Source: Parvivirga hydrogeniphila
GTDB lineage: Bacteria > Actinomycetota > Coriobacteriia > Anaerosomatales > Anaerosomataceae
NCBI RefSeq assembly: GCF_023371205.1
Contig: NZ_JAMCCO010000001.1
Coordinates: 368,662 to 432,661 of the forward strand
Reading direction: 5' to 3'
DNA length: 64,000 nucleotides
The notes under the pieces are model-generated. The model was given only the letters and a program-made list of their open reading frames with translations, did no database searches and was not told the origin of the DNA. The first letter of the stretch is position 1; every line of letters starts with the position of its first letter. The translations under genes were made by a program, and so were the position numbers. This document shows positions 1 through 64,000 of the stretch, one piece after another.

Positions 1-986
1 AGCACGAGCTCGATGACGTCGTGCGAGGCCCTGGCGCGCTCCGCCCAATCAGCGAGCGATCCATCGGCGGCCAGGCGCACGACCGTAAGCACCCGGTCAG
101 GTCCGTACGAGACCGGGTCGCGGAGGGCCGTCTCGATCACGGGCACGACGCCTCGGCCCTCCTTGCCGAGCGACTCGGCGATCAGCTGCTCGACCCACAG
201 GCCGAACGGGCGGAGCGCGGGCGAGGTCAGAAGGGTGAGCTTGTCGCGCCCCTGTGCGTTGCCGTCGGCGATCCCCGCGGCGAGCCGCGCCGCCGGGTTC
301 TCGTCGGGCCGGTTCTTGCAGGCGGACTCCATCACGGCCGCTCGTGCGACGAGAGCCTCGACGTCGATGCCGGTGAGCGCAGCCGGTGCGAGCCCGAAGA
401 GCGACAGAGCCGAGTACCGTCCACCCACGGTGGGCGGCGCCGAGAGCGTGAGGCGCATGACCTCCTTCTGGCGCAGCTTCTCGAGCGGCGAGCCCGGGTC
501 GGTGATGACGATGCACCTGCGGCCGGCCGCCGGCCGTCCGAGGGCGTCGTCGAGCCAGGCCCGCACGATCGCGTACAGCGACAGCGGCTCGACGGTCGTG
601 CCCGACTTGCTCGCGATGATGACGAAGACACCGGCAGGGTCGAGCGTCTGCAGGAGCTTCGAGAGCGCGATAGGCGAGGTCGTGTCGAGCACGTGCAACC
701 GCGGGTAGCCCGGCGCAGTGCCGATCACGCGCGACATCACCAGCGGCGCGAGCGAGGACCCGCCCATGCCCAACAGCAGCAGGTCAGTCGCGCCTTCGTC
801 TCGCACGGCGTCCGCCAGGTTCCGCAAGAGCGGGAACCGCGCGGACGCCTTGCTCGCGAGGTCCAACCACCCCAGGCGCTGGCCGACGGCGATGCGGGTG
901 TCGACGTCGTCGGTGAACAAGCTCGCATCGCGGGCGAGCAGCCGCTCGATGGCGTTCGCCTCGACGAGGCGTTCGATCGAGCCCAT
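1..986 (-). CDS. Glucose-6-phosphate isomerase family protein (3' end outside window)
   Basis: The gene is read leftward and cut by the window edge; about 328 residues are visible. Phosphoglucose isomerase features are clear: a GMGGSS turn, the phosphate-binding ASKSGTT motif, GGRYSAL, and EQLIAESLGK near the visible end. The enzyme interconverts glucose-6-phosphate and fructose-6-phosphate in the cytoplasm. The sequence style resembles the isomerase half of bifunctional transaldolase/isomerase proteins, but no transaldolase domain precedes it, so this seems to be the stand-alone half. The ATG at 986 follows GGAGG at good spacing. It lies 15 bases after the EamA gene and is probably co-transcribed with it. 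Confidence 0.85.
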   Translation of the reverse strand, partial: MGSIERLVEANAIERLLARDASLFTDDVDTRIAVGQRLGWLDLASKASARFPLLRNLADAVRDEGATDLLLLGMGGSSLAPLVMSRVIGTAPGYPRLHVLDTTSPIALSKLLQTLDPAGVFVIIASKSGTTVEPLSLYAIVRAWLDDALGRPAAGRRCIVITDPGSPLEKLRQKEVMRLTLSAPPTVGGRYSALSLFGLAPAALTGIDVEALVARAAVMESACKNRPDENPAARLAAGIADGNAQGRDKLTLLTSPALRPFGLWVEQLIAESLGKEGRGVVPVIETALRDPVSYGPDRVLTVVRLAADGSLADWAERARASHDVIELV

Positions 987-1001
987 CACGCCTCCTTGTC
1001 T

Positions 1002-1946
1002 TCAGGTGCTCTCGACGACGGCCTCCGGCGCCTCGATCGCCGGCTGCGGCTCCATCCGTGCCACAGCCACGCCGCTTGAGACGACCAAGGCCGCGCCGAG
1101 CGCCGTCCATGCTGTTATCGGCTCGCCGAGGAACGCTGCTGAGAACGCGACGGCGCTCACCGGCTCGGCGTAGGTGAGCATCGCAGCGTGGTCGGCACGC
1201 ACGAGCCGAAGTCCAGACAAGAAGAGCATTCCCGTAAGACCGGTGTCTACCACGCCCAAGGCAGCGACGCCGAGCCAGTCGGTGGGGGTGGCGGGACCCT
1301 TCAGCGTGAGCACGGCGGGCAGGAGCACCGCTGCCGCCCCCGCGTACTCGCCGAGCATGTACACGCCCGTCGGGATGCCGGCAAGAAGCCGCTTCGCGTT
1401 CAGCACGAGGCCGGCGTAGGTGAAGGCGGACGCGAGCGCCATCGCGGCGCCGATGATCTCGCGGCTGCTGCGGATCCCGAGGTCGCGTGGCCCGACGATG
1501 GCGACGACGCCAGCGAGCGCGAGCGCCATCGGGAGCACGAGCCGCCGATCGAAGCGCTCGGAACCGAGGACGGGCGTGAGGACCGCGACCAACACCGGGC
1601 CGAGGTACGCGAGCAGCACGGCGACGGCGACCGTCGTCAACTGCAGCGCTCCCAGGTAGAGCCCCCAGTTGAGCGCGAGCAGGCAGCCCATCGCGAGCAA
1701 CGCCGCATACCGCCTCGGCGTCAGCGCGAAGAGCGCCTTGGCTTGCCCGGTGAGCGTGAGAGCGACCGCCGCCACCGATGCGGCGAAGACGACGCGCCAA
1801 AAGACGATGACGGCCGGGTGCGCGTCGACCATGCGGACGAAGATCGGGATGGTGCCCCACGTGGTGGCGGCCAGTGCGACGCGAGCAAGCCCGCCGAGGG
1901 TCTCCCGGCGCGTAGCTGTGCCAGCGAGGCGGTCCGGTGTGTCCAT
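1002..1946 (-). CDS. EamA/DMT-family membrane transporter
   Basis: 314 residues with about ten hydrophobic segments arranged as two EamA repeats, as in drug/metabolite transporter family exporters. Substrate is not predictable; relatives export amino acids, sugars or small metabolites across the cytoplasmic membrane. The N-terminal repeat begins near residue 20 (ATTWGTIPIF), and the second repeat carries a conserved AEPVSA segment. The ATG at 1946 overlaps the hypE stop codon by one base (TGATG), which suggests translational coupling, although nothing else links it to hydrogenase maturation. The acidic C-terminal tail is probably cytoplasmic. Confidence 0.85.
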   Translation of the reverse strand: MDTPDRLAGTATRRETLGGLARVALAATTWGTIPIFVRMVDAHPAVIVFWRVVFAASVAAVALTLTGQAKALFALTPRRYAALLAMGCLLALNWGLYLGALQLTTVAVAVLLAYLGPVLVAVLTPVLGSERFDRRLVLPMALALAGVVAIVGPRDLGIRSSREIIGAAMALASAFTYAGLVLNAKRLLAGIPTGVYMLGEYAGAAAVLLPAVLTLKGPATPTDWLGVAALGVVDTGLTGMLFLSGLRLVRADHAAMLTYAEPVSAVAFSAAFLGEPITAWTALGAALVVSSGVAVARMEPQPAIEAPEAVVEST

Positions 1947-2956
1947 CAGCAGATGCGCGGAAGCTGTTCCCCGACGAGCATGTCCATGACGCGCGTGGCG
2001 CCGAAGGGCGTCTTGACGTGCACGCGCCCAGCCGGCGCCTCGACGACCTCGCCGATGATCGCAGCGTTCTCGCCGTACGGCGCGCTTCGCATCGCGTCCA
2101 AAGCGGCTTCGGCCTGATCGCGGGGCACCACCGCCACCATCTTGCCTTCGTTCGCCACCTGGTAGACGTCGTAGCCGAGCATCTCGCACGCGCCGCGCAC
2201 CTGTTCGCGCACGGGCACGGCGGCCTCGTCGACGACGATCCCGACCGACGACGCGCTCGCGATCTCGTTCAGCGTCGACGCGAGCCCGCCGCGCGTCGGG
2301 TCGCGGAAGCACCGCGTGCCAGGGGCCGCGTCGAGCACGGCGTGCACGAGCGCGGCGAGCGGTGCGGCGTCCGAGACGATCTCGGTGGAGAACGCGAGCC
2401 CCTCGCGCACCGACACGACCGCGATGCCGTGGTCGCCGAGGGTGCCCGAGAGCAGGACGACGTCGCCTGGCTTGCAGTGCGAGCCGGACAGGTCGAAGCC
2501 GTCGCGCACGACGCCGATGCCGGCCGTGTTCACGTACATGCCGTCGCCGTGCCCCTTCTCCACCACCTTGGTGTCGCCGGTGACGATGCGGACGCCCGCC
2601 TCCTCGGCCGCCGCGCGCATTGATGCGAGCACGCGCCGCACCACCTCGACCTCGAGCCCCTCTTCCAAGACGAAGCCGACGGAGAGGTAGAGCGGCACGG
2701 CGCCTGCCGTGGCGATGTCGTTGACGGTGCCGCAGACGGCCAAGCGGCCGATGTCGCCGCCGGGGAAGATGAGCGGCGAGACCACGTACGTGTCGGTGGA
2801 GATGGCGAGGCGTCCTGCCGGCACGTCCACCACGCCCGCGTCGTCGAGGCGCGAGAGCGTCTCATCAGCGAAGCTCGGGACGAAGACCTCCTCGATGAGG
2901 TCGCGCATCATCGTGCCGCCGCTTCCGTGAGCGAGGAGTATGCGGTCCTGCTGCAT
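1946..2956 (-). CDS. hypE: Hydrogenase maturation protein HypE
   Basis: 336 residues. HypE dehydrates the carbamoyl group received from HypF to a thiocyanate on its C-terminal cysteine, and supplies cyanide ligands for the [NiFe] hydrogenase active site. The protein shows the N-terminal LAHGSGG motif, the AIRS/PurM-like ATP-binding fold (FPGGDIG; GDTKVV) and the diagnostic C-terminal end PRIC. The ATG at 2956 (MQQDRILL) is preceded by AAGGGG; reading further upstream would extend into the hypD intergenic gap and remove the normal N-terminus. It is downstream of hypD with a 35-base gap. Confidence 0.97.
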   Translation of the reverse strand: MQQDRILLAHGSGGTMMRDLIEEVFVPSFADETLSRLDDAGVVDVPAGRLAISTDTYVVSPLIFPGGDIGRLAVCGTVNDIATAGAVPLYLSVGFVLEEGLEVEVVRRVLASMRAAAEEAGVRIVTGDTKVVEKGHGDGMYVNTAGIGVVRDGFDLSGSHCKPGDVVLLSGTLGDHGIAVVSVREGLAFSTEIVSDAAPLAALVHAVLDAAPGTRCFRDPTRGGLASTLNEIASASSVGIVVDEAAVPVREQVRGACEMLGYDVYQVANEGKMVAVVPRDQAEAALDAMRSAPYGENAAIIGEVVEAPAGRVHVKTPFGATRVMDMLVGEQLPRIC

Positions 2957-2991
2957 GTGCAGAGCCCCTTCCAGCGTGTCTCCGGCCGCCG

Positions 2992-4092
2992 TCAGGCGCG
3001 GCCGTGGTCCGTGTAGCGGTAGTATGCCGCGCACGAGCCCTCCGAGGAGACCATGCACGGTCCCACGGGATGCTCGGGCGTGCACGCACGGCCGAAGAGC
3101 CGGCACTCGTACGGCAGCACCGCGCCGCGCAGGACGTCGCCGCACTGGCAGCCCTTGTGCTCGCGCGCGTCGGGCGGCTGCACTGGGAAGCGGCGAGCGG
3201 CGTCGAACGCCGAGTAGCTCTCGCGGATCGCGAGCCCGGTTCCCGGGATCACGCCCAGCCCCCGCCACTCGGCGTCACAAGGCTCGAACACGTCGTCGAT
3301 GGCCTCGATCGCGTGCGGGTTGCCGTCGCGCGCAACGACGCGGGTGTACGCGACCTCGATCTCCGCTCGCCCATCGCGGAGCTGCTCGGCGAGCATCATG
3401 ATGCCCTGCAGCACGTCGATGGGCTCGAAACCGGTGACGACGCCGGGCACGCCGTAGCGGGCGGCGAGGAACTCGTAGGGCCGCGTGCCGATGACCACCG
3501 ACACGTGCCCGGGCAAGATGAACCCGTCGATCTCGACGAGCGGATCGTTCACGAGCGCCTCGAGCGCGAGCGGCACGGTCTTGTGCAACGAGAGCACCGA
3601 GAAGTTGCGGACGCCGCGCTTCGCGGCCTGCTGGATGGTGATGGCGATCGTCGGCGCGGTGGTCTCGAAGCCGACGCCGAGGAACACCACCTCCCGGTCC
3701 GGCTCCCGCTCTGCGAGCTCCAGGGCGTCGAGCGGCGAGTAGACGACGCGGACGTCCCGCCCGTCTGCCTTCTCGCGCGCAAGCGAGGAGTACGAGCCCG
3801 GGACCTTCATCATGTCGCCGAACGTCGCAAGCACGACTCCCGGCTGCCGGGCGAGCTCGATCGCGAGGTCGATGTCGGCGTTGCCGGTGACGCACACCGG
3901 GCAGCCTGGTCCGGAAAGCAGGGTGATCGCCTCAGGCATCAGCCCGCGGATGCCGTTCTTGGCGATGGCCATGGTGTGCGTGCCGCACACCTCCATCAGC
4001 TTCATCGGGCGGACCGCAGCGGCACGGATGCGCCGGACGAGCCCTTCCGCGAGCGCCGGGTCGCGGAACGCTGCAGAGACGTCGGTGCTCAC
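2992..4092 (-). CDS. hypD: Hydrogenase maturation protein HypD
   Basis: 366 residues. HypD is the [4Fe-4S] scaffold that, with HypC, assembles the Fe(CN)2CO unit of [NiFe] hydrogenases. Visible family features are Cys36 in EVCGTHT, Cys64 and Cys67 in GPGCPVC, and the C-terminal cysteine cluster that begins GCQCGDVL and binds the iron-sulfur cluster. Length is normal for the family. The start overlaps the hypC stop by four bases (ATGA), which indicates coupling of the two partner proteins. Confidence 0.97.
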   Translation of the reverse strand: MSTDVSAAFRDPALAEGLVRRIRAAAVRPMKLMEVCGTHTMAIAKNGIRGLMPEAITLLSGPGCPVCVTGNADIDLAIELARQPGVVLATFGDMMKVPGSYSSLAREKADGRDVRVVYSPLDALELAEREPDREVVFLGVGFETTAPTIAITIQQAAKRGVRNFSVLSLHKTVPLALEALVNDPLVEIDGFILPGHVSVVIGTRPYEFLAARYGVPGVVTGFEPIDVLQGIMMLAEQLRDGRAEIEVAYTRVVARDGNPHAIEAIDDVFEPCDAEWRGLGVIPGTGLAIRESYSAFDAARRFPVQPPDAREHKGCQCGDVLRGAVLPYECRLFGRACTPEHPVGPCMVSSEGSCAAYYRYTDHGRA

Positions 4093-4349
4093 GAAGCCGG
4101 CTCCGCCTGAAGCTCGCTCGTCTCGTCGTCGAACAGGCCGCCTTCGCGCAAGAGGTCGAGCGTCTCTCTCGCGAACTCCTCGGAGATGATCTCCAGCGCG
4201 AATCCCGCATGCACGAGCACGTGGTCGCCGAGTTTCGCGGTGGGCACCATGTGCAGGCTCACCCAGCGCGTGACCCCGAGGATCTCCACCTGCGCCATGC
4301 CGTTCTCGTTCGGCTCACTGACGATCTTGGCCGGTATGCCCAGGCACAT
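4089..4349 (-). CDS. hypC: Hydrogenase maturation chaperone HypC
   Basis: 86 residues. HypC/HybG proteins carry the Fe(CN)2CO moiety between HypD and the hydrogenase large-subunit precursor. The N-terminus MCLGIPAKI supplies the essential Cys2 and fixes the start codon even though it lies 35 bases inside the 3' end of hypF. The OB-like beta barrel ends at about residue 75, and the rest is a short acidic tail. It is translationally linked to hypD through an ATGA overlap. Confidence 0.96.
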   Translation of the reverse strand: MCLGIPAKIVSEPNENGMAQVEILGVTRWVSLHMVPTAKLGDHVLVHAGFALEIISEEFARETLDLLREGGLFDDETSELQAEPAS

Positions 4350-6729
4350 CCGCTCCTCCTTGTTCCGCCGCCTGGTGCCGGGCCCAGGCGACGATCGCTT
4401 GGCCGAATGAGACTCCGCCGTCGTTGACGGGCAGAGCCCTGTGCGTCAGCACGCGGAACCTGCGCTCGTCGAGCGCTTCGAGCACGAGGCTCGTCAGAAT
4501 CCGGTTCATGAACACGCCGCCCGAGATGGCCACGGTCGACAGGCCGGTGAGGCGGCGGGCTCGCTCGCACGCGTCCACTATAGCCACGGCAAGCCCCCGA
4601 TGGAAGCGCATCGAGACGACGGATGCGCTGACGCCCGCCGCGAGGTCCTCCAGCAGCGCTCGGACGGCCGGCTCGGTCCTGATCGTGGCGGTCTCCCAGC
4701 CGAAGGGGTACGCGCCCGGCTCGTCGCGGTCGGCGATGGCCTCCAGCTCGATCGCGGCCTGGCCTTCGTAGAGCGCGTCGTCCCGCACTCCCGCGAGCGC
4801 TGCGACCGCGTCGAACAGACGCCCGGCCGAGGAGGTGAGCGGCGTGTTCAGCCGACGCTCCACCATCGTGCGCACGATCGCTTCCTCGCCCGGGGCGAGT
4901 CGCTGCCTAAGAAACGCCGCCCCCGGGTGGTCGAGCAGACCGAACGCGGCGAGCGCGCCGATCGCCATGCGCGCAGGCCGGCGGATCGCGGCCTCGCCGC
5001 CGGGAAGCGGCAGGTACTCGAGGTGCGCGAACCGCTCGAAGCCCGTGCAGCTCGCGAGCAGGACCTCTCCGCCCCAGATCGCGCCGTCCGTGCCGTAGCC
5101 GGTCCCGTCGAAGGCCACGCCGATCACCGGTCCTGGCTCCGCGTGCTCTCCCAGCACGCTCGCGACGTGCGCGTGGTGGTGCTGCACGCCCTCTGCCGGC
5201 AGGCCGAGCGAGCGCGCGTGCTTGGTGGGCAGGTACTCGGGGTGCAGGTCGTACGCGACGAGCCTCGGCGCGATGCGGAACAACCGCTCGTAGTCGGCGA
5301 TCGCGCGCTCGAACGCCGCGAACGTCTCGGCGTTCTCCATGTCGCCGATGTGCTGGGTGATGAACGCGTGGTCGCCCGAGAGCAGCGTCACGGTGTTCTT
5401 CTGTTCGGGTCCGCACGCGAGCACGTCGACGTCGGCGTGCTCGGGGGCGCTCAGCGGGAAGGGCGCGTAGCCGCGTGCGCGGCGGACCAGCTCGACGCCA
5501 CGCGGACCGACGCGAGCGACCGAATCGTCGTAGCGCGCCACGATGTCGCGGTCGTGCAGCAGAAACGCGTCGGCGATGCCTGCGAGCCGCTCCAACGCTT
5601 CTGCGTTGCCGGTGCAGATCGGCTCCTCACTCACGTTGCCCGACGTCATCACCAGCGGCACGCCGGCTTCTTCGAGCAGCAGGTGGTGCAGCGGCGTGTA
5701 CGGCAGCATCACGCCGATCTCCCGCAAGCGCGGCGCGAGCGACGGCGCTGGCGGGGCGACGCGCGGGTCGGACGCGCTTCGCTTGGCGAGCAGCACGATC
5801 GGCGCAGCGGGCGAGGCGAGCAGGTCTGCCTCGCTCTCGGTGACCTCGCACCACGCGCGCGCGTCGTCGAGGGTGCGCACCATCACTGCGAGCGGCTTTC
5901 CGTACCGACGCTTGCGCTCCCGCAACCGCGCGACAGCGTCCTCGTTCGTGGCATCGCACGCGAGCTGGAAGCCGCCGAGGCCCTTCACGGCCAGGATGGC
6001 GCCCGAGCGCAGGAGCGACCCGGCATGCGCGAGGATCGCGTCGGAGCGGGCGCGCTCGGCATCGCGGTCGCGGTGCGGTCGCGGCTCCGTCTCGACGGCG
6101 GGGCTCCACTGCCAGCCGGGATCCACGGGCACCTGGCCGGGTGCCAGGTTCAGGTACAGCCTCGGACCGCACACGAAGCACGCGTCAGGCTGGGCGTGGA
6201 AGCGCCGGTCGGCGGGGTCGGCGTACTCGGCGGCGCACTCGGGACACATCTCGAAGGCGCGCATCGAGGTGAGCGGCCGGTCGTACGGGATGTCCGCGAT
6301 GATGGTGAAGCGAGGGCCGCAGTTCGTGCAGTTGATGAACGGGTACCGGTAGCGCCGGTCGGCGGGGTCGAACAGCTCGGAGATGCACGCAGGGCAGGTG
6401 GCGATGTCTGGCGAGATGAGCGTCCGGGCGCCTGCCTCTGCGCGCGACGGGACGATCGAGAAGCTCTCGAAGCCTTCCACGGCGACGGCTCTCGACGACG
6501 CTCCCGCGATGCGCGCCATCGGCGGCGCCTCGGCGACGAGCGCGCGCTCGAATGCGGCGAGCGCGTCCGCGTCGGCCTCGGCGTGGACCCACACGCCGTC
6601 GGACGCGTTGCGGACCCACCCGAACACGCCCGTTCGCCGAGCAAGGTTGTAGACGAACGGCCGGAACCCGACGCCTTGGACGATGCCGGTCAGGTGGATC
6701 AGCCGTGCATGGCGATCGTGCTCACTCAC
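4315..6729 (-). CDS. hypF: Carbamoyltransferase HypF
   Basis: 804 residues. HypF makes the carbamoyl group that becomes the cyanide ligands, using carbamoyl phosphate and ATP. Domains in order: acylphosphatase (about 8-95, with GIVQGVGFRPF), two zinc fingers (Cys112/115/134/137 and Cys162/165/184/187), a YrdC-like domain (about 235-430), and a Kae1-like carbamoyltransferase domain (DGTGYGTDG, HHHAH, AISGGVFMN, PVNDGG). The linker between zinc fingers and YrdC is rich in Arg/Glu and somewhat long. The 3' end overlaps hypC and the 5' end overlaps the preceding HEPN-like gene by eight bases. Confidence 0.97.
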   Translation of the reverse strand: MSEHDRHARLIHLTGIVQGVGFRPFVYNLARRTGVFGWVRNASDGVWVHAEADADALAAFERALVAEAPPMARIAGASSRAVAVEGFESFSIVPSRAEAGARTLISPDIATCPACISELFDPADRRYRYPFINCTNCGPRFTIIADIPYDRPLTSMRAFEMCPECAAEYADPADRRFHAQPDACFVCGPRLYLNLAPGQVPVDPGWQWSPAVETEPRPHRDRDAERARSDAILAHAGSLLRSGAILAVKGLGGFQLACDATNEDAVARLRERKRRYGKPLAVMVRTLDDARAWCEVTESEADLLASPAAPIVLLAKRSASDPRVAPPAPSLAPRLREIGVMLPYTPLHHLLLEEAGVPLVMTSGNVSEEPICTGNAEALERLAGIADAFLLHDRDIVARYDDSVARVGPRGVELVRRARGYAPFPLSAPEHADVDVLACGPEQKNTVTLLSGDHAFITQHIGDMENAETFAAFERAIADYERLFRIAPRLVAYDLHPEYLPTKHARSLGLPAEGVQHHHAHVASVLGEHAEPGPVIGVAFDGTGYGTDGAIWGGEVLLASCTGFERFAHLEYLPLPGGEAAIRRPARMAIGALAAFGLLDHPGAAFLRQRLAPGEEAIVRTMVERRLNTPLTSSAGRLFDAVAALAGVRDDALYEGQAAIELEAIADRDEPGAYPFGWETATIRTEPAVRALLEDLAAGVSASVVSMRFHRGLAVAIVDACERARRLTGLSTVAISGGVFMNRILTSLVLEALDERRFRVLTHRALPVNDGGVSFGQAIVAWARHQAAEQGGADVPGHTGQDRQ

Positions 6730-7360
6730 CGTGCAGACCGTCTGCCACGAACCGGTTGTTCATCAGCACGAACAGGCGGTACGCCTGGTCGAGGAGCATC
6801 ATGGCCTCGTCAGCAGCGCGCTGATCGAGGTGCTCTTGCGGCCCCGTGAACGGCGAGTCGTGGATGAACGCGTTGCGAGCCTCCCTGAGCCGCCGCCACC
6901 GCTTCGGGAAGTCCGCGTAGCCGAGCTCGGAGGCCGCGTCCTCGAACTCCTCGCCCGCGAGCGCGGGGAACAGCTTGCCGAGCCGGATGCCGATGGCGCG
7001 CTGCGTGTCCATCACCATGCGTCGCACCTTCAGGTCGGCGCCGTGCGCCGCGAGCATCCGGTCGAGCAGGTCTTCGAGGATGGTCTCGAGCAGCGTCATC
7101 GCGAGGATGACGACGACCTCGGACTCGCCGTCGGCCTGGTAGTGCCGGATCCGTGCGTCGAGCCGTCGGATCCGGTCCGCAGGCCAGGTACGCCGTTCCG
7201 CGCCCGTCGCACCGCAGAGAGGGCACGGCGTCTTTGGGGACGCGAACGCAGGGTCGCCCGAGAGAAAGCCGCACGCCGGGCACTCGAAGTACTCAGGCGC
7301 GGTGCCGTTCACGGGGGCGAACACGGTCTTGTGCTTCTTTGGCGGGCGTGACCGTCTCAT
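6722..7360 (-). CDS. Zinc-ribbon protein with HEPN-like RNase motif
   Basis: 212 residues, function not established. The N-terminus has a two-knuckle zinc ribbon (CPAC near residue 28, CPLC near residue 47), followed by a mainly helical domain. Near residue 164 it reads RNAFIH, which matches the R-N-x3-H active motif of HEPN ribonucleases. There is no Shine-Dalgarno sequence at the ATG; instead TACAAT at 7368-7373 on the minus strand would place the transcription start near the ATG, so a leaderless transcript is possible. It overlaps hypF by eight bases and follows nikO by 13. A role in RNA cleavage or regulation is inference only. Confidence 0.7.
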   Translation of the reverse strand: MRRSRPPKKHKTVFAPVNGTAPEYFECPACGFLSGDPAFASPKTPCPLCGATGAERRTWPADRIRRLDARIRHYQADGESEVVVILAMTLLETILEDLLDRMLAAHGADLKVRRMVMDTQRAIGIRLGKLFPALAGEEFEDAASELGYADFPKRWRRLREARNAFIHDSPFTGPQEHLDQRAADEAMMLLDQAYRLFVLMNNRFVADGLHGE

Positions 7361-7373
7361 CGCGCTGATTGTA

Positions 7374-8114
7374 TCAGGAGCGCTCGCACGCTGCGTGCGG
7401 CATCTCCAGACCGTGCGCCTCGAGCAGCGCAGCGTCGCGCAGCACCTCTCGTGCAGGGCCGTCCGCGACCACGCGGCCGCCGTCCAGCACGACCGCCCGT
7501 TCGGCGAGCGTCCACGCGAGGTCCATGTCGTGCGTCGCGACGAGCAGCGTGGCGTCGAGCGAGGCCATGAGCTCGATCATGTGGCGCCGCGATCGCGGAT
7601 CGAGGTTCGAGGTCGGTTCGTCGAGCACGAGCACGTCCGGCTGCATCGATAGCACCGTGGCGAGCGCGACGCGCTTCTTCTGTCCGAAGCTCAGGCGGTG
7701 GCTTCCTTTGCTCGCGAGGTCCGCCAGTCCGACGGCATGGAGCGCGTCGTGCACCCGGTGCTCGACCTCGTGCGGTTCCAGGCCGTTCATCTGCGGCCCG
7801 AACGCCACGTCGTCGAACACGCTCGTCATGAACAGCTGGTCGTCCGGGTCCTGGAAGACCAGGCCGACACGCCGCCGCGCTTCGCGCACGGTCGCGTCCG
7901 TGATCGGCGTGCCGCCGACGAGCACCTCGCCGGAGCGTGCGCGCAACACGCCGTTGGCGTGCAGCATGAGCGTGGACTTGCCGGCGCCGTTGGGGCCGAG
8001 CAAGGCGACGCGCTCGCCAGGTGCGATCGACAGGTGGACGTCGTCGAGCGCTCGCGTGCCGTCAGGGTACTCGTAGCTCACGTGCACGAACGCGAGGGCG
8101 GGTCCCGGTTCCAT
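7374..8114 (-). CDS. nikO: ECF importer ATPase for nickel/cobalt (NikO/CbiO)
   Basis: 246 residues, the cytoplasmic ATPase of an energy-coupling-factor metal importer. Walker A is GPNGAGKST, the Q-loop lies in VFQDPDDQLF, the signature is LSFGQKKRVA (typical of CbiO/NikO), Walker B is VLVLDEPTSNLD, and the switch histidine is in ATHDM. The ATG at 8114 follows AAGGAAGG. It is 14 bases after nikQ. Nickel is preferred over cobalt as substrate because hyp genes and cooT flank it, but sequence alone does not separate the two metals. Confidence 0.93.
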   Translation of the reverse strand: MEPGPALAFVHVSYEYPDGTRALDDVHLSIAPGERVALLGPNGAGKSTLMLHANGVLRARSGEVLVGGTPITDATVREARRRVGLVFQDPDDQLFMTSVFDDVAFGPQMNGLEPHEVEHRVHDALHAVGLADLASKGSHRLSFGQKKRVALATVLSMQPDVLVLDEPTSNLDPRSRRHMIELMASLDATLLVATHDMDLAWTLAERAVVLDGGRVVADGPAREVLRDAALLEAHGLEMPHAACERS

Positions 8115-8128
8115 CGCCTTCCTTCCTG

Positions 8129-9016
8129 TCAGTACAACGCGATCGTGGCCGCCGCCAGCACCGCGCACAGCACGAGCAGCGCCTCAGGGGCCCCCAGGCG
8201 CGTCTTCCTGCGAACCGGCAGCGAGCCGTCGAACCCACGGCACAGCATCGCGGCGTGTATCCGCTCTCCGCGTTCGAGCGCCCGCAACACCATCGCGCCC
8301 GCGAGGTGGCCGTACAGCCGTGCGAGCTGCCGGCGGCTCATCCGAGGCGCGCGGCTCGCGAGCGCGACGCGCATCGAGCGCACCTCCTCAACAAGCGCAG
8401 AGGAGTATCGTGCCACGAACGCGAGCACGGTGGTCATCACCTCCGGCACGCCGAGGCGCTTGAGCCCCGCGAGCAGCTCGGGCGTCTCCGTCGTCGCCAC
8501 GGCAAGCGTCACCGCGCACGCCGACAGCCACGCTTTGCTCACGATGCCATAGGCTGCGACCCAGCCGCTCGCCGCTTCGGGGCCGAAAAGCCCGCCAGCG
8601 TTGAGCGAGCCTCCCGCGGCCTGCAGGGGCGCGATCAGCGCGAGCGGGAGCGCGAACGGCAGGACAGCCGCAGAGCGTGCGAGCACGCGACGGAGCGGCA
8701 GCCGTGCCAGCAGCAGGTACGCGCCGAGGCAGGCAAGCACGAACGCTGCCTCGGCGAAGCGGAGCGGCGGCGACACGACGATCGCCACGACGAGCACGAG
8801 CGCGGCTATGAGCTTCGCTCGCGCGTCCATGCGCGAGAGCGGCGAAGATATGTGCGTGAGCGCCTCGAACGCGTCCGGGTGCGCATGCTCGTGCACGCGG
8901 AAGGCGGGGTCGTACCCGCGCGCGTGGTGGTGCTCATGCGCGTGGACCGTCCCGTCCGCATGCTCGTGCTCGTGTTCGTGCAGTCCTTGCGTATCGTGCA
9001 TCCGCCGCTCCGTCAA
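8129..9016 (-). CDS. nikQ: ECF importer transmembrane subunit (NikQ/CbiQ) with His-rich N-terminus
   Basis: 295 residues. The T-component of the metal importer couples the ATPase to the metal-binding M subunit. Residues 1-50 are an unusual histidine-rich tail with at least ten His residues (HEHEHEH, HAHEHHH, HEHAHPD), probably a cytoplasmic metal-binding region. It is followed by about five membrane segments and the conserved coupling motif region (SRAPRMSRRQL; CRGFDG). It begins five bases after nikMN. The His-rich tail supports a transition-metal substrate. Confidence 0.92.
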   Translation of the reverse strand: MTERRMHDTQGLHEHEHEHADGTVHAHEHHHARGYDPAFRVHEHAHPDAFEALTHISSPLSRMDARAKLIAALVLVVAIVVSPPLRFAEAAFVLACLGAYLLLARLPLRRVLARSAAVLPFALPLALIAPLQAAGGSLNAGGLFGPEAASGWVAAYGIVSKAWLSACAVTLAVATTETPELLAGLKRLGVPEVMTTVLAFVARYSSALVEEVRSMRVALASRAPRMSRRQLARLYGHLAGAMVLRALERGERIHAAMLCRGFDGSLPVRRKTRLGAPEALLVLCAVLAAATIALY

Positions 9017-9021
9017 CCCCG

Positions 9022-9960
9022 TCAGGCCGCGTGCCGGCGAGCGGCAAGGCCCTTCACGGCGCCGTACAGCAGTGCGCCGGTGATGATCACGCCGACGATG
9101 CCTGCCAGCACGCCTGCGAGCGTCTGGTTCGACACACCGGGCATCACGTAGTCCGGCATCGGGCTTCTCAACAGCACGTGCTCGGCGAACTCCTTGCCGA
9201 TGCCCTGCTCGAAGTAGACGTACTCCAGGCCGTCCGGGCTCGATGACGCCAGGAACGAGAGCCCCGCCGCCCCGAGCGCAACGACGCCGAGCGTCACCGC
9301 CACGGGTCGCACGGCCGTTGTCGATGCCGGGGCGTCCTCGCCCAGCAGCTCAGGCCGGGTGCGCGCGAGGTAGGTGACGAGACCCGCGGTGATCAGCCCT
9401 TCGCCGATGCCGATGAGCGCGTGCCAGAACCCCATGGCGCCCATGACTGCTCCGAGAGGCGCGCGTCCCGAGATCCACAGCTCCAGCGCAGCTGCGAGCG
9501 CAGCCAAGAAGCACCCAGCCCACGCTGCGACGAAGGCAGCGGCGCTGCGCCGGGACACGGAAGGGTTGCGGCCTGCGATTGCGCGATAGACGGACCATCC
9601 CACGAACACGCCCACGATGCCCATGTTCACCACGTTCGCGCCGAAGGCGGTGATGCCGCCATCAGCGAAGAAGAGCGCTTGGACGCCGAGGACTCCTGCC
9701 ATCACGAGGAGGGCCTGCCAAGGCCCGAGCAGGATCGCCGCGGCCGCGCCGCCCGCGAAGTGCCCAGAGGTGCCCCCTGCGACGGGGAAGTTCAGCATCT
9801 GCAACGCGAAGATCAGCGCGGCGAGGACCGCCATGAGCACGATCTTCGAGTCCGTCAGGGTCTTGCGCGCCTGCCGCGCCGCGTATCCGAGCGCGCCGGC
9901 GGAGCCGGCCCATGCCGTCACCCAGGTCTTGGTGTCGAGCATGCCGTCAGGGATGTGCAC
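9022..9960 (-). CDS. nikMN: ECF metal-binding subunit with fused PDGLE domain (NikMN)
   Basis: 312 residues. The N-terminal CbiM/NikM domain (about 1-210) has six or more membrane segments and binds Ni2+ or Co2+. The C-terminal part (about 225-305) is a PDGLE/NikN-like domain with two membrane segments. I place the start at GTG 9960, not the in-frame GTG at 9969, because AAGGAG (9969-9974) overlaps the upstream codon and sits eight bases from 9960. The resulting N-terminus MHIPDG supplies the Met1-His2 metal site known for this family. Confidence 0.93.
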   Translation of the reverse strand: MHIPDGMLDTKTWVTAWAGSAGALGYAARQARKTLTDSKIVLMAVLAALIFALQMLNFPVAGGTSGHFAGGAAAAILLGPWQALLVMAGVLGVQALFFADGGITAFGANVVNMGIVGVFVGWSVYRAIAGRNPSVSRRSAAAFVAAWAGCFLAALAAALELWISGRAPLGAVMGAMGFWHALIGIGEGLITAGLVTYLARTRPELLGEDAPASTTAVRPVAVTLGVVALGAAGLSFLASSSPDGLEYVYFEQGIGKEFAEHVLLRSPMPDYVMPGVSNQTLAGVLAGIVGVIITGALLYGAVKGLAARRHAA

Positions 9961-10053
9961 GATGACCACTCCTTCACAGTCAGACAGTCGTCGTGCGACC
10001 CTTCGTGGCTCGCAGCGCCTCCTTCGTGGAGGCGGTTGGAGCGAAGCGCCGGT

Positions 10054-10299
10054 CTACAGGCGCTCCACGGTGACGTCGCCGTCCACGACGCCGAGCTTGT
10101 CGACCGCGTCCTCGAGCTTCTGCCGGGCCTCTCCGAGCGCCACCGACACCTGCGCGAGCTCGGTGCTCGTCGCATGACGGTGCCCCTGGTCTGCCAGGTT
10201 GTGCAGCTGCTCGAGCCACTTCTGAGCCAAGGCGAGGGAGTCGTCGACCATCGCGACGGCCATCTTCACCTGGCCGGTATTGATGCCACCTTCACACAT
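10054..10299 (-). CDS. Small uncharacterised protein beginning MCE
   Basis: 81 residues; not recognised. It is soluble, mainly helical, and amphipathic, with one Cys (position 2) and a short His-containing stretch (GHRHATS) near residue 43. The ATG at 10299 is chosen because the in-frame GTG at 10306-10308 lies inside the strong AAGGAGGTGG ribosome-binding sequence. It sits between cooT and nikMN and starts with the same three residues as CooT, whose Cys2 binds nickel; a metal-related role is inference. The 84-base gap to nikMN holds only a small GCCTCC/GGAGGC hairpin. Confidence 0.65.
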   Translation of the reverse strand: MCEGGINTGQVKMAVAMVDDSLALAQKWLEQLHNLADQGHRHATSTELAQVSVALGEARQKLEDAVDKLGVVDGDVTVERL

Positions 10300-10332
10300 G
10301 GGTTCCACCTCCTTCCTTCGGGCCTCGCGGTC

Positions 10333-10527
10333 TTACTCGGTCGCCGTCAGGATGACGGTGTGGTCGAGCAAGCGGACCTCTTTGAACGCCGCCGGCACCA
10401 CGCGGTGCCCGCCGTACAGGTCGTAAAGCTTCAGCCCATCGCCTTCCGGCACGATCGTCGTGACATCTTCGATCGCCTCGATCTCCTCGCCGGCCGGGCC
10501 TTGGATGACCACGCGCGCTTCACACAT
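10333..10527 (-). CDS. cooT: CooT-family nickel-binding protein
   Basis: 64 residues, starting MCEARVVI. CooT proteins are small nickel chaperones first known from carbon monoxide dehydrogenase maturation; the dimer binds Ni(II) through Cys2. The sequence shows the family pattern: MCE start, acidic EAIEDV segment, PEGDGLKLYDLYG, and a C-terminal beta strand (LLDHTVIL). It overlaps the DUF3842 gene by eight bases and is followed by the 81-residue MCE protein and the Nik importer, so it probably buffers imported nickel. No CODH genes are in the window. Confidence 0.88.
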   Translation of the reverse strand: MCEARVVIQGPAGEEIEAIEDVTTIVPEGDGLKLYDLYGGHRVVPAAFKEVRLLDHTVILTATE

Positions 10528-10948
10528 CGTCGACCTCCTTCCCGAGCATGGACGAGACGGCCTTGATCGCCTCGTCGAGCAAGTGCGGAAGCGGGGCCTT
10601 CGTGACCCCAACCAGGTCGATCCTGGGATTCGTCAGGGGCAACATCACTTTGCGAGCAGCCGAGGACGCCAGCGCTTGCGCCATTCCAGGCGTCACCTCG
10701 CCCATCATCGAGTCGGGCACCATGAGTGAGAGCGGGCCGATCACGACGTCTGCTTCGCGCACCGTGACCCGCATGGCGTTCTCGCCGGTGGCGCCCCGGT
10801 TCGCGCCGGCCTTGAGCATCATGGTCGTCGCGGTCGAGTTCGTGCCGACGGCGAGGATCTCGACTCGCTCGCCGAACGCGTGCCGCAGGCGTGACACGAC
10901 CTCCTGGCCGATGCGCCCGCCCATGCCGTCGACGACGAGGATCCGCAC
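10520..10948 (-). CDS. DUF3842 family protein
   Basis: 142 residues. The sequence fits DUF3842, a small Rossmann-like family of unknown function found in anaerobes: MRILVVDGMGGRIG at the N-terminus, AVGTNSTATTMMLKAGAN, GATGENA, and DVVIGPLSL. The glycine-rich start suggests nucleotide binding (inference). It overlaps cooT, so the two are probably translated together. It lies 14 bases downstream of trxA. Confidence 0.85.
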   Translation of the reverse strand: MRILVVDGMGGRIGQEVVSRLRHAFGERVEILAVGTNSTATTMMLKAGANRGATGENAMRVTVREADVVIGPLSLMVPDSMMGEVTPGMAQALASSAARKVMLPLTNPRIDLVGVTKAPLPHLLDEAIKAVSSMLGKEVDDV

Positions 10949-10962
10949 GGCGACCCCGACGC

Positions 10963-11289
10963 CTAGAGCCAGGCCGACAGCTCGTCGACGAGCCGCTTCT
11001 TCGGCATCGCTCCGACGAGCTTCTTCACGACCTCGCCGTTCTTGAAGACGAGCAGCGTGGGAATCGAGAGGATGTCAAAGCGCTGTGCGGTCTTCGGGTT
11101 GTCGTCGACGTTGAGCTTCGCGACCTGGATCTTGTCGGCCGCCTCGGCCGCGAGCTCCTCGAGCACGGGCTCCATCATGCGACACGGGCCGCACCACGGC
11201 GCCCAGAAGTCGAGGACCACCGGCTTCGCGCTGGATAGCACGTCGGTCTCGAACGATTCGTCGGTCACGTGCTTGATCAGGTCGCTCAT
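10963..11289 (-). CDS. trxA: Thioredoxin
   Basis: 108 residues with the canonical active site WCGPC near residue 31-35, the buried Asp in VLDFWAPW, and the cis-proline loop SIPTLLVF. It is a cytoplasmic dithiol donor reduced by the adjacent thioredoxin reductase. Start ATG 11289 follows GAGAGGAGAGG. It is 16 bases downstream of trxB in the same minus-strand set. Thioredoxin may be the electron donor for the peroxiredoxin at 45555-46046. Confidence 0.96.
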   Translation of the reverse strand: MSDLIKHVTDESFETDVLSSAKPVVLDFWAPWCGPCRMMEPVLEELAAEAADKIQVAKLNVDDNPKTAQRFDILSIPTLLVFKNGEVVKKLVGAMPKKRLVDELSAWL

Positions 11290-11305
11290 CGCGCCTCTCC
11301 TCTCC

Positions 11306-12256
11306 CTACGAGACCCGGCACAGCCGCTCGTCGATCCACTTCACCGCTTCGAACGCCGCGGACGCGCCCTTCGCGGCCGCCGTGATCACCTGCTTGAGCT
11401 CGGAGTCGGTGACGTCGCCTGCTGCGTACAGGCCAGGATACGATGTGAGCCCGTTGTGGTCTACCTTCACGTAGCCATGTTCATCCAAGTCGCACAGGTC
11501 TTTGACGAGCGCGCTTTGCGGTTCGACGCCGACGAACTCGAACACGCCGTCGACGGGCAGCACCTCTTCAGGCTCACCCTTCGTGGAAGCGAGCCTGATG
11601 GCGGCTACCTTGCCATCCTCGCCGATTATCTCGGTCACGACCCTGCTCCAGCGCATCTCGATCTTCTCGTTAGCGAAGCACTGCTCCTGGATGCACTTCG
11701 TCGCGCGCAGCTCGTCGCGACGGTGCACGAGGTACACCTTCGAGGCGAACTTCGTGAGGAACATCGCCTCTTCGACCGCCGCATCCCCGCCGCCGATCAC
11801 CGCGACGACCTTGTCGCGGAAGAACGCGCCGTCGCAGGTGGCGCACCACGAGACGCCGCGGCCGGTGTACTCGGCCTCGCCGGGCACGTCGAGCCGCTTC
11901 GGGACGGCGCCCGTGGCGAGGATGACCGCGTGCGCGAGCACCTTGTCGCCCTCGGCAGTGGTCAGCACGAAATCGAGGTCGCTCGGTTCGATGCGCTCGA
12001 TCGGCGTGAAGGTACGGAACTCAGCTCCGAAGCGCTCGGCTTGCCGATGCATGAGCTCGCCGATCTCGGGCCCTGTGATCCCCTCAGGGAATCCGGGGTA
12101 GTTCTCGACCCGTTCAGTGGTGACGATCTGCCCGCCTGGCAGGCCGCTTTCGAACACGACGGTGCGGGTGCGGGCGCGCGCCGCGTACAGCGCGGCGGTC
12201 AGTCCCGCAGGACCGCCGCCGATGATCGCGATGTCTACGGTCTCCATCTCGCTCAC
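11306..12256 (-). CDS. trxB: Thioredoxin-disulfide reductase
   Basis: 316 residues, normal for the low-molecular-weight enzyme. FAD-binding GGGPAGL near residue 13, redox-active CATC near residue 138, a second nucleotide-binding [10 protein letters not shown], and the C-terminal FAD motif YAAGDVTDS. It transfers electrons from NADPH (or NADH) to thioredoxin. The ATG overlaps the stop of the PIN-TPR gene by four bases (ATGA). An internal ATG four codons later is an alternative start. Confidence 0.96.
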
Positions 12257-13395
12257 GACGTGGTGCCTCCGTTCGTCTGGATGCCGAGCGCCTTCAAATC
12301 GAGCGGCTGCCCGGCCGCCTCGGCCTCTTTGATGATGCTCTGAAGGTTCGCTTCCGCTTGCTGCCTGATGAGCGCTGCGTGGGCGTCTCCGCTTGAAGTC
12401 GTGAGGTCGACCACCTTCTTGAACTGCAGCGCGGCCGCCTTGTAGTCGGCCCTGCCGCGCCAGTAGAAGATACCCAGGTTGAAGTTGGCTTGGATGTGGT
12501 CGGGCTTCTTCTCCAAGACGCGTGTCGCTTCTTGGATCGCCTCGTCGGTGGATCCGGAGTAGAAGAGCATGGCCGCGAGGTCGGTGCGCGCGTCCACGTC
12601 GTCAGGCCGGAGGCGCAAGTAGCGCTGGTAGTAGTCGATGGCTTTGCGTGCGAACTGCACGTTACCGGTCTGGTCGCGCAGGTTGTAGTACGCGTTAGCG
12701 ACGGACTTCATCGCTTCTGCGTCGTTCGGCTCGGACTGCAAGCGCGTGAGCCCGTCGAGCAGCGTCCGCTGGTCTGCCGACAGCAAGTCGCGGAACTCGG
12801 TGGGCACGTCTGCTGTTCCGGGGCGGTTCGTCAGGTTCGTCGTGTAGAACGCGAGGGCCAGCACGCCGGCGAACACGCCGATCGCGACCGCGAGTATCGT
12901 GAGCGGCACACGGTACCGTTGGAACGGCCTGATGATGTACGTGCGCGCGAACCCTCCCTCGAGCTCGGGACGCCGCTCGACCTTGATGCCGAGGGTCTGC
13001 GCCTTGATGAGCATGTTGAGGTCGTTCGTGACGAGCGTGAGGTCCTCGCAGCCTTGGCTGCACACCTGCAATGCGACAGCAAGGATGCGGTCGTCAGCGT
13101 TCTTGGGGCTCAGCCCGTCCGGGATCGGCCTGTCTGGGTCGAGTCCGACGACGCGGATGCGTCCTCCGTGCGGCGTCTCCACGCCTTCCGTGAGACTGCC
13201 TCCCTCTGACATCTCGAAGAGCATCCGGCTGACCTCACGGCCTTTGTAGCGGAGGTCGGGATCGACGCGCTGCGTCTTGAGCTTGTCGATCTCGCCGAGC
13301 ACGACGTCGGGCACGATGACATCGGCATCCGGGAACGCGAGCAGCGTTTCCGGGTCGCTCAGCAGCACGTTCGTATCCAGGACGATAGTTCGCAT
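12253..13395 (-). CDS. PIN-domain nuclease fused to a membrane segment and TPR repeats
   Basis: 380 residues. Residues 1-135 are a PIN domain of the type usually found before PhoH ATPases, with the acidic residues Asp7, Glu35, Asp101/102 and Asp125 in place, so RNase activity is plausible. Residues 163-185 form one membrane segment. Residues 205-350 carry several TPR units ([33 protein letters not shown]). This order would place the nuclease in the cytoplasm and TPRs outside. It starts six bases after the upstream gene and overlaps trxB. The fusion is unusual; its role is unknown. Confidence 0.75.
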
Positions 13396-13400
13396 TCCGA

Positions 13401-15404
13401 TCACGATCCATTCGTGGGCGGGGACGCGTCCGAAGCGTCGCCAGAGGCAATGGTACCACCCGCTTCTGCGCGCATCGCTCGCCTGCGGATGTAGGCGAGC
13501 AGCGCGAGCAAGAACAGCAGCACGCCAGCGATGGTGACGATGCGGTCCAGGTACGACGCGCGCACGAGGATCTCGCTCGAAGCGAGCGTGACGTCGCCGG
13601 ACGCAAGCGAGATCCGGACGCGATCGGAGATCTCGCCTTTCATGTCCACGGCGACCGTCACGACGTTCTCTCCTGGCTGGACGGTCACGGGTTTCGGTAC
13701 GCCGCGGACCGAAGCGCGCACGGCGCTGGCATCGAGGGAAAGGCGCATCGGTTTGCCGGTGGTGTTGACGATCGATACGGGGACGTCTCCTGTGACGCCG
13801 GGAAGTGTGACGTCCTTCGCATCGATCGCGATGCCGTCGAAGAAGCGCTGCGCCGTCTCGTACGCAGAACGAGCGAACGAAAGAGCCCGCTCCCTGAACG
13901 CATAGGTGCCGTCCGCGCCTGCCCACAGAGCGCTCTCGGCGATCAGGGCGTGCCGCATTGCGTTTCGGGCGTCGTCGTCTTCGGCACCGAGCGCCTCTGA
14001 GAGTGCGACCGTCGCGAAGCGAGCCCGAGCGACCTCTGGCCAGTACGGCGGGAGCGGCGGTTCTTTCGGTGCCTCGGCATTCGGAGCAGCGTCGCGTCGG
14101 GCACCCGCGCGGGCGGCTTCGCTCGCGCCCACCGCCCACGCCCAGGGTGCGGCCTCGATCCAACCGAGCGCCCGCTCGACGTCCGCGGCGGTATGCGGAG
14201 CGCCCGGACCGAGCTCGAATAGAGCGATCACCGGCGAGGTCGGCTCCTCGGACGTCGCGCGGTCGAACAGGACGTCGTAGAAGGCGTCTGGGTCGTCCGC
14301 GCGCGCTGCTTCAGCGAGGGTTGGCGAGGGGACGAGCCCGACGAGGCCCTGGCCGATCCGATACGCACCAGGCGAGGCCGTGGCGTTGCCGGATGCGAGC
14401 GCGCCGGGAGCGAGCACGATGAAGCGGGCCCCATGGGCCTGCGCTTGTACGAGGGCTGATCGCGGCACGGGTGTGGCGAAGAACGCGGTGCCGCTTGCAG
14501 GAGAGGAGCCTGTGGCGCGCGCGAACACCGACGTCGAGAGCGCCCAGTGGTCGCCGAGGTCCTTCGCGGCCCCCGCCGCATCCAGTGCGCGGACATCGGG
14601 CTCGGCGTACGGGACGTCCAGCAGCTCGAGGCGCCGCGCCTGGACGGAGTCCCTGAGACGCCGGACAAGCGACGCAGATGCGATGGCGATGGGATCTTCT
14701 GGCGGGACTTCGCGGGTGCCTCCCGGCTCGATCACCTTGTAGCCGTCAGATGCACGCAGCCACTCCTCGACGAGCGCTGGTGGCGCCGACAGCACGATGA
14801 CCGACGATGGATGACGGCCGGCCGCGTCCAGAAGGCGTTCGGCGTCCGAACGTGGGCGCGGGTACAACGACGGGTCGGTCGCGAAGACGCCGTCCGGGTC
14901 GAGGGCAGGAGGGCCGACGAGACGCGCGACGAGGACGACCGGCACCGGTGGTCGAGCCAGGTCATCGAGCACGAGGATGCGGCTCCGAACGGTGACCGGA
15001 TCGCCCCCAGTCGCGAGCACGCGCACCTCGAGAGGGTAGCGGCCCTGCCGTACACCGAGCCCCGCGAACGGTCGGGAGAACGTGACGGTGAGGCGTCCGG
15101 CAGTGGCGTTGTGCCGCACCTCTGTCTTCTGGTAAAGAAGGCGCCCGGTGGGCGAGCTGAGCCTCAGGCGGACCTCGAAGTACTCCGCCGGCTGCGCAAG
15201 GTCTGCTGCGACGTCCACGGTGAACGTGGCATCGGGCGTATAGGCGGGCTGCGCATGGCGGACGCGCACCGTCACGTTCTGGCGCGCGGGCGCGGCCTCG
15301 GCGCGAGGTGTGGCAGGCACGCTGCCTGCGACAACAGCGGCAGCCAGCGCGACGACAAGCGCACGCGCGCCGAGCGGTCGACCATCGGTGCGAAGAACGG
15401 GCAT
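13401..15404 (-). CDS. Unrecognised secreted protein anchored by a C-terminal membrane segment
   Basis: 667 residues. There is a signal peptide (about 1-38, ending near RAEAA), a beta-rich N-terminal region that looks immunoglobulin-like (about 42-150), a large central alpha/beta region, a second beta-rich region (about 520-610), one membrane segment (about 620-640) and a basic, then polar, cytoplasmic tail. The architecture recalls large actinobacterial surface proteins of unknown function such as DUF6049, but I cannot confirm membership. GAGGT precedes the ATG. It heads the long minus-strand set and is divergent from lon. Confidence 0.7.
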
Positions 15405-15434
15405 ACGAACCTCATCGGTGCAGGCGCCAGGTGT

Positions 15435-15463
15435 TTGACGCAGAAGTTCTGGGAAAGGATTAT
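15435..15463 (+). promoter_or_regulatory. Predicted lon promoter
   Basis: TTGACG (15435-15440), 17-base spacer, GATTAT (15458-15463), 37 bases upstream of the lon ATG. It looks like an ordinary housekeeping sigma promoter. I see no HAIR-type heat-shock operator in this intergenic region. Confidence 0.55.
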
Positions 15464-15500
15464 CTCACGACGCAAGAGGGCTGACGAAAGGACGGACGGC

Positions 15501-17852
<2,352 letters not shown>

Positions 17853-17880
17853 CGCCCCGCCGTTTGGCAACGATTGTGAC

Positions 17881-18033
17881 GGGGAACACAGTTCACGTAC
17901 TGCGCATGTCTTGAAAGACGCAGAGGGAAGTACCGAGGGAGACGTCTGAGCGCTCGCCGGCCACACGGTCACCATGTGGCGAGCACGAGTCAATGGTGAG
18001 ACCGGCCCTGTTATGGGGCCGGTCTTTGCTTTC
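17881..18033 (+). promoter_or_regulatory. Candidate structured leader RNA with attenuator upstream of the adhesin
   Basis: The 227 bases between lon and the adhesin hold a series of pairings: GTACT/AGTAC enclosing a GTCT-TGAA-AGAC hairpin (about 17897-17933), a hairpin at 17952-17984 (GCTCG/CGAGC outside, CCACA/TGTGG inside), a seven-base match between its loop (TCACCAT, 17969-17975) and 17993-17999 (ATGGTGA) that would form a pseudoknot, and directly after it an intrinsic terminator at 17999-18033. This is the layout of a riboswitch or attenuator. It does not match any class I can name with confidence. Confidence 0.5.
17999..18033 (+). terminator. Intrinsic terminator in the adhesin leader
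   Basis: Ten-base stem AGACCGGCCC (17999-18008) with GGGCCGGTCT (18016-18025), a seven-base loop, then TTGCTTTC. It could end the lon transcript, regulate read-through into the adhesin, or both. The adhesin start lies only about 50 bases downstream. Confidence 0.75.
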
Positions 18034-18079
18034 TGTGAACCATCTGTTGCTTTCGATCCAGCGGCACAGGAGGGAAGGG

Positions 18080-21000
18080 GTGGTTGCTGTGATGCACTGG
18101 AGAAAGGACAGCGGAGGTATCGGCCGGGTGTTCTCGGCGCTCCTGGCCGTCCTGCTGGCGGTCGCGATGGTGAGCCCCGCGATCGCCGTGTATGCCGACG
18201 TAGGGAGCGAACCGTCATCGTCAGACTCGACGCCTCCGCCTGCCGCTGCAGAGCCAGCTGCGCCGGACACGCCTGAGGCGGCGATCGCCGAGCTCGACGA
18301 GCCTGCGGTCACTGAAGTCGTCGCGCCGGTGGCGCCTGAACGAGTCGCTGCACCAAGCGAGTCGGACGCGATTACCGAACCGGTGCCACCGCCCGCTCCG
18401 AAGCAGAACGCCGCTCCGCCGGTTCCGGCGGCTGAAGCCATCGGGCCGACGGCAGATTATGCCGAAGTCGGCTCGGTCGAATTCGAGGGCTGGGACAGAG
18501 ATCCGCATCCCAAGTGGACCAACGGGCAAGTGAGCGGGTACGTCGAAGGCGAATGGATCCCCTTCCGGCTGACCATCGATAACAAGCAGGGCAGCGGCGC
18601 GGTCCAGGTCCCGCCGATGGTCTACAAGGTCGACCACAAGTCAGGCTCAGCGGTAGCTATTGACGCTACGAAGGGCTGGCGCTGGGAGGTTGAGGGGGGT
18701 GCCTCGGGCGTCTACACGCCGACCATCAAGGACGATGATTCCGATCCGGCCTATCTCCGGACGGTCCTTCCCGAGGCGAGCGGCTTCGAGATCCCCAAGG
18801 GCAAGCAGGGCTACATATACTTCGAAGGGCATCTCGCGATCAGCCATGACTGGGCTCCGCTTGTTGGAGCCTCCGGCTACCCGGGTGCGAGCGCTCAGGC
18901 ACGTCTCGTCGAGTGGAACGGCGAGAACATCGGCGATAAGACCGTGCCGTTCAAAGTGGGGCCGTCGCTGATCCCGCCGTACAAGATCTGCGGGCTCAAG
19001 TTCGAGGACAAGAACGGGAACGGCATCCAGGACGCGGGCGAAGGTCCGCTTGCGGGGTTCGTCTTCCGCCTGCGCTACCTTGGGCCAGGCTTCGAGTTCA
19101 GCCTCGATGCCATGTCTGGTGCGGACGGGACATTCTGCTTCTCGGAGCTTCCCCCCGGCGGATACGAGCTCACAGAGGAGCCGAAACCGGGCTATCACCT
19201 CACGACCACGATTCCGAACCCCATCACCGTGGGAAGCAGCTCGACGCTGCCGAACCCGCTGAAGATCGGGAACCGTCGAAACGACGTCACCAAGACCTTC
19301 TCGCTTTCCGTGGGCGAGGGCATGCCTGCCGCCGACGGCTACTTCGTGCGCTACACGGCAGGCGCGTCCACCTCCGACCTCGCGCTTTCCCCGAGCGCCG
19401 AGGGCGGCTACGCGGCCGACGTCGTCCTGCCCTGGGGCACGACCATCTCCTCCTGGCAGTTCTTCGCCTCGCTCGGCGACGAGGAGGTGCCGCTTTCCGG
19501 CTCGCTCGGCCCCGAGACCCTCACCGGTCCCATGACCAACAGCTGGGAGCACGGCCCCGGCTCGATCTCGGGCCACAAGTACATCGACGCCGACGGGGAC
19601 GGCCAAGGCGACGTCCCGGGCGCGGGCTGGCTCATCAAGCTCTTCCGCGAAGGCCTCTTCTACGATCAGGCCACCACGGGCGAGGACGGCTCGTACTCGT
19701 TCACCGGGCTGCTCCCTGGCTCCTACACCGTGGAGGAGGCCGAGCAGGACGAGTACCTGAGGATCTGGCCTGAAGGGCCGGCGCTCGGGCCGTTCCAGAT
19801 CGGATCGGGCACCGCCATCGAAGGCGCGGACTTCGTGAACCAGCAGCGCCCCGGCGCGATCGAGGTCGACAAGTCCGTCTCGCCTGAGGCCGCGCATCCG
19901 GGCGACACGCTCGCCTACACGATCGATGTGCGCAACACAGGCCAGATCGCGGTCCTGCTCACGACGGTGACCGACCCGGCCTTCTACGGCGGCGCGAACC
20001 TGCTTCCCGCCCCGGTGTCGCTCGCCCCGGGCCAGGCGCTTTCGGACCTCGGGATGCAGATCGTGCTTTCCATGGAGGCGCCTGAGGCCGATTCGCTCGA
20101 CAACACGGCGTACGCAGAGGGGCTGACCTCCTTCGGCACCGTCTCGGACTCGGACGACGCGCACGTGGACGTCCTCATGCCCGCGCTCTCGGTGACCAAG
20201 ACGGCCGAGCCTGGCCGCGTCACCGACTCGGGCGAGGTCGCCTACCGCGTCACGGTTCTCAACACCGGCAACACCACGCTCACCGTCGACGTCGTGGACT
20301 GGGTGGACGGCGCGGTGCGGCGCACGCTCGCCACCGACCTCGTCCTCGGCCCCGACGAGTCCCATGCCTTCGAGTGGACCGAGACCGTGAGCGAGCCGAC
20401 CGTGGACACGGCGGTCGCGACCGGCACCGACGCGCTTCAGCGCGAGGTCACCGCCTCTGACGACGCGAGCGTGGCGGTCGACGTCACCAAGACCTTCTCG
20501 CTTTCCGTGGGCGAGGGCATGCCTGCCGCCGACGGCTACTTCGTGCGCTACACGGCAGGCGCGTCCACCTCCGACCTCGCGCTTTCCCCGAGCGCCGAGG
20601 GCGGCTACGCGGCCGACGTCGTCCTGCCCTGGGGCACGACCATCTCCTCCTGGCAGTTCTTCGCCTCGCTCGACGGCGAGGAGGTGCCGCTTTCCGGCGT
20701 CCTCGGTCCCGAGACCCTCACCGGCCCCATGACCAACAGCTGGGAGCACGGCCCCGGCTCGATCTCGGGCCACAAGTACGAAGACCTCAATGCCAACGGC
20801 TCGTGGGAGGAGAGCGAGGACGGGCTTGCTGGTTGGACCATCAAGCTCTACCGGCGCTCGACGATGCCGCCGGTCGACGGCGTGCAGCCGCTCGTGCTTC
20901 CGTACACGTGGACTCCTGTCGCTGAGACGGTGACCGGCGAAGGCGGCTGGTACTCCTTCACCGGCCTGCTGCCGGGCACGTACCGGGTCGAGGAAGTCGG

Positions 21001-22174
21001 ACAGCCGGGATGGCAGATGACGGACGCGCCTGATGGCGACCTCGTCATCGAGAACGGCACCGTCGTAGAGGACGCCGATTTCGGCAACCACAAGGTGCTG
21101 TACACCAAGACTTTCGAGCTCACGTTCGATTCGGCTCCAGCGGGCGTCACGTTCTTCGTGGAATTCACGCTCAACGGTGAGTCCATGCGGATCGACCTCA
21201 CCGGATCCGGGCCGTACGCGGCGTCGGTCGAGGTCGCGTATCCGTACGAGATCGGCAACGTGTCGTGGTACGCCGCTCAGGACGGGGAAGAGGTGCTTCT
21301 GGGCGTCACCGAAGGCGAAGTCCTCGACGGCGACACCACGAACTCCTTCACATACACCGCGAGCGTGTCCGGCCACAAGTTCTCTGACGACGACGGCAAC
21401 GGCGTGTGGGACAAACCCGATGAGGTCGGTCTCCCCGGCTGGACGATCGGTCTGTACCGCGAGTCGCCCAACGGCGGTATGGAGCCTGTCTCGCTGCCGG
21501 ATGCGGCGCCTGGGTTCGTGCTGTACGACGTCGCAGTGACCGGCGAGGACGGTTCCTACTCGTTCGACGGCCTGCTTCCCGGCACGTACTACGTGGCGGA
21601 GGAGCAGCAGGACGGCTGGACGCAGACGGCAGCTCCTGAGGGAACCTTCGTGGTGAGCAACGGCGCTGCGGTCTCGGACCTCGACTTCGGCAACCAAGAG
21701 GAGTTCCTGCCGTTCACCGACACCGAGATCGTGAAGCGCGCGGACAGGTCCGTCGCCGACGCCGGCGACCTTGTCACGTACACGCTGACGTACTCGAACA
21801 TAGGCGGCGGCGTGATCGACTCCGTGCGGATCGTCGATGACTACGACGAGCGGTACCTCACGCCCGTCGACACCGCTGGCGGCGCCGTCGTCGATGGGAC
21901 GCTCGTGTGGATCGACACCGTTCCGCTGGGCCCCGGTGAGACCAGGACCATCACCTACACGATGCGCATCTCGACCGAGTTGTCTGAAGGGACGACGAAC
22001 ATCCGCAACGTCGCCGTGATCAACCCCGGCGACCACGAGTCATCCTGGACGGTGCGGGTCACCACCGAAGAGCCGTTCCTGCCATTCACCGGCGGCGGCA
22101 TCACGTTGCTCGTCATCGCAGCGACGCTTGCAGCGGTGTTCGGCATCGCGATCCGCAGGCGGGCTCAGGAGTAG
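18080..22174 (+). CDS. LPFTG-anchored multidomain surface adhesin
   Basis: 1364 residues from GTG 18080 (AGGAGG six bases upstream; ATG 18092 is the alternative). Order: signal peptide (1-39), Pro/Ala/Glu-rich stalk (45-145), a unique beta domain (150-300), and SdrD B-like/prealbumin-like modules with Asp/Asn-rich calcium loops at about 304-390, 495-590, 893-1000 and 1094-1210. DUF11-type modules lie at about 592-690, 704-798 and 1214-1330, and KTF-start modules at about 401, 800 and 1011. It ends with the sortase signal LPFTG (1334-1338), a hydrophobic segment and RRRAQE. An internal LPFTD occurs near 1210. A sortase gene lies nearby. It probably acts in adhesion or as a fibrous cell-wall protein. 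Confidence 0.92.
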   Translation: MVAVMHWRKDSGGIGRVFSALLAVLLAVAMVSPAIAVYADVGSEPSSSDSTPPPAAAEPAAPDTPEAAIAELDEPAVTEVVAPVAPERVAAPSESDAITEPVPPPAPKQNAAPPVPAAEAIGPTADYAEVGSVEFEGWDRDPHPKWTNGQVSGYVEGEWIPFRLTIDNKQGSGAVQVPPMVYKVDHKSGSAVAIDATKGWRWEVEGGASGVYTPTIKDDDSDPAYLRTVLPEASGFEIPKGKQGYIYFEGHLAISHDWAPLVGASGYPGASAQARLVEWNGENIGDKTVPFKVGPSLIPPYKICGLKFEDKNGNGIQDAGEGPLAGFVFRLRYLGPGFEFSLDAMSGADGTFCFSELPPGGYELTEEPKPGYHLTTTIPNPITVGSSSTLPNPLKIGNRRNDVTKTFSLSVGEGMPAADGYFVRYTAGASTSDLALSPSAEGGYAADVVLPWGTTISSWQFFASLGDEEVPLSGSLGPETLTGPMTNSWEHGPGSISGHKYIDADGDGQGDVPGAGWLIKLFREGLFYDQATTGEDGSYSFTGLLPGSYTVEEAEQDEYLRIWPEGPALGPFQIGSGTAIEGADFVNQQRPGAIEVDKSVSPEAAHPGDTLAYTIDVRNTGQIAVLLTTVTDPAFYGGANLLPAPVSLAPGQALSDLGMQIVLSMEAPEADSLDNTAYAEGLTSFGTVSDSDDAHVDVLMPALSVTKTAEPGRVTDSGEVAYRVTVLNTGNTTLTVDVVDWVDGAVRRTLATDLVLGPDESHAFEWTETVSEPTVDTAVATGTDALQREVTASDDASVAVDVTKTFSLSVGEGMPAADGYFVRYTAGASTSDLALSPSAEGGYAADVVLPWGTTISSWQFFASLDGEEVPLSGVLGPETLTGPMTNSWEHGPGSISGHKYEDLNANGSWEESEDGLAGWTIKLYRRSTMPPVDGVQPLVLPYTWTPVAETVTGEGGWYSFTGLLPGTYRVEEVGQPGWQMTDAPDGDLVIENGTVVEDADFGNHKVLYTKTFELTFDSAPAGVTFFVEFTLNGESMRIDLTGSGPYAASVEVAYPYEIGNVSWYAAQDGEEVLLGVTEGEVLDGDTTNSFTYTASVSGHKFSDDDGNGVWDKPDEVGLPGWTIGLYRESPNGGMEPVSLPDAAPGFVLYDVAVTGEDGSYSFDGLLPGTYYVAEEQQDGWTQTAAPEGTFVVSNGAAVSDLDFGNQEEFLPFTDTEIVKRADRSVADAGDLVTYTLTYSNIGGGVIDSVRIVDDYDERYLTPVDTAGGAVVDGTLVWIDTVPLGPGETRTITYTMRISTELSEGTTNIRNVAVINPGDHESSWTVRVTTEEPFLPFTGGGITLLVIAATLAAVFGIAIRRRAQE
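19282..19582 (+). repeat. 301-bp intragenic direct repeat, copy A
   Basis: It matches 20479-20779 at an offset of exactly 1197 bases, with only a handful of differences by eye (around the ASLGDEE/ASLDGEE codons, the SGSLG/SGVLG codons and one silent change). It encodes residues about 401-501 of the adhesin. Near-identity at the DNA level indicates recent duplication or gene conversion. Confidence 0.95.
20479..20779 (+). repeat. 301-bp intragenic direct repeat, copy B
   Basis: Second copy of the 19282-19582 repeat; it encodes adhesin residues about 800-900. Because the copies are in frame and 1197 bases (399 codons) apart, recombination between them would remove or add one KTF/SdrB/DUF11 block without breaking the reading frame. 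Confidence 0.95.
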
Positions 22175-22187
22175 GGGCAGGCGCGTC

Positions 22188-22237
22188 AGCGCCACGAAAG
22201 CGGGGGCCGCATCCGCGGCCCCCGCTTTCGTGGCGCT
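22188..22237. terminator. Bidirectional terminator between convergent adhesin and metallopeptidase genes
   Basis: A perfect 23-base inverted repeat (22188-22210 and 22215-22237) with the four-base loop ATCC. No long T-run follows on either strand, but the stem is very stable, and it lies between the adhesin stop (22174) and the metallopeptidase stop (22256). Confidence 0.85.
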
Positions 22238-22255
22238 GCGCTTTCGGTGCTCGAC

Positions 22256-22831
22256 TCACCGCGGCGGCACGTTCTCGCCCCAGTCGATGCGACCGTTGTC
22301 CCGCCAGTCGATGATGTGCCACACCTCGTGGTTGAGGATGCGGGACAGGCTCGCAGTGTGGTTGGGGTTGATGACGATGCGTCCGGACTTGTAGTAGCAG
22401 ATCGCCTGGTAGCCCTTCGTATCGCCGAAGCTCACCGTCGTCCCCTTGAGGATCGGGTACTTCGCGATCAGCCCGGCCAGGATCCGCCGCGCCTCGGAGA
22501 GCTCGTCACCCGAGGAGGTCGCTGGCCGCGTGCTGACGGTCTTCGGCTTCGACGCGGTGGACGCCGTACCAGCGGGCTTGGGCACCGCGCCGCTCGGCTC
22601 AGCGACTGCCACAGGCGTCGGCTGCTTCCACGCGGCGGCCGGCACGAGCGCGACGTCCTCGAACGTCACCGCTGGGATCGCCGGTTGCGCGGCCTCGATA
22701 GTCGTCCCGATCGCCAGACGTGCCGATGCGCTGTCGCTCGGCAGGACGGCCACTGCGCTCGCCGCGATGGCGACCGCGGCGACCACCGCGAGGGTCATGA
22801 GCCTGGTGCGGCTCTTCGTTGCCTGCTTCAT
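22256..22831 (-). CDS. Small secreted HExxH metallopeptidase-like protein under c-di-GMP riboswitch control
   Basis: 191 residues. Signal peptide or membrane anchor at about 9-35, a Pro/Ala/Thr-rich linker to about 105, then a compact C-terminal domain. Near the end it has HEVWH (168-172), a zinc-protease HExxH motif, followed by IIDW and the terminal GENVPPR. Substrate is unknown; the convergent LPFTG adhesin with its Pro-rich stalk is the obvious candidate (inference). The ATG at 22831 follows AAGGGG. Its leader carries a GEMM riboswitch and terminator. No other protease domain is recognisable, so activity is not certain. Confidence 0.75.
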   Translation of the reverse strand: MKQATKSRTRLMTLAVVAAVAIAASAVAVLPSDSASARLAIGTTIEAAQPAIPAVTFEDVALVPAAAWKQPTPVAVAEPSGAVPKPAGTASTASKPKTVSTRPATSSGDELSEARRILAGLIAKYPILKGTTVSFGDTKGYQAICYYKSGRIVINPNHTASLSRILNHEVWHIIDWRDNGRIDWGENVPPR

Positions 22832-22861
22832 CTCGAACGCCCCTTTTCGAGCCAGAGCGCG

Positions 22862-22908
22862 AAACCGGCCCGAACCCCCCGAGAAGGCCTCTTGAGGGTT
22901 CGGGCCGG
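22862..22908 (-). terminator. Expression-platform terminator of the c-di-GMP riboswitch
   Basis: A 13-base perfect stem (22896-22908 with 22865-22877) followed on the minus strand by TTT at 22862-22864. It lies 20 bases after the aptamer and 30 bases before the metallopeptidase ATG, where a riboswitch-controlled terminator would be. Confidence 0.8.
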
Positions 22909-22927
22909 CGTTCGTGCCAGCGCTCTG

Positions 22928-23016
22928 CCTCGGCAGCCCGGCTGTCCTGGGAGGGTGGCCTCCTGTAGACCCGTGGCTTTGCGTCGTCCGCCTTTCAGCG
23001 GAGGTGCCTTTTTCGG
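22928..23016 (-). ncRNA. Cyclic di-GMP-I (GEMM) riboswitch
   Basis: Read on the minus strand, the region shows the class landmarks in order: AAAAAGGCACC, a P2 hairpin with a GAAA tetraloop (TCCGC/GCGGA), the conserved GACGCAAAGCC, ACGGGTCTA, a variable P3 arm, and the 3' strand AGCCGGGCTGCC that closes P1. This pattern is specific for GEMM-I aptamers, which bind c-di-GMP. A terminator follows, then the metallopeptidase gene. Whether ligand turns expression on or off cannot be read with certainty. Confidence 0.92.
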
Positions 23017-23097
23017 GGTTCGCCCGGTATTCGCTTCTCAATCGCCGTACACTTGCAGTATCGGCAGCGGCGATGTCCCGCTTTAGCGAGGATGACG

Positions 23098-23802
23098 ATG
23101 GCGCGGACAGTATTCGAAGGTACGAGCGAGAACGCGGCAGAGACACCGCAGCGATCCGCTCGCGCCGTTTCGCGCACGCGCCTCATGAGCAACTGGTTCT
23201 TCGGCGTGGCCCTCGGCATCCTGGCCTACTACGGCGTGACGGATTTGCTCGCGGAACGCGCGCAGCAGGTGCTTCGTGCGGAGTCCCCGGCCCTGTCAGC
23301 TTTGGCCATCTCTCATGAGGTGACGACCACGCTCGACTTCAGTGCGTGGAAGAACGATGCGGCCTACTGGGCAGCGCTTCGTGAAGGGGAGGCGTTCGCG
23401 CGTCTCGTTTGTGACGCGATGGGACTTGACGCTGTGGTCGTAAGAGGAGTCGCTCCGCGCGACCTGACGCGGGGCCCCGGATGGGCGCCGTACACGGACG
23501 TCCCCGGGCCGACGGGCAACTGCGGGATCTCGGGCCACCGGACCACGTACGGTGCCCCGTTCCGGCGGATCGACCGCGTCAAGCCGGGGGACGCGATCGT
23601 GCTCGTCGCGCCGTACACGACCTACCGGTACGTGGTCGAGCGCGTCTTCGTCGTGCGCCCCGACCAGGTGGAGGTCTTCGACACGACGGACACTCCGTCG
23701 CTCACGCTGACCGCGTGCCATCCGCCGTACAGCGCCCGGTACAGGATCGTGGTTCGTGCGAAGATGGTGGGCGCTTCAGTGAATGACACGACCGGCGAGT
23801 GA
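23098..23802 (+). CDS. Sortase (class D/E-like transpeptidase)
   Basis: 234 residues. One N-terminal membrane anchor (about 31-50), then the sortase barrel with the catalytic His147 in GHRTT, Cys207 in LTACHPP, and Arg in the ARYRI segment (214 or 216). It cleaves LPxTG-type signals and links proteins to the cell wall; the LPFTG adhesin upstream is the likely substrate. The ATG at 23098 is six bases from GAGG; an in-frame ATG at 23092 overlaps the SD. It is divergent from the metallopeptidase and followed by a short gap to the epimerase gene. Confidence 0.9.
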   Translation: MARTVFEGTSENAAETPQRSARAVSRTRLMSNWFFGVALGILAYYGVTDLLAERAQQVLRAESPALSALAISHEVTTTLDFSAWKNDAAYWAALREGEAFARLVCDAMGLDAVVVRGVAPRDLTRGPGWAPYTDVPGPTGNCGISGHRTTYGAPFRRIDRVKPGDAIVLVAPYTTYRYVVERVFVVRPDQVEVFDTTDTPSLTLTACHPPYSARYRIVVRAKMVGASVNDTTGE

Positions 23803-23812
23803 GGAGATGCAG

Positions 23813-24754
23813 ATGCGCGTGCTTGTGACCGGCGGGGCCGGGTTCGTAGGGTCGAATCTCGTGTGGACGCTTCTCGGTGGGGGCCACGAGGTGCACGTGA
23901 TCGACGACCTTTCTACCGGGCGGTTCGAGAACCTCCACCCGGCGGCGATGATGCGGACGCTCGACATCACGAGCGACGGGTTCGCCGACGCTGTGGTCGC
24001 GATCCGTCCCGAGGCGATCGTCCACCTCGCCGCGCAGACGAGCGTTCCTGCATCGATCCACGACCCCGCGCGCGACCGGCGCATCAACGTCGATGGGACG
24101 CGGGCGGTCGCGCAGACAGCGAAGGCGTGCGGCGCGTCGCGGGTGATCTCGGCGTCGTCTGCCGCCGTGTACGGCGAGCCGGCGGAGCTGCCGCTGCGCG
24201 AGACGGCAGCGAAGCGGCCGGCGAACCCGTACGGCGCATCGAAGCTCGAGGCGGAGCGCGTGCTCGCAGAGGAGCTCCGCGGCAGCGGCGTGGACTTCGC
24301 ATCGCTGCGGTTCTCGAACGTGTACGGGCCGCGGCAGGACTGGCGCGGCGAAGGCGGAGTGGTGGCGATCTTCTCGGCGGCGATGTCGGCGAGACGCGCA
24401 CCGATCGTCTTCGGGAACGGCTCCCAGACCCGCGACTTCATCTACGTGGGAGACGTGGTGAGCGCCATCCTCGCTGCGCTCGAATCGCCGGAACCGCTCG
24501 CGGGCGAGGGTGAAGACGGTCCAGCCTACAACATCTCGACCGGATCCGAGACGTCGCTCGACACGCTGGTCGCGCACCTGCGCGCGGCGACGCGCTACGC
24601 AGGGCCGGTCGAGCATGCGCCTGCGCGGGAGGGCGACATCGCTAGGAGCGCTCTCGATCCGGTCAAGGCGCGGTCCGTCTTCGGTTGGGAGGCGCGCGTC
24701 CCTCTGGAAACCGGGCTTGCGATGACCGTGCAGTGGTTCGCCAGGAGCGTGTGA
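23813..24754 (+). CDS. NAD-dependent epimerase/dehydratase (GalE-like)
   Basis: 313 residues of the extended short-chain dehydrogenase family. It has the NAD motif TGGAGFVGSNL at residue 6, ASSAAVYG with the catalytic Ser region, the YxxxK motif in NPYGASKLEAE, and RFSNVYGPRQ. It probably epimerises or dehydrates a nucleotide sugar such as UDP-glucose, which could supply cell-surface glycans; exact substrate unknown. The start is ATG 23813 because GAGGAG (23801-23806) overlaps the earlier ATG. Its stop overlaps the next gene by one base. Confidence 0.88.
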   Translation: MRVLVTGGAGFVGSNLVWTLLGGGHEVHVIDDLSTGRFENLHPAAMMRTLDITSDGFADAVVAIRPEAIVHLAAQTSVPASIHDPARDRRINVDGTRAVAQTAKACGASRVISASSAAVYGEPAELPLRETAAKRPANPYGASKLEAERVLAEELRGSGVDFASLRFSNVYGPRQDWRGEGGVVAIFSAAMSARRAPIVFGNGSQTRDFIYVGDVVSAILAALESPEPLAGEGEDGPAYNISTGSETSLDTLVAHLRAATRYAGPVEHAPAREGDIARSALDPVKARSVFGWEARVPLETGLAMTVQWFARSV

Positions 24755-25296
24755 TGCCGGCTGAGGAGGAGCACGTCGGCGCCGCCCACCTCTGGCAGGC
24801 CAAGCTCGCGGCCGAGGTGAAGCGTGCGGAGTCGCTCGTGCCGGGGCGTCGGCGCGCGGCGTCGTCTGCTCCGGCGTACAGCGCGGTGCTGGCCGTGAAG
24901 GGCCATCCGACCGAGGCCGACGCTGTCGCCGGGCGCGTGTTCGGGGGAAAGGACGGCGAGGCCCTCCGGAAGGCGCTCGCAGCGCTCGGCGTCGAGGGCG
25001 ACCCGTTCTGCATGGCGAGCAGGCCCTCGGCGGAGGCCGAGGAGCACCCGGACGCAGTGGCGAGGCGGGTCCGCGAGCTGGCCGAGGCCGTGGAGGCTGA
25101 GCTCGTGCTCGCGCTCGACGCGGTCGCCGCCGGCGATGTCGCCGCCGCTTTCGGCACAGAGGCGCTCAAGCCAGGCGTGCCCGTCCACCTGCCCGGGCAC
25201 ATCCTGCTTGCAACGGACGACTTCTCGGCAGCGCTCGTTGACGAAGCGGCCAAGCGCGTCGTGTGGCGTCAGATGAAGGCGCTCGTCAGAAGCTGA
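24754..25296 (+). CDS. Uncharacterised protein, possibly uracil-DNA-glycosylase-like fold
   Basis: 180 residues, not confidently recognised. The order of segments (VKGHP, GGKDGEALRKAL, VLALDAVAAGDVAAAFG, and VHLPGHILLATDD near the end) faintly recalls family-4 uracil-DNA glycosylase-like proteins, but key catalytic motifs are not clear. It is soluble with no cysteine cluster for a [4Fe-4S] centre, which argues against a standard family-4 enzyme. It is coupled to the epimerase gene by a TGATG overlap and followed by a terminator. Confidence 0.6.
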   Translation: MPAEEEHVGAAHLWQAKLAAEVKRAESLVPGRRRAASSAPAYSAVLAVKGHPTEADAVAGRVFGGKDGEALRKALAALGVEGDPFCMASRPSAEAEEHPDAVARRVRELAEAVEAELVLALDAVAAGDVAAAFGTEALKPGVPVHLPGHILLATDDFSAALVDEAAKRVVWRQMKALVRS

Positions 25297-25309
25297 GGAC
25301 CCGGAAAAT

Positions 25310-25342
25310 AGCACTGGGCGCCGTGCGATGGCGCCCAGTGCT
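25310..25342. terminator. Bidirectional terminator
   Basis: A 13-base perfect inverted repeat (25310-25322 and 25330-25342) with a seven-base loop between convergent genes. On the minus strand it is followed by ATTTTCC, so it serves the ferredoxin gene well; on the plus strand the T-run is poor. Confidence 0.85.
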
Positions 25343-25364
25343 CGGAACACGATGCTGCGAGGTC

Positions 25365-25553
25365 TCAGTCCTCTTCGATCTCCACGATCGCGCCCATCGG
25401 GCATTCCTCCATGCAGGTCGCGCACCCCGTGCAGTCGTCCTCGTTCACCGGTTCGGCAACGTCGTCCACGAGCTCAAGGACGCCTTCAGGGCATGCGTCC
25501 ACGCAGATCCCGCAGCCCGAGCACTCTTCAGGATCGATGATGGGTCGAGGCAT
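25365..25553 (-). CDS. 2[4Fe-4S] ferredoxin
   Basis: 62 residues with two CxxCxxCxxxCP motifs (CSGCGICVDACP and CTGCATCMEECP), the standard clostridial-type ferredoxin. It is a low-potential electron carrier, consistent with anaerobic metabolism. The protein is very acidic at its C-terminus. It has its own promoter and terminator, so it seems to be monocistronic. Confidence 0.95.
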   Translation of the reverse strand: MPRPIIDPEECSGCGICVDACPEGVLELVDDVAEPVNEDDCTGCATCMEECPMGAIVEIEED

Positions 25554-25760
25554 GTGCTCCTCCTTCGTCGTAGACGCCCCCCGAACGCAGATGACGTGGG
25601 CGGGCCAAACCGCGACGTACAGTATCCGACGCGCCAGTGCGTGTAAAGAGGCGGAAGACAGGAATCATCGAGACATCTTGCTGGCCCTCGTCGTTCCCGC
25701 GCGTGCCAACGATTAGACGGAGGGCGAGCTGGGTATCATAAGCCAGGTCGTTTTAGAAAA
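25554..25760. other. Intergenic region between ferredoxin and dnaK promoters
   Basis: It holds the ferredoxin promoter at 25619-25647. Apart from that and a short AT-richer stretch near 25735-25760 next to the dnaK promoter, I see no gene or clear structure here. Confidence 0.5.
25619..25647 (-). promoter_or_regulatory. Predicted ferredoxin promoter
   Basis: On the minus strand TTTACA (25642-25647), 17-base spacer, TACTGT (25619-25624), about 65 bases upstream of the ferredoxin start. The -35 is good and the -10 is weak. Confidence 0.4.
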
Positions 25761-25790
25761 CTTGACACTAATGCACTTAGATTGTAGAGT
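25761..25790 (+). promoter_or_regulatory. dnaK promoter with degenerate HAIR (HspR) operator
   Basis: TTGACA (25762-25767), 17-base spacer, TAGAGT (25785-25790). The -35 overlaps an inverted repeat CTTGACA-N7-ACTTAGA (25761-25781), which has the exact spacing of the HAIR element (CTTGAGT-N7-ACTCAAG) bound by HspR, with about nine of fourteen positions matching. hspR is encoded in the same operon, so autorepression is expected. Confidence 0.7.
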
Positions 25791-25876
25791 CGCAGGAGCG
25801 AAAAGCGGGTATGATGCCCGTTGCGAGGAGACAGACAACGACCGCGCACGCGCGGACTCGGAAGGAGAGGCAGGAC

Positions 25877-27769
<1,893 letters not shown>

Positions 27770-27771
27770 CC

Positions 27772-28416
27772 ATGGCCGAGCGGAAGCACACGGGCTCCGG
27801 CGGCGGGCCGGTTTCGGAGCACGAACGGCGCGACGATCGCGCTGCGGAGGCGGTCCGCGAGGACGTCTCCGCAGCGTCCGCTCCGCTCGACCCCGAGCTC
27901 GAGGCGGACCTTGGGGCGGAGCTCGACTTGCGCGGCGATCAGCTGCAAGCGGAGTTGGAGGCGGCGCGCCAGGAGGCCGCCGAGCACCTTGAGACGGCGC
28001 AGCGCGTGCGTGCGGAGTTCGAGAACTACCGCAAGCGCGTCGCGCGCGACCAGGCCGAGATGGCCGCTCGCGCCGGTGAGCGGATCATCGTCGAGCTCCT
28101 GCCCGTGCTCGACAACCTCGAGCGCGCCATCGACCATGTGACGGCAGGCGGCGACCTCAAGCAGCTGCTGCAAGGCGTGGAGATGGTGCACAAGCAGATG
28201 CTCGGCGTGCTCGCCAAAGAAGGTGTCGAGGCGATCGACCCCTTCGGCCAGCCGTTCGACCCTGCGCGGCACCAGGCGGTCGGGCAGCGCGAGGATGCAA
28301 GCGTGCCCGAAGGAACGGTGTTGGAGGTCTATCAGAAGGGCTATTCGCTTGCGGGCAGGATCATTCGGCCCGCGATGGTCGTCGTGAGCGTCGGAGGCCA
28401 GGCGGCGAAGGAGTAG
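27772..28416 (+). CDS. grpE: Nucleotide exchange factor GrpE
   Basis: 214 residues. A charged, disordered N-terminus (1-60), a long dimerising coiled coil (about 62-120, containing FENYRKR), and the C-terminal beta domain (GVEAIDPFGQPFDP; GRIIRPAMVVVS). It releases ADP from DnaK. It starts two bases after the dnaK stop and ends three bases before dnaJ. Confidence 0.97.
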   Translation: MAERKHTGSGGGPVSEHERRDDRAAEAVREDVSAASAPLDPELEADLGAELDLRGDQLQAELEAARQEAAEHLETAQRVRAEFENYRKRVARDQAEMAARAGERIIVELLPVLDNLERAIDHVTAGGDLKQLLQGVEMVHKQMLGVLAKEGVEAIDPFGQPFDPARHQAVGQREDASVPEGTVLEVYQKGYSLAGRIIRPAMVVVSVGGQAAKE

Positions 28417-28419
28417 GCC

Positions 28420-29541
28420 ATGGCTGCCGCCAAGGACTACTACGACATACTCGGCGTGAGCAAGAACGCCACGCAAGAGGAGATCAAGAAGGCCTTCCGG
28501 AAGCAGGCGCGGAAGCACCATCCCGACGCGGGCGGCAGCGAAGAGCGCTTCAAGGAGATCAACGAGGCGTACGAGGTCTTGTCGGACCCCGAGAAGCGCA
28601 AGCAGTACGACCAGTTCGGCCAATACTTCGGCGGCAACGTCCCGCCTGGAGCTGGGGCTTCGGCGGGCGGCGCAGGCGCCTGGCCGGGCGGGTTCACCTA
28701 TACGCACGTCGGCGACGTCGGAGACCTCGGCGACCTGTTCGGGGACCTGTTCTCCGGATTCGGGGCGAGCACGGGTCGCGCTCGGACAGCGACGGCTCGG
28801 CGAGGCGCAGACCTGCAGTACGACGTGACGCTTTCGTTCGACGAGGCGCTTCGCGGCATCTCGACGAAGGTCGACGTGCGGCGTGACGAGACGTGCTCGA
28901 CGTGCCACGGCACGGGCGCGAGGCCGGGAACGGGCCGAACGACGTGCCCGACCTGCAAGGGCTCCGGGCACGTCACGCAGGGGCAGGGGCTGTTCGCGTT
29001 CTCGCGGCCCTGTCCTCGATGCGGTGGTGAGGGCACGATCGTCGAGCAGCCGTGCAGCACCTGCAAAGGTCGCGGAACGGTCACGCGCGTGAAGCCAGTG
29101 ACCGTGAACATCCCCGCCGGTGTCACGGACGGAAGCAAGCTGCGTTTCAAGGGCAAGGGCGAACCCGGCGCCGCCGGCGGCCCTCCAGGCGATCTGTACG
29201 TGGTGACGCACGTCAAGCCGCACCCCTACTTCACGCGTGACGGCGCTGACGTGGTGATCGAGCTGCCCGTGACGATCGCGGAAGCGGCTCTCGGCACCGA
29301 GGTCACGGTCCCTACGCCGGCAGGCGAGCGGGTGAAGCTCAAGATCCCGGCAGGCACGCAGGACGGCAAGGTGCTGAGGATTCCCAAGAAAGGAGCGCCG
29401 CGGCTCAAGGGCAAAGGGGCGGGCGACTTGAAGGTCAGGGTTCGCGTGAGAGTGCCGACGAAACTGACGGCGCGTCAACGCGAGCTCCTGGAGGAGTTCG
29501 CGCGGGTCTACACCGAAGACGTCCGTTCGCACATCCGGTGA
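28420..29541 (+). CDS. dnaJ: Co-chaperone DnaJ (Hsp40)
   Basis: 373 residues. J domain at 1-70 with HPD in KHHPDAGG, a Gly-rich linker, four CxxCxGxG zinc modules ([32 protein letters not shown]) and two C-terminal beta domains. It stimulates DnaK ATPase activity and delivers clients. It is the third gene of the operon. Confidence 0.97.
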
Positions 29542-29560
29542 ATGACGAAGGAGGCAAGCG

Positions 29561-29965
29561 ATGAGGAGCCAACGGGGCCACAAGGAGCGGCCGCTGTACA
29601 TGATCAGCGTGGCGGCCCAGCTTGCAGGCATGCACCCGCAGACGCTTCGCATCTACGAGCGCAAGTGCCTGATCAAGCCGAAGCGCTCGGCTGGCAACAC
29701 GCGCTTGTACTCCGACGCGGACATCGAGCGTCTCCGGCTGATCCAGCGCCTGACGCAAGACGAGGGCGTCAACCTCGCAGGCGTGGTGCGGATCTTGGAG
29801 CTCGAGGACCGGATCGAGCGGCTGCAGGCAGAGCTCGAGCAGGCTCGCGCTGAGGTCAGCCAGGCGGAGCGGCGGCTCGCCATCGAGATCCAGCGTGTCC
29901 GCCAGAGCATGCGAGCGGACATCGTGCACGTCCCACGGGGCGGCATCGTCCGGAGGGACGGATGA
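29561..29965 (+). CDS. hspR: Heat-shock repressor HspR (MerR family)
   Basis: 134 residues. MerR-type winged helix at about 12-80 ([21 protein letters not shown] is the typical start of the HspR helix-turn-helix), then a coiled coil to about 120. HspR represses heat-shock operons by binding HAIR sites, with DnaK as co-repressor in actinobacteria. AAGGAGG precedes the ATG at 29561. Its own operon promoter has a HAIR-like site at 25761-25781. Confidence 0.95.
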
Positions 29966-30175
29966 TGGGCGATCGTCGAAGCGGATTCATCCGCTGGCTC
30001 GAAGGCGTCCGGGCCGGGGAAATACCCGGTGGGCCGGTATGACGGCTCCTGGCGTGGGCGTGGTCACGCCTGCTGAAGGGGCGCGCGGCGCCGGCTTGAA
30101 CGCTGCGGTGACGGCCGGTGCGGCCGAGACGGAATGGAACGCGGGCGCTTGGGCGCTCGAAGGAGCTGATGAGAC
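29966..30175 (+). other. hspR-clpB spacer
   Basis: A 210-base gap inside the operon. A 26-codon reading frame (29962-30042) begins at an ATGATG that overlaps the hspR stop and has GGAGGG just upstream, but it is too short and unrecognisable to call a gene. I see no terminator or clear promoter, so clpB is probably co-transcribed with hspR. Confidence 0.4.
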
Positions 30176-32782
<2,607 letters not shown>

Positions 32783-32830
32783 GACCGCGGCAGGCCATGG
32801 TCGCGGGCCGAAGCGCAGGAGGTGATACGC

Positions 32831-33289
32831 ATGGCGATAGCGAAGTGGGATCCGTTCGGCGAGATGCTGAGGATGCAGCGCGAGATGGAGCAGATCCTTG
32901 CGCGGCTCGGAAGCGCGCCGCGTGAGAGCGAGGCGCGGGTCGAGGCCGTGGCGTGGATGCCGAAGATCGACGTCAAGGCGAGCGGCGACGACATCGTGGT
33001 GCTCGCTGAGCTGCCGGGGGTGTCTCCCGACGACGTCGAGGTCGAGGTCACTGACAACGTGCTGACGATCAAAGGCGAGCGCAAAGCGTCGCTCGAGGAG
33101 AAGGACGAGAGCTGGCTTCTGTGCGAGACCTGCTACGGCGCGTTCGAGCGCACGATCGCTCTGCCCGAGGGCGTCGATCCCAGCTCCATCGAAGCCGGCT
33201 TCGAGAACGGCGTGCTTGCGATTCGCGTGCCGAAAGCTCTTGCGAGCGCAAAGCCGAAGACCACGAAGGTAGAGATCGGAAAGAAGTGA
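32831..33289 (+). CDS. Small heat-shock protein (Hsp20/alpha-crystallin)
   Basis: 152 residues. Alpha-crystallin domain at about 45-140 (ELPGVSPDDVEVEVTDNVL; IKGERK) and the C-terminal tail. Holdase chaperone for unfolding proteins. The ATG at 32831 sits eight bases after AGGAGGTG; the in-frame GTG at 32822 overlaps that site. It closes the heat-shock operon 48 bases after clpB. A second, related copy lies at 56551-57012. Confidence 0.95.
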   Translation: MAIAKWDPFGEMLRMQREMEQILARLGSAPRESEARVEAVAWMPKIDVKASGDDIVVLAELPGVSPDDVEVEVTDNVLTIKGERKASLEEKDESWLLCETCYGAFERTIALPEGVDPSSIEAGFENGVLAIRVPKALASAKPKTTKVEIGKK

Positions 33290-33311
33290 CGCCCTCGTAG
33301 CTCGGATGGCA

Positions 33312-33341
33312 GGCGGCTCCGGGATTCCCGGAGCCGCCTTC
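33312..33341 (+). terminator. Terminator of the heat-shock operon
   Basis: A 12-base perfect stem (33312-33323 with 33327-33338), three-base loop ATT, followed by TTCGTT. The -35 of the marR promoter begins two bases later. Confidence 0.85.
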
Positions 33342-33342
33342 G

Positions 33343-33392
33343 TTGACAGTCGCTCACGCAAAAGATAGTATGCTAACGGTTAGCATGCTAAC
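33343..33392 (+). promoter_or_regulatory. marR promoter with palindromic operator
   Basis: TTGACA (33343-33348), 17-base spacer, TAGTAT (33366-33371). Immediately over the -10 and start region are two overlapping palindromes: ATGCTAAC-G-GTTAGCAT (33370-33386) and GTTAGCATGCTAAC (33379-33392). This is the expected position and form of an autoregulatory MarR operator. Confidence 0.75.
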
Positions 33393-33405
33393 GAAAGGAA
33401 TCGCT

Positions 33406-33957
33406 GTGCCGTGTTCGCGCATCGACGATCCAGAAGGCTCCCCGCCGTTCGATGACGAGTGGGAGGTCGCGCAGGCGGCAGGCGTCGATCCGCACTTGTA
33501 CGCCGCCTTCCGTTCGCTCAAGCGCGTCATGACGCTCTATCGCCAGTTGGCGTTCACGGTCTTCGAGGGCGCGGGTGTCCATCCGGGCCAGGCGGCGTGC
33601 CTGTTCATAGTCGCGTCGACGCCGGGTCTCAGCCAGCGCGAGCTTGCCGACCGGTTGCACGTCTCGCCGCCGACCGTGACGGCCATGCTGCAGAAGATGG
33701 AGCGCGCAGGATTCGTCGAACGACGGCCGGACGCCGCCGATCAGCGCTTGATGAGGATCTGGCCGACGGACCAAGGCCGTGAGGCCGCCCGGGCGCTCGG
33801 AGAGGTGTTCGCCGACCACATGAAGACGATGTTCGACGGGTTCACCGAAGAGGAGATGACGACGTTCGTGGAGCTCATGGAGCGGCTTGGAGAAAACGTC
33901 GCTCAGTGGTTGCCGCTGTGGCGGGCAGAGAAGCGTTCCGCGGGAAACGAGGAGTGA
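33406..33957 (+). CDS. MarR-family transcriptional regulator
   Basis: 183 residues from GTG 33406 (AAAGGA six bases upstream). An in-frame ATG at 33385 lies inside the operator and is less likely. The winged helix-turn-helix is at about 60-125 (LSQRELADRLHVSPPTVT; ERRPDAADQRL). MarR proteins sense small molecules and repress neighbouring efflux genes. The gene ends one base before the ABC exporter start, so it probably controls itself and the exporter through the palindromes at its promoter. Confidence 0.92.
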   Translation: MPCSRIDDPEGSPPFDDEWEVAQAAGVDPHLYAAFRSLKRVMTLYRQLAFTVFEGAGVHPGQAACLFIVASTPGLSQRELADRLHVSPPTVTAMLQKMERAGFVERRPDAADQRLMRIWPTDQGREAARALGEVFADHMKTMFDGFTEEEMTTFVELMERLGENVAQWLPLWRAEKRSAGNEE

Positions 33958-33958
33958 G

Positions 33959-35686
33959 ATGCGCAAGCTTTTCCGGTTCTTGCGACCGTACTGGAAGCAG
34001 ATAGCCCTGGTCGTGCTGCTGCTGGTGATCCAGGCGATCGCCAACTTGTACCTTCCCGACCTCAACGCCGAGATCATCAACAAGGGAATCGCCAAGGGAG
34101 ATGTCGACTTCATACTGCGCACGGGCGGCATCATGGTCGGCGTGACCCTCGTGCTCGGCATCGTCTCCGTCGTGGCCGTCTACCTTGGCGCAAGAACCGC
34201 CATGGCCTTCGGTCGAGATCTGCGGAGCGCGGTCTTCCGCGCGGTGGAGAGCTTCTCTGCGGCCGAGCTCAACCGGTTCGGCACGGCGTCGCTCATCACG
34301 CGCAACACCAACGACGTGCAGCAGGTGCAGATGCTCGCGGTTCTCGGGCTGAACATCATGATCCTCGCGCCCGTGATGGCGATAGGCGGCATCATCATGG
34401 CGTTGCGGCAGGACGTGCCCTTGTCAGGGCTGCTCCTTGTGGTCATCCCCCTCATGGGTCTCGTCGTCGGCCTTGCGATGAGCAAGGCGCTCCCGCTCTT
34501 CCGGAAGGTCCAGGTCAAGACAGACCGCATCAACCAGGTCGTGCGCGAGTACCTGGCAGGCGTGCGCGTGATCCGCGCATTCGTGCGGACCGAGCACGAG
34601 CGCCGACGGTTCCAGGAGGTCAACGCGGATCTCACACAGACCACGGTGCGCGTGCAGCGGCTGTTCGCGACGGTCATGCCGGCGATGATGACCATCTTCA
34701 ACATGACCGTCGTGGCGATCCTCCTCTTCGGCGCCAAGCGGGTCGATGCCGGAGCGATGCAGGTCGGCAACCTCACCGCGTTCATCGCCTACATGATGCA
34801 GATCCTCATCTCGGTGATGATGGCGGTCATCATGTTCGCGATGGTGCCGCGTGCGGCCGCGTCGGCCGAGCGCATCGTCGAGGTGCTGGAGACCGAGCCT
34901 TCGATCAAAGACCCCGAGAATCCAGCGCCGGAGTCCGGAGAGTGCGGCTTCGTCGCATTCGAGCACGTCGGCTTCCGGTATCCTGGCGCTGAGCATTCCG
35001 TGCTGTGCGACGTCTCGTTCGCGGCTGCGCCAGGGGAAGTGACGGCGATCGTCGGCTCGACCGGAAGCGGGAAGTCCACGCTCATCAACCTGATTCCTCG
35101 CTTCTACGACGCCACAGAAGGGCGCGTCCTCGTCGACTGCGTCGATGTGCGCGAGATGCCACGGGAACAGCTGTGGACCAAGATCGGCTTCGTGCCGCAG
35201 AAGGCGTTCCTGTTCTCAGGAACGGTCGCGGACAACCTGCGCTTCGGCAAGCCTGACGCGACTGACGAAGAGCTGTGGCACGCGCTGGAGGTCGCTCAGG
35301 CCCGCGAGTTCGTTGAGGCAATGCCGCAGGGCCTTGAGACCCCGGTCGCGCAAGGCGGCGTCTCGGTCTCCGGCGGCCAGCGCCAGCGCCTTGCGATCGC
35401 GAGGGCCCTCGTCAAGCGGCCGGACGTGTACATCTTCGACGACAGCTTCTCGGCGCTCGACTTCAAGACGGACGCGAAGCTCAGGCGCGCGCTCCGTCAC
35501 GAGACCAAGGGCGCGACCGTGATCATCGTGGCGCAGCGCGTGAGCACGATCATGGACGCGGACCGCATCGTCGTGCTCGATCAGGGCCGCGTGGTCGGCA
35601 TCGGCGTGCACAAGGAACTGCTCGATTCGTGCGAGACCTACCGCGAGATCGTCGAGTCTCAACTGACGCTTGAGGAGATAGCATGA
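33959..35686 (+). CDS. Heterodimeric ABC exporter subunit 1 (degenerate ATP site)
   Basis: 575 residues: a six-helix type-IV exporter membrane domain (about 1-315) and an ATPase domain (Walker A GSTGSGKST, signature SVSGGQ). The Walker B reads VYIFDDS: the catalytic glutamate is Asp, as in the degenerate-site subunit of heterodimeric exporters such as BmrCD, LmrCD and TM287/288. It probably exports drugs or lipids together with the next gene. It starts one base after marR and overlaps the partner by four bases. Confidence 0.93.
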   Translation: MRKLFRFLRPYWKQIALVVLLLVIQAIANLYLPDLNAEIINKGIAKGDVDFILRTGGIMVGVTLVLGIVSVVAVYLGARTAMAFGRDLRSAVFRAVESFSAAELNRFGTASLITRNTNDVQQVQMLAVLGLNIMILAPVMAIGGIIMALRQDVPLSGLLLVVIPLMGLVVGLAMSKALPLFRKVQVKTDRINQVVREYLAGVRVIRAFVRTEHERRRFQEVNADLTQTTVRVQRLFATVMPAMMTIFNMTVVAILLFGAKRVDAGAMQVGNLTAFIAYMMQILISVMMAVIMFAMVPRAAASAERIVEVLETEPSIKDPENPAPESGECGFVAFEHVGFRYPGAEHSVLCDVSFAAAPGEVTAIVGSTGSGKSTLINLIPRFYDATEGRVLVDCVDVREMPREQLWTKIGFVPQKAFLFSGTVADNLRFGKPDATDEELWHALEVAQAREFVEAMPQGLETPVAQGGVSVSGGQRQRLAIARALVKRPDVYIFDDSFSALDFKTDAKLRRALRHETKGATVIIVAQRVSTIMDADRIVVLDQGRVVGIGVHKELLDSCETYREIVESQLTLEEIA

Positions 35687-37671
35687 CCGAGAACGCTCGT
35701 GACGACGTGAAGATCGCTCCGCGCCCCGGAGCGGGGCCTGGTCCTGGGCGCGGTTTCGGGCCGGGCGGGCACATGGGGATGGCTCCGGTCGCCAAGCCGA
35801 AAGACTTCCGCAGCTCGCTGAAGCGTCTTGCGGTGCTGCTGCGGCCGCAGGCGCTCACGATCGGCCTCGTGGTCCTCTTGGCCGCAGCGAGCGTCGCGCT
35901 CAGCGTCGCCGCTCCCAAGGTCATCGGCAAGGCGACGAACGTCATCTTCGAGGGCGTCATCGGCAAGAAGATGCCTGCTGGGGTCACCAAGGCGCAGGTC
36001 GTGGAGATGATGCGCCAGAAGGGCCAGGACCGCCTCGTGGACATGCTCGCGAACATGAACGTGAAGCCGGGCCATGGCATCGACTTCGACAAGCTGCAGG
36101 GCATCCTCACGACGATCGCAGCGCTGTACCTGCTCTCTGCGCTCTTCCAGTGGGCGCAGGGCTACCTCATGGCAGGCGTGTCGCAGCGGGTCGTCTACGA
36201 CATGCGCGCACGGGTGGACGAGAAGCTCGCCAGGCTCCCGCTCAAGTACTTCGACAACCACCCGCGCGGAGACGTCCTGAGCCGCGTGACGAACGACATC
36301 GACAACATCGCGCAGACGCTGCAACAGGCGATGACGCAGCTCATCACGGCGCTGCTGACGATCATCGGCGTGCTGGCGATGATGTTCTCGATCAGCTGGA
36401 TATTGGCGCTGATATCGCTCGTCACCGTTCCGCTGTCCGTCCTGGTGACGATCATGATCGCGAAGCGCTCGCAGGTGCAGTTCTCCCGCCAGTGGGAGCG
36501 CATCGGTGCGCTCAACGGCCACGTCGAGGAGATGCACACCGGCCACGCGATCGTGAAGGTCTTCGGGCGGCAGAAGGAGGCCATCGAGCGGTTCGACGAG
36601 CTCAACGCGCAGGTCTACGACGCAAGCTTCAAGGCGCAGTTCATCTCGGGCATCATCCAGCCGTCGATGAACTTCATCAACAAACTGAACTACGTGGCGA
36701 TCTGCGTCATCGGTGGCGTCCGCGTCGCGCACGGCACGCTGAGCTTCGGCGACGTGCAGGCGTTCATCCAGTACTCGCAGCAGTTCACACAGCCGATCGT
36801 CCAAACGGCGAGCATCGCCAACGTGCTGCAGTCGACCGTCGCGTCGGCCGAGCGCGTGTTCGAACTCCTGGACGAGCCTGAGGAAACGCCCGATCCTGTA
36901 CAGCCCGTGAAGCTTCCCGAAGTGCATGGGCGCGTGGAGTTCGACCACGTCTCGTTCCGGTACGTTCCCGACAAGCCGCTCATCGAGGACCTGAACCTCG
37001 TCGTCGAGCCGGGTCATACCGTGGCGATCGTCGGGCCGACCGGCGCCGGCAAGACGACCCTCGTGAACCTTTTGATGCGCTTCTACGACGTGGACGAGGG
37101 CGCGATCCGCATCGACGGCGTGGATGTCCGCGATATGGCGCGCGATGACCTGAGGCGCTTGTTCGGCATGGTCCTGCAAGACACGTGGCTCTTCGGCGGC
37201 ACCATCCGCGAGAACATCGCGTACGGCAAGGAAGGCGCCACAGAAGAGGAGATCATCGCGGCGGCCGAAGCGGCGCACGTCGACCACTTCGTGCGGACGC
37301 TTCCCGAGGGGTACGACACGCGCATCGACGATGACGCCGCCAACATCTCGCAGGGCGAGCGACAGCTGCTCACCATCGCCCGCGCGTTTCTTGCGGATCC
37401 GGAGATCCTCATCCTGGACGAGGCCACGAGCTCGGTCGACACGCGAACCGAGGTGCTCATCCAGCGCGCGATGGCCACACTCATGAAGGGCCGCACAAGC
37501 TTCGTGATCGCGCACCGCCTGTCAACGGTACGCAACGCCGAGACGATCATCGTCATGGACAACGGTCGCATCGTCGAGCAGGGGAACCACGCGGAGCTGA
37601 TGGCTCGAGGCGGCTTCTACTACGACCTGTACACGAGCCAGTTCGAGCGTGCGTTCGAAGAGGCCGTGTAA
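35683..37671 (+). CDS. Heterodimeric ABC exporter subunit 2
   Basis: 662 residues: a Gly/Pro-rich N-terminal extension (about 1-45), membrane domain with an enlarged first extracellular region (about 85-135), and an ATPase domain with Walker A GPTGAGKTT, a variant signature ISQGERQ, and canonical Walker B ILILDEATS with the catalytic Glu. Its intact glutamate and altered signature complement subunit 1, so the pair forms one active and one degenerate site. Coupled to subunit 1 through ATGA. Confidence 0.94.
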   Translation: MTENARDDVKIAPRPGAGPGPGRGFGPGGHMGMAPVAKPKDFRSSLKRLAVLLRPQALTIGLVVLLAAASVALSVAAPKVIGKATNVIFEGVIGKKMPAGVTKAQVVEMMRQKGQDRLVDMLANMNVKPGHGIDFDKLQGILTTIAALYLLSALFQWAQGYLMAGVSQRVVYDMRARVDEKLARLPLKYFDNHPRGDVLSRVTNDIDNIAQTLQQAMTQLITALLTIIGVLAMMFSISWILALISLVTVPLSVLVTIMIAKRSQVQFSRQWERIGALNGHVEEMHTGHAIVKVFGRQKEAIERFDELNAQVYDASFKAQFISGIIQPSMNFINKLNYVAICVIGGVRVAHGTLSFGDVQAFIQYSQQFTQPIVQTASIANVLQSTVASAERVFELLDEPEETPDPVQPVKLPEVHGRVEFDHVSFRYVPDKPLIEDLNLVVEPGHTVAIVGPTGAGKTTLVNLLMRFYDVDEGAIRIDGVDVRDMARDDLRRLFGMVLQDTWLFGGTIRENIAYGKEGATEEEIIAAAEAAHVDHFVRTLPEGYDTRIDDDAANISQGERQLLTIARAFLADPEILILDEATSSVDTRTEVLIQRAMATLMKGRTSFVIAHRLSTVRNAETIIVMDNGRIVEQGNHAELMARGGFYYDLYTSQFERAFEEAV

Positions 37672-37682
37672 GCGCACGGCAC

Positions 37683-37718
37683 GCGAGGCCTGTCGCCGAG
37701 CTCCGGCGCGGGCCTCGC
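37683..37718. terminator. Terminator between convergent exporter and LOG genes
   Basis: Eight-base inverted repeat GCGAGGCC/GGCCTCGC (37683-37690, 37711-37718) with a 20-base loop that has its own weak pairing. T-run is short. Confidence 0.55.
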
Positions 37719-38456
37719 TTACGGCGTGCTTCCGTTGGCGCCGTGCGGGTGCGCCTTGATGTAGGCGATGGCGTCGTCGACCACATCGGTGAGGTAGATG
37801 TAGTCGAGGTCCTCAGGCAGGATCGTTCCGTTCGCTACGAGCGTGTCGCGGAAGAACAGCATGAGCGGCCGCCAGTAGTGCGAACCCATGACGACGACCG
37901 GGAACGAGGCCATCTTGCCGGTCTGGATGAGCGTGATGGCTTCGAAAAGCTCGTCGAGTGTTCCGAAACCGCCCGGCATGATGACGAACGCGCGCGAGTA
38001 CTTCACCATCATCACCTTGCGCACGAAGAAGTGCTCGAAGGTCATGACCCGGTCGAGGTACGGGTTCGGCTTCTGTTCGTGCGGCAGGTGGATGTTGGCG
38101 CCGATCGACAGCCCGCCCGCCTCCTTGCAGCCGCGGTTCGCCGCTTCCATGATGCCGGGACCGCCGCCGGTCATCACGGCGTAGCCGTTCTCAGCGAGCG
38201 CACGGCCCATCGAGCGCGCGAGCTGGTAGTGCTCGTGGTCTTCGCCGAATCGCGCAGAGCCGAAGACGGTCACCATCGGTCGGTTGATGGTGAAGAACTC
38301 GAATCCTCGCAAGAACTCGAGGAAGATGCGGACCGCAGAGACGGTGTTCTCCTCGTGGCCGTGCCCGCCGGCCAGGAACTCGGCCTCTGCGCCGATGACC
38401 TGCTCGAGCAGGCTCGGCGGGTACGCGTCGCGGTCGTCTCGTTCTAGGTCGCTCAT
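37719..38456 (-). CDS. LOG-family protein (TIGR00730-type Rossmann fold)
   Basis: 245 residues. It has the family motif PGGFGTLDELFE and the upstream VMTGGGPGIMEAANRG. Relatives are nucleotide 5'-monophosphate phosphoribohydrolases that release cytokinin-like bases; in bacteria they may act in nucleotide salvage. The longer N-terminus (about 55 residues before the fold) is typical of one subgroup. ATG 38456 follows AAGGAGAG. It lies downstream of the GerMN gene but beyond a hairpin. Confidence 0.9.
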   Translation of the reverse strand: MSDLERDDRDAYPPSLLEQVIGAEAEFLAGGHGHEENTVSAVRIFLEFLRGFEFFTINRPMVTVFGSARFGEDHEHYQLARSMGRALAENGYAVMTGGGPGIMEAANRGCKEAGGLSIGANIHLPHEQKPNPYLDRVMTFEHFFVRKVMMVKYSRAFVIMPGGFGTLDELFEAITLIQTGKMASFPVVVMGSHYWRPLMLFFRDTLVANGTILPEDLDYIYLTDVVDDAIAYIKAHPHGANGSTP

Positions 38457-38477
38457 CGTCTCTCCTTCGGACAGAAG

Positions 38478-38509
38478 CAGGTGCGCCGATTGTACTATCG
38501 GCGCACCTG
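38478..38509 (-). terminator. Hairpin between the GerMN and LOG genes
   Basis: A 13-base perfect inverted repeat (38478-38490, 38497-38509) with a six-base loop. It lies just after the GerMN stop and about 20 bases before the LOG start, so it is a likely terminator for the GerMN transcript, though T-runs are weak. Confidence 0.55.
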
Positions 38510-38531
38510 GTCGCGTGCGATCGCTGCCGGC

Positions 38532-39464
38532 CTACGGGAGGAGCTTGACCGGTATCGTCACCACGTCGATGCGCGAGCCGTCCCGCGGCGACTCCGCGAA
38601 CACGACGAGCGAGCCCATCTGGACGCGGGTCACCGTGAACGGCACGGTGTCTGCGAACGTGCCGCGCGTGCCTGTCCCGGACGAGGCCATGATGGTCTTC
38701 GAGCCGACGACGGTGCCGGCGGCATCACGGACCTCCGCCTTGAAGACGGCCTCGAAGACGTTCGCCGTTCCGCTGATCCGAAGCGGGCTTCGTGCCGACT
38801 CGCCTGGCCTCGGGGACTCCACGAAGATGGCAGGCAGCATGTCTTCGAAGTCTTTGCGCTGCATGGGGTGGTCGATGACGATGCCTTCACCGCTGAAGAC
38901 GTCCACGGGCCTGCCATCGAGCTTCAGCGTGACCGCATCGACCGTGTCGAACTGCGTGGCCGTGAACACGAGCTGCGCGAGCCGCATGAACATCGAGAGC
39001 GAGCCGCCGCCATCGTCGAACTCGCCCGTGAGGTCGACCGTCGCCACGCGGTCGCGGATCGACACCGAGCGCAAGCGGGTACCGGCGGGTATCTCGGTGT
39101 GGAAGCCGTAGGCCGCATCGGTGCTCGACGGCCCCTTGAGCAGCTCGTTCAGCGCGGCGGTCGCGACTGCTTTGGTGTACGGCACCTGGCGCACGACGAC
39201 GCCGAGCTTCTCGCCGCGCGGATAGTACACCGACAGCGCGAGCGTCTTGCTGGTGGAGGAGCCGCTGCCGCCCGCTGGCGGCGCGGTCGTTTCGCTCGAG
39301 CCGTCTTCTGGCGGAAGCGGCTGCGCAGTCGGCTCTTCGGTCGCCGGCCGTGAGCCCGTCGCGTCTTCTGTCGACGTGACGGGCTTCCGTGCACAGCCCC
39401 ACGCCGTGACAGCGAGCGCCAGGATGGCAAGCACCGTGCAGAATGCGATGAGCCTTCGTGCCAT
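38532..39464 (-). CDS. GerMN/Gmad2-domain putative lipoprotein
   Basis: 310 residues. An N-terminal hydrophobic signal ends in AWGC near residue 23, a possible but imperfect lipobox. A Ser/Thr/Pro linker leads to a GerMN domain (about 70-185: ALSVYYP; ALNELLKGPSS; IRDRVATVDLTGEF) and a C-terminal Gmad2 Ig-like domain (about 205-305: IFVESPRPGESARSPLRISGTA). These domains occur in spore-germination proteins but also in non-sporulating bacteria as cell-envelope proteins. ATG 39464 has GGGAG nine bases upstream. Role unknown. Confidence 0.85.
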   Translation of the reverse strand: MARRLIAFCTVLAILALAVTAWGCARKPVTSTEDATGSRPATEEPTAQPLPPEDGSSETTAPPAGGSGSSTSKTLALSVYYPRGEKLGVVVRQVPYTKAVATAALNELLKGPSSTDAAYGFHTEIPAGTRLRSVSIRDRVATVDLTGEFDDGGGSLSMFMRLAQLVFTATQFDTVDAVTLKLDGRPVDVFSGEGIVIDHPMQRKDFEDMLPAIFVESPRPGESARSPLRISGTANVFEAVFKAEVRDAAGTVVGSKTIMASSGTGTRGTFADTVPFTVTRVQMGSLVVFAESPRDGSRIDVVTIPVKLLP

Positions 39465-39558
39465 GACGATCATCTCCCTCGGTAGAGCCATACTCTTCTT
39501 GTATCCCCTGCGCCGTTCGGCACGTTCGTCTTGAGCGGACACGTCATCAAGCCGATAC

Positions 39559-41271
39559 ATGCTGCGTAGGTTCCCCTTCGAGGAGACCGACACGAGCGAG
39601 CGCATCGACATAGGGCCGCGATCGCGTGCGTGCGACCGCCAGCGCGCCGCTGTCGCTGAGATGCTCGAAGGAGCGTCGTTCCCGGCAGCCATCTGGTCAG
39701 GGGCGGAGATGCGCTTCGTGTGGATGAACCGCGCATTCAAAGACGTGCTCGATGACGTGAGGCCGCAGTGGGACCTTCTCGGCATGCCGGTCCGCGGCTT
39801 CCTTTCCGACACACGGTCTGCCGTGCGTTTCATCGACGCCGCATACACCGGTCAAGCTCTCACCGTCCCCGAATACGAGCACTCCCCGTCTTGGGGCGAG
39901 ACCACATACTGGCAGCTCGAGTACCTGCCCATCCCTGGTCGGCTGGACGGACCGTACGACGTGCTGTTCACGGCCATCGACGTGACCCAGACCGTTCTTG
40001 CGCGCAAGCGGGCCGAGGCCGAGCTGGACGAGATCCGCAGGGCGATGGGCCTCATCGACGCGACGATCCTCTCCACGCTGGACGCCGAGGAGGCGATGCA
40101 GCGCGTGCTCGTCGAGGCCACGGAGGTGTTCGGCGCGGACTGGAGCTGGATCGCCGAGCGCCGGCCTGCGGGGTGGGTGTTCCGCAACGTGCACGGTTGG
40201 CCCGAGGAGATGATCGGCCTTCGCTTCTCGGACGACGGTCCGTCGCTGCCCCGGCTTGCGGCCGAGCGCATGCGCGTCGTCGCCGTCGGCTCGGTGGAGG
40301 ACGCCGATCCCGTCGAACGGCTGCTCATGGAGCGGCACGACATCGGAGCCATGCTGCTGGTGCCAGTGCTGCACAGGGGAGAGGCCGCCGCAGTGCTCGG
40401 CTTCTGCTGGGACGCCGAGGCCGCATTCAGCGCAGCGGTGCTCGACGCCTCCGAGAAGCTGTCGGTGTCGCTCTCGCTCGCTGTCGAGAACGCTCGGGCG
40501 TACGAGGCCGAGCGTTCGATGCGGCGCACGCTGCAATCGGCGTTCTTCACCGCGCCTGAAGCCGTGCCCGGTCTGGAGGTAGGCCACCTGTTCCACTCCG
40601 CTTCGGGCGGGGCGACGCTCGGCCGCGACTTCTACGATATCGTGCAGCTGAGCGAGGGTCGGGCCGGTGTCGCGATCGGAAGCGTCGTCGAGCGGCGCGA
40701 CGACTCGCCGGCGTTCGCGGCGCTGCTGAAGAGCGCGATGCGCTCGGAGGCGTATCGTCTGCCGGCGCCTGCGAGCGTGCTTGCTCACGCCAGCGACATC
40801 GTGGCGAGGCACGCGGAACCGGGTCTTGGCGCAACCGCGTTCTTCTGCTCGATCGACCTGGCCACCGGCACGATGGCGTACGCCAACGCGGGGCACCCGG
40901 GGCCTGTGCTCGTTCGTGATGGCGAAGAACCACTCATGCTCGCAGACGATGGACCGGGTCTCGGCGCAAGCGCAGCGGGAAGGTTCGTCTCCCGCAGCGC
41001 GGAGCTCAGGGTCGGCGACCTGCTCGTGCTGTATACGAACGGCGCGATCGCTGGGAGACGGCGGGATGCAGAGCCGTTCGGAGCGCGGCGGCTCGTGAGC
41101 GCATGCGCGGCGTGCGCAGACGCTCCCGCCCGCGAGGTTCCTCAGGAGATCTTCCTGGATCTGTTCTCGTACGCCGACGGGCGGCTGACCGAGGACGTCG
41201 CCATCCTCGCGCTGCGCCGCACCGGCGAGACCGATTCTGGCCAGCAACGCCTCGAGCTGGCTGCGCTCTGA
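39559..41271 (+). CDS. PAS-GAF-SpoIIE-type protein with degenerate phosphatase site
   Basis: 570 residues. PAS-like domain (about 28-150), a linker helix, a GAF domain (about 165-320) and a PP2C/SpoIIE-type domain (about 340-560). The domain keeps DFYD, GHPGPVLV and the final TEDVAIL Asp, but the usual GD before VSG is GS (AIGSVVERR) and the usual YTDG is YTNG, so two metal-binding aspartates seem lost. It may be a weak enzyme or a binding pseudo-phosphatase. No Shine-Dalgarno is seen at ATG 39559; ATG 39661 is an alternative start. Confidence 0.8.
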   Translation: MLRRFPFEETDTSERIDIGPRSRACDRQRAAVAEMLEGASFPAAIWSGAEMRFVWMNRAFKDVLDDVRPQWDLLGMPVRGFLSDTRSAVRFIDAAYTGQALTVPEYEHSPSWGETTYWQLEYLPIPGRLDGPYDVLFTAIDVTQTVLARKRAEAELDEIRRAMGLIDATILSTLDAEEAMQRVLVEATEVFGADWSWIAERRPAGWVFRNVHGWPEEMIGLRFSDDGPSLPRLAAERMRVVAVGSVEDADPVERLLMERHDIGAMLLVPVLHRGEAAAVLGFCWDAEAAFSAAVLDASEKLSVSLSLAVENARAYEAERSMRRTLQSAFFTAPEAVPGLEVGHLFHSASGGATLGRDFYDIVQLSEGRAGVAIGSVVERRDDSPAFAALLKSAMRSEAYRLPAPASVLAHASDIVARHAEPGLGATAFFCSIDLATGTMAYANAGHPGPVLVRDGEEPLMLADDGPGLGASAAGRFVSRSAELRVGDLLVLYTNGAIAGRRRDAEPFGARRLVSACAACADAPAREVPQEIFLDLFSYADGRLTEDVAILALRRTGETDSGQQRLELAAL

Positions 41272-41363
41272 AGCGGACCACGAGCCGATTGCGCTACCAT
41301 AACGCGAGCACGTTTGATGTTCGTCAGCGCCCGGAGCGCCTAGAAAGCCTCGTGAGGAGCGCC

Positions 41364-41495
41364 ATGTCAGAGATCAGCCCGTTCCAAAGCCCGTACAAGC
41401 ACTGGAGAAGCGGCCTGCTCCTGGAGATGCTCACTGCCGCTGGCTTCATCTCAGCTCTGGTCGTGCTGGCGTACGTGCTGGCTGCCGTCATCTAG
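41364..41495 (+). CDS. 43-residue single-pass membrane peptide before trkH
   Basis: A small protein with a polar N-terminus (MSEISPFQSPYKHWRSG) and one membrane segment (about 20-42) that reaches the C-terminus. GAGGAG lies upstream at good spacing, and the gene ends 14 bases before trkH. It may be an accessory subunit of the potassium transporter, by analogy with small subunits such as KdpF (inference); there is no detectable similarity that I can name. Confidence 0.65.
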   Translation: MSEISPFQSPYKHWRSGLLLEMLTAAGFISALVVLAYVLAAVI

Positions 41496-41509
41496 GGAGA
41501 CTGCCGAGC

Positions 41510-43021
41510 ATGTGGGTCCACCGCACGCGTGACGACGTCAGGGTGATCGCCCGCTACCTCGGGATGCTTGTCGTCGGCATCGGCTTGCTCATGGCAGTGC
41601 CCCTGGTGACGGCGCTTGCGCTCGGGGAGTGGGGACCCGCGCTCGACTACTTCGCTGGAGCGGGCCTGGCGATCGGCTTCGGGTCGGTCCTGATGCTTGC
41701 CGCTCCCCGACGCGCGTCGCTGAACGCTTCGAACGGCTTGATCGTCACGGCGCTGGGATGGCTGTTCGCCGCGCTGTGCGCTGCAGTGCCGTTGGTTCTC
41801 TCGGGGCACTACGGCTCATACCTGGACGCGCTGTTCGAATCCATGTCATCGCTCACCACCTCAGGTCTCACTCTCGTGCAAGACCTCGATCACCTCGCGA
41901 ACGCACACAACATGTGGCGGCACCTGATGCACCTGGTCGGAGGCCAGGGTATCGTGGTGGCGGTTCTCTCATTCGCGCTCGCGCACGGGGGCGGCGCGGT
42001 ATCGCTGTACCTCGCGGAGGCGAGAGACGAGCGGATCATGCCGAACGTCATCCACACCGTGCGGTTCATATGGTTCGTGACTGCGGTCTACGTGCTCTTG
42101 GGCACCACGGCACTGAGCATTCTCAACCTCATTCGAGGCATGGACGCGGTGCGCGCCACGCTCCATGCGTTCTGGGTGACGGTCGCGACGTTCGACACCG
42201 GCGGATTCGGGCCGCAGTCGCAGAACGCGCTGTACTATCACAGCGCATGGTTCGAGTGGGTGACCGTGATGCTCATGCTCGCGGGGACCTTCAACTTCAA
42301 CCTCCACGCCGACATCTGGCGGGGCGACCGTCGGGAGCTGTTCAAGAACACCGAGGTCCGGACGCTCGCCCTCAACATCTTCGTGCTGAGCGTGCTCGTG
42401 TCTGGCGGCCTTGCTTCCACGCAGGCGTTCGGCTCCGGCTTCGAGGTCGTGCGCAAAGGCATCTATCACATCTTGTCGGCCAACACGGGAACGGGACACC
42501 AGACCCTGTACGCCGCACAGTGGATGCGGGACTACGGAGGCCTTGGGTTCGTGGCGGTCGTTCTTGCGATGGCGTTCGGCGGCATGGCCTCCTCCACCGC
42601 GGGCGGCATCAAGTCGCTTCGCGTCGGCTTGATCGTCAAAGGCGTCGTTCGCTGGGTGAAAGCAGCGCTTGCGCCTCCAAGCGCCATCGTGACGGCTCGC
42701 TTCCACCACATGAAGCAGCGCGTCTTGCAGCCAGAGATGCTGGCGTCCGCCCTCATGATCGCGACGCTGTACGTGTTCACCTACGTGACAGGCGCAGTCG
42801 TGGGCGTCGCCTGCGGATACGGGGTCCCCGAATCGGTGTTCGAGTCTGTTTCAGCTGCTGCGAACGTCGGGCTTTCGACGGGCATCACCTCGCCGTCGAT
42901 GCCGAGCATCCTGAAGATCACCTACATCCTGCAGATGTGGGCGGGCCGCCTCGAGTTCATCGCTTTGTTCGTGCTTGTGGCGACGCTGCTGCAGCCGGTT
43001 CTAGGATGGAGGCGACGGTGA
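41510..43021 (+). CDS. TrkH/KtrB-family potassium transporter
   Basis: 503 residues with eight to ten membrane segments and four pore-loop repeats; the filter segments read SLTTSGLTL, ATFDTGGFG, SANTGTGHQ and AANVGLSTG. It takes up K+ (perhaps with H+ or Na+). The usual cytoplasmic regulatory partner TrkA/KtrA is not encoded in the window. ATG 41510 follows GGGAG. Its stop overlaps the next gene by one base. Confidence 0.92.
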   Translation: MWVHRTRDDVRVIARYLGMLVVGIGLLMAVPLVTALALGEWGPALDYFAGAGLAIGFGSVLMLAAPRRASLNASNGLIVTALGWLFAALCAAVPLVLSGHYGSYLDALFESMSSLTTSGLTLVQDLDHLANAHNMWRHLMHLVGGQGIVVAVLSFALAHGGGAVSLYLAEARDERIMPNVIHTVRFIWFVTAVYVLLGTTALSILNLIRGMDAVRATLHAFWVTVATFDTGGFGPQSQNALYYHSAWFEWVTVMLMLAGTFNFNLHADIWRGDRRELFKNTEVRTLALNIFVLSVLVSGGLASTQAFGSGFEVVRKGIYHILSANTGTGHQTLYAAQWMRDYGGLGFVAVVLAMAFGGMASSTAGGIKSLRVGLIVKGVVRWVKAALAPPSAIVTARFHHMKQRVLQPEMLASALMIATLYVFTYVTGAVVGVACGYGVPESVFESVSAAANVGLSTGITSPSMPSILKITYILQMWAGRLEFIALFVLVATLLQPVLGWRRR

Positions 43022-43542
43022 TGCGGTTCTGGGCGGCCGTTCTTCTCGTCCTGGCGGCGGCGATGTGGTCCGTGTGCCCTTCGCCGACGTTCGCGAGCGA
43101 CGCGCCAGTGCTCCGCGTTCCGGAGATCGTCGCACGCGCCGCCGAGCTTGATGGACACGAAGTGACGTTCGAGGGGGAGGCTATCGGGGAGGCGCTTCGT
43201 GCCGACGACGCGACGGTGTGGGTGAATGTCCTCGATGGGGGCAAGGCGATCGGCGTCTGGATGCCGGAGGAGATGGCATCGCAGATCGTGCGGTATGGCG
43301 CCTACAGCCAGACCGGCGATACGGTGCGGATCACGGGCACCGTCAACCTTGCGTGCGACCAGCATGGCGGAGACCTCGACGTCCACGCCGCAAGCCTTGA
43401 GGTGGTGGCGGACGGGAAGCCCCGGAGCGAGCGGGTGCGGCCGCTCGAGGCCCTCGTCGGGGCAGCGGGGTTCGCGATCGCGGGCATGGCGGCGCTCCTC
43501 GCACGGTCACGTGAGCGGCGTCGGTTCGAGGAGCGGCAATGA
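43021..43542 (+). CDS. Membrane-anchored OB-fold-like protein
   Basis: 173 residues. Signal peptide or anchor (1-26), a beta-rich domain (about 30-135) whose layout, with HEVTFEGEAIGE, VWVNVLDG and DTVRITGTVN, resembles OB-fold proteins of the cytochrome-c-maturation/NirD-like type, then a second membrane segment (about 143-160) and a basic tail. No metal or haem motif. It is coupled to trkH at the front (TGATG) and overlaps the aldolase gene by four bases. Confidence 0.65.
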   Translation: MRFWAAVLLVLAAAMWSVCPSPTFASDAPVLRVPEIVARAAELDGHEVTFEGEAIGEALRADDATVWVNVLDGGKAIGVWMPEEMASQIVRYGAYSQTGDTVRITGTVNLACDQHGGDLDVHAASLEVVADGKPRSERVRPLEALVGAAGFAIAGMAALLARSRERRRFEERQ

Positions 43543-44579
43543 GCGCGGCGCGGCGGATGTTTGCAAGCGACAACGCGTCTGGTGCGCATCCTGCGGTCTT
43601 GGATGCGCTCCGTGCGGCGAACGAGGGACACGCATACGCGTACGGCGATGACGAGTGGACGCGTGCCGCCGAAGCCGTCATCCGGCGACATCTCGGGGAC
43701 GCGGCGCGCGCGTTCTTCGTCTTCAACGGGACGGGAGCGAACGCGACGGCGCTGGCGGCCGTGATGCGGCCGTACGAGGCGGTCATCTGTCCCGCCACTG
43801 CCCACATCAACGTCGATGAGTGCGGGGCGCCGGAGCGGTTCACCGGCGGCAAGCTGCTCCCCGTCGACACGCCCGACGGCAAGCTCACACCTGAGCTCGT
43901 CGAGCGAGCGATCTTCGGCGTCGGCGTCGAGCACCACTCGCAGGCGCGCGTCGTCTCCATCTCGCAGAGCACCGAGTACGGCACCGTCTACCGGCCCGAC
44001 GAGATCGCGGCGCTTGCCGCGACGGCGCACGACCACGGGATGCTCCTGCACGTCGACGGTGCTCGCATCTCGAACGCGGCGGCGTCGCTTGACTGCTCGC
44101 TTTCGCAGATGCTGACAGATACGGGCGTGGACGTGGTGTCCCTCGGGGGCACGAAGAACGGCATGCTGTTCGGCGAGGCGGTCGTCTTCTTGCGCGAGAG
44201 CATCGGCGACGACTTCCGGTTCGTCCGCAAGCAAGGGGCGCAGCTCGCCTCGAAGATGCGCTACATCGGCGCGCAGTTCGTGGCGCTGTTCGGCAGCGGG
44301 CTTTGGCTCGAGAACGCACGACACGCGAACGAGATGGCGCGGCTGCTCGCAGACGGGATGCGCGGCGTTCCCGGCGTGCGGATCACGCAGCCGGTCGAGG
44401 CCAACGAGGTGTTCGCGACCCTGCCCCGCGAGGCGATCGAGCCGCTGCAACGGGAGTTCGGCTTCTACGTCTGGGACGAGCGGACGGCCGAGGTCCGGTG
44501 GGTGACGTCATGGGACACGACCCCAGAAGACGTCGCTGCATTCGTCGAAGGCGCGAAGCGGATCGTCGCAGACATCTAG
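43539..44579 (+). CDS. Low-specificity threonine aldolase (PLP-dependent)
   Basis: 346 residues of the beta-eliminating lyase family. It has SDNASGAHPAVL at the start, YGDDEW, the LHVDGARI segment that holds the PLP-binding Asp, and the Schiff-base lysine in SLGGTKNGM near residue 206. It cleaves L-threonine or allo-threonine to glycine and acetaldehyde. ATG 43539 overlaps the preceding gene by four bases; the operon seems to end here. Confidence 0.92.
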   Translation: MSAARRMFASDNASGAHPAVLDALRAANEGHAYAYGDDEWTRAAEAVIRRHLGDAARAFFVFNGTGANATALAAVMRPYEAVICPATAHINVDECGAPERFTGGKLLPVDTPDGKLTPELVERAIFGVGVEHHSQARVVSISQSTEYGTVYRPDEIAALAATAHDHGMLLHVDGARISNAAASLDCSLSQMLTDTGVDVVSLGGTKNGMLFGEAVVFLRESIGDDFRFVRKQGAQLASKMRYIGAQFVALFGSGLWLENARHANEMARLLADGMRGVPGVRITQPVEANEVFATLPREAIEPLQREFGFYVWDERTAEVRWVTSWDTTPEDVAAFVEGAKRIVADI

Positions 44580-44699
44580 GCGACGGCCCGCACGGGTAAG
44601 TTCATGGCGTCGGATCCGCGAAGGAGGACGCCATACTTCGACTCAAGCCTGCAGCCCTGATAGCCTAGCTGGCGGTGGTGTGCGCAGGGTTCGCATGCG
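44580..44699. other. Intergenic region, no gene seen
   Basis: About 120 bases after the aldolase gene. It contains stop codons in all frames and no convincing start or hairpin. It may be the decayed 5' part of the following pseudogene. Confidence 0.4.
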
Positions 44700-45577
44700 C
44701 TCCGCAGCTGAAGAGACACGCAGCGTTGCGCCAGAGGCCGCACCTGCCGCTTCCACGCCTGCAGTGAGGCTGCTCGCTCGGGCGATGGCGGAGGCTCAGG
44801 GGATCCCCTGGGCAACGGCCAGAAGACGGACGCCGTGCTCGGAAAGATGCTCAGGATCGACGTCGAGTCGGGGCCTTGCCGTACCGTGTGCCGAGCGACA
44901 ACCCGTTCGTCGGCAGAGCCGGGTACCTGCCGTTCCCTCCTGGTTCTGCTCCCAGGCCGACCACTGGTCTCACGTTCCCCGTGTACGAGTACTCGCATGA
45001 CCAGGGCGATGATTCGATGATTGCATCACGGGCGGGTTCGCGTACCGCGGCTCCACATGCCCCACGTGGCAAGGGAGCTACTTCTTCGCAGATTTCGAGT
45101 CCGGCTGCATCTGGAGCATGTCCACGACATCGCACACGGTTTCGCTTGCGCTCGATACGCTGCTGCCGATCACGACGTTCGGGGAAGGCCAAGACGGCGC
45201 TCTCTATGTCGCGGAGATCATGGACGGCACGGTCTACGAGCTCAAAGACGCTGCCTCGCCTCCAGCGGTCTCGCTCGCACGCACCGGTGGCGCCGCGCAG
45301 GCGCGCTCGCGCGCAATCGCTGAGGGATGGAGCGACGGCCGGAGCATCGGCGTCGCTTCGGGCATGGCGTTTCCGGACGGCCTTGCCGGCGCTGCACTTC
45401 TCGGTGCGTACGCGGCTTCGTGCTCCTGACTCGACAACTCGACAGGACGTGCTTCCCGGTGCGACGCGTCAGGCGCTTATCGACTCGCAATCGAGCGCGC
45501 CATCGGGAGCGGTGTTCGGAGGTGCTGGAGCTGTGAGATCCGGCGTCGAACAGCTTATCCGTTGGCGCCTGCCGTAG
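44700..45577 (+). pseudogene. Decayed PQQ-type sugar dehydrogenase with C-terminal cell-wall-binding repeat
   Basis: Fragments in changing frames match one gene in order. GDGGGSGDPLGNGQ and GKMLRIDV (about 44790-44870) and then PYRVPSDNPFVGRAG (about 44877) fit glucose/sorbosone dehydrogenases. VYEYSHDQGD (about 44980), YFFADFESGCIWS (about 45080) and FGEGQDGALYVAEIMDG (about 45180) continue it. After this comes a cell-wall-binding repeat 2 segment (SIGVASGMAFPDGLAGAALLGA, split here as about 45348-45410), ending with ATRQALIDSQ and GGAGAV near 45540. At least three frameshifts or deletions and no intact start make it nonfunctional. It overlaps the convergent peroxiredoxin gene by 23 bases. 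Confidence 0.8.
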
Positions 45578-46046
45578 CGCCGCTCGCCGAAAGCTCGCGG
45601 ATCTTCGCCACGACGTCTGCGGCGTGGCCTTCGAGCTTCACCTTCGGCCACACGTGCGCGATGCGGCCGTCCGGGTCGACGAGGAAAGTCGAGCGAGTGG
45701 CTGCCACACCGAGCACGGCACGCGCGCCGTACGCATCGATGATCGACTTATCCGTATCGGAGATCATCGGGAATGTCAGCGAGAACTTCTCGATGAAGCG
45801 CTGCTGCACCTCGGGCTTGTCGGCGCTCACGCCCACGACCAGGGCGTTCAAGGACTCCAGCTCGGCGGCGTGGTCCTGGAAGTCCTTCGCTTCGTGGGTT
45901 CAACCCGGGGTGTTCGCGCGCGGATAGAAGTACACGACCACCCACTTCCCGCGGTGCGCGGCCAGATCGAACTCGCCGTTGCCGGTGATCGTCGCGCGAA
46001 TCGGCGGCGCGGCATCTCCGACGGCGGGCATAGGCGCTTGGGGCAT
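45555..46046 (-). CDS. Bcp-type peroxiredoxin with predicted selenocysteine (TGA at 45900-45902)
   Basis: 163 residues if the in-frame TGA is read as Sec49. Before it is VVYFYPRANTPG and after it THEAKDF, exactly where Bcp proteins have the peroxidatic Cys in TPGCTxEAxDF. The rest is intact: VGVSADKPEVQQRFIEK, FPMISDTDK, STFLVDPDGRI. There is no other cysteine, so the usual resolving Cys is absent. A hairpin starts 14 bases after the TGA. It reduces peroxides, probably with thioredoxin. ATG 46046 follows GAAGGAGG. Annotation tools would split this gene in two. Confidence 0.88.
45852..45885 (-). promoter_or_regulatory. Candidate bacterial SECIS element
   Basis: In the mRNA, GGACT-T-CCAG (45885-45876) pairs with CTGGAGTCC (45860-45852): nine base pairs with one bulged U and a 15-base loop. 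It begins 14 bases downstream of the TGA, within the range of bacterial SECIS elements, and a bulged U is also a feature of the E. coli fdhF SECIS that SelB binds. Confidence 0.7.
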
Positions 46047-46121
46047 GGCGACCTCCTTCAGTCGTGACAGCAAGTATCTACCCGCGATGACGGCAGTACC
46101 GCGAAGCGGTAGCATTGCCGC

Positions 46122-46607
46122 ATGCGCGTCATTGTCGACGGATACAACGTGGCAAGGAGCGACCCGGCCACCAAGCCGCTTGCGGACGAGGAGCAGCGGG
46201 CGGCGTTGGTGCGCCGGCTGGCGGTGCGCGGCGAGGCGCTGCTCGGCACGAGCACGATCGTCGTCGTGTTCGACGGCTGCCCTGATGGTATGGCCGAGTC
46301 GGTCGGGAGCGTAGAGGTGCGCTTCTCACGCGACCGCATCGCAGATGACCTCGTGGCAGCGCTGGCAGGGCCCGATGCGGTGGTGGTGACGTCCGACCAC
46401 GAGCTCGCAGACCGATGCCGCGCAGCAGGGGCTCGCGTGCAGCCGGCGAGCACAGTGTTCGAGAGCGCACGGCCGGCGAGAAGGCGGAAGAGCGCGCGCT
46501 ATCCGGCCTCGACTGTCGGCATCCCGAAAGGCGGGAACCTCATCACCGAGGAGCTCAAGCGCATGTTGTTGGACGAAGAGGGCGGTTCTCAGGAAAGCGG
46601 GGAGTGA
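46122..46607 (+). CDS. NYN-domain (YacP-like) ribonuclease
   Basis: 161 residues. NYN/PIN-like fold with the start VIVDGYNVA, TIVVVFDG and VVVTSDHELADRC, which carry the conserved acidic residues. YacP/Rae1 proteins cleave mRNA at the ribosome in Bacillus; the exact role here is unknown. The C-terminal 40 residues are basic then acidic. It is divergent from the peroxiredoxin gene. Confidence 0.87.
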   Translation: MRVIVDGYNVARSDPATKPLADEEQRAALVRRLAVRGEALLGTSTIVVVFDGCPDGMAESVGSVEVRFSRDRIADDLVAALAGPDAVVVTSDHELADRCRAAGARVQPASTVFESARPARRRKSARYPASTVGIPKGGNLITEELKRMLLDEEGGSQESGE

Positions 46608-46608
46608 C

Positions 46609-47364
46609 GTGCCCGGACGCGGCGTGGTCGTCAACATGCTCACAGTGCTTGTCGGTACCGGGATCGGGCTCGTCTTCGGGCGCATCATCGCCGACCGGTT
46701 CCGACAGATCGCGTTCGCAGCGATCGGGCTCGCGACCATGGTGATCGGCGTCTCGATGGCGCTGGGAGGCATGAGAGACCTAGGAGACACAGCAGTCGGG
46801 CAGTACGCGGCGCTCGTCTTAGTGGGCTCGCTCGTCATCGGCTCGATCACCGGCGAAGCGATGCGGATCGAGCACTACCTAAAGCGTTTCGGCCACTGGC
46901 TCCAAGAGGTCGCCGGCAGGCTGCCGTTCCTCGCTCCGGGCACGGCCACCGAGCCGGGCGAGAAGGGCCATACGCTCGTGGAGGGCTTCGTCGCAGCGTC
47001 GCTGCTGTTCTGCGTGGGCGCCATGACGATCCTCGGCTCGCTCCAAGACGGGCTCGGCGACCCGTCGCTCCTCTACCTCAAAGCGCTGCTCGACGGCATC
47101 GCGGCGACTGCGCTCGCCACCACGCTCGGCGCCGGCGTCGGGCTCTCCGTGATCCCGATCGCGGTCATCCAAGGCGGCATAGCCCTCGGAGCGGCTGGGC
47201 TGAAGCCGTACGTGACCGATCCGGTGGTCTTCGCCATCGAGCTTTCCGGTGGTGCGCTGATCTTCGCCATCGGCCTCGATCTTGCGAGCATAAAGCGGCT
47301 TCCCATCGGCAACATGCTGCCCGCGATCCTGTACGCGGCTGTGGCGGCGGCGCTGCTGACGTGA
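46609..47364 (+). CDS. DUF554 family membrane protein
   Basis: 251 residues with seven or so membrane segments, starting GTG 46609. It matches DUF554 (YdfK-like): VNMLTVLVGTGIGL, GVSMAL near residue 47, and CVGAMTILGSLQDGL near residue 130. Family function is unknown, though channel or transport roles have been suggested. It starts one base after the NYN gene stop. Confidence 0.88.
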   Translation: MPGRGVVVNMLTVLVGTGIGLVFGRIIADRFRQIAFAAIGLATMVIGVSMALGGMRDLGDTAVGQYAALVLVGSLVIGSITGEAMRIEHYLKRFGHWLQEVAGRLPFLAPGTATEPGEKGHTLVEGFVAASLLFCVGAMTILGSLQDGLGDPSLLYLKALLDGIAATALATTLGAGVGLSVIPIAVIQGGIALGAAGLKPYVTDPVVFAIELSGGALIFAIGLDLASIKRLPIGNMLPAILYAAVAAALLT

Positions 47365-47414
47365 GCGCGGAGCCGTTCGCGGGCAGGGCGTGACAGGAGC
47401 GCTGGGGCGCACGC

Positions 47415-48071
47415 TCAGACGCGCTCGCGCCAGCCTTTGACGGAAAACGCGCTCGGGCAGATGTCGCCGAGCACGCATGCCCCGCATGCCGGGCGCTTGG
47501 CGTCGCAGACGGCGCGTCCGTGGTCGATGAGCCGGTAGGTGATCGTGCCCCACTCTTCTCGCGGGAAGAGGGCCATCAAGTCGCGCTCCACCTTCTCGGC
47601 GTCCTTGTGGGCACTCAGCCCGAGCCGCTGCGCGAGCCGGAGCACGTGCGTGTCCACGGCGATGCCGTCAAGGATGCCGAAGGCGTTGTACAAGACGATG
47701 TTGGCCGTCTTGCGGGCCACGCCTGGCAGGCGTGTGAGCTCTTCCATAGTGCGAGGAACCTCGCCGCCGAACTCGCTGACGATCATCCGGGCCGCTGCGA
47801 TGATGTTCTTCGCCTTGTTCCGGAAAAAGCCCGTGCGGTAGATGATGCGCTCGACGTCGGCCTGGTCCGCCGCAGCGAGCGCCTCGGGCGTCGGGTAGGC
47901 GGCGAACAGTTCCGGGGTGACCTTGTTGACGGTGACGTCGGTGGTCTGCGCAGAGAGCATCACCGCGACCAGGAGCTGGAACGGGCTCTCGTACGTGAGC
48001 ATGATGTGCGCGTCCGGGTACGCGTCCGCGAGCCGGCGCGAGATCTCTTTCGCTCGCTCAGCAGTGTCCAT
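47415..48071 (-). CDS. nth: Endonuclease III
   Basis: 218 residues. DNA glycosylase/AP lyase that removes oxidised pyrimidines. The helix-hairpin-helix is LPGVARKTANIVL, with the catalytic Lys in it and the catalytic Asp in VDTHVLRL. The [4Fe-4S] cluster cysteines lie in C-x6-C-x2-C-x5-C (CDAKRPACGACVLGDIC). It is convergent with DUF554 and divergent from mfd. Normal length. Confidence 0.96.
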   Translation of the reverse strand: MDTAERAKEISRRLADAYPDAHIMLTYESPFQLLVAVMLSAQTTDVTVNKVTPELFAAYPTPEALAAADQADVERIIYRTGFFRNKAKNIIAAARMIVSEFGGEVPRTMEELTRLPGVARKTANIVLYNAFGILDGIAVDTHVLRLAQRLGLSAHKDAEKVERDLMALFPREEWGTITYRLIDHGRAVCDAKRPACGACVLGDICPSAFSVKGWRERV

Positions 48072-48093
48072 GCGCGCTCCTCTCGCCTCGGTT

Positions 48094-48113
48094 CAGGGTA
48101 CGATGGTACCCTG
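48094..48113. promoter_or_regulatory. Palindrome between divergent nth and mfd
   Basis: CAGGGTAC-GATG-GTACCCTG, a perfect eight-base inverted repeat in the 99-base divergent region. TACGAT inside it could be a -10 for mfd. It may be an operator or simply a stem in the mfd leader. Confidence 0.4.
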
Positions 48114-48170
48114 TACGACCCCGCACCGCGACGCGGATGCGGGCATTCGTGCTGTCCGGGAACGGGTGCC

Positions 48171-51140
48171 GTGCGACTGATCGACCTCATCGGCGATGAC
48201 ATCTGGCGCGACCGCGCCCTCGCGCACGCGCGCGACGCGCTGGCGTCGGGTGACGACGTCGCGCTTGCGGCCGCAGCGTTCGTGCGGCCTGCGCTCGTCG
48301 CAGCGGTGGCGCGGGAGCGCACCGGACCGGTGCTCGCCGTCGTGCCAGGCGAGGATGCGGCCGAGCAGTTCGCGATGCAGGTGCGCGCATACCTGGGCCC
48401 CGAGGCGGTGCTCCGCTTCCCGCTCCGCGAGGACATGCCGTGGGAGCGCCGCGAGCCGCCGCTCGAGGCCGTTGGGAGACGGGCCCGCGCGGTGTGGGCG
48501 CTCTCGTCGGGGCGGCAGGCCGTGGTCGTCGCGAGCGCTCGCGCGCTTGTGCGTGCGCTGCCGCCGCAGGGCTCGCACGTGTTCGAGCCGCTCGTCGTCA
48601 AGCGAGGCGGCGAGCTCGATCCGGGCGCTGCCGCCGAGCGTCTGGTGCGGATGGGCTACGAGCGTGTGGACGTTGCTGAAGGGCGCGGGCAGTTCGCGGT
48701 GCGCGGCGGGGTGCTCGACGTGTTCGGTTCGGACGCGGCGTGGCCGGTGCGCGTGGAGCTGTTCGGCGACGAGGTCGAGACCATCAAGCGCTACGTGCCG
48801 ACCACGCAGCAGACGATCGGCGAGGTCGACCGCTACGAAGGGTACCCGTGCCGCGAGGTCGCGCTCGGGACGCGAGCGGCCCAGTCGGCGCAGCGGGCGC
48901 TCGAGCGCCGCGCGCGCGACGACGCGCAGGTGGCGTTCGACCTGGCCCGCATCGCAGACGGTGTGCTGTTCAATGGCGTCGAGCAGTACCTGCCGTGCTT
49001 CTACAAGAAGCCGGGGCAGCTGCTCGACTACGTGCCCGCGGAGGTGCTCGTCGTGCTGGCCGAGCCGCGTGCGTTGTTCGACGACGCCGCTCGGTACCAC
49101 GACGAGGTCCTGGCGCGCGGTGCAGAGGCCGGAGTCCCGACACAGGGCCTGTTCTGGCCGCCGGCCGAGCTCGACTTGGGCTCGCGGCAACGGCTCACGC
49201 TGCTTTCCGTGATGCGCCACGGCGCAGGCGTCGACGCCCAGGTCGTCGCGCGACGGCCGGAGGTGGCCGGCGGCGAGAGCGCCTTCGTCTCGGCCGTGAA
49301 GACCCTGCTCTCGAGCGGCCACCGCGTCGTGGTGGCGGCGTACGACCACCGGTCGCGACGCTCTCTGGCTCGGACGCTCGTGGAAGGCGGCGTGTCGGTG
49401 GTCGACCTCGTGGCGAGCCCGGATTCCCCGCGGCCGCAGCGCGCAGCCATCGTGACGGAAGCCGACGTGCCTGCAGGCTTCGTGCTGCCGAACGCTCGCC
49501 TTGCGGTGGTGAGCGCCGATGACGTCCGACCTCGCTCGGAGCGGGTGACGCAGCAAGCGGCCTCGGACGCGGCGCGCATCGCGGCTGGATTCAAGCCCGG
49601 GGACTACGTGGTGCATGCGGTGCACGGCATCGCGCACTTCCGCGGCACGGTGACGCAGGAGGTCGATGGCGTCGAGCGGGAGTACCTGCTGCTGGAGTAC
49701 GCGAAGGGCGACAAGCTCTACGTGCCGCTCGAGCAGGTCGCGCGCATCACGAAGTACGTCGGCCCGGAAGGCGCGACGCCGAAGGTGACCCGGCTCGGCT
49801 CGGCCGACTGGGAGCGGGCCACGGAGCGTGCTCGCAAGGCCGCCCGGAAGCTCGCATTCGACCTCGTAGAGCTGTACGCACGCCGCGCGTCGGTGAAGGG
49901 CTTCGCGTTCGGCCCGGACACGCCGTGGCAGCGCGAGATGGAGGCCGCGTTCCCGTACGAGGAGACCCCCGATCAGCTCGCAGCGATCGCCGACGTGAAG
50001 GCGGACATGGAGTCCGACCGCCCGATGGACCGCCTGGTGTGCGGCGACGTCGGGTACGGCAAGACGGAGGTCGCCATCCGCGCCGCATTCAAGGCCGTGC
50101 AAGACGGAAAGCAGGTGATGGTGCTGTGCCCGACCACGATCCTGGCCCAGCAGCACTACGTCACCTTCTCGGAGCGGTACGCGCCGTACCCGGTGACCGT
50201 CGAGGTCCTCTCGCGCTTCCGCACGCGCGAGCAGCAGAAAGCGGCGCTCGAAGGGTTCGCAGCGGGCACCGTCGACGTGCTCATCGGGACGCACCGTTTG
50301 CTCTCTCGCGACGTGGCGCCCAAGGACCTCGGACTGGTGGTCATCGACGAGGAGCAGCGGTTCGGCGTCGAGCACAAGGAGCACCTGAAGCACCTGCGCG
50401 AACAGGTCGACGTGCTCACGCTCACCGCGACGCCGATCCCGCGCACGCTGCAGATGTCGCTTTCCGGCATCCGCGACTTCTCGGTGATCGACACGCCGCC
50501 GCCCAACCGCTTCCCGGTGAAAGTGCACGTCGGCGAGTACGACGACGCCCTCGTCGCCCGCGCGATCCGCGCAGAGCTCGACCGCGGAGGGCAGGTCTAC
50601 TACGTCTCGAACCGCGTGCGGACGATCGACGAGGCGGTCGAGCGCGTGCGGCAGGCGGTGCCGGAGGCGCGTGTGGCCGTCGCGCACGGCAAGATGTCGG
50701 AGCGCGAGCTGGAGCGCGTCATGGAGCGCTTCTCGGCCGGCGCGATCGACGTGCTCGTCTCGACCACCATCGTCGAGAGCGGCATCGACAACCCGCACAC
50801 CAACACGCTCATCATCGAAGACTCGCAGCGGCTCGGGCTCGCGCAGCTCTACCAGCTCAAAGGCCGTGTCGGTCGCAGCCACGTCCGGGCCTTCGCGTAC
50901 TTCCTGTTCCCGCCGGGCGCGAACCTCACCGGCCAGGCGTACGACCGCCTGGCAGCCGTGGGCGAGCACACCGAGCTCGGAGCCGGCATCAAGATCGCCA
51001 TGCGCGACTTGGAGATACGCGGCGCAGGATCGCTGCTGGGTGCGGAGCAGAGCGGACACGTGAGCGAGGTAGGCTTCTATCTTTATGCCGAGATGCTGCG
51101 CGAGGCGGTCGCCGAGCTGCGCGGGGAGGCGGAGCACTGA
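48171..51140 (+). CDS. mfd: Transcription-repair coupling factor Mfd lacking the C-terminal domain
   Basis: 989 residues from GTG 48171 (weak ribosome-binding site). UvrB-like N-terminal domains (about 20-300), an RNA-polymerase-interacting domain (about 470-545, PGDYVVHAVHGIAHF), and the translocase domains with motif I GDVGYGKTE, DEEQRFG, TATPIPRTL and the motif VI region QLKGRVGRS. Family members of about 1150 residues go on after EVGFYLYAEMLREAV with the D7/TRCF domain; this protein stops about 10 residues later. D7 normally keeps Mfd inhibited and blocks UvrA binding. It removes stalled RNA polymerase and recruits repair proteins. Confidence 0.93.
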   Translation: MRLIDLIGDDIWRDRALAHARDALASGDDVALAAAAFVRPALVAAVARERTGPVLAVVPGEDAAEQFAMQVRAYLGPEAVLRFPLREDMPWERREPPLEAVGRRARAVWALSSGRQAVVVASARALVRALPPQGSHVFEPLVVKRGGELDPGAAAERLVRMGYERVDVAEGRGQFAVRGGVLDVFGSDAAWPVRVELFGDEVETIKRYVPTTQQTIGEVDRYEGYPCREVALGTRAAQSAQRALERRARDDAQVAFDLARIADGVLFNGVEQYLPCFYKKPGQLLDYVPAEVLVVLAEPRALFDDAARYHDEVLARGAEAGVPTQGLFWPPAELDLGSRQRLTLLSVMRHGAGVDAQVVARRPEVAGGESAFVSAVKTLLSSGHRVVVAAYDHRSRRSLARTLVEGGVSVVDLVASPDSPRPQRAAIVTEADVPAGFVLPNARLAVVSADDVRPRSERVTQQAASDAARIAAGFKPGDYVVHAVHGIAHFRGTVTQEVDGVEREYLLLEYAKGDKLYVPLEQVARITKYVGPEGATPKVTRLGSADWERATERARKAARKLAFDLVELYARRASVKGFAFGPDTPWQREMEAAFPYEETPDQLAAIADVKADMESDRPMDRLVCGDVGYGKTEVAIRAAFKAVQDGKQVMVLCPTTILAQQHYVTFSERYAPYPVTVEVLSRFRTREQQKAALEGFAAGTVDVLIGTHRLLSRDVAPKDLGLVVIDEEQRFGVEHKEHLKHLREQVDVLTLTATPIPRTLQMSLSGIRDFSVIDTPPPNRFPVKVHVGEYDDALVARAIRAELDRGGQVYYVSNRVRTIDEAVERVRQAVPEARVAVAHGKMSERELERVMERFSAGAIDVLVSTTIVESGIDNPHTNTLIIEDSQRLGLAQLYQLKGRVGRSHVRAFAYFLFPPGANLTGQAYDRLAAVGEHTELGAGIKIAMRDLEIRGAGSLLGAEQSGHVSEVGFYLYAEMLREAVAELRGEAEH

Positions 51141-51180
51141 GGACGCCCCGCGAGATTCGGGGTCGTCTTCGCTGGCCCGG

Positions 51181-51189
51181 TGCTATACT
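51181..51189 (+). promoter_or_regulatory. Extended -10 promoter for the foldase gene
   Basis: TGCTATACT (51181-51189) is a good extended -10 element; no clear -35 is seen. It lies about 80 bases upstream of the foldase GTG. A weak CCCCG/CGGGG hairpin at about 51145-51165 just before may end mfd. Confidence 0.5.
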
Positions 51190-51270
51190 CACGAGAGCCC
51201 AGGCGGCGTGCCGCCTCGCGGCGTCTGTCATCGATGCCGGAGGTCCCATCCGGCGCAAGGAGGAATCATC

Positions 51271-52257
51271 GTGAAGGTCCGCATGCGTGTCGCAGCAGCC
51301 GTCGCCGCGCTCGCGCTCGTCGCTTCGGCGGCAGGGTGCACGTCAGGAGGCGTCGTCGCGAAGGTCAACGGCAAGAAGATCACGCGCGAGGAGTTCGACA
51401 GCATCGTTGCGGTGGCGAAGAAGCAGGACACCACGCTGGCTTCCCTGAAAGAAGGCGACCCGCAGCTTCTCCAGTACAAGCGCATGATCCTCGACAGCAT
51501 GATCGAAGCGGAGATGGTGCGGCAGGAAGCCAAGCGCCTCGGCATCAATGTCACCGACAAGGACGTGGATGCGAAGCTCGCAGAGATCAAAGCGAGCTAT
51601 CCGGACGAGGCGTCGTTCAACGAGGTCGTCAAGCAGTCGGGGATGACGATGGAGCAGATCCGCCAGAGCATCTCGGACCAGCTCGTCTACCAGGCGCTGT
51701 ACGACAAGGTCGCGCCCGCGCCGAAGATCTCCGAAGAGGAGATGAAGAAGTACTACGAGCAGAACAAGACCACGCAGTTCACGAAGGAGCCGGAGGCGCA
51801 CCTCCTGCACATCCTGTTCTCGGAGAACGACAAGGCCACCGCGGAGAAGGTCCTGAAGGAGATCCAAGGCGGTGCGGACTTCGGCGCGCTGGCTGCGAAG
51901 TATTCCACCGACCCAGGCTCGAAGGATTCGGGCGGCGACCTCGGCACCGCGCCGACCTCCCGGTACGTCAAGGAGTTCCAGGAGGCGGCCGACAAGCTCA
52001 AGGTCGGCGAAGTGAGCGGGCTCGTGAAGACGCAGTTCGGGTGGCACATCATCAAGAAGGTCAGCGAGACGCCGGGCGGCATCCAGTCGTACGAGGAGGT
52101 CAAGGACCTCATCAAGGCGACGCTCGAGCAAGAGGCGCGCACCAAGGCCTGGAACGACTACCTCGCCAAACTGAAGGCGAAGACGAAGATCGAGATCCTC
52201 GACAAAGAGCTCGCCAACGCCAGTTCGGCGGGGAGCACCGAGACGACAGCCAAGTAG
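51271..52257 (+). CDS. PrsA/SurA-like peptidyl-prolyl isomerase lipoprotein
   Basis: 328 residues from GTG 51271 (AAGGAGG seven bases upstream). Signal peptide ending in the lipobox ASAAGC, an N-terminal SurA-like helical region (about 35-155), and a parvulin domain (about 175-270: AHLLHILF, FGALAAKYSTDPGSKDSGG, FGWHIIKK), then a helical tail. It probably helps fold exported proteins, such as the surface adhesin, outside the membrane. Confidence 0.92.
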   Translation: MKVRMRVAAAVAALALVASAAGCTSGGVVAKVNGKKITREEFDSIVAVAKKQDTTLASLKEGDPQLLQYKRMILDSMIEAEMVRQEAKRLGINVTDKDVDAKLAEIKASYPDEASFNEVVKQSGMTMEQIRQSISDQLVYQALYDKVAPAPKISEEEMKKYYEQNKTTQFTKEPEAHLLHILFSENDKATAEKVLKEIQGGADFGALAAKYSTDPGSKDSGGDLGTAPTSRYVKEFQEAADKLKVGEVSGLVKTQFGWHIIKKVSETPGGIQSYEEVKDLIKATLEQEARTKAWNDYLAKLKAKTKIEILDKELANASSAGSTETTAK

Positions 52258-52279
52258 CGCGCACGGCTTCGGGGGCGTC

Positions 52280-55029
<2,750 letters not shown>

Positions 55030-55050
55030 CGCGCATCACGACGACGTGAC

Positions 55051-55083
55051 CGGCGCCTCGCTTCGTGCGGGGCGCCGCCGTTT
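55051..55083 (+). terminator. Terminator after eno
   Basis: CGGCGCC/GGCGCCG (55051-55057, 55071-55077) with inner CGC/GCG pairing, followed by CCGTTT. It is 22 bases after the eno stop. Confidence 0.6.
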
Positions 55084-55139
55084 CAGGGGCGCTCGATCGG
55101 CGACGGCGTGCGGTTAGGGGCGGACTGCCGGCAGGATGT

Positions 55140-55197
55140 GGTGCAAATTGCTCACGAGATGAGCGATTTTTGCTACTATTGGTGAGCAATCTGCACC
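55140..55197 (+). promoter_or_regulatory. Promoter and long inverted repeat upstream of the AAA+/DUF4143 gene
   Basis: GGTGCAAATTGCTCAC (55140-55155) is repeated inverted at 55182-55197 with one mismatch, and a partial copy GATGAGCGAT lies between them. An extended -10 TGCTACTAT (55171-55179) sits inside, so the right arm covers the start site. The arrangement fits an operator for a dimeric repressor, or a hairpin in the 5' leader. The right arm ends one base before AGGAGG. Confidence 0.65.
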
Positions 55198-55209
55198 AGG
55201 AGGTGGGTG

Positions 55210-56472
55210 ATGCTCCGACAGCGCGCTGCGACTGAACTCGTTCTGGAAGCCATGGAATACTCGCCCGTCGTGCTCGTCGAGGGCCCGCGCCAGGCTGGCA
55301 AGACCGTCCTCGTGCGCGATCTCGTGGGCGCACGGACTCCGAGCAGGTACGTCACGCTCGACGATGCGCTCGTGCTTGCGAGCGCGAAGGCAGACCCGCA
55401 GGGGTTCATCGCGAGCCTCGAAGGACGGACGATCCTCGACGAGGTCCAGCGGGCGCCCGAGCTCTTCTTGCCGATCAAGCTCACGGTGGACGCTGACCGT
55501 CGCCCGGGACGCTTCTTGATGACGGGGTCTGCGGACGTGATGCTGCTTCCGAAACTGTCTGAGGCGCTCGTGGGAAGGATGCGGGTCGTCACGCTCTGGC
55601 CATTCACCCAAGCGGAGATAGACGGCACGTCCTCGGCGTTCATAGATGCCGTGTTCGCAGACGGTCCGCTTCCGTCGGTGGAGGCGACTGAGACGCGGGA
55701 GCTGACCGTAGCACGAGCGTGCCGGGGCGGGTATCCCGAGGCGGTGACGTTGCCGGAGGGGCGTCCGCGCGAAGGGTGGTTCCGCTCGTACGCGACGACC
55801 TTGCTGGAGCGGAACGTGCGCGAGGTGGCGGCAGTGACGGACAGGGTGGGTCTGCCGCGTCTGTTGAGCGTGCTCGCGGCGCGAAGCGGGACGCTTGCGA
55901 ACGTGAGCGACCTTGCCCGGACGCTCGGCATGGCCCGCGCGACGGTCGACCGGTACCTCGGCATGCTCGAGAAGGTGTTCGTTCTCCGGTTCGTGCCGCC
56001 GTGGTCCGCTGACACGAGCAGGCGTCTCATGCGCGCGCCGAAGATCCTCCTCACCGATCCGGGGCTGATGGCGAACCTTGCGGGCATCGACGAGCGTCGT
56101 GCTCACAGCGAGCCAGACGCTGTCGGGCGCCTGCTGGAGACGTTCGTCGGATGCGAGCTCTTGCGCCTTGCTGCGTGCAGCGAAGCGGACGTCCGGCTCC
56201 TGCACTTCAGGGACGCCAAAGGAAACGAAGTCGATTGGGTGCTGGAGGATCGGGCGGGGCGCATCGTCGGTATAGAGGTCAAGGCGGCGGCGTCTCTCGG
56301 TCAGAGCGACACGCGCGGCTTGCGCGCCCTTGCACAAAGCGCCGGCAAGCGGTTCCACCGAGGCGTCGTGCTGCACCAGGGGAAGAGCACGGTCCCTCTG
56401 GGGCAGAGCATGTGGGCGATGCCGATCGAAGGGCTCTGGCGAGTCGGCGCTCAAGCGAACGGGCTGCCCTGA
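55210..56472 (+). CDS. AAA+ ATPase with DUF4143 domain
   Basis: 420 residues. Walker A GPRQAGKT near residue 25, Walker B-like ILDEVQRAPEL, MTGSADVMLL, then a winged-helix region (VSDLARTLGMARATVDRYL) and the C-terminal DUF4143 nuclease-like part with EVDWVLEDRAGRIVGIEVKAAAS, which has the E-x-K pattern of restriction-like nucleases. This widespread, often horizontally transferred family has unknown function, possibly defence or toxin-like. ATG 55210 follows AGGAGGTG. It has its own promoter with a repeat and terminators on both sides, so it seems to be a single-gene insertion. Confidence 0.9.
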   Translation: MLRQRAATELVLEAMEYSPVVLVEGPRQAGKTVLVRDLVGARTPSRYVTLDDALVLASAKADPQGFIASLEGRTILDEVQRAPELFLPIKLTVDADRRPGRFLMTGSADVMLLPKLSEALVGRMRVVTLWPFTQAEIDGTSSAFIDAVFADGPLPSVEATETRELTVARACRGGYPEAVTLPEGRPREGWFRSYATTLLERNVREVAAVTDRVGLPRLLSVLAARSGTLANVSDLARTLGMARATVDRYLGMLEKVFVLRFVPPWSADTSRRLMRAPKILLTDPGLMANLAGIDERRAHSEPDAVGRLLETFVGCELLRLAACSEADVRLLHFRDAKGNEVDWVLEDRAGRIVGIEVKAAASLGQSDTRGLRALAQSAGKRFHRGVVLHQGKSTVPLGQSMWAMPIEGLWRVGAQANGLP

Positions 56473-56497
56473 CAGCAGCCCGCCGCCTCGCAACACG

Positions 56498-56527
56498 CGA
56501 AGACCCCGCCGTACGGCGGGGTCTTCG
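56498..56527. terminator. Bidirectional terminator
   Basis: A 13-base perfect inverted repeat (56498-56510, 56515-56527) with loop GTAC between the convergent DUF4143 and hsp20 genes. Confidence 0.85.
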
Positions 56528-56550
56528 GGGTGAGAGAGAGGAGGGTATGG

Positions 56551-57012
56551 CTACTTCTTCTTGCCTTCGCCCAGCGCGATCTTGTGGGTCTTGGGCTTGA
56601 GCGCCGCCATCGCCTTCGGGATGTGGACCTCGAGCACGCCGTCCTTGTAGTCGGCCGTGATCTTGTCGGGCTCCACGCCCTCAGGCAGCGCCAGCGAGCG
56701 CTCGAACGCGCCGTAGCTCCGCTCCCGGATGAGCCAGCCCTCTTCGCTCTTCTCGGTCTCCGCCTTGCGCTCGCCCTTGATGGTGAGCACGCCGTCGGTG
56801 ACCTCGACGGAGATGTCGTCCTTGCTCATGCCCGGAAGCTCCGCGTAGACGACCATGTCGTCGCCGGTCGACTTGACGTCGATCCGGGGCATCCACGCGA
56901 TCTCGGAGGCGCTCTCAGGCAGCCGCCCCAGACCCAGCCGGCCGAACAGCCGGTCCATCTCACGCTGGATGCTCATGAGCTCGCCAAAGGGATCCCACCG
57001 AACGATTGCCAT
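56551..57012 (-). CDS. Small heat-shock protein (second Hsp20)
   Basis: 153 residues. Alpha-crystallin domain at about 42-140 (ELPGMSKDDISVEVTDGVL; IKGERKAETEKSEEGW) and a Lys-rich C-terminus. It starts MAIVRWDPFGE, like the copy at 32831-33289 (MAIAKWDPFGE), so the two are paralogues. ATG 57012 is eight bases from GGGAGG. Its 5' region has a HAIR-like sequence, so HspR control is likely. Confidence 0.95.
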   Translation of the reverse strand: MAIVRWDPFGELMSIQREMDRLFGRLGLGRLPESASEIAWMPRIDVKSTGDDMVVYAELPGMSKDDISVEVTDGVLTIKGERKAETEKSEEGWLIRERSYGAFERSLALPEGVEPDKITADYKDGVLEVHIPKAMAALKPKTHKIALGEGKKK

Positions 57013-57029
57013 CGCCATCACCTCCCAAA

Positions 57030-57050
57030 TCTAAGTGTCTGCGTATCAGA
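57030..57050 (-). promoter_or_regulatory. HAIR-like operator in the hsp20 leader
   Basis: On the minus strand TCTGATA-N7-ACTTAGA, with the same N7 spacing and the same right half ACTTAGA(TT) as the dnaK promoter site at 25761-25781. It lies just downstream of the predicted start site. Next to it is the palindrome TCAGA-TTG-TCTGA (57046-57058). Confidence 0.5.
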
Positions 57051-57065
57051 TTGTCTGAGCGGTAT

Positions 57066-57094
57066 CTTATATACCACCTTTCACGCGTTCTAAA
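57066..57094 (-). promoter_or_regulatory. Predicted hsp20 promoter
   Basis: On the minus strand TTTAGA (57089-57094), 17-base spacer, TATAAG (57066-57071). The -10 is a five of six match to consensus. Confidence 0.6.
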
Positions 57095-57158
57095 CACGCG
57101 CGCGCCCAAAACGGGTACGAGCAACTCGAGACGCTGGAACACAGGGAGGCGCCAGGCG

Positions 57159-58559
57159 ATGTCACGGACGAAGATCGTCGCGACCGTCGGACCTGCAAGC
57201 GAGGACCCCTCGGTCCTGCGTCGCATGATCGCCGCGGGGGCGAGCGTCGTGCGGCTGAACGCATCGCACGGCACCCGCGATGACCTCGTCCGCCGCCTGC
57301 GTACCGTGCGCGAGATCGCCTCCGACGCAGGCCGGCACGTCGCGGTCATGCTCGACTTAGGAGGTCCGAAGCTGCGGATCGGGGAGGTCGCTCAAGGCGT
57401 CGTCCTTGAGCGCGGGGCGCGGTTCGAACTTGTGGCCGAGCAGTGCGTGGGCGACCGGCAGCGCGCGTGCGTGACGCACCCCGAGGTCATCGCCGACATC
57501 CCGCCCGGCGCTCGCGTGCTCATCGACGACGGGCGCGTGGAGCTCCAGGTGGAGAGCCGCGACGGATCGCGGCTCGTGACGGTCGTCGTCACGGGAGGTC
57601 CGCTCTCGTCCCACAAGGGCGTGAACGTGCCCGGAGTGCGACTCTCGCTCGACGCCATCACCGCGAAGGATCGCGAGGACCTCGCGTGGGGCCTGGACGC
57701 CGGCGTCGACTTCGTCGCACAGTCGTTCGTGCGCGGCCCCGACGATGTCGAGGCGCTGCGCGCGCTCATGGGCGGGTCGGCCGTCCCCATCGTTGCCAAG
57801 GTCGAGAAGCACGAGGCCGTGGAGCGGCTCGAAGCGATCGTCGAGGCCGCAGACGCGGTGATGGTCGCGCGGGGCGACCTCGGGGTGGAGACCGCCACGG
57901 AGCAGGTGCCGCTCATCCAGCGGCGGGTGGTCGCGCTCGCGCGCGAGCACGGCAAGCCGGTGATCGTGGCGACCCAGATGCTCGAGTCGATGGTCTCATC
58001 GCCGCGTCCGACCAGGGCCGAGGCCTCCGATGTCGCCAACGCGATCTTCGAGCAGGCCGACGCAGTGATGCTCTCGGCCGAGACCGCCGTCGGGGCGTAC
58101 CCGGTCGAAGCCGTCGAGACGATGGCGCGGATCGCTGAGGCAGCAGAACGCGAGGTCGAAGCGTGCGGCACGGAAGCCCCGCCGCGTGCCGGGCGCTCGG
58201 ACGTTGCTCGCGCGGTGAGCGCGGCAGCGTGCGAGATCGCGCGCGTGCTCGACCTGGCGGCGATCGTCACGGCGACGCAGTCGGGTGCGACGGCGCGTGC
58301 GGTGGCGGCGCACCGGCCGAAGACGCCTATCGTGGCGGCCACCCCCGACGAGCGCGTCGCGCGCCGGGTCGCGCTCGTGTGGGGCGTGGAGCCCCTCGTG
58401 GTGCCGCAGCATGGCAGCATCGACGAGATGCTGGCGCACGCGATCGACGCGGTGCGCAAGGCCGGTTTCGCACGGGAAGGCGAGCTCGTCGCGCTCACTG
58501 CCGGCGTGGCGGTGGGAGTGCCGGGGACGACGAACCTGGTCCAGGTCACCCAGGTGTGA
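57159..58559 (+). CDS. pyk: Pyruvate kinase
   Basis: 466 residues. Phosphoenolpyruvate and ADP to pyruvate and ATP. It has the start KIVATVGPAS, RLNASHG (usually RLNFSHG), MLDLGGPKLR, IVAKVEKHEA with the catalytic Lys, VMVARGDLGVE and VATQMLESM. It lacks the extra C-terminal PEP-utiliser domain of some Gram-positive enzymes. ATG 57159 follows GGGAGG. It is divergent from hsp20. Confidence 0.97.
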   Translation: MSRTKIVATVGPASEDPSVLRRMIAAGASVVRLNASHGTRDDLVRRLRTVREIASDAGRHVAVMLDLGGPKLRIGEVAQGVVLERGARFELVAEQCVGDRQRACVTHPEVIADIPPGARVLIDDGRVELQVESRDGSRLVTVVVTGGPLSSHKGVNVPGVRLSLDAITAKDREDLAWGLDAGVDFVAQSFVRGPDDVEALRALMGGSAVPIVAKVEKHEAVERLEAIVEAADAVMVARGDLGVETATEQVPLIQRRVVALAREHGKPVIVATQMLESMVSSPRPTRAEASDVANAIFEQADAVMLSAETAVGAYPVEAVETMARIAEAAEREVEACGTEAPPRAGRSDVARAVSAAACEIARVLDLAAIVTATQSGATARAVAAHRPKTPIVAATPDERVARRVALVWGVEPLVVPQHGSIDEMLAHAIDAVRKAGFAREGELVALTAGVAVGVPGTTNLVQVTQV

Positions 58560-58614
58560 ACGGCACCGAGATACCTTCGCCTCGACTTGAGGTTCACCCT
58601 CTGGCGACGGTTCG

Positions 58615-58623
58615 TGGTATGAT
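58615..58623 (+). promoter_or_regulatory. Extended -10 promoter before ftsB
   Basis: TGGTATGAT (58615-58623) is an extended -10; TTCACC at 58593-58598 is a possible -35 with a long 19-base spacer. About 60 bases upstream of the ftsB ATG. Confidence 0.5.
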
Positions 58624-58685
58624 GCCCGCGAGCGCAGGGATGTGCGCTCCATCCGCCGGCCTTGACGCAGCACGAAGACGGAAGC

Positions 58686-59201
58686 ATGGCCACAGCACGC
58701 GCGACGAAGACTCGGGCTCGAGCGGACGCGGCGAAGCGCTCCTCCAAAGCGAGGGCGTCGTCAGCGTCTGCCCGTCGCGCACCCTCTCGGAAGCCCGCGA
58801 AGCGGTCCCGGCGCGCATCGACGGCCGAGCGTCGGATAGCGACGGCGATCCTTGCGCTCACGCTCGTGCTCGCAGCGTGGATGCTCTATCCGGTGATGCG
58901 CCTCGAGTATCAGCAGCAGCGCCAGAAGCAGACGCTCGAGCAGCGGCTCGCGGCCCTCAAAGAGCGCAACGAGCAGCTGCGCGAGAAGGCGCAACGGCTG
59001 CAGACCCCCGAAGGCGTCGAGGAGGTCGCTCGCGAGAGCCTCGGGCTTGCCCGCCCTGGCGAGCAGGTGTACATCGTCACCGAAGGCGAGCCGACGGCGG
59101 CGCCGGCCCCGGACGTCTCCGCGCAGACGCGGAGCATCCAGGCGACCGACACCTCCGCGCTCACGGCGATCCTCGATCTCATCTTCGGTGTGAAGCGATG
59201 A
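58686..59201 (+). CDS. Septum formation initiator FtsB/DivIC-like protein
   Basis: 171 residues. A very basic Ala/Arg/Lys-rich cytoplasmic N-terminus (1-55), one membrane segment (about 58-76), an extracellular leucine-zipper coiled coil (about 80-112) and the family segment TPEGVEEVARESLGLARPGE. It joins the divisome with FtsL and FtsQ. ATG 58686 is used; an upstream in-frame TTG is less likely. It overlaps the DUF501 gene by four bases, a conserved actinobacterial order. Confidence 0.88.
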   Translation: MATARATKTRARADAAKRSSKARASSASARRAPSRKPAKRSRRASTAERRIATAILALTLVLAAWMLYPVMRLEYQQQRQKQTLEQRLAALKERNEQLREKAQRLQTPEGVEEVARESLGLARPGEQVYIVTEGEPTAAPAPDVSAQTRSIQATDTSALTAILDLIFGVKR

Positions 59202-59722
59202 GCGAGAGCGGGGACGACGCACCGCGTCGCGATGACGCGGGGGTCGTGACGTGGCAGCTTGGAAGACGGCCGCGAGGCCGGTGGCGCGTGGCCGCGCGAT
59301 GCCGGTACGGCTTTCCGCAGGCGATCGAGACAGAACCGGTGCTCCCGGGAGGCGAGCCGTTCCCGACGCTGTACTATCTCACCTGCCCGTACCTCGTCGA
59401 GGCCGCGAGCGCAGCGGAGTCAGAAGGCGAGCTCGCGAGATTCGACGCGCGAGCAAGTACAGATGCGGCGTTCGCGGCCCGCATGCGGGAGGCCCACGAG
59501 GAGGTCGTCTCCAGACGGGCGGCGGCAGCACGCGGGAGCGATCCGTGCGGCGGCGTGGGTGCGGCCGGCCAGCGCGATCCGCTCGCCACGAAGTGCCTGC
59601 ACGCCCGGATCGCCACGGCGCTTGCAGGGATCGGCGATCCGGTGGGGGAAGCGATGATCGAGCGCGTCGGCGCGGCATGCGGCGATGCGCGGTGCGACGG
59701 GAGGAGCCACGATGGACGGTGA
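59198..59722 (+). CDS. DUF501 family protein
   Basis: 174 residues. It matches DUF501: QLGRRPRGRWRVAARC, GFPQAIETEP, PFPTLYYLTCPYLVEAAS, and DPLATKCLHARIATALAG with conserved cysteines (in the CPYLV and KCLHA segments). Function unknown; the gene is typically next to ftsB/divIC and ppx in Actinomycetota. Overlaps both neighbours (four bases and 11 bases). Confidence 0.93.
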   Translation: MSESGDDAPRRDDAGVVTWQLGRRPRGRWRVAARCRYGFPQAIETEPVLPGGEPFPTLYYLTCPYLVEAASAAESEGELARFDARASTDAAFAARMREAHEEVVSRRAAAARGSDPCGGVGAAGQRDPLATKCLHARIATALAGIGDPVGEAMIERVGAACGDARCDGRSHDGR

Positions 59723-60695
59723 GGCGAGCGTTCGGCTTGCCGTGATCGACATGGGGACGGTGACGACGCGGCTGCTCGTCGCGGACCTCGGCCCCGACGG
59801 TCTTCGCGAGGTGGTCCGGCGTTCGAGGATCACGCACCTCGGCGACGGGTGGACCGGCACCGGCCGGCTGTCGAGCGAGGCGATCGCGCGCGTGGCCGCG
59901 GCAGCAGCGGAGTACGCCGGCGAGGCCCACGCGCTCGGAGCCGAGGAGGTCGTCGCACTCGCCACGAGCGCAGCCAGGGACGCCGCGAACGCAGACGAGC
60001 TCGCAGACGCGCTCGCGCGCTCAGGCATCGAGCTCGAGGTCGTCTCCGGCGACCGCGAGGCCGCGCTCACGTTCGCGGGCGCCACCTACGCGCTCGGCGG
60101 CGACGGGACCCTCGTCGTCGACGTGGGCGGCGGCTCGACCGAGCTCGTGCTTGGCTCATCGTCGGCCGCAGACGGTGCGCCAAACGTCGTCGCCGCACGG
60201 TCGATCGACGTCGGCTCGAAGCGCATCACCGAGCTCTTCTTGCACAGCGACCCGCCTGCGCCGCGGGAGATCGAGCACGCGCAGACCTACGTCACGGACG
60301 AACTACGGCCGTTCTTCGCGACGCTCAAGGAGCGGCCGCGACGTATGATCTCCGTCGCGGGCACCGCCACCTCGCTCGCCGCGATCGACATGTCGCTCGA
60401 CCCGTACGACCCCGAGCGCGTCCACGGCTACGCGCTTTCCGGGGCCGCGATCTCCGACGCGCTCGAGAGGCTCGCATCGATGACGCTCGCTGAGCGCAAG
60501 CAGGTGGTCGGCCTCGAGCCTGACCGCGCGAGCGTGATCGTGGCCGGGGCGCTCATCTTGCAGACCGCGCTCGCGCTCTCCGGCCTCGATTCGACGCTGG
60601 TGAGCGAGCACGATATCCTCTATGGGGCAGCGCTCGACCGGTATGCGTCGCGTGTCGGCCGGCCGGCCGGCGGCGCGAACGGCGAGCGCGGGTGA
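59712..60695 (+). CDS. Ppx/GppA phosphatase family protein
   Basis: 327 residues. ASKHA ATPase fold: VIDMGTVTTRLLVAD (usually D-I-G-S/T-N-S; the Asn is Val here), LATSAARDAANADE, VVDVGGGSTELVLG and SVAGTATSLAA. Exopolyphosphatase or pppGpp phosphatase. The altered first motif may affect activity. ATG 59712 lies within the DUF501 3' end. It ends one base before tRNA-Leu. Confidence 0.92.
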   Translation: MDGEASVRLAVIDMGTVTTRLLVADLGPDGLREVVRRSRITHLGDGWTGTGRLSSEAIARVAAAAAEYAGEAHALGAEEVVALATSAARDAANADELADALARSGIELEVVSGDREAALTFAGATYALGGDGTLVVDVGGGSTELVLGSSSAADGAPNVVAARSIDVGSKRITELFLHSDPPAPREIEHAQTYVTDELRPFFATLKERPRRMISVAGTATSLAAIDMSLDPYDPERVHGYALSGAAISDALERLASMTLAERKQVVGLEPDRASVIVAGALILQTALALSGLDSTLVSEHDILYGAALDRYASRVGRPAGGANGERG

Positions 60696-60696
60696 C

Positions 60697-60783
60697 GGCG
60701 GCGTATCCGAACTGGTACAGGAGGGGGCCTTAAAAGCCTCTGGCCGAAAGGCCGTGTGGGTTCGACTCCCACCGCCGCTACCA
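60697..60783 (+). tRNA. tRNA-Leu (anticodon UAA)
   Basis: 87 bases. Seven-pair acceptor stem (60697-60703 with the 3' strand; first pair G-U), anticodon loop CTTAAAA giving UAA, a long class-II variable arm GGCC-GAAA-GGCC, T arm with GGTTCGACTCC, and encoded CCA at 60781-60783. Confidence 0.95.
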
Positions 60784-60859
60784 GGACTGACCGCGGGACC
60801 GCGAGGCGGCCCGCGTGGCGTGCGGGGCAAGGCGAGACGACGCGAAGGAGGTCGAGCGG

Positions 60860-61519
60860 GTGCCAGACGGCGAGATCGAGCGCCTGTACCGCGCATTCGT
60901 CGAGACCGACCCGGCGACGGCCATCCGCGTCGTGGAGCAGGTCCGTTCTTCGGGCGTGGCGCAGGCCGAGCTGTTCGACGCGCTGTACGTCCCCGCGCTG
61001 GCGATGCTCGGGGACGCCTGGGCTCGCCGTGAGATCGATGAGCTCTCGTTCACGCAGGCCGCGGTGGTCGCAGAGCAGGTCTCCTCGTTCGTGATGCCGC
61101 CGCTGGCGCGGCCCGACACCGGCGTCAGCGTGGTGCTCGGCGTGATGCACCGCGACCACCACAGCGTGATGAAGAACATCATCGCTGGCGCCCTGAAGGA
61201 GGCCGGGTACCGGGTGTTCGACCTCGGCATCGACGTGCGCGCCTCGGACTTCTTGGAGCGCGTCGAAGAGACCGGGGCCCGCGTGGTCGTCGCGTTCGCC
61301 GAGATGCTCGCCACCGCGCGGGCCGTCGCCGGCGTGCGCGACCTGCTCGACGCCGAAGGCCGCTCAGAGGTGGTGCTGCTCGTGTGCGGCGGGCCGTTCG
61401 CCGCGGACCCGTCGCTCGCGCGCAGCGTCGGCGCGAACGGCGTCATCTCGAGCGCGCAAGGGGCGCTCGACGTGCTCGAGCGCGTGCGCCGCGACCTGCT
61501 CGAGAAGGAGGCCGGCTGA
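60860..61519 (+). CDS. Cobalamin-binding (methionine-synthase-like) domain protein
   Basis: 219 residues from GTG 60860 (AAGGAGG eight bases upstream). A helical cap (about 1-85) and a B12-binding Rossmann domain (about 88-215). The cobalamin motif DxHxxG appears as DHHSVM (Asp and His kept, Gly replaced by Met), followed by KNIIAGALKEAGY and the loop LVCGGPF. Corrinoid or photosensory/regulatory protein; no methyltransferase partner is in the window. It overlaps the TPR gene by one base. Confidence 0.85.
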   Translation: MPDGEIERLYRAFVETDPATAIRVVEQVRSSGVAQAELFDALYVPALAMLGDAWARREIDELSFTQAAVVAEQVSSFVMPPLARPDTGVSVVLGVMHRDHHSVMKNIIAGALKEAGYRVFDLGIDVRASDFLERVEETGARVVVAFAEMLATARAVAGVRDLLDAEGRSEVVLLVCGGPFAADPSLARSVGANGVISSAQGALDVLERVRRDLLEKEAG

Positions 61520-62676
61520 TGCCGCGTTCGCAGCAGGCCGTGATCGCGGAAGGGCTTGCGCGGCAGGGAAGGGTCGCCGAGGCCGTGGCCGCGTGCTACG
61601 AGGCGCTCGCCATCGACGACCGCGATCCGGCGACGCACGCGCTCATCGCGGAGCTCATGCTCGGCGAGGACTTCTACGACGAGGCGATCGCGGCAGCCAC
61701 GCAGGCTATCGAGCTTGACCCTGACTGCAGCCCGGCCTATCTCGCGCTCGGGCTCGCGTACGACCGGCGCGGCGGCATGTGGGACCAGTCGGTCCTCGTA
61801 TGGCACGAGTTGGCAGAGGTCGTACCTGACCTCGTCATAGCGCACGTGCAGCTTGGGGAGGCGTTCGCCGCGGCCGCCTTCGACGAGGAGGCGCGGGACA
61901 GCTGGAAACGCGCCCTCGAACTGGATCCGCACCAGTCGCGGGCGCACTACAACCTCGCGATCGACGCGCTCAAGCGCGAGGGCATGACCACTGCGCTCCC
62001 GCTCATCCGCACCGCAGGCGCGCTCGATCCGAGCCAAGACGCGCTGTTCTTCTCGCTCACCGGGCTTCCGGCGCGCGAGCCGTTTGGCGACGTCGCGGCG
62101 GACGCGCCTCGCGAGGTCCGCTACGCCGAGGCGGTGGCGCTGGCGCGCGCGGAGGACTTCTTCGGCGCCGTGGACGTGGTGCGCGGCCTGTTGGACGAGG
62201 CCCCCGACGACGCGAAGGCGCTCGCGCTGGCGGGGTTCTGCTACCTCAAGCAGGAAGCGACGAACGAGGCGATGGCGTGCGCCGTGCGCGCGCTTGCGCT
62301 CGCCCCGGACATGACCGAGGGGATGTACGTGCTCGGCACGACCTACGCGCAACGGCCCGGCCTGGCCAAGCACGCGGCGCGCGTCTTCTTGGCGCTCGCG
62401 AAAGCATCGCCTGCCGAGCCGCTCGCGCACGTCCTGCTTGCCGAGGCGCTGCTCGGGCTGCAACGCTACCGCCAGGCACGTGCGGCGTACGCGGCGGCCG
62501 TCGCGCTCGACCCCTCGTGCGTGCGCGCGCGGTTCGGGCTGGCGGCGGTGCTGTTCTCGGAAGGCAGCTACGCCGAGGCGCAGTGGCACATCCGCCGGGC
62601 GGCGTACTACGACACCAAGCGGCTCGGAGTCTTCTGGGACCTCTTCGACCGCTACGTCGAAGGAGGTGCTGCGTGA
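61519..62676 (+). CDS. Tetratricopeptide repeat protein
   Basis: 385 residues made almost entirely of TPR units, e.g. AACYEALAIDDRDPATH, AIELDPDCSPAYLALGLAYDR, RALELDPHQSRAHYNLA and AVALDPSCVRARFGLA. No signal peptide; probably a cytoplasmic scaffold. The start overlaps the B12 gene (TGATG) and the end overlaps the glycosidase-like gene (GTGA), so the three proteins are probably made together. Confidence 0.88.
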   Translation: MPRSQQAVIAEGLARQGRVAEAVAACYEALAIDDRDPATHALIAELMLGEDFYDEAIAAATQAIELDPDCSPAYLALGLAYDRRGGMWDQSVLVWHELAEVVPDLVIAHVQLGEAFAAAAFDEEARDSWKRALELDPHQSRAHYNLAIDALKREGMTTALPLIRTAGALDPSQDALFFSLTGLPAREPFGDVAADAPREVRYAEAVALARAEDFFGAVDVVRGLLDEAPDDAKALALAGFCYLKQEATNEAMACAVRALALAPDMTEGMYVLGTTYAQRPGLAKHAARVFLALAKASPAEPLAHVLLAEALLGLQRYRQARAAYAAAVALDPSCVRARFGLAAVLFSEGSYAEAQWHIRRAAYYDTKRLGVFWDLFDRYVEGGAA

Positions 62677-64000
62677 GCGGCGTGCCGCGCAACCCGGCCT
62701 TCCCGGTCGGCGTCGACCTCCACCCGTTGTCGGCAGAGCGCCTCTCGCCCGAGGACTGGTACGCAGAGGGCGTCGAGACGGACCTCGATGCGATCGCCCA
62801 GGCGGGTCTGTGGCTCGTGCGGCTGTTCGTGTCGTGGCGCTGCCTCGAGCCGCAGGTCGGGCAGTACGACGAGGAGATGTTCGACCGGCTGGACGCGGTC
62901 ATCGGGCAGGCGAAGGCGCGCGGATTGAAGGTCGTCGTGTGCTTCTTCGCCGACGACAAGCTTGCCGAGCTGACCGAGGTGCCGTGGGGCAAGAAACGCG
63001 ACGCGCGCACGGACGACTACCTCGTCCAGCGCGAGGTCTCGCTGGTGCAGCGCATCGTCAACCGCTACCGTACCGAGACGGCGGTCCACGCGTGGGACCT
63101 TGCGAACGAGGCGTTCTGCGCGGGGTTCTCGTCCGAGGAGGACCTCGAAGCGTGGGTGCGCACGCTTCGCGAAGCGATTCGCGAGGTCGACCCCGACCGG
63201 CCGATCTGGCTCGGCGTGGACGCGGAGACCTTCTTGAGGGAGACTGGCGTCGATGCCCGGCCGGCCATCGACTTCGCCGAGGCTGCGATGAGCCATCTCA
63301 CCGGGCCGTACCGTGCGTACATCGCCGAAGGGCCGCTCACTTCAGGTCCGTCGACCTACGTGGATGGGTTCCTTGCGCGCAGCGCGCTCCGGGACCTTCC
63401 CGTGGTCGTAGACGGCGTCGGGGTGCATTCGCTGGACTTCTCGGCCGCTGAGGAAGCGGCGTACGTGCGCACAGCGCTCTTCTCCGCGCTCATGAACCGC
63501 GCGAGCGGCGTGCTCGTCCGCCGCTGGCGCGACGTCGATACGGAGCGCCGCGAACCGTACTTCCGCGACCCGTTCGAGGTGCTCGTCGGCCTCACTGACA
63601 TTTCAGGGGCACCCAAGCCGGTCGTCCGTGAGGTGCGGGCGTTCGCTCGCGCCGTAGCCGCCATCGATTTCGGGGAGTTCTCGCTCGCTCCTGAGCGGGC
63701 GGCTGTCCTCGTCCCCTCGGAGCGCTATGAACCGCTGCCATCGTTGGCCGGGCTGTATGCGCCGCGAGCGTGTCTGCAGTCGTACATCGCGGCCAAAGAA
63801 GCGCACCTGCCGGTGGCCGTGACGCGCGAAGGAGACGAGATCGGCAGCTTTCAGGCGCTCATCGTGCCATCGGCGTTCAAGCTGGCGTCCGAGACCTGGC
63901 GGCGGCTGGCCGCGTTCGTGCAGGGCGGCGGTTCCCTGGTGCTGTCGTACGGTGGCGGCGACGCCGATCCTGCGGTGCGCGAGATCTTCGGCGTCGAGTT
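62673..64000 (+). CDS. Glycoside-hydrolase-like TIM-barrel protein (3' end outside window)
   Basis: About 442 residues visible. A GTG start overlaps the TPR stop (GTGA), with AAGGAGG six bases upstream. A cellulase-like (clan GH-A) barrel is suggested by VRLFVSWRCLEPQVGQYDEE, VVVCFFADD and WDLANEA, where Glu146 is the acid/base. The usual nucleophile Glu is not obvious; the equivalent strand reads PVVVDGVG with Asp247. After about residue 340 a glutamine-amidotransferase-like domain seems to begin (ALIVPSAFKL; FVQGGGSLVLSYGG), as in GH42-type enzymes. No signal peptide, so it would be cytoplasmic. Confidence 0.7.
   Translation, partial: MSGVPRNPAFPVGVDLHPLSAERLSPEDWYAEGVETDLDAIAQAGLWLVRLFVSWRCLEPQVGQYDEEMFDRLDAVIGQAKARGLKVVVCFFADDKLAELTEVPWGKKRDARTDDYLVQREVSLVQRIVNRYRTETAVHAWDLANEAFCAGFSSEEDLEAWVRTLREAIREVDPDRPIWLGVDAETFLRETGVDARPAIDFAEAAMSHLTGPYRAYIAEGPLTSGPSTYVDGFLARSALRDLPVVVDGVGVHSLDFSAAEEAAYVRTALFSALMNRASGVLVRRWRDVDTERREPYFRDPFEVLVGLTDISGAPKPVVREVRAFARAVAAIDFGEFSLAPERAAVLVPSERYEPLPSLAGLYAPRACLQSYIAAKEAHLPVAVTREGDEIGSFQALIVPSAFKLASETWRRLAAFVQGGGSLVLSYGGGDADPAVREIFGVE

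Follow-up and report, generated by a model that had tools for sequence, protein, structure and literature searches.

Two classes of c-di-GMP riboswitch at a putative adhesin-peptidase locus of Parvivirga hydrogeniphila: a candidate attachment and release module

The locus described here lies in a 64,000-nucleotide window (the whole stretch of Parvivirga hydrogeniphila DNA that was analyzed), in which a gene for a large surface protein and a gene for a small putative metallopeptidase converge, each preceded by a c-di-GMP riboswitch of a different class, and a sortase gene diverges from the peptidase gene (Table 1). The earlier note had described the class I switch of the peptidase gene on its own; this switch stood, and it is joined by an overlooked class II riboswitch on the LPFTG gene and by the adjacent sortase, so that the locus reads as a two-switch circuit and not as an isolated riboswitch.

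Table 1. Features of the locus, in window coordinates.
Feature	Position	Strand	Description
Class II c-di-GMP riboswitch, GAG variant	17929-18014	plus	RF03169 50.6 bits, cut-off 40; in surface-protein leader
Intrinsic terminator	17998-18026	plus	13-bp stem and T-rich tail; GAGACCGGCCC serves both as its 5' arm and as the class II aptamer 3' end
LPFTG surface protein	18092-22174	plus	Signal peptide, SdrD_B/SpaA/DUF7507/DUF11 repeats, sorting signal; convergent to peptidase
24-bp perfect hairpin between convergent genes	22187-22238		No U-tract; probable shared 3' end
Secreted putative metallopeptidase, 191 aa	22256-22831	minus	HEVWH...D...WGE; signal peptide, Ala/Thr/Pro linker, ~85-aa minimal zincin domain
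Expression-platform hairpin H	22865-22908	minus	Stem of 13 bp without U-tract; covaries in relatives
Loop strand GGCCUUCUCGGGGG of hairpin H	22876-22889	minus	Complementary to aptamer 5' strand 23019-23006 (anti-hairpin)
Class I c-di-GMP aptamer	22928-23017	minus	RF03167 60.6 bits; RF01051 68.5 bits
5' leader	23015-23034	minus	S1 (23034-23024) and SD-masking strand (23023-23015)
Sortase	about 23092-23802	plus	PF04203, E 3.4e-29; divergent from peptidase

Scoring of the region upstream of the peptidase gene with the covariance model RF01051, which the earlier note had proposed as a check, gave 68.5 bits (cut-off 35) at C1:391590-391679(-), window positions 22929-23018. This was the sole RF01051 site across the 1.84-Mb genome (1,840,996 bases on 9 contigs). 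The GEMM-I landmarks that had been claimed for the minus strand, a GAAA-capped P2, GACGCAAAGCC and AGCCGGGCTGCC, are all present. The same region also passed the Rfam gathering threshold of the variant model RF03167 (c-di-GMP-I-GGC; cut-off 59, E 8e-12). In the alignment, however, position 47 is the canonical-like A and not the G of the RF03167 consensus (GACGCAAAGCC in the window versus GACGCGAAGCC), by which the GGC-variant label was ruled out; the RF03167 call is probably a mere near-tie of E-values. The ligand-contact identities G20, A47 and C92, read off alignments in Vc2 numbering, are present. A class I c-di-GMP riboswitch upstream of the peptidase gene is thus confirmed at the level of sequence, and its position in front of a gene for a tiny secreted HExxH protein is beyond chance, with an aptamer found 86-437 nt upstream of 45 of the 55 peptidase homologues.

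In the leader of the surface-protein gene, the GAG-variant model RF03169 reached its gathering cut-off, whereas the canonical class II model RF01786 scored 35.0 bits at the same site and stayed under its own. Both aptamers of the locus therefore reach the cut-offs of variant models, but while the class I site is canonical at position 47, the class II site does carry the GAG: it precedes the ACCG core (GAGACCG here, GCAACCG in the canonical form), and GAGACCG is invariant in 31 aligned loci. Its ligand is presumably c-di-GMP. In all of the 31 aligned class II loci the invariant aptamer 3' end GUGAGACCG runs into the 5' arm of the terminator hairpin. Aptamer and terminator are mutually exclusive, and the ligand should therefore switch the adhesin on. 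At two other loci, paired class II GAG aptamers ~620 nt apart were observed ahead of one LPFTG gene (L052:5225-6010(-) and L060:5580-6367(-)).

The start of the surface protein was set by the position of the Shine-Dalgarno (SD) sequence, the listed ORF start at 17993 falling inside the class II aptamer. The resulting protein of 1360 residues ends like a sortase substrate, with an LPxTG motif, a hydrophobic stretch and a positive tail (LPFTGGGITLLVIAATLAAVFGIAIRRRAQE). Around 125 residues upstream of the LPFTG motif and immediately preceding the last DUF11 domain (window ~21700-21725(+)), the core of the sorting signal is repeated internally as (E/P)FLPFT(D/E); this copy recurs in roughly 16 neighboring adhesins and may be a target or a remnant site. 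The neighboring adhesins were not found to share a target motif, Pro-Pro or other, and XXPPXP occurs at two sites in the N-terminal part of the window adhesin and is missing from most neighbors. The perfect hairpin between the convergent genes gave a sub-threshold match to MIR9776, which was discarded as spurious, the element being an inverted repeat between the two genes. Its lack of a U-tract suggests that this lineage may end transcripts with U-less hairpins.

As the earlier note had stated, the peptidase gene encodes a tiny secreted HExxH protein of 191 residues; it has a signal-peptide-like N terminus and the motif HEVWH. The signal peptide is followed by a variable linker and about 85 conserved residues, and searches of the sequence against Pfam, NCBIfam and PDB sequences returned no match. 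In 44 homologues, H73, E74, H77, D80, W89 and E91 (numbering of the 96-residue domain) are invariant, and the tail past the HExxH is about 18-30 residues long in every one of them. Candidate third metal ligands are residue 83, an Asp that is replaced by His in two lineages, and the invariant E91 as a possible Glu zinc ligand, the C-terminal tail being modelled with low confidence. An AlphaFold2 model of the domain (pLDDT 83.9) consists of a helix, three strands and the HExxH helix. It comes closest in fold to the minigluzincins selecase, jannalysin and abylysin (Foldseek E 0.018-0.2, prob 0.89-1.00; VIA Z 6.2-7.2, where a Z under 8 may reflect a common arrangement only), and PPEP-2 scored far lower (6fpc: Z 4.5, rmsd 4.8, 82 aligned). 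The model has the ~100-residue zincin fold with HExxH by which minigluzincins are recognized, and shares with them the order of helix, strands and HExxH helix; in contrast to them, the Parvivirga protein is secreted, has a very short C-terminal tail and is riboswitch-controlled, and sequence similarity between the two was not detectable. The model is that of a minimal zincin, probably with proteolytic activity, and the protein suggests a new, undescribed family of very small secreted zincins.

Between the class I aptamer and the peptidase gene, the arms of hairpin H, CCGGCCCGAACCC and GGGTTCGGGCCGG, lie at 22908-22896 and 22877-22865, 33 nt ahead of the ATG at 22831. A 13-base terminator stem 30 bases before the ATG had been proposed; the stem is there, at 33 nt, but a terminator is not supported. 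The hairpin is followed by GGTTTCGCGC instead of a U-tract, a terminator scan of the minus strand at the class I leader called none, and no U-tract was found past the class I hairpin in Anaerosomatales. Because of the missing U-tract, hairpin H was rejected as a canonical intrinsic terminator, and a terminator function is at most putative. In four relatives from outside the taxonomic class (L153, L159, L160 and L161), a terminator with a U-tract does follow the aptamer at 18-45 nt, and in two of these four forcing of P1 flipped the predicted fold from antiterminated to terminated.

The class I hairpin sits past the aptamer and can coexist with it. As an alternative, the hairpin loop can pair with the 5' strand of the aptamer, and in the window this anti-hairpin pairing was predicted at -18.2 kcal/mol versus -7.2 kcal/mol for shuffled loops (z -4.4). 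Across 27 loci the mean z was -2.3, with p<0.05 in 19. When folding was halted before the 3' arm of the hairpin, the anti-hairpin prevailed in 19 of the 27 loci, including the window, and P1 in none. Since the hairpin does not overlap the aptamer and the anti-hairpin is made from the aptamer's own 5' strand, the platform has the layout usual for an OFF switch, and the class I riboswitch would be expected to act in this direction in vivo.

Two further helices were predicted in the leader. S1 pairs with 22868-22857, just past hairpin H (swap test, kinship ignored: own -21.7 versus swapped -19.5, 0/2000), and the SD-masking strand pairs with the SD region (swap test, kinship ignored: own -6.3 versus -4.3, 0/5000). 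We infer that the S1 helix is part of the ligand-free state and the SD helix part of the bound state. Given the conserved long-range helix with the SD region, control may be exerted at translation, and if the helix assignment holds, class I control in Anaerosomatales would be partly translational. Equilibrium folding of the full leader did not separate bound and free states of class I and supported neither direction; SD accessibility was 0.35 in the free form and 0.41 when P1 was imposed, a small shift against the preferred model. With the two ensembles alike and this slight opposite trend, the attempt to derive the direction from equilibrium folding was dropped. Likewise, a helix between the C-run of the aptamer and the SD, seen with RNAalifold, was dropped for its little covariation and mostly invariant bases.

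Peptidase homologues were detected in 51 of 99 relatives, all of the same order except for one weak, stop-containing match. The usual arrangement starts with lon, followed by the class II aptamer, the LPFTG gene, the peptidase gene and its class I aptamer (both on the opposite strand), and the sortase. The sortase lies beside the peptidase in 38 of the 46 relatives whose upstream sequence is long enough, and 28 peptidase homologues have a convergent class II aptamer 1.8-7.3 kb downstream, several others being cut by contig ends. The 47 evaluable loci comprised 37 with class I aptamer and convergent LPxTG gene, three with the aptamer only (riboswitches without an adjacent LPxTG gene occur in genomes G030, G047 and G051), seven with neither and none with the LPxTG gene only, so every evaluable locus without a class I riboswitch also has no adhesin. 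The association is significant when uncorrected for phylogeny (Fisher p 1.9e-6). On the peptidase tree the class I aptamer requires at least four changes, and the link between riboswitch and adhesin yields only 2-4 independent pairs, all agreeing and too few for significance, for which reason a phylogeny-corrected test was dropped. A profile search of 396 genomes of the phylum identified ten further peptidase genomes from five other families; a class I aptamer lies upstream in six of these ten loci, and LPxTG or sortase genes are near several of them. Plasmid-borne peptidase homologues were not found.

Some copies of the peptidase gene have other surroundings. In certain genomes the gene is kept beside lon with neither adhesin nor riboswitch, and four copies without riboswitch or LPxTG neighbor (L111, L112, L113 and L066) lie in part beside a sortase, where other substrates may apply. 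In genome G048, a tandem pair of peptidase paralogues has one class I aptamer apiece (L062:1229-3089(+)).

A comparable arrangement is known from Clostridioides difficile, where the adjacent genes for PPEP-1/ZmpI (CD2830), a small secreted zinc metalloprotease, and the sortase-anchored adhesin CD2831 are repressed by a class I and induced by a class II riboswitch, respectively, and PPEP-1 releases the adhesin (PMC6366702, PMC6447587). Both loci have the class I switch on the gene of the secreted protease and the class II switch on that of the sortase-anchored adhesin; the Parvivirga locus differs in its convergent genes, the sortase alongside, the GAG-variant class II aptamer and its phylum. 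The pointer of the earlier note to PPEP-like cases held for this comparison but not for membership. The peptidase has no sequence match to PPEP family models or solved PPEP structures, it has no equivalent of the C-terminal domain that follows the HExxH helix in PPEPs (PMC12828418), and its neighboring adhesins have no conserved XXPPXP or other Pro-Pro site at which cleavage, here presumed, would occur. Because the peptidase fails these sequence and domain tests and the adhesins share no Pro-Pro site, the same circuit seems to be built with another protease, and the module probably works like the C. difficile pair. In Bacillus thuringiensis the c-di-GMP riboswitch Bc2 likewise controls a surface adhesin gene, that of a collagen adhesion protein (PMC4933901); the abstract of that report mentions no paired protease switch. 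In the literature searched, no paper on the adhesin/peptidase locus was found.

Other readings of the locus were weighed. The peptidase might process the surface protein, pilus-like fibers or the sortase into function, with both genes on together. The tight clustering of adhesin, peptidase and sortase would fit, as would equilibrium folding, in which the SD was slightly more accessible once the aptamer had formed, but co-induction needs no two riboswitch classes on separate transcripts, and the non-overlapping hairpin with its anti-hairpin is the usual OFF layout; we consider such a maturation role unlikely. Little credence is likewise given to a module that integrates two cues, class I sensing c-di-GMP and the GAG-variant class II another ligand. 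This would agree with the GAG model beating the canonical one at the adhesin locus (50.6 versus 35.0 bits) and with the canonical nature of the genome's second class II site (66.6 versus 59.1 bits for the GAG model), yet a ligand can survive changes at variant positions, and the class II scaffold and ON architecture are unchanged.

It is also conceivable that the small HExxH protein is inactive or acts on unrelated extracellular substrates, the neighborhood then reflecting shared regulation of envelope genes only. The missing family assignment, the unproven third metal ligand with C-terminal residues modelled at low confidence, and the persistence of the gene beside lon point this way. Set against them are the invariance of H, E, H, D and the later W-x-E in 44 homologues, the modelled zincin core with minigluzincins as nearest folds, and the absence of the adhesin from all evaluable loci without the riboswitch, and we regard this explanation as very improbable.

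Taken together, we think it reasonably likely that the locus is a c-di-GMP-controlled attachment and release module, presuming that class I is an OFF switch in vivo, that the GAG aptamer binds c-di-GMP, and that the peptidase is proteolytic and cuts the adhesin as its substrate. At high c-di-GMP the class II aptamer would fold and make its 3' end unavailable to the terminator that overlaps it, and the LPFTG surface protein would be made and anchored by the adjacent sortase. The class I aptamer would fold as well and keep its 5' strand from the hairpin loop, so that the hairpin would form, the SD would be masked or transcription would stop, and no peptidase would be produced. At low c-di-GMP the adhesin would be off and the peptidase on and secreted, where it would most likely cleave adhesin already anchored and free the cell. 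Cells would thus probably stick at high c-di-GMP and cut loose at low.

Synthesis of the signal is plausible, as 12 GGDEF domains are encoded in the genome. Members of the genus are non-motile and thermophilic, and Parvivirga hydrogeniphila Es71-Z0120 (order Anaerosomatales), the strain of the window, grows with insoluble ferrihydrite (PMC9686372). The other, canonical class II riboswitch of the genome lies directly upstream of a gene for a 1318-aa multihaem c-type cytochrome, beside a second CxxCH-rich protein (L071:1950-6086(-), C2:292261-296397), and attachment and extracellular electron transfer may be coupled through c-di-GMP.

Whether Actinomycetota independently evolved an adhesin/sheddase circuit of the C. 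difficile type, using both riboswitch classes in the same opposed roles and a different, undescribed family of minimal secreted metallopeptidases, kept across an order of subsurface bacteria and partly beyond, appears to us evenly balanced. If true, the placing of a surface anchor and its possible cutting enzyme under opposite c-di-GMP riboswitches would have arisen more than once, and this design would need neither PPEP-type proteases nor a gut pathogen. The model is a first hypothesis on attachment to and departure from insoluble minerals by Anaerosomatales, an order with cultured iron reducers among its members, and with Parvivirga hydrogeniphila and Anaerosoma tenue, cultivated type strains of the order are at hand for testing it.
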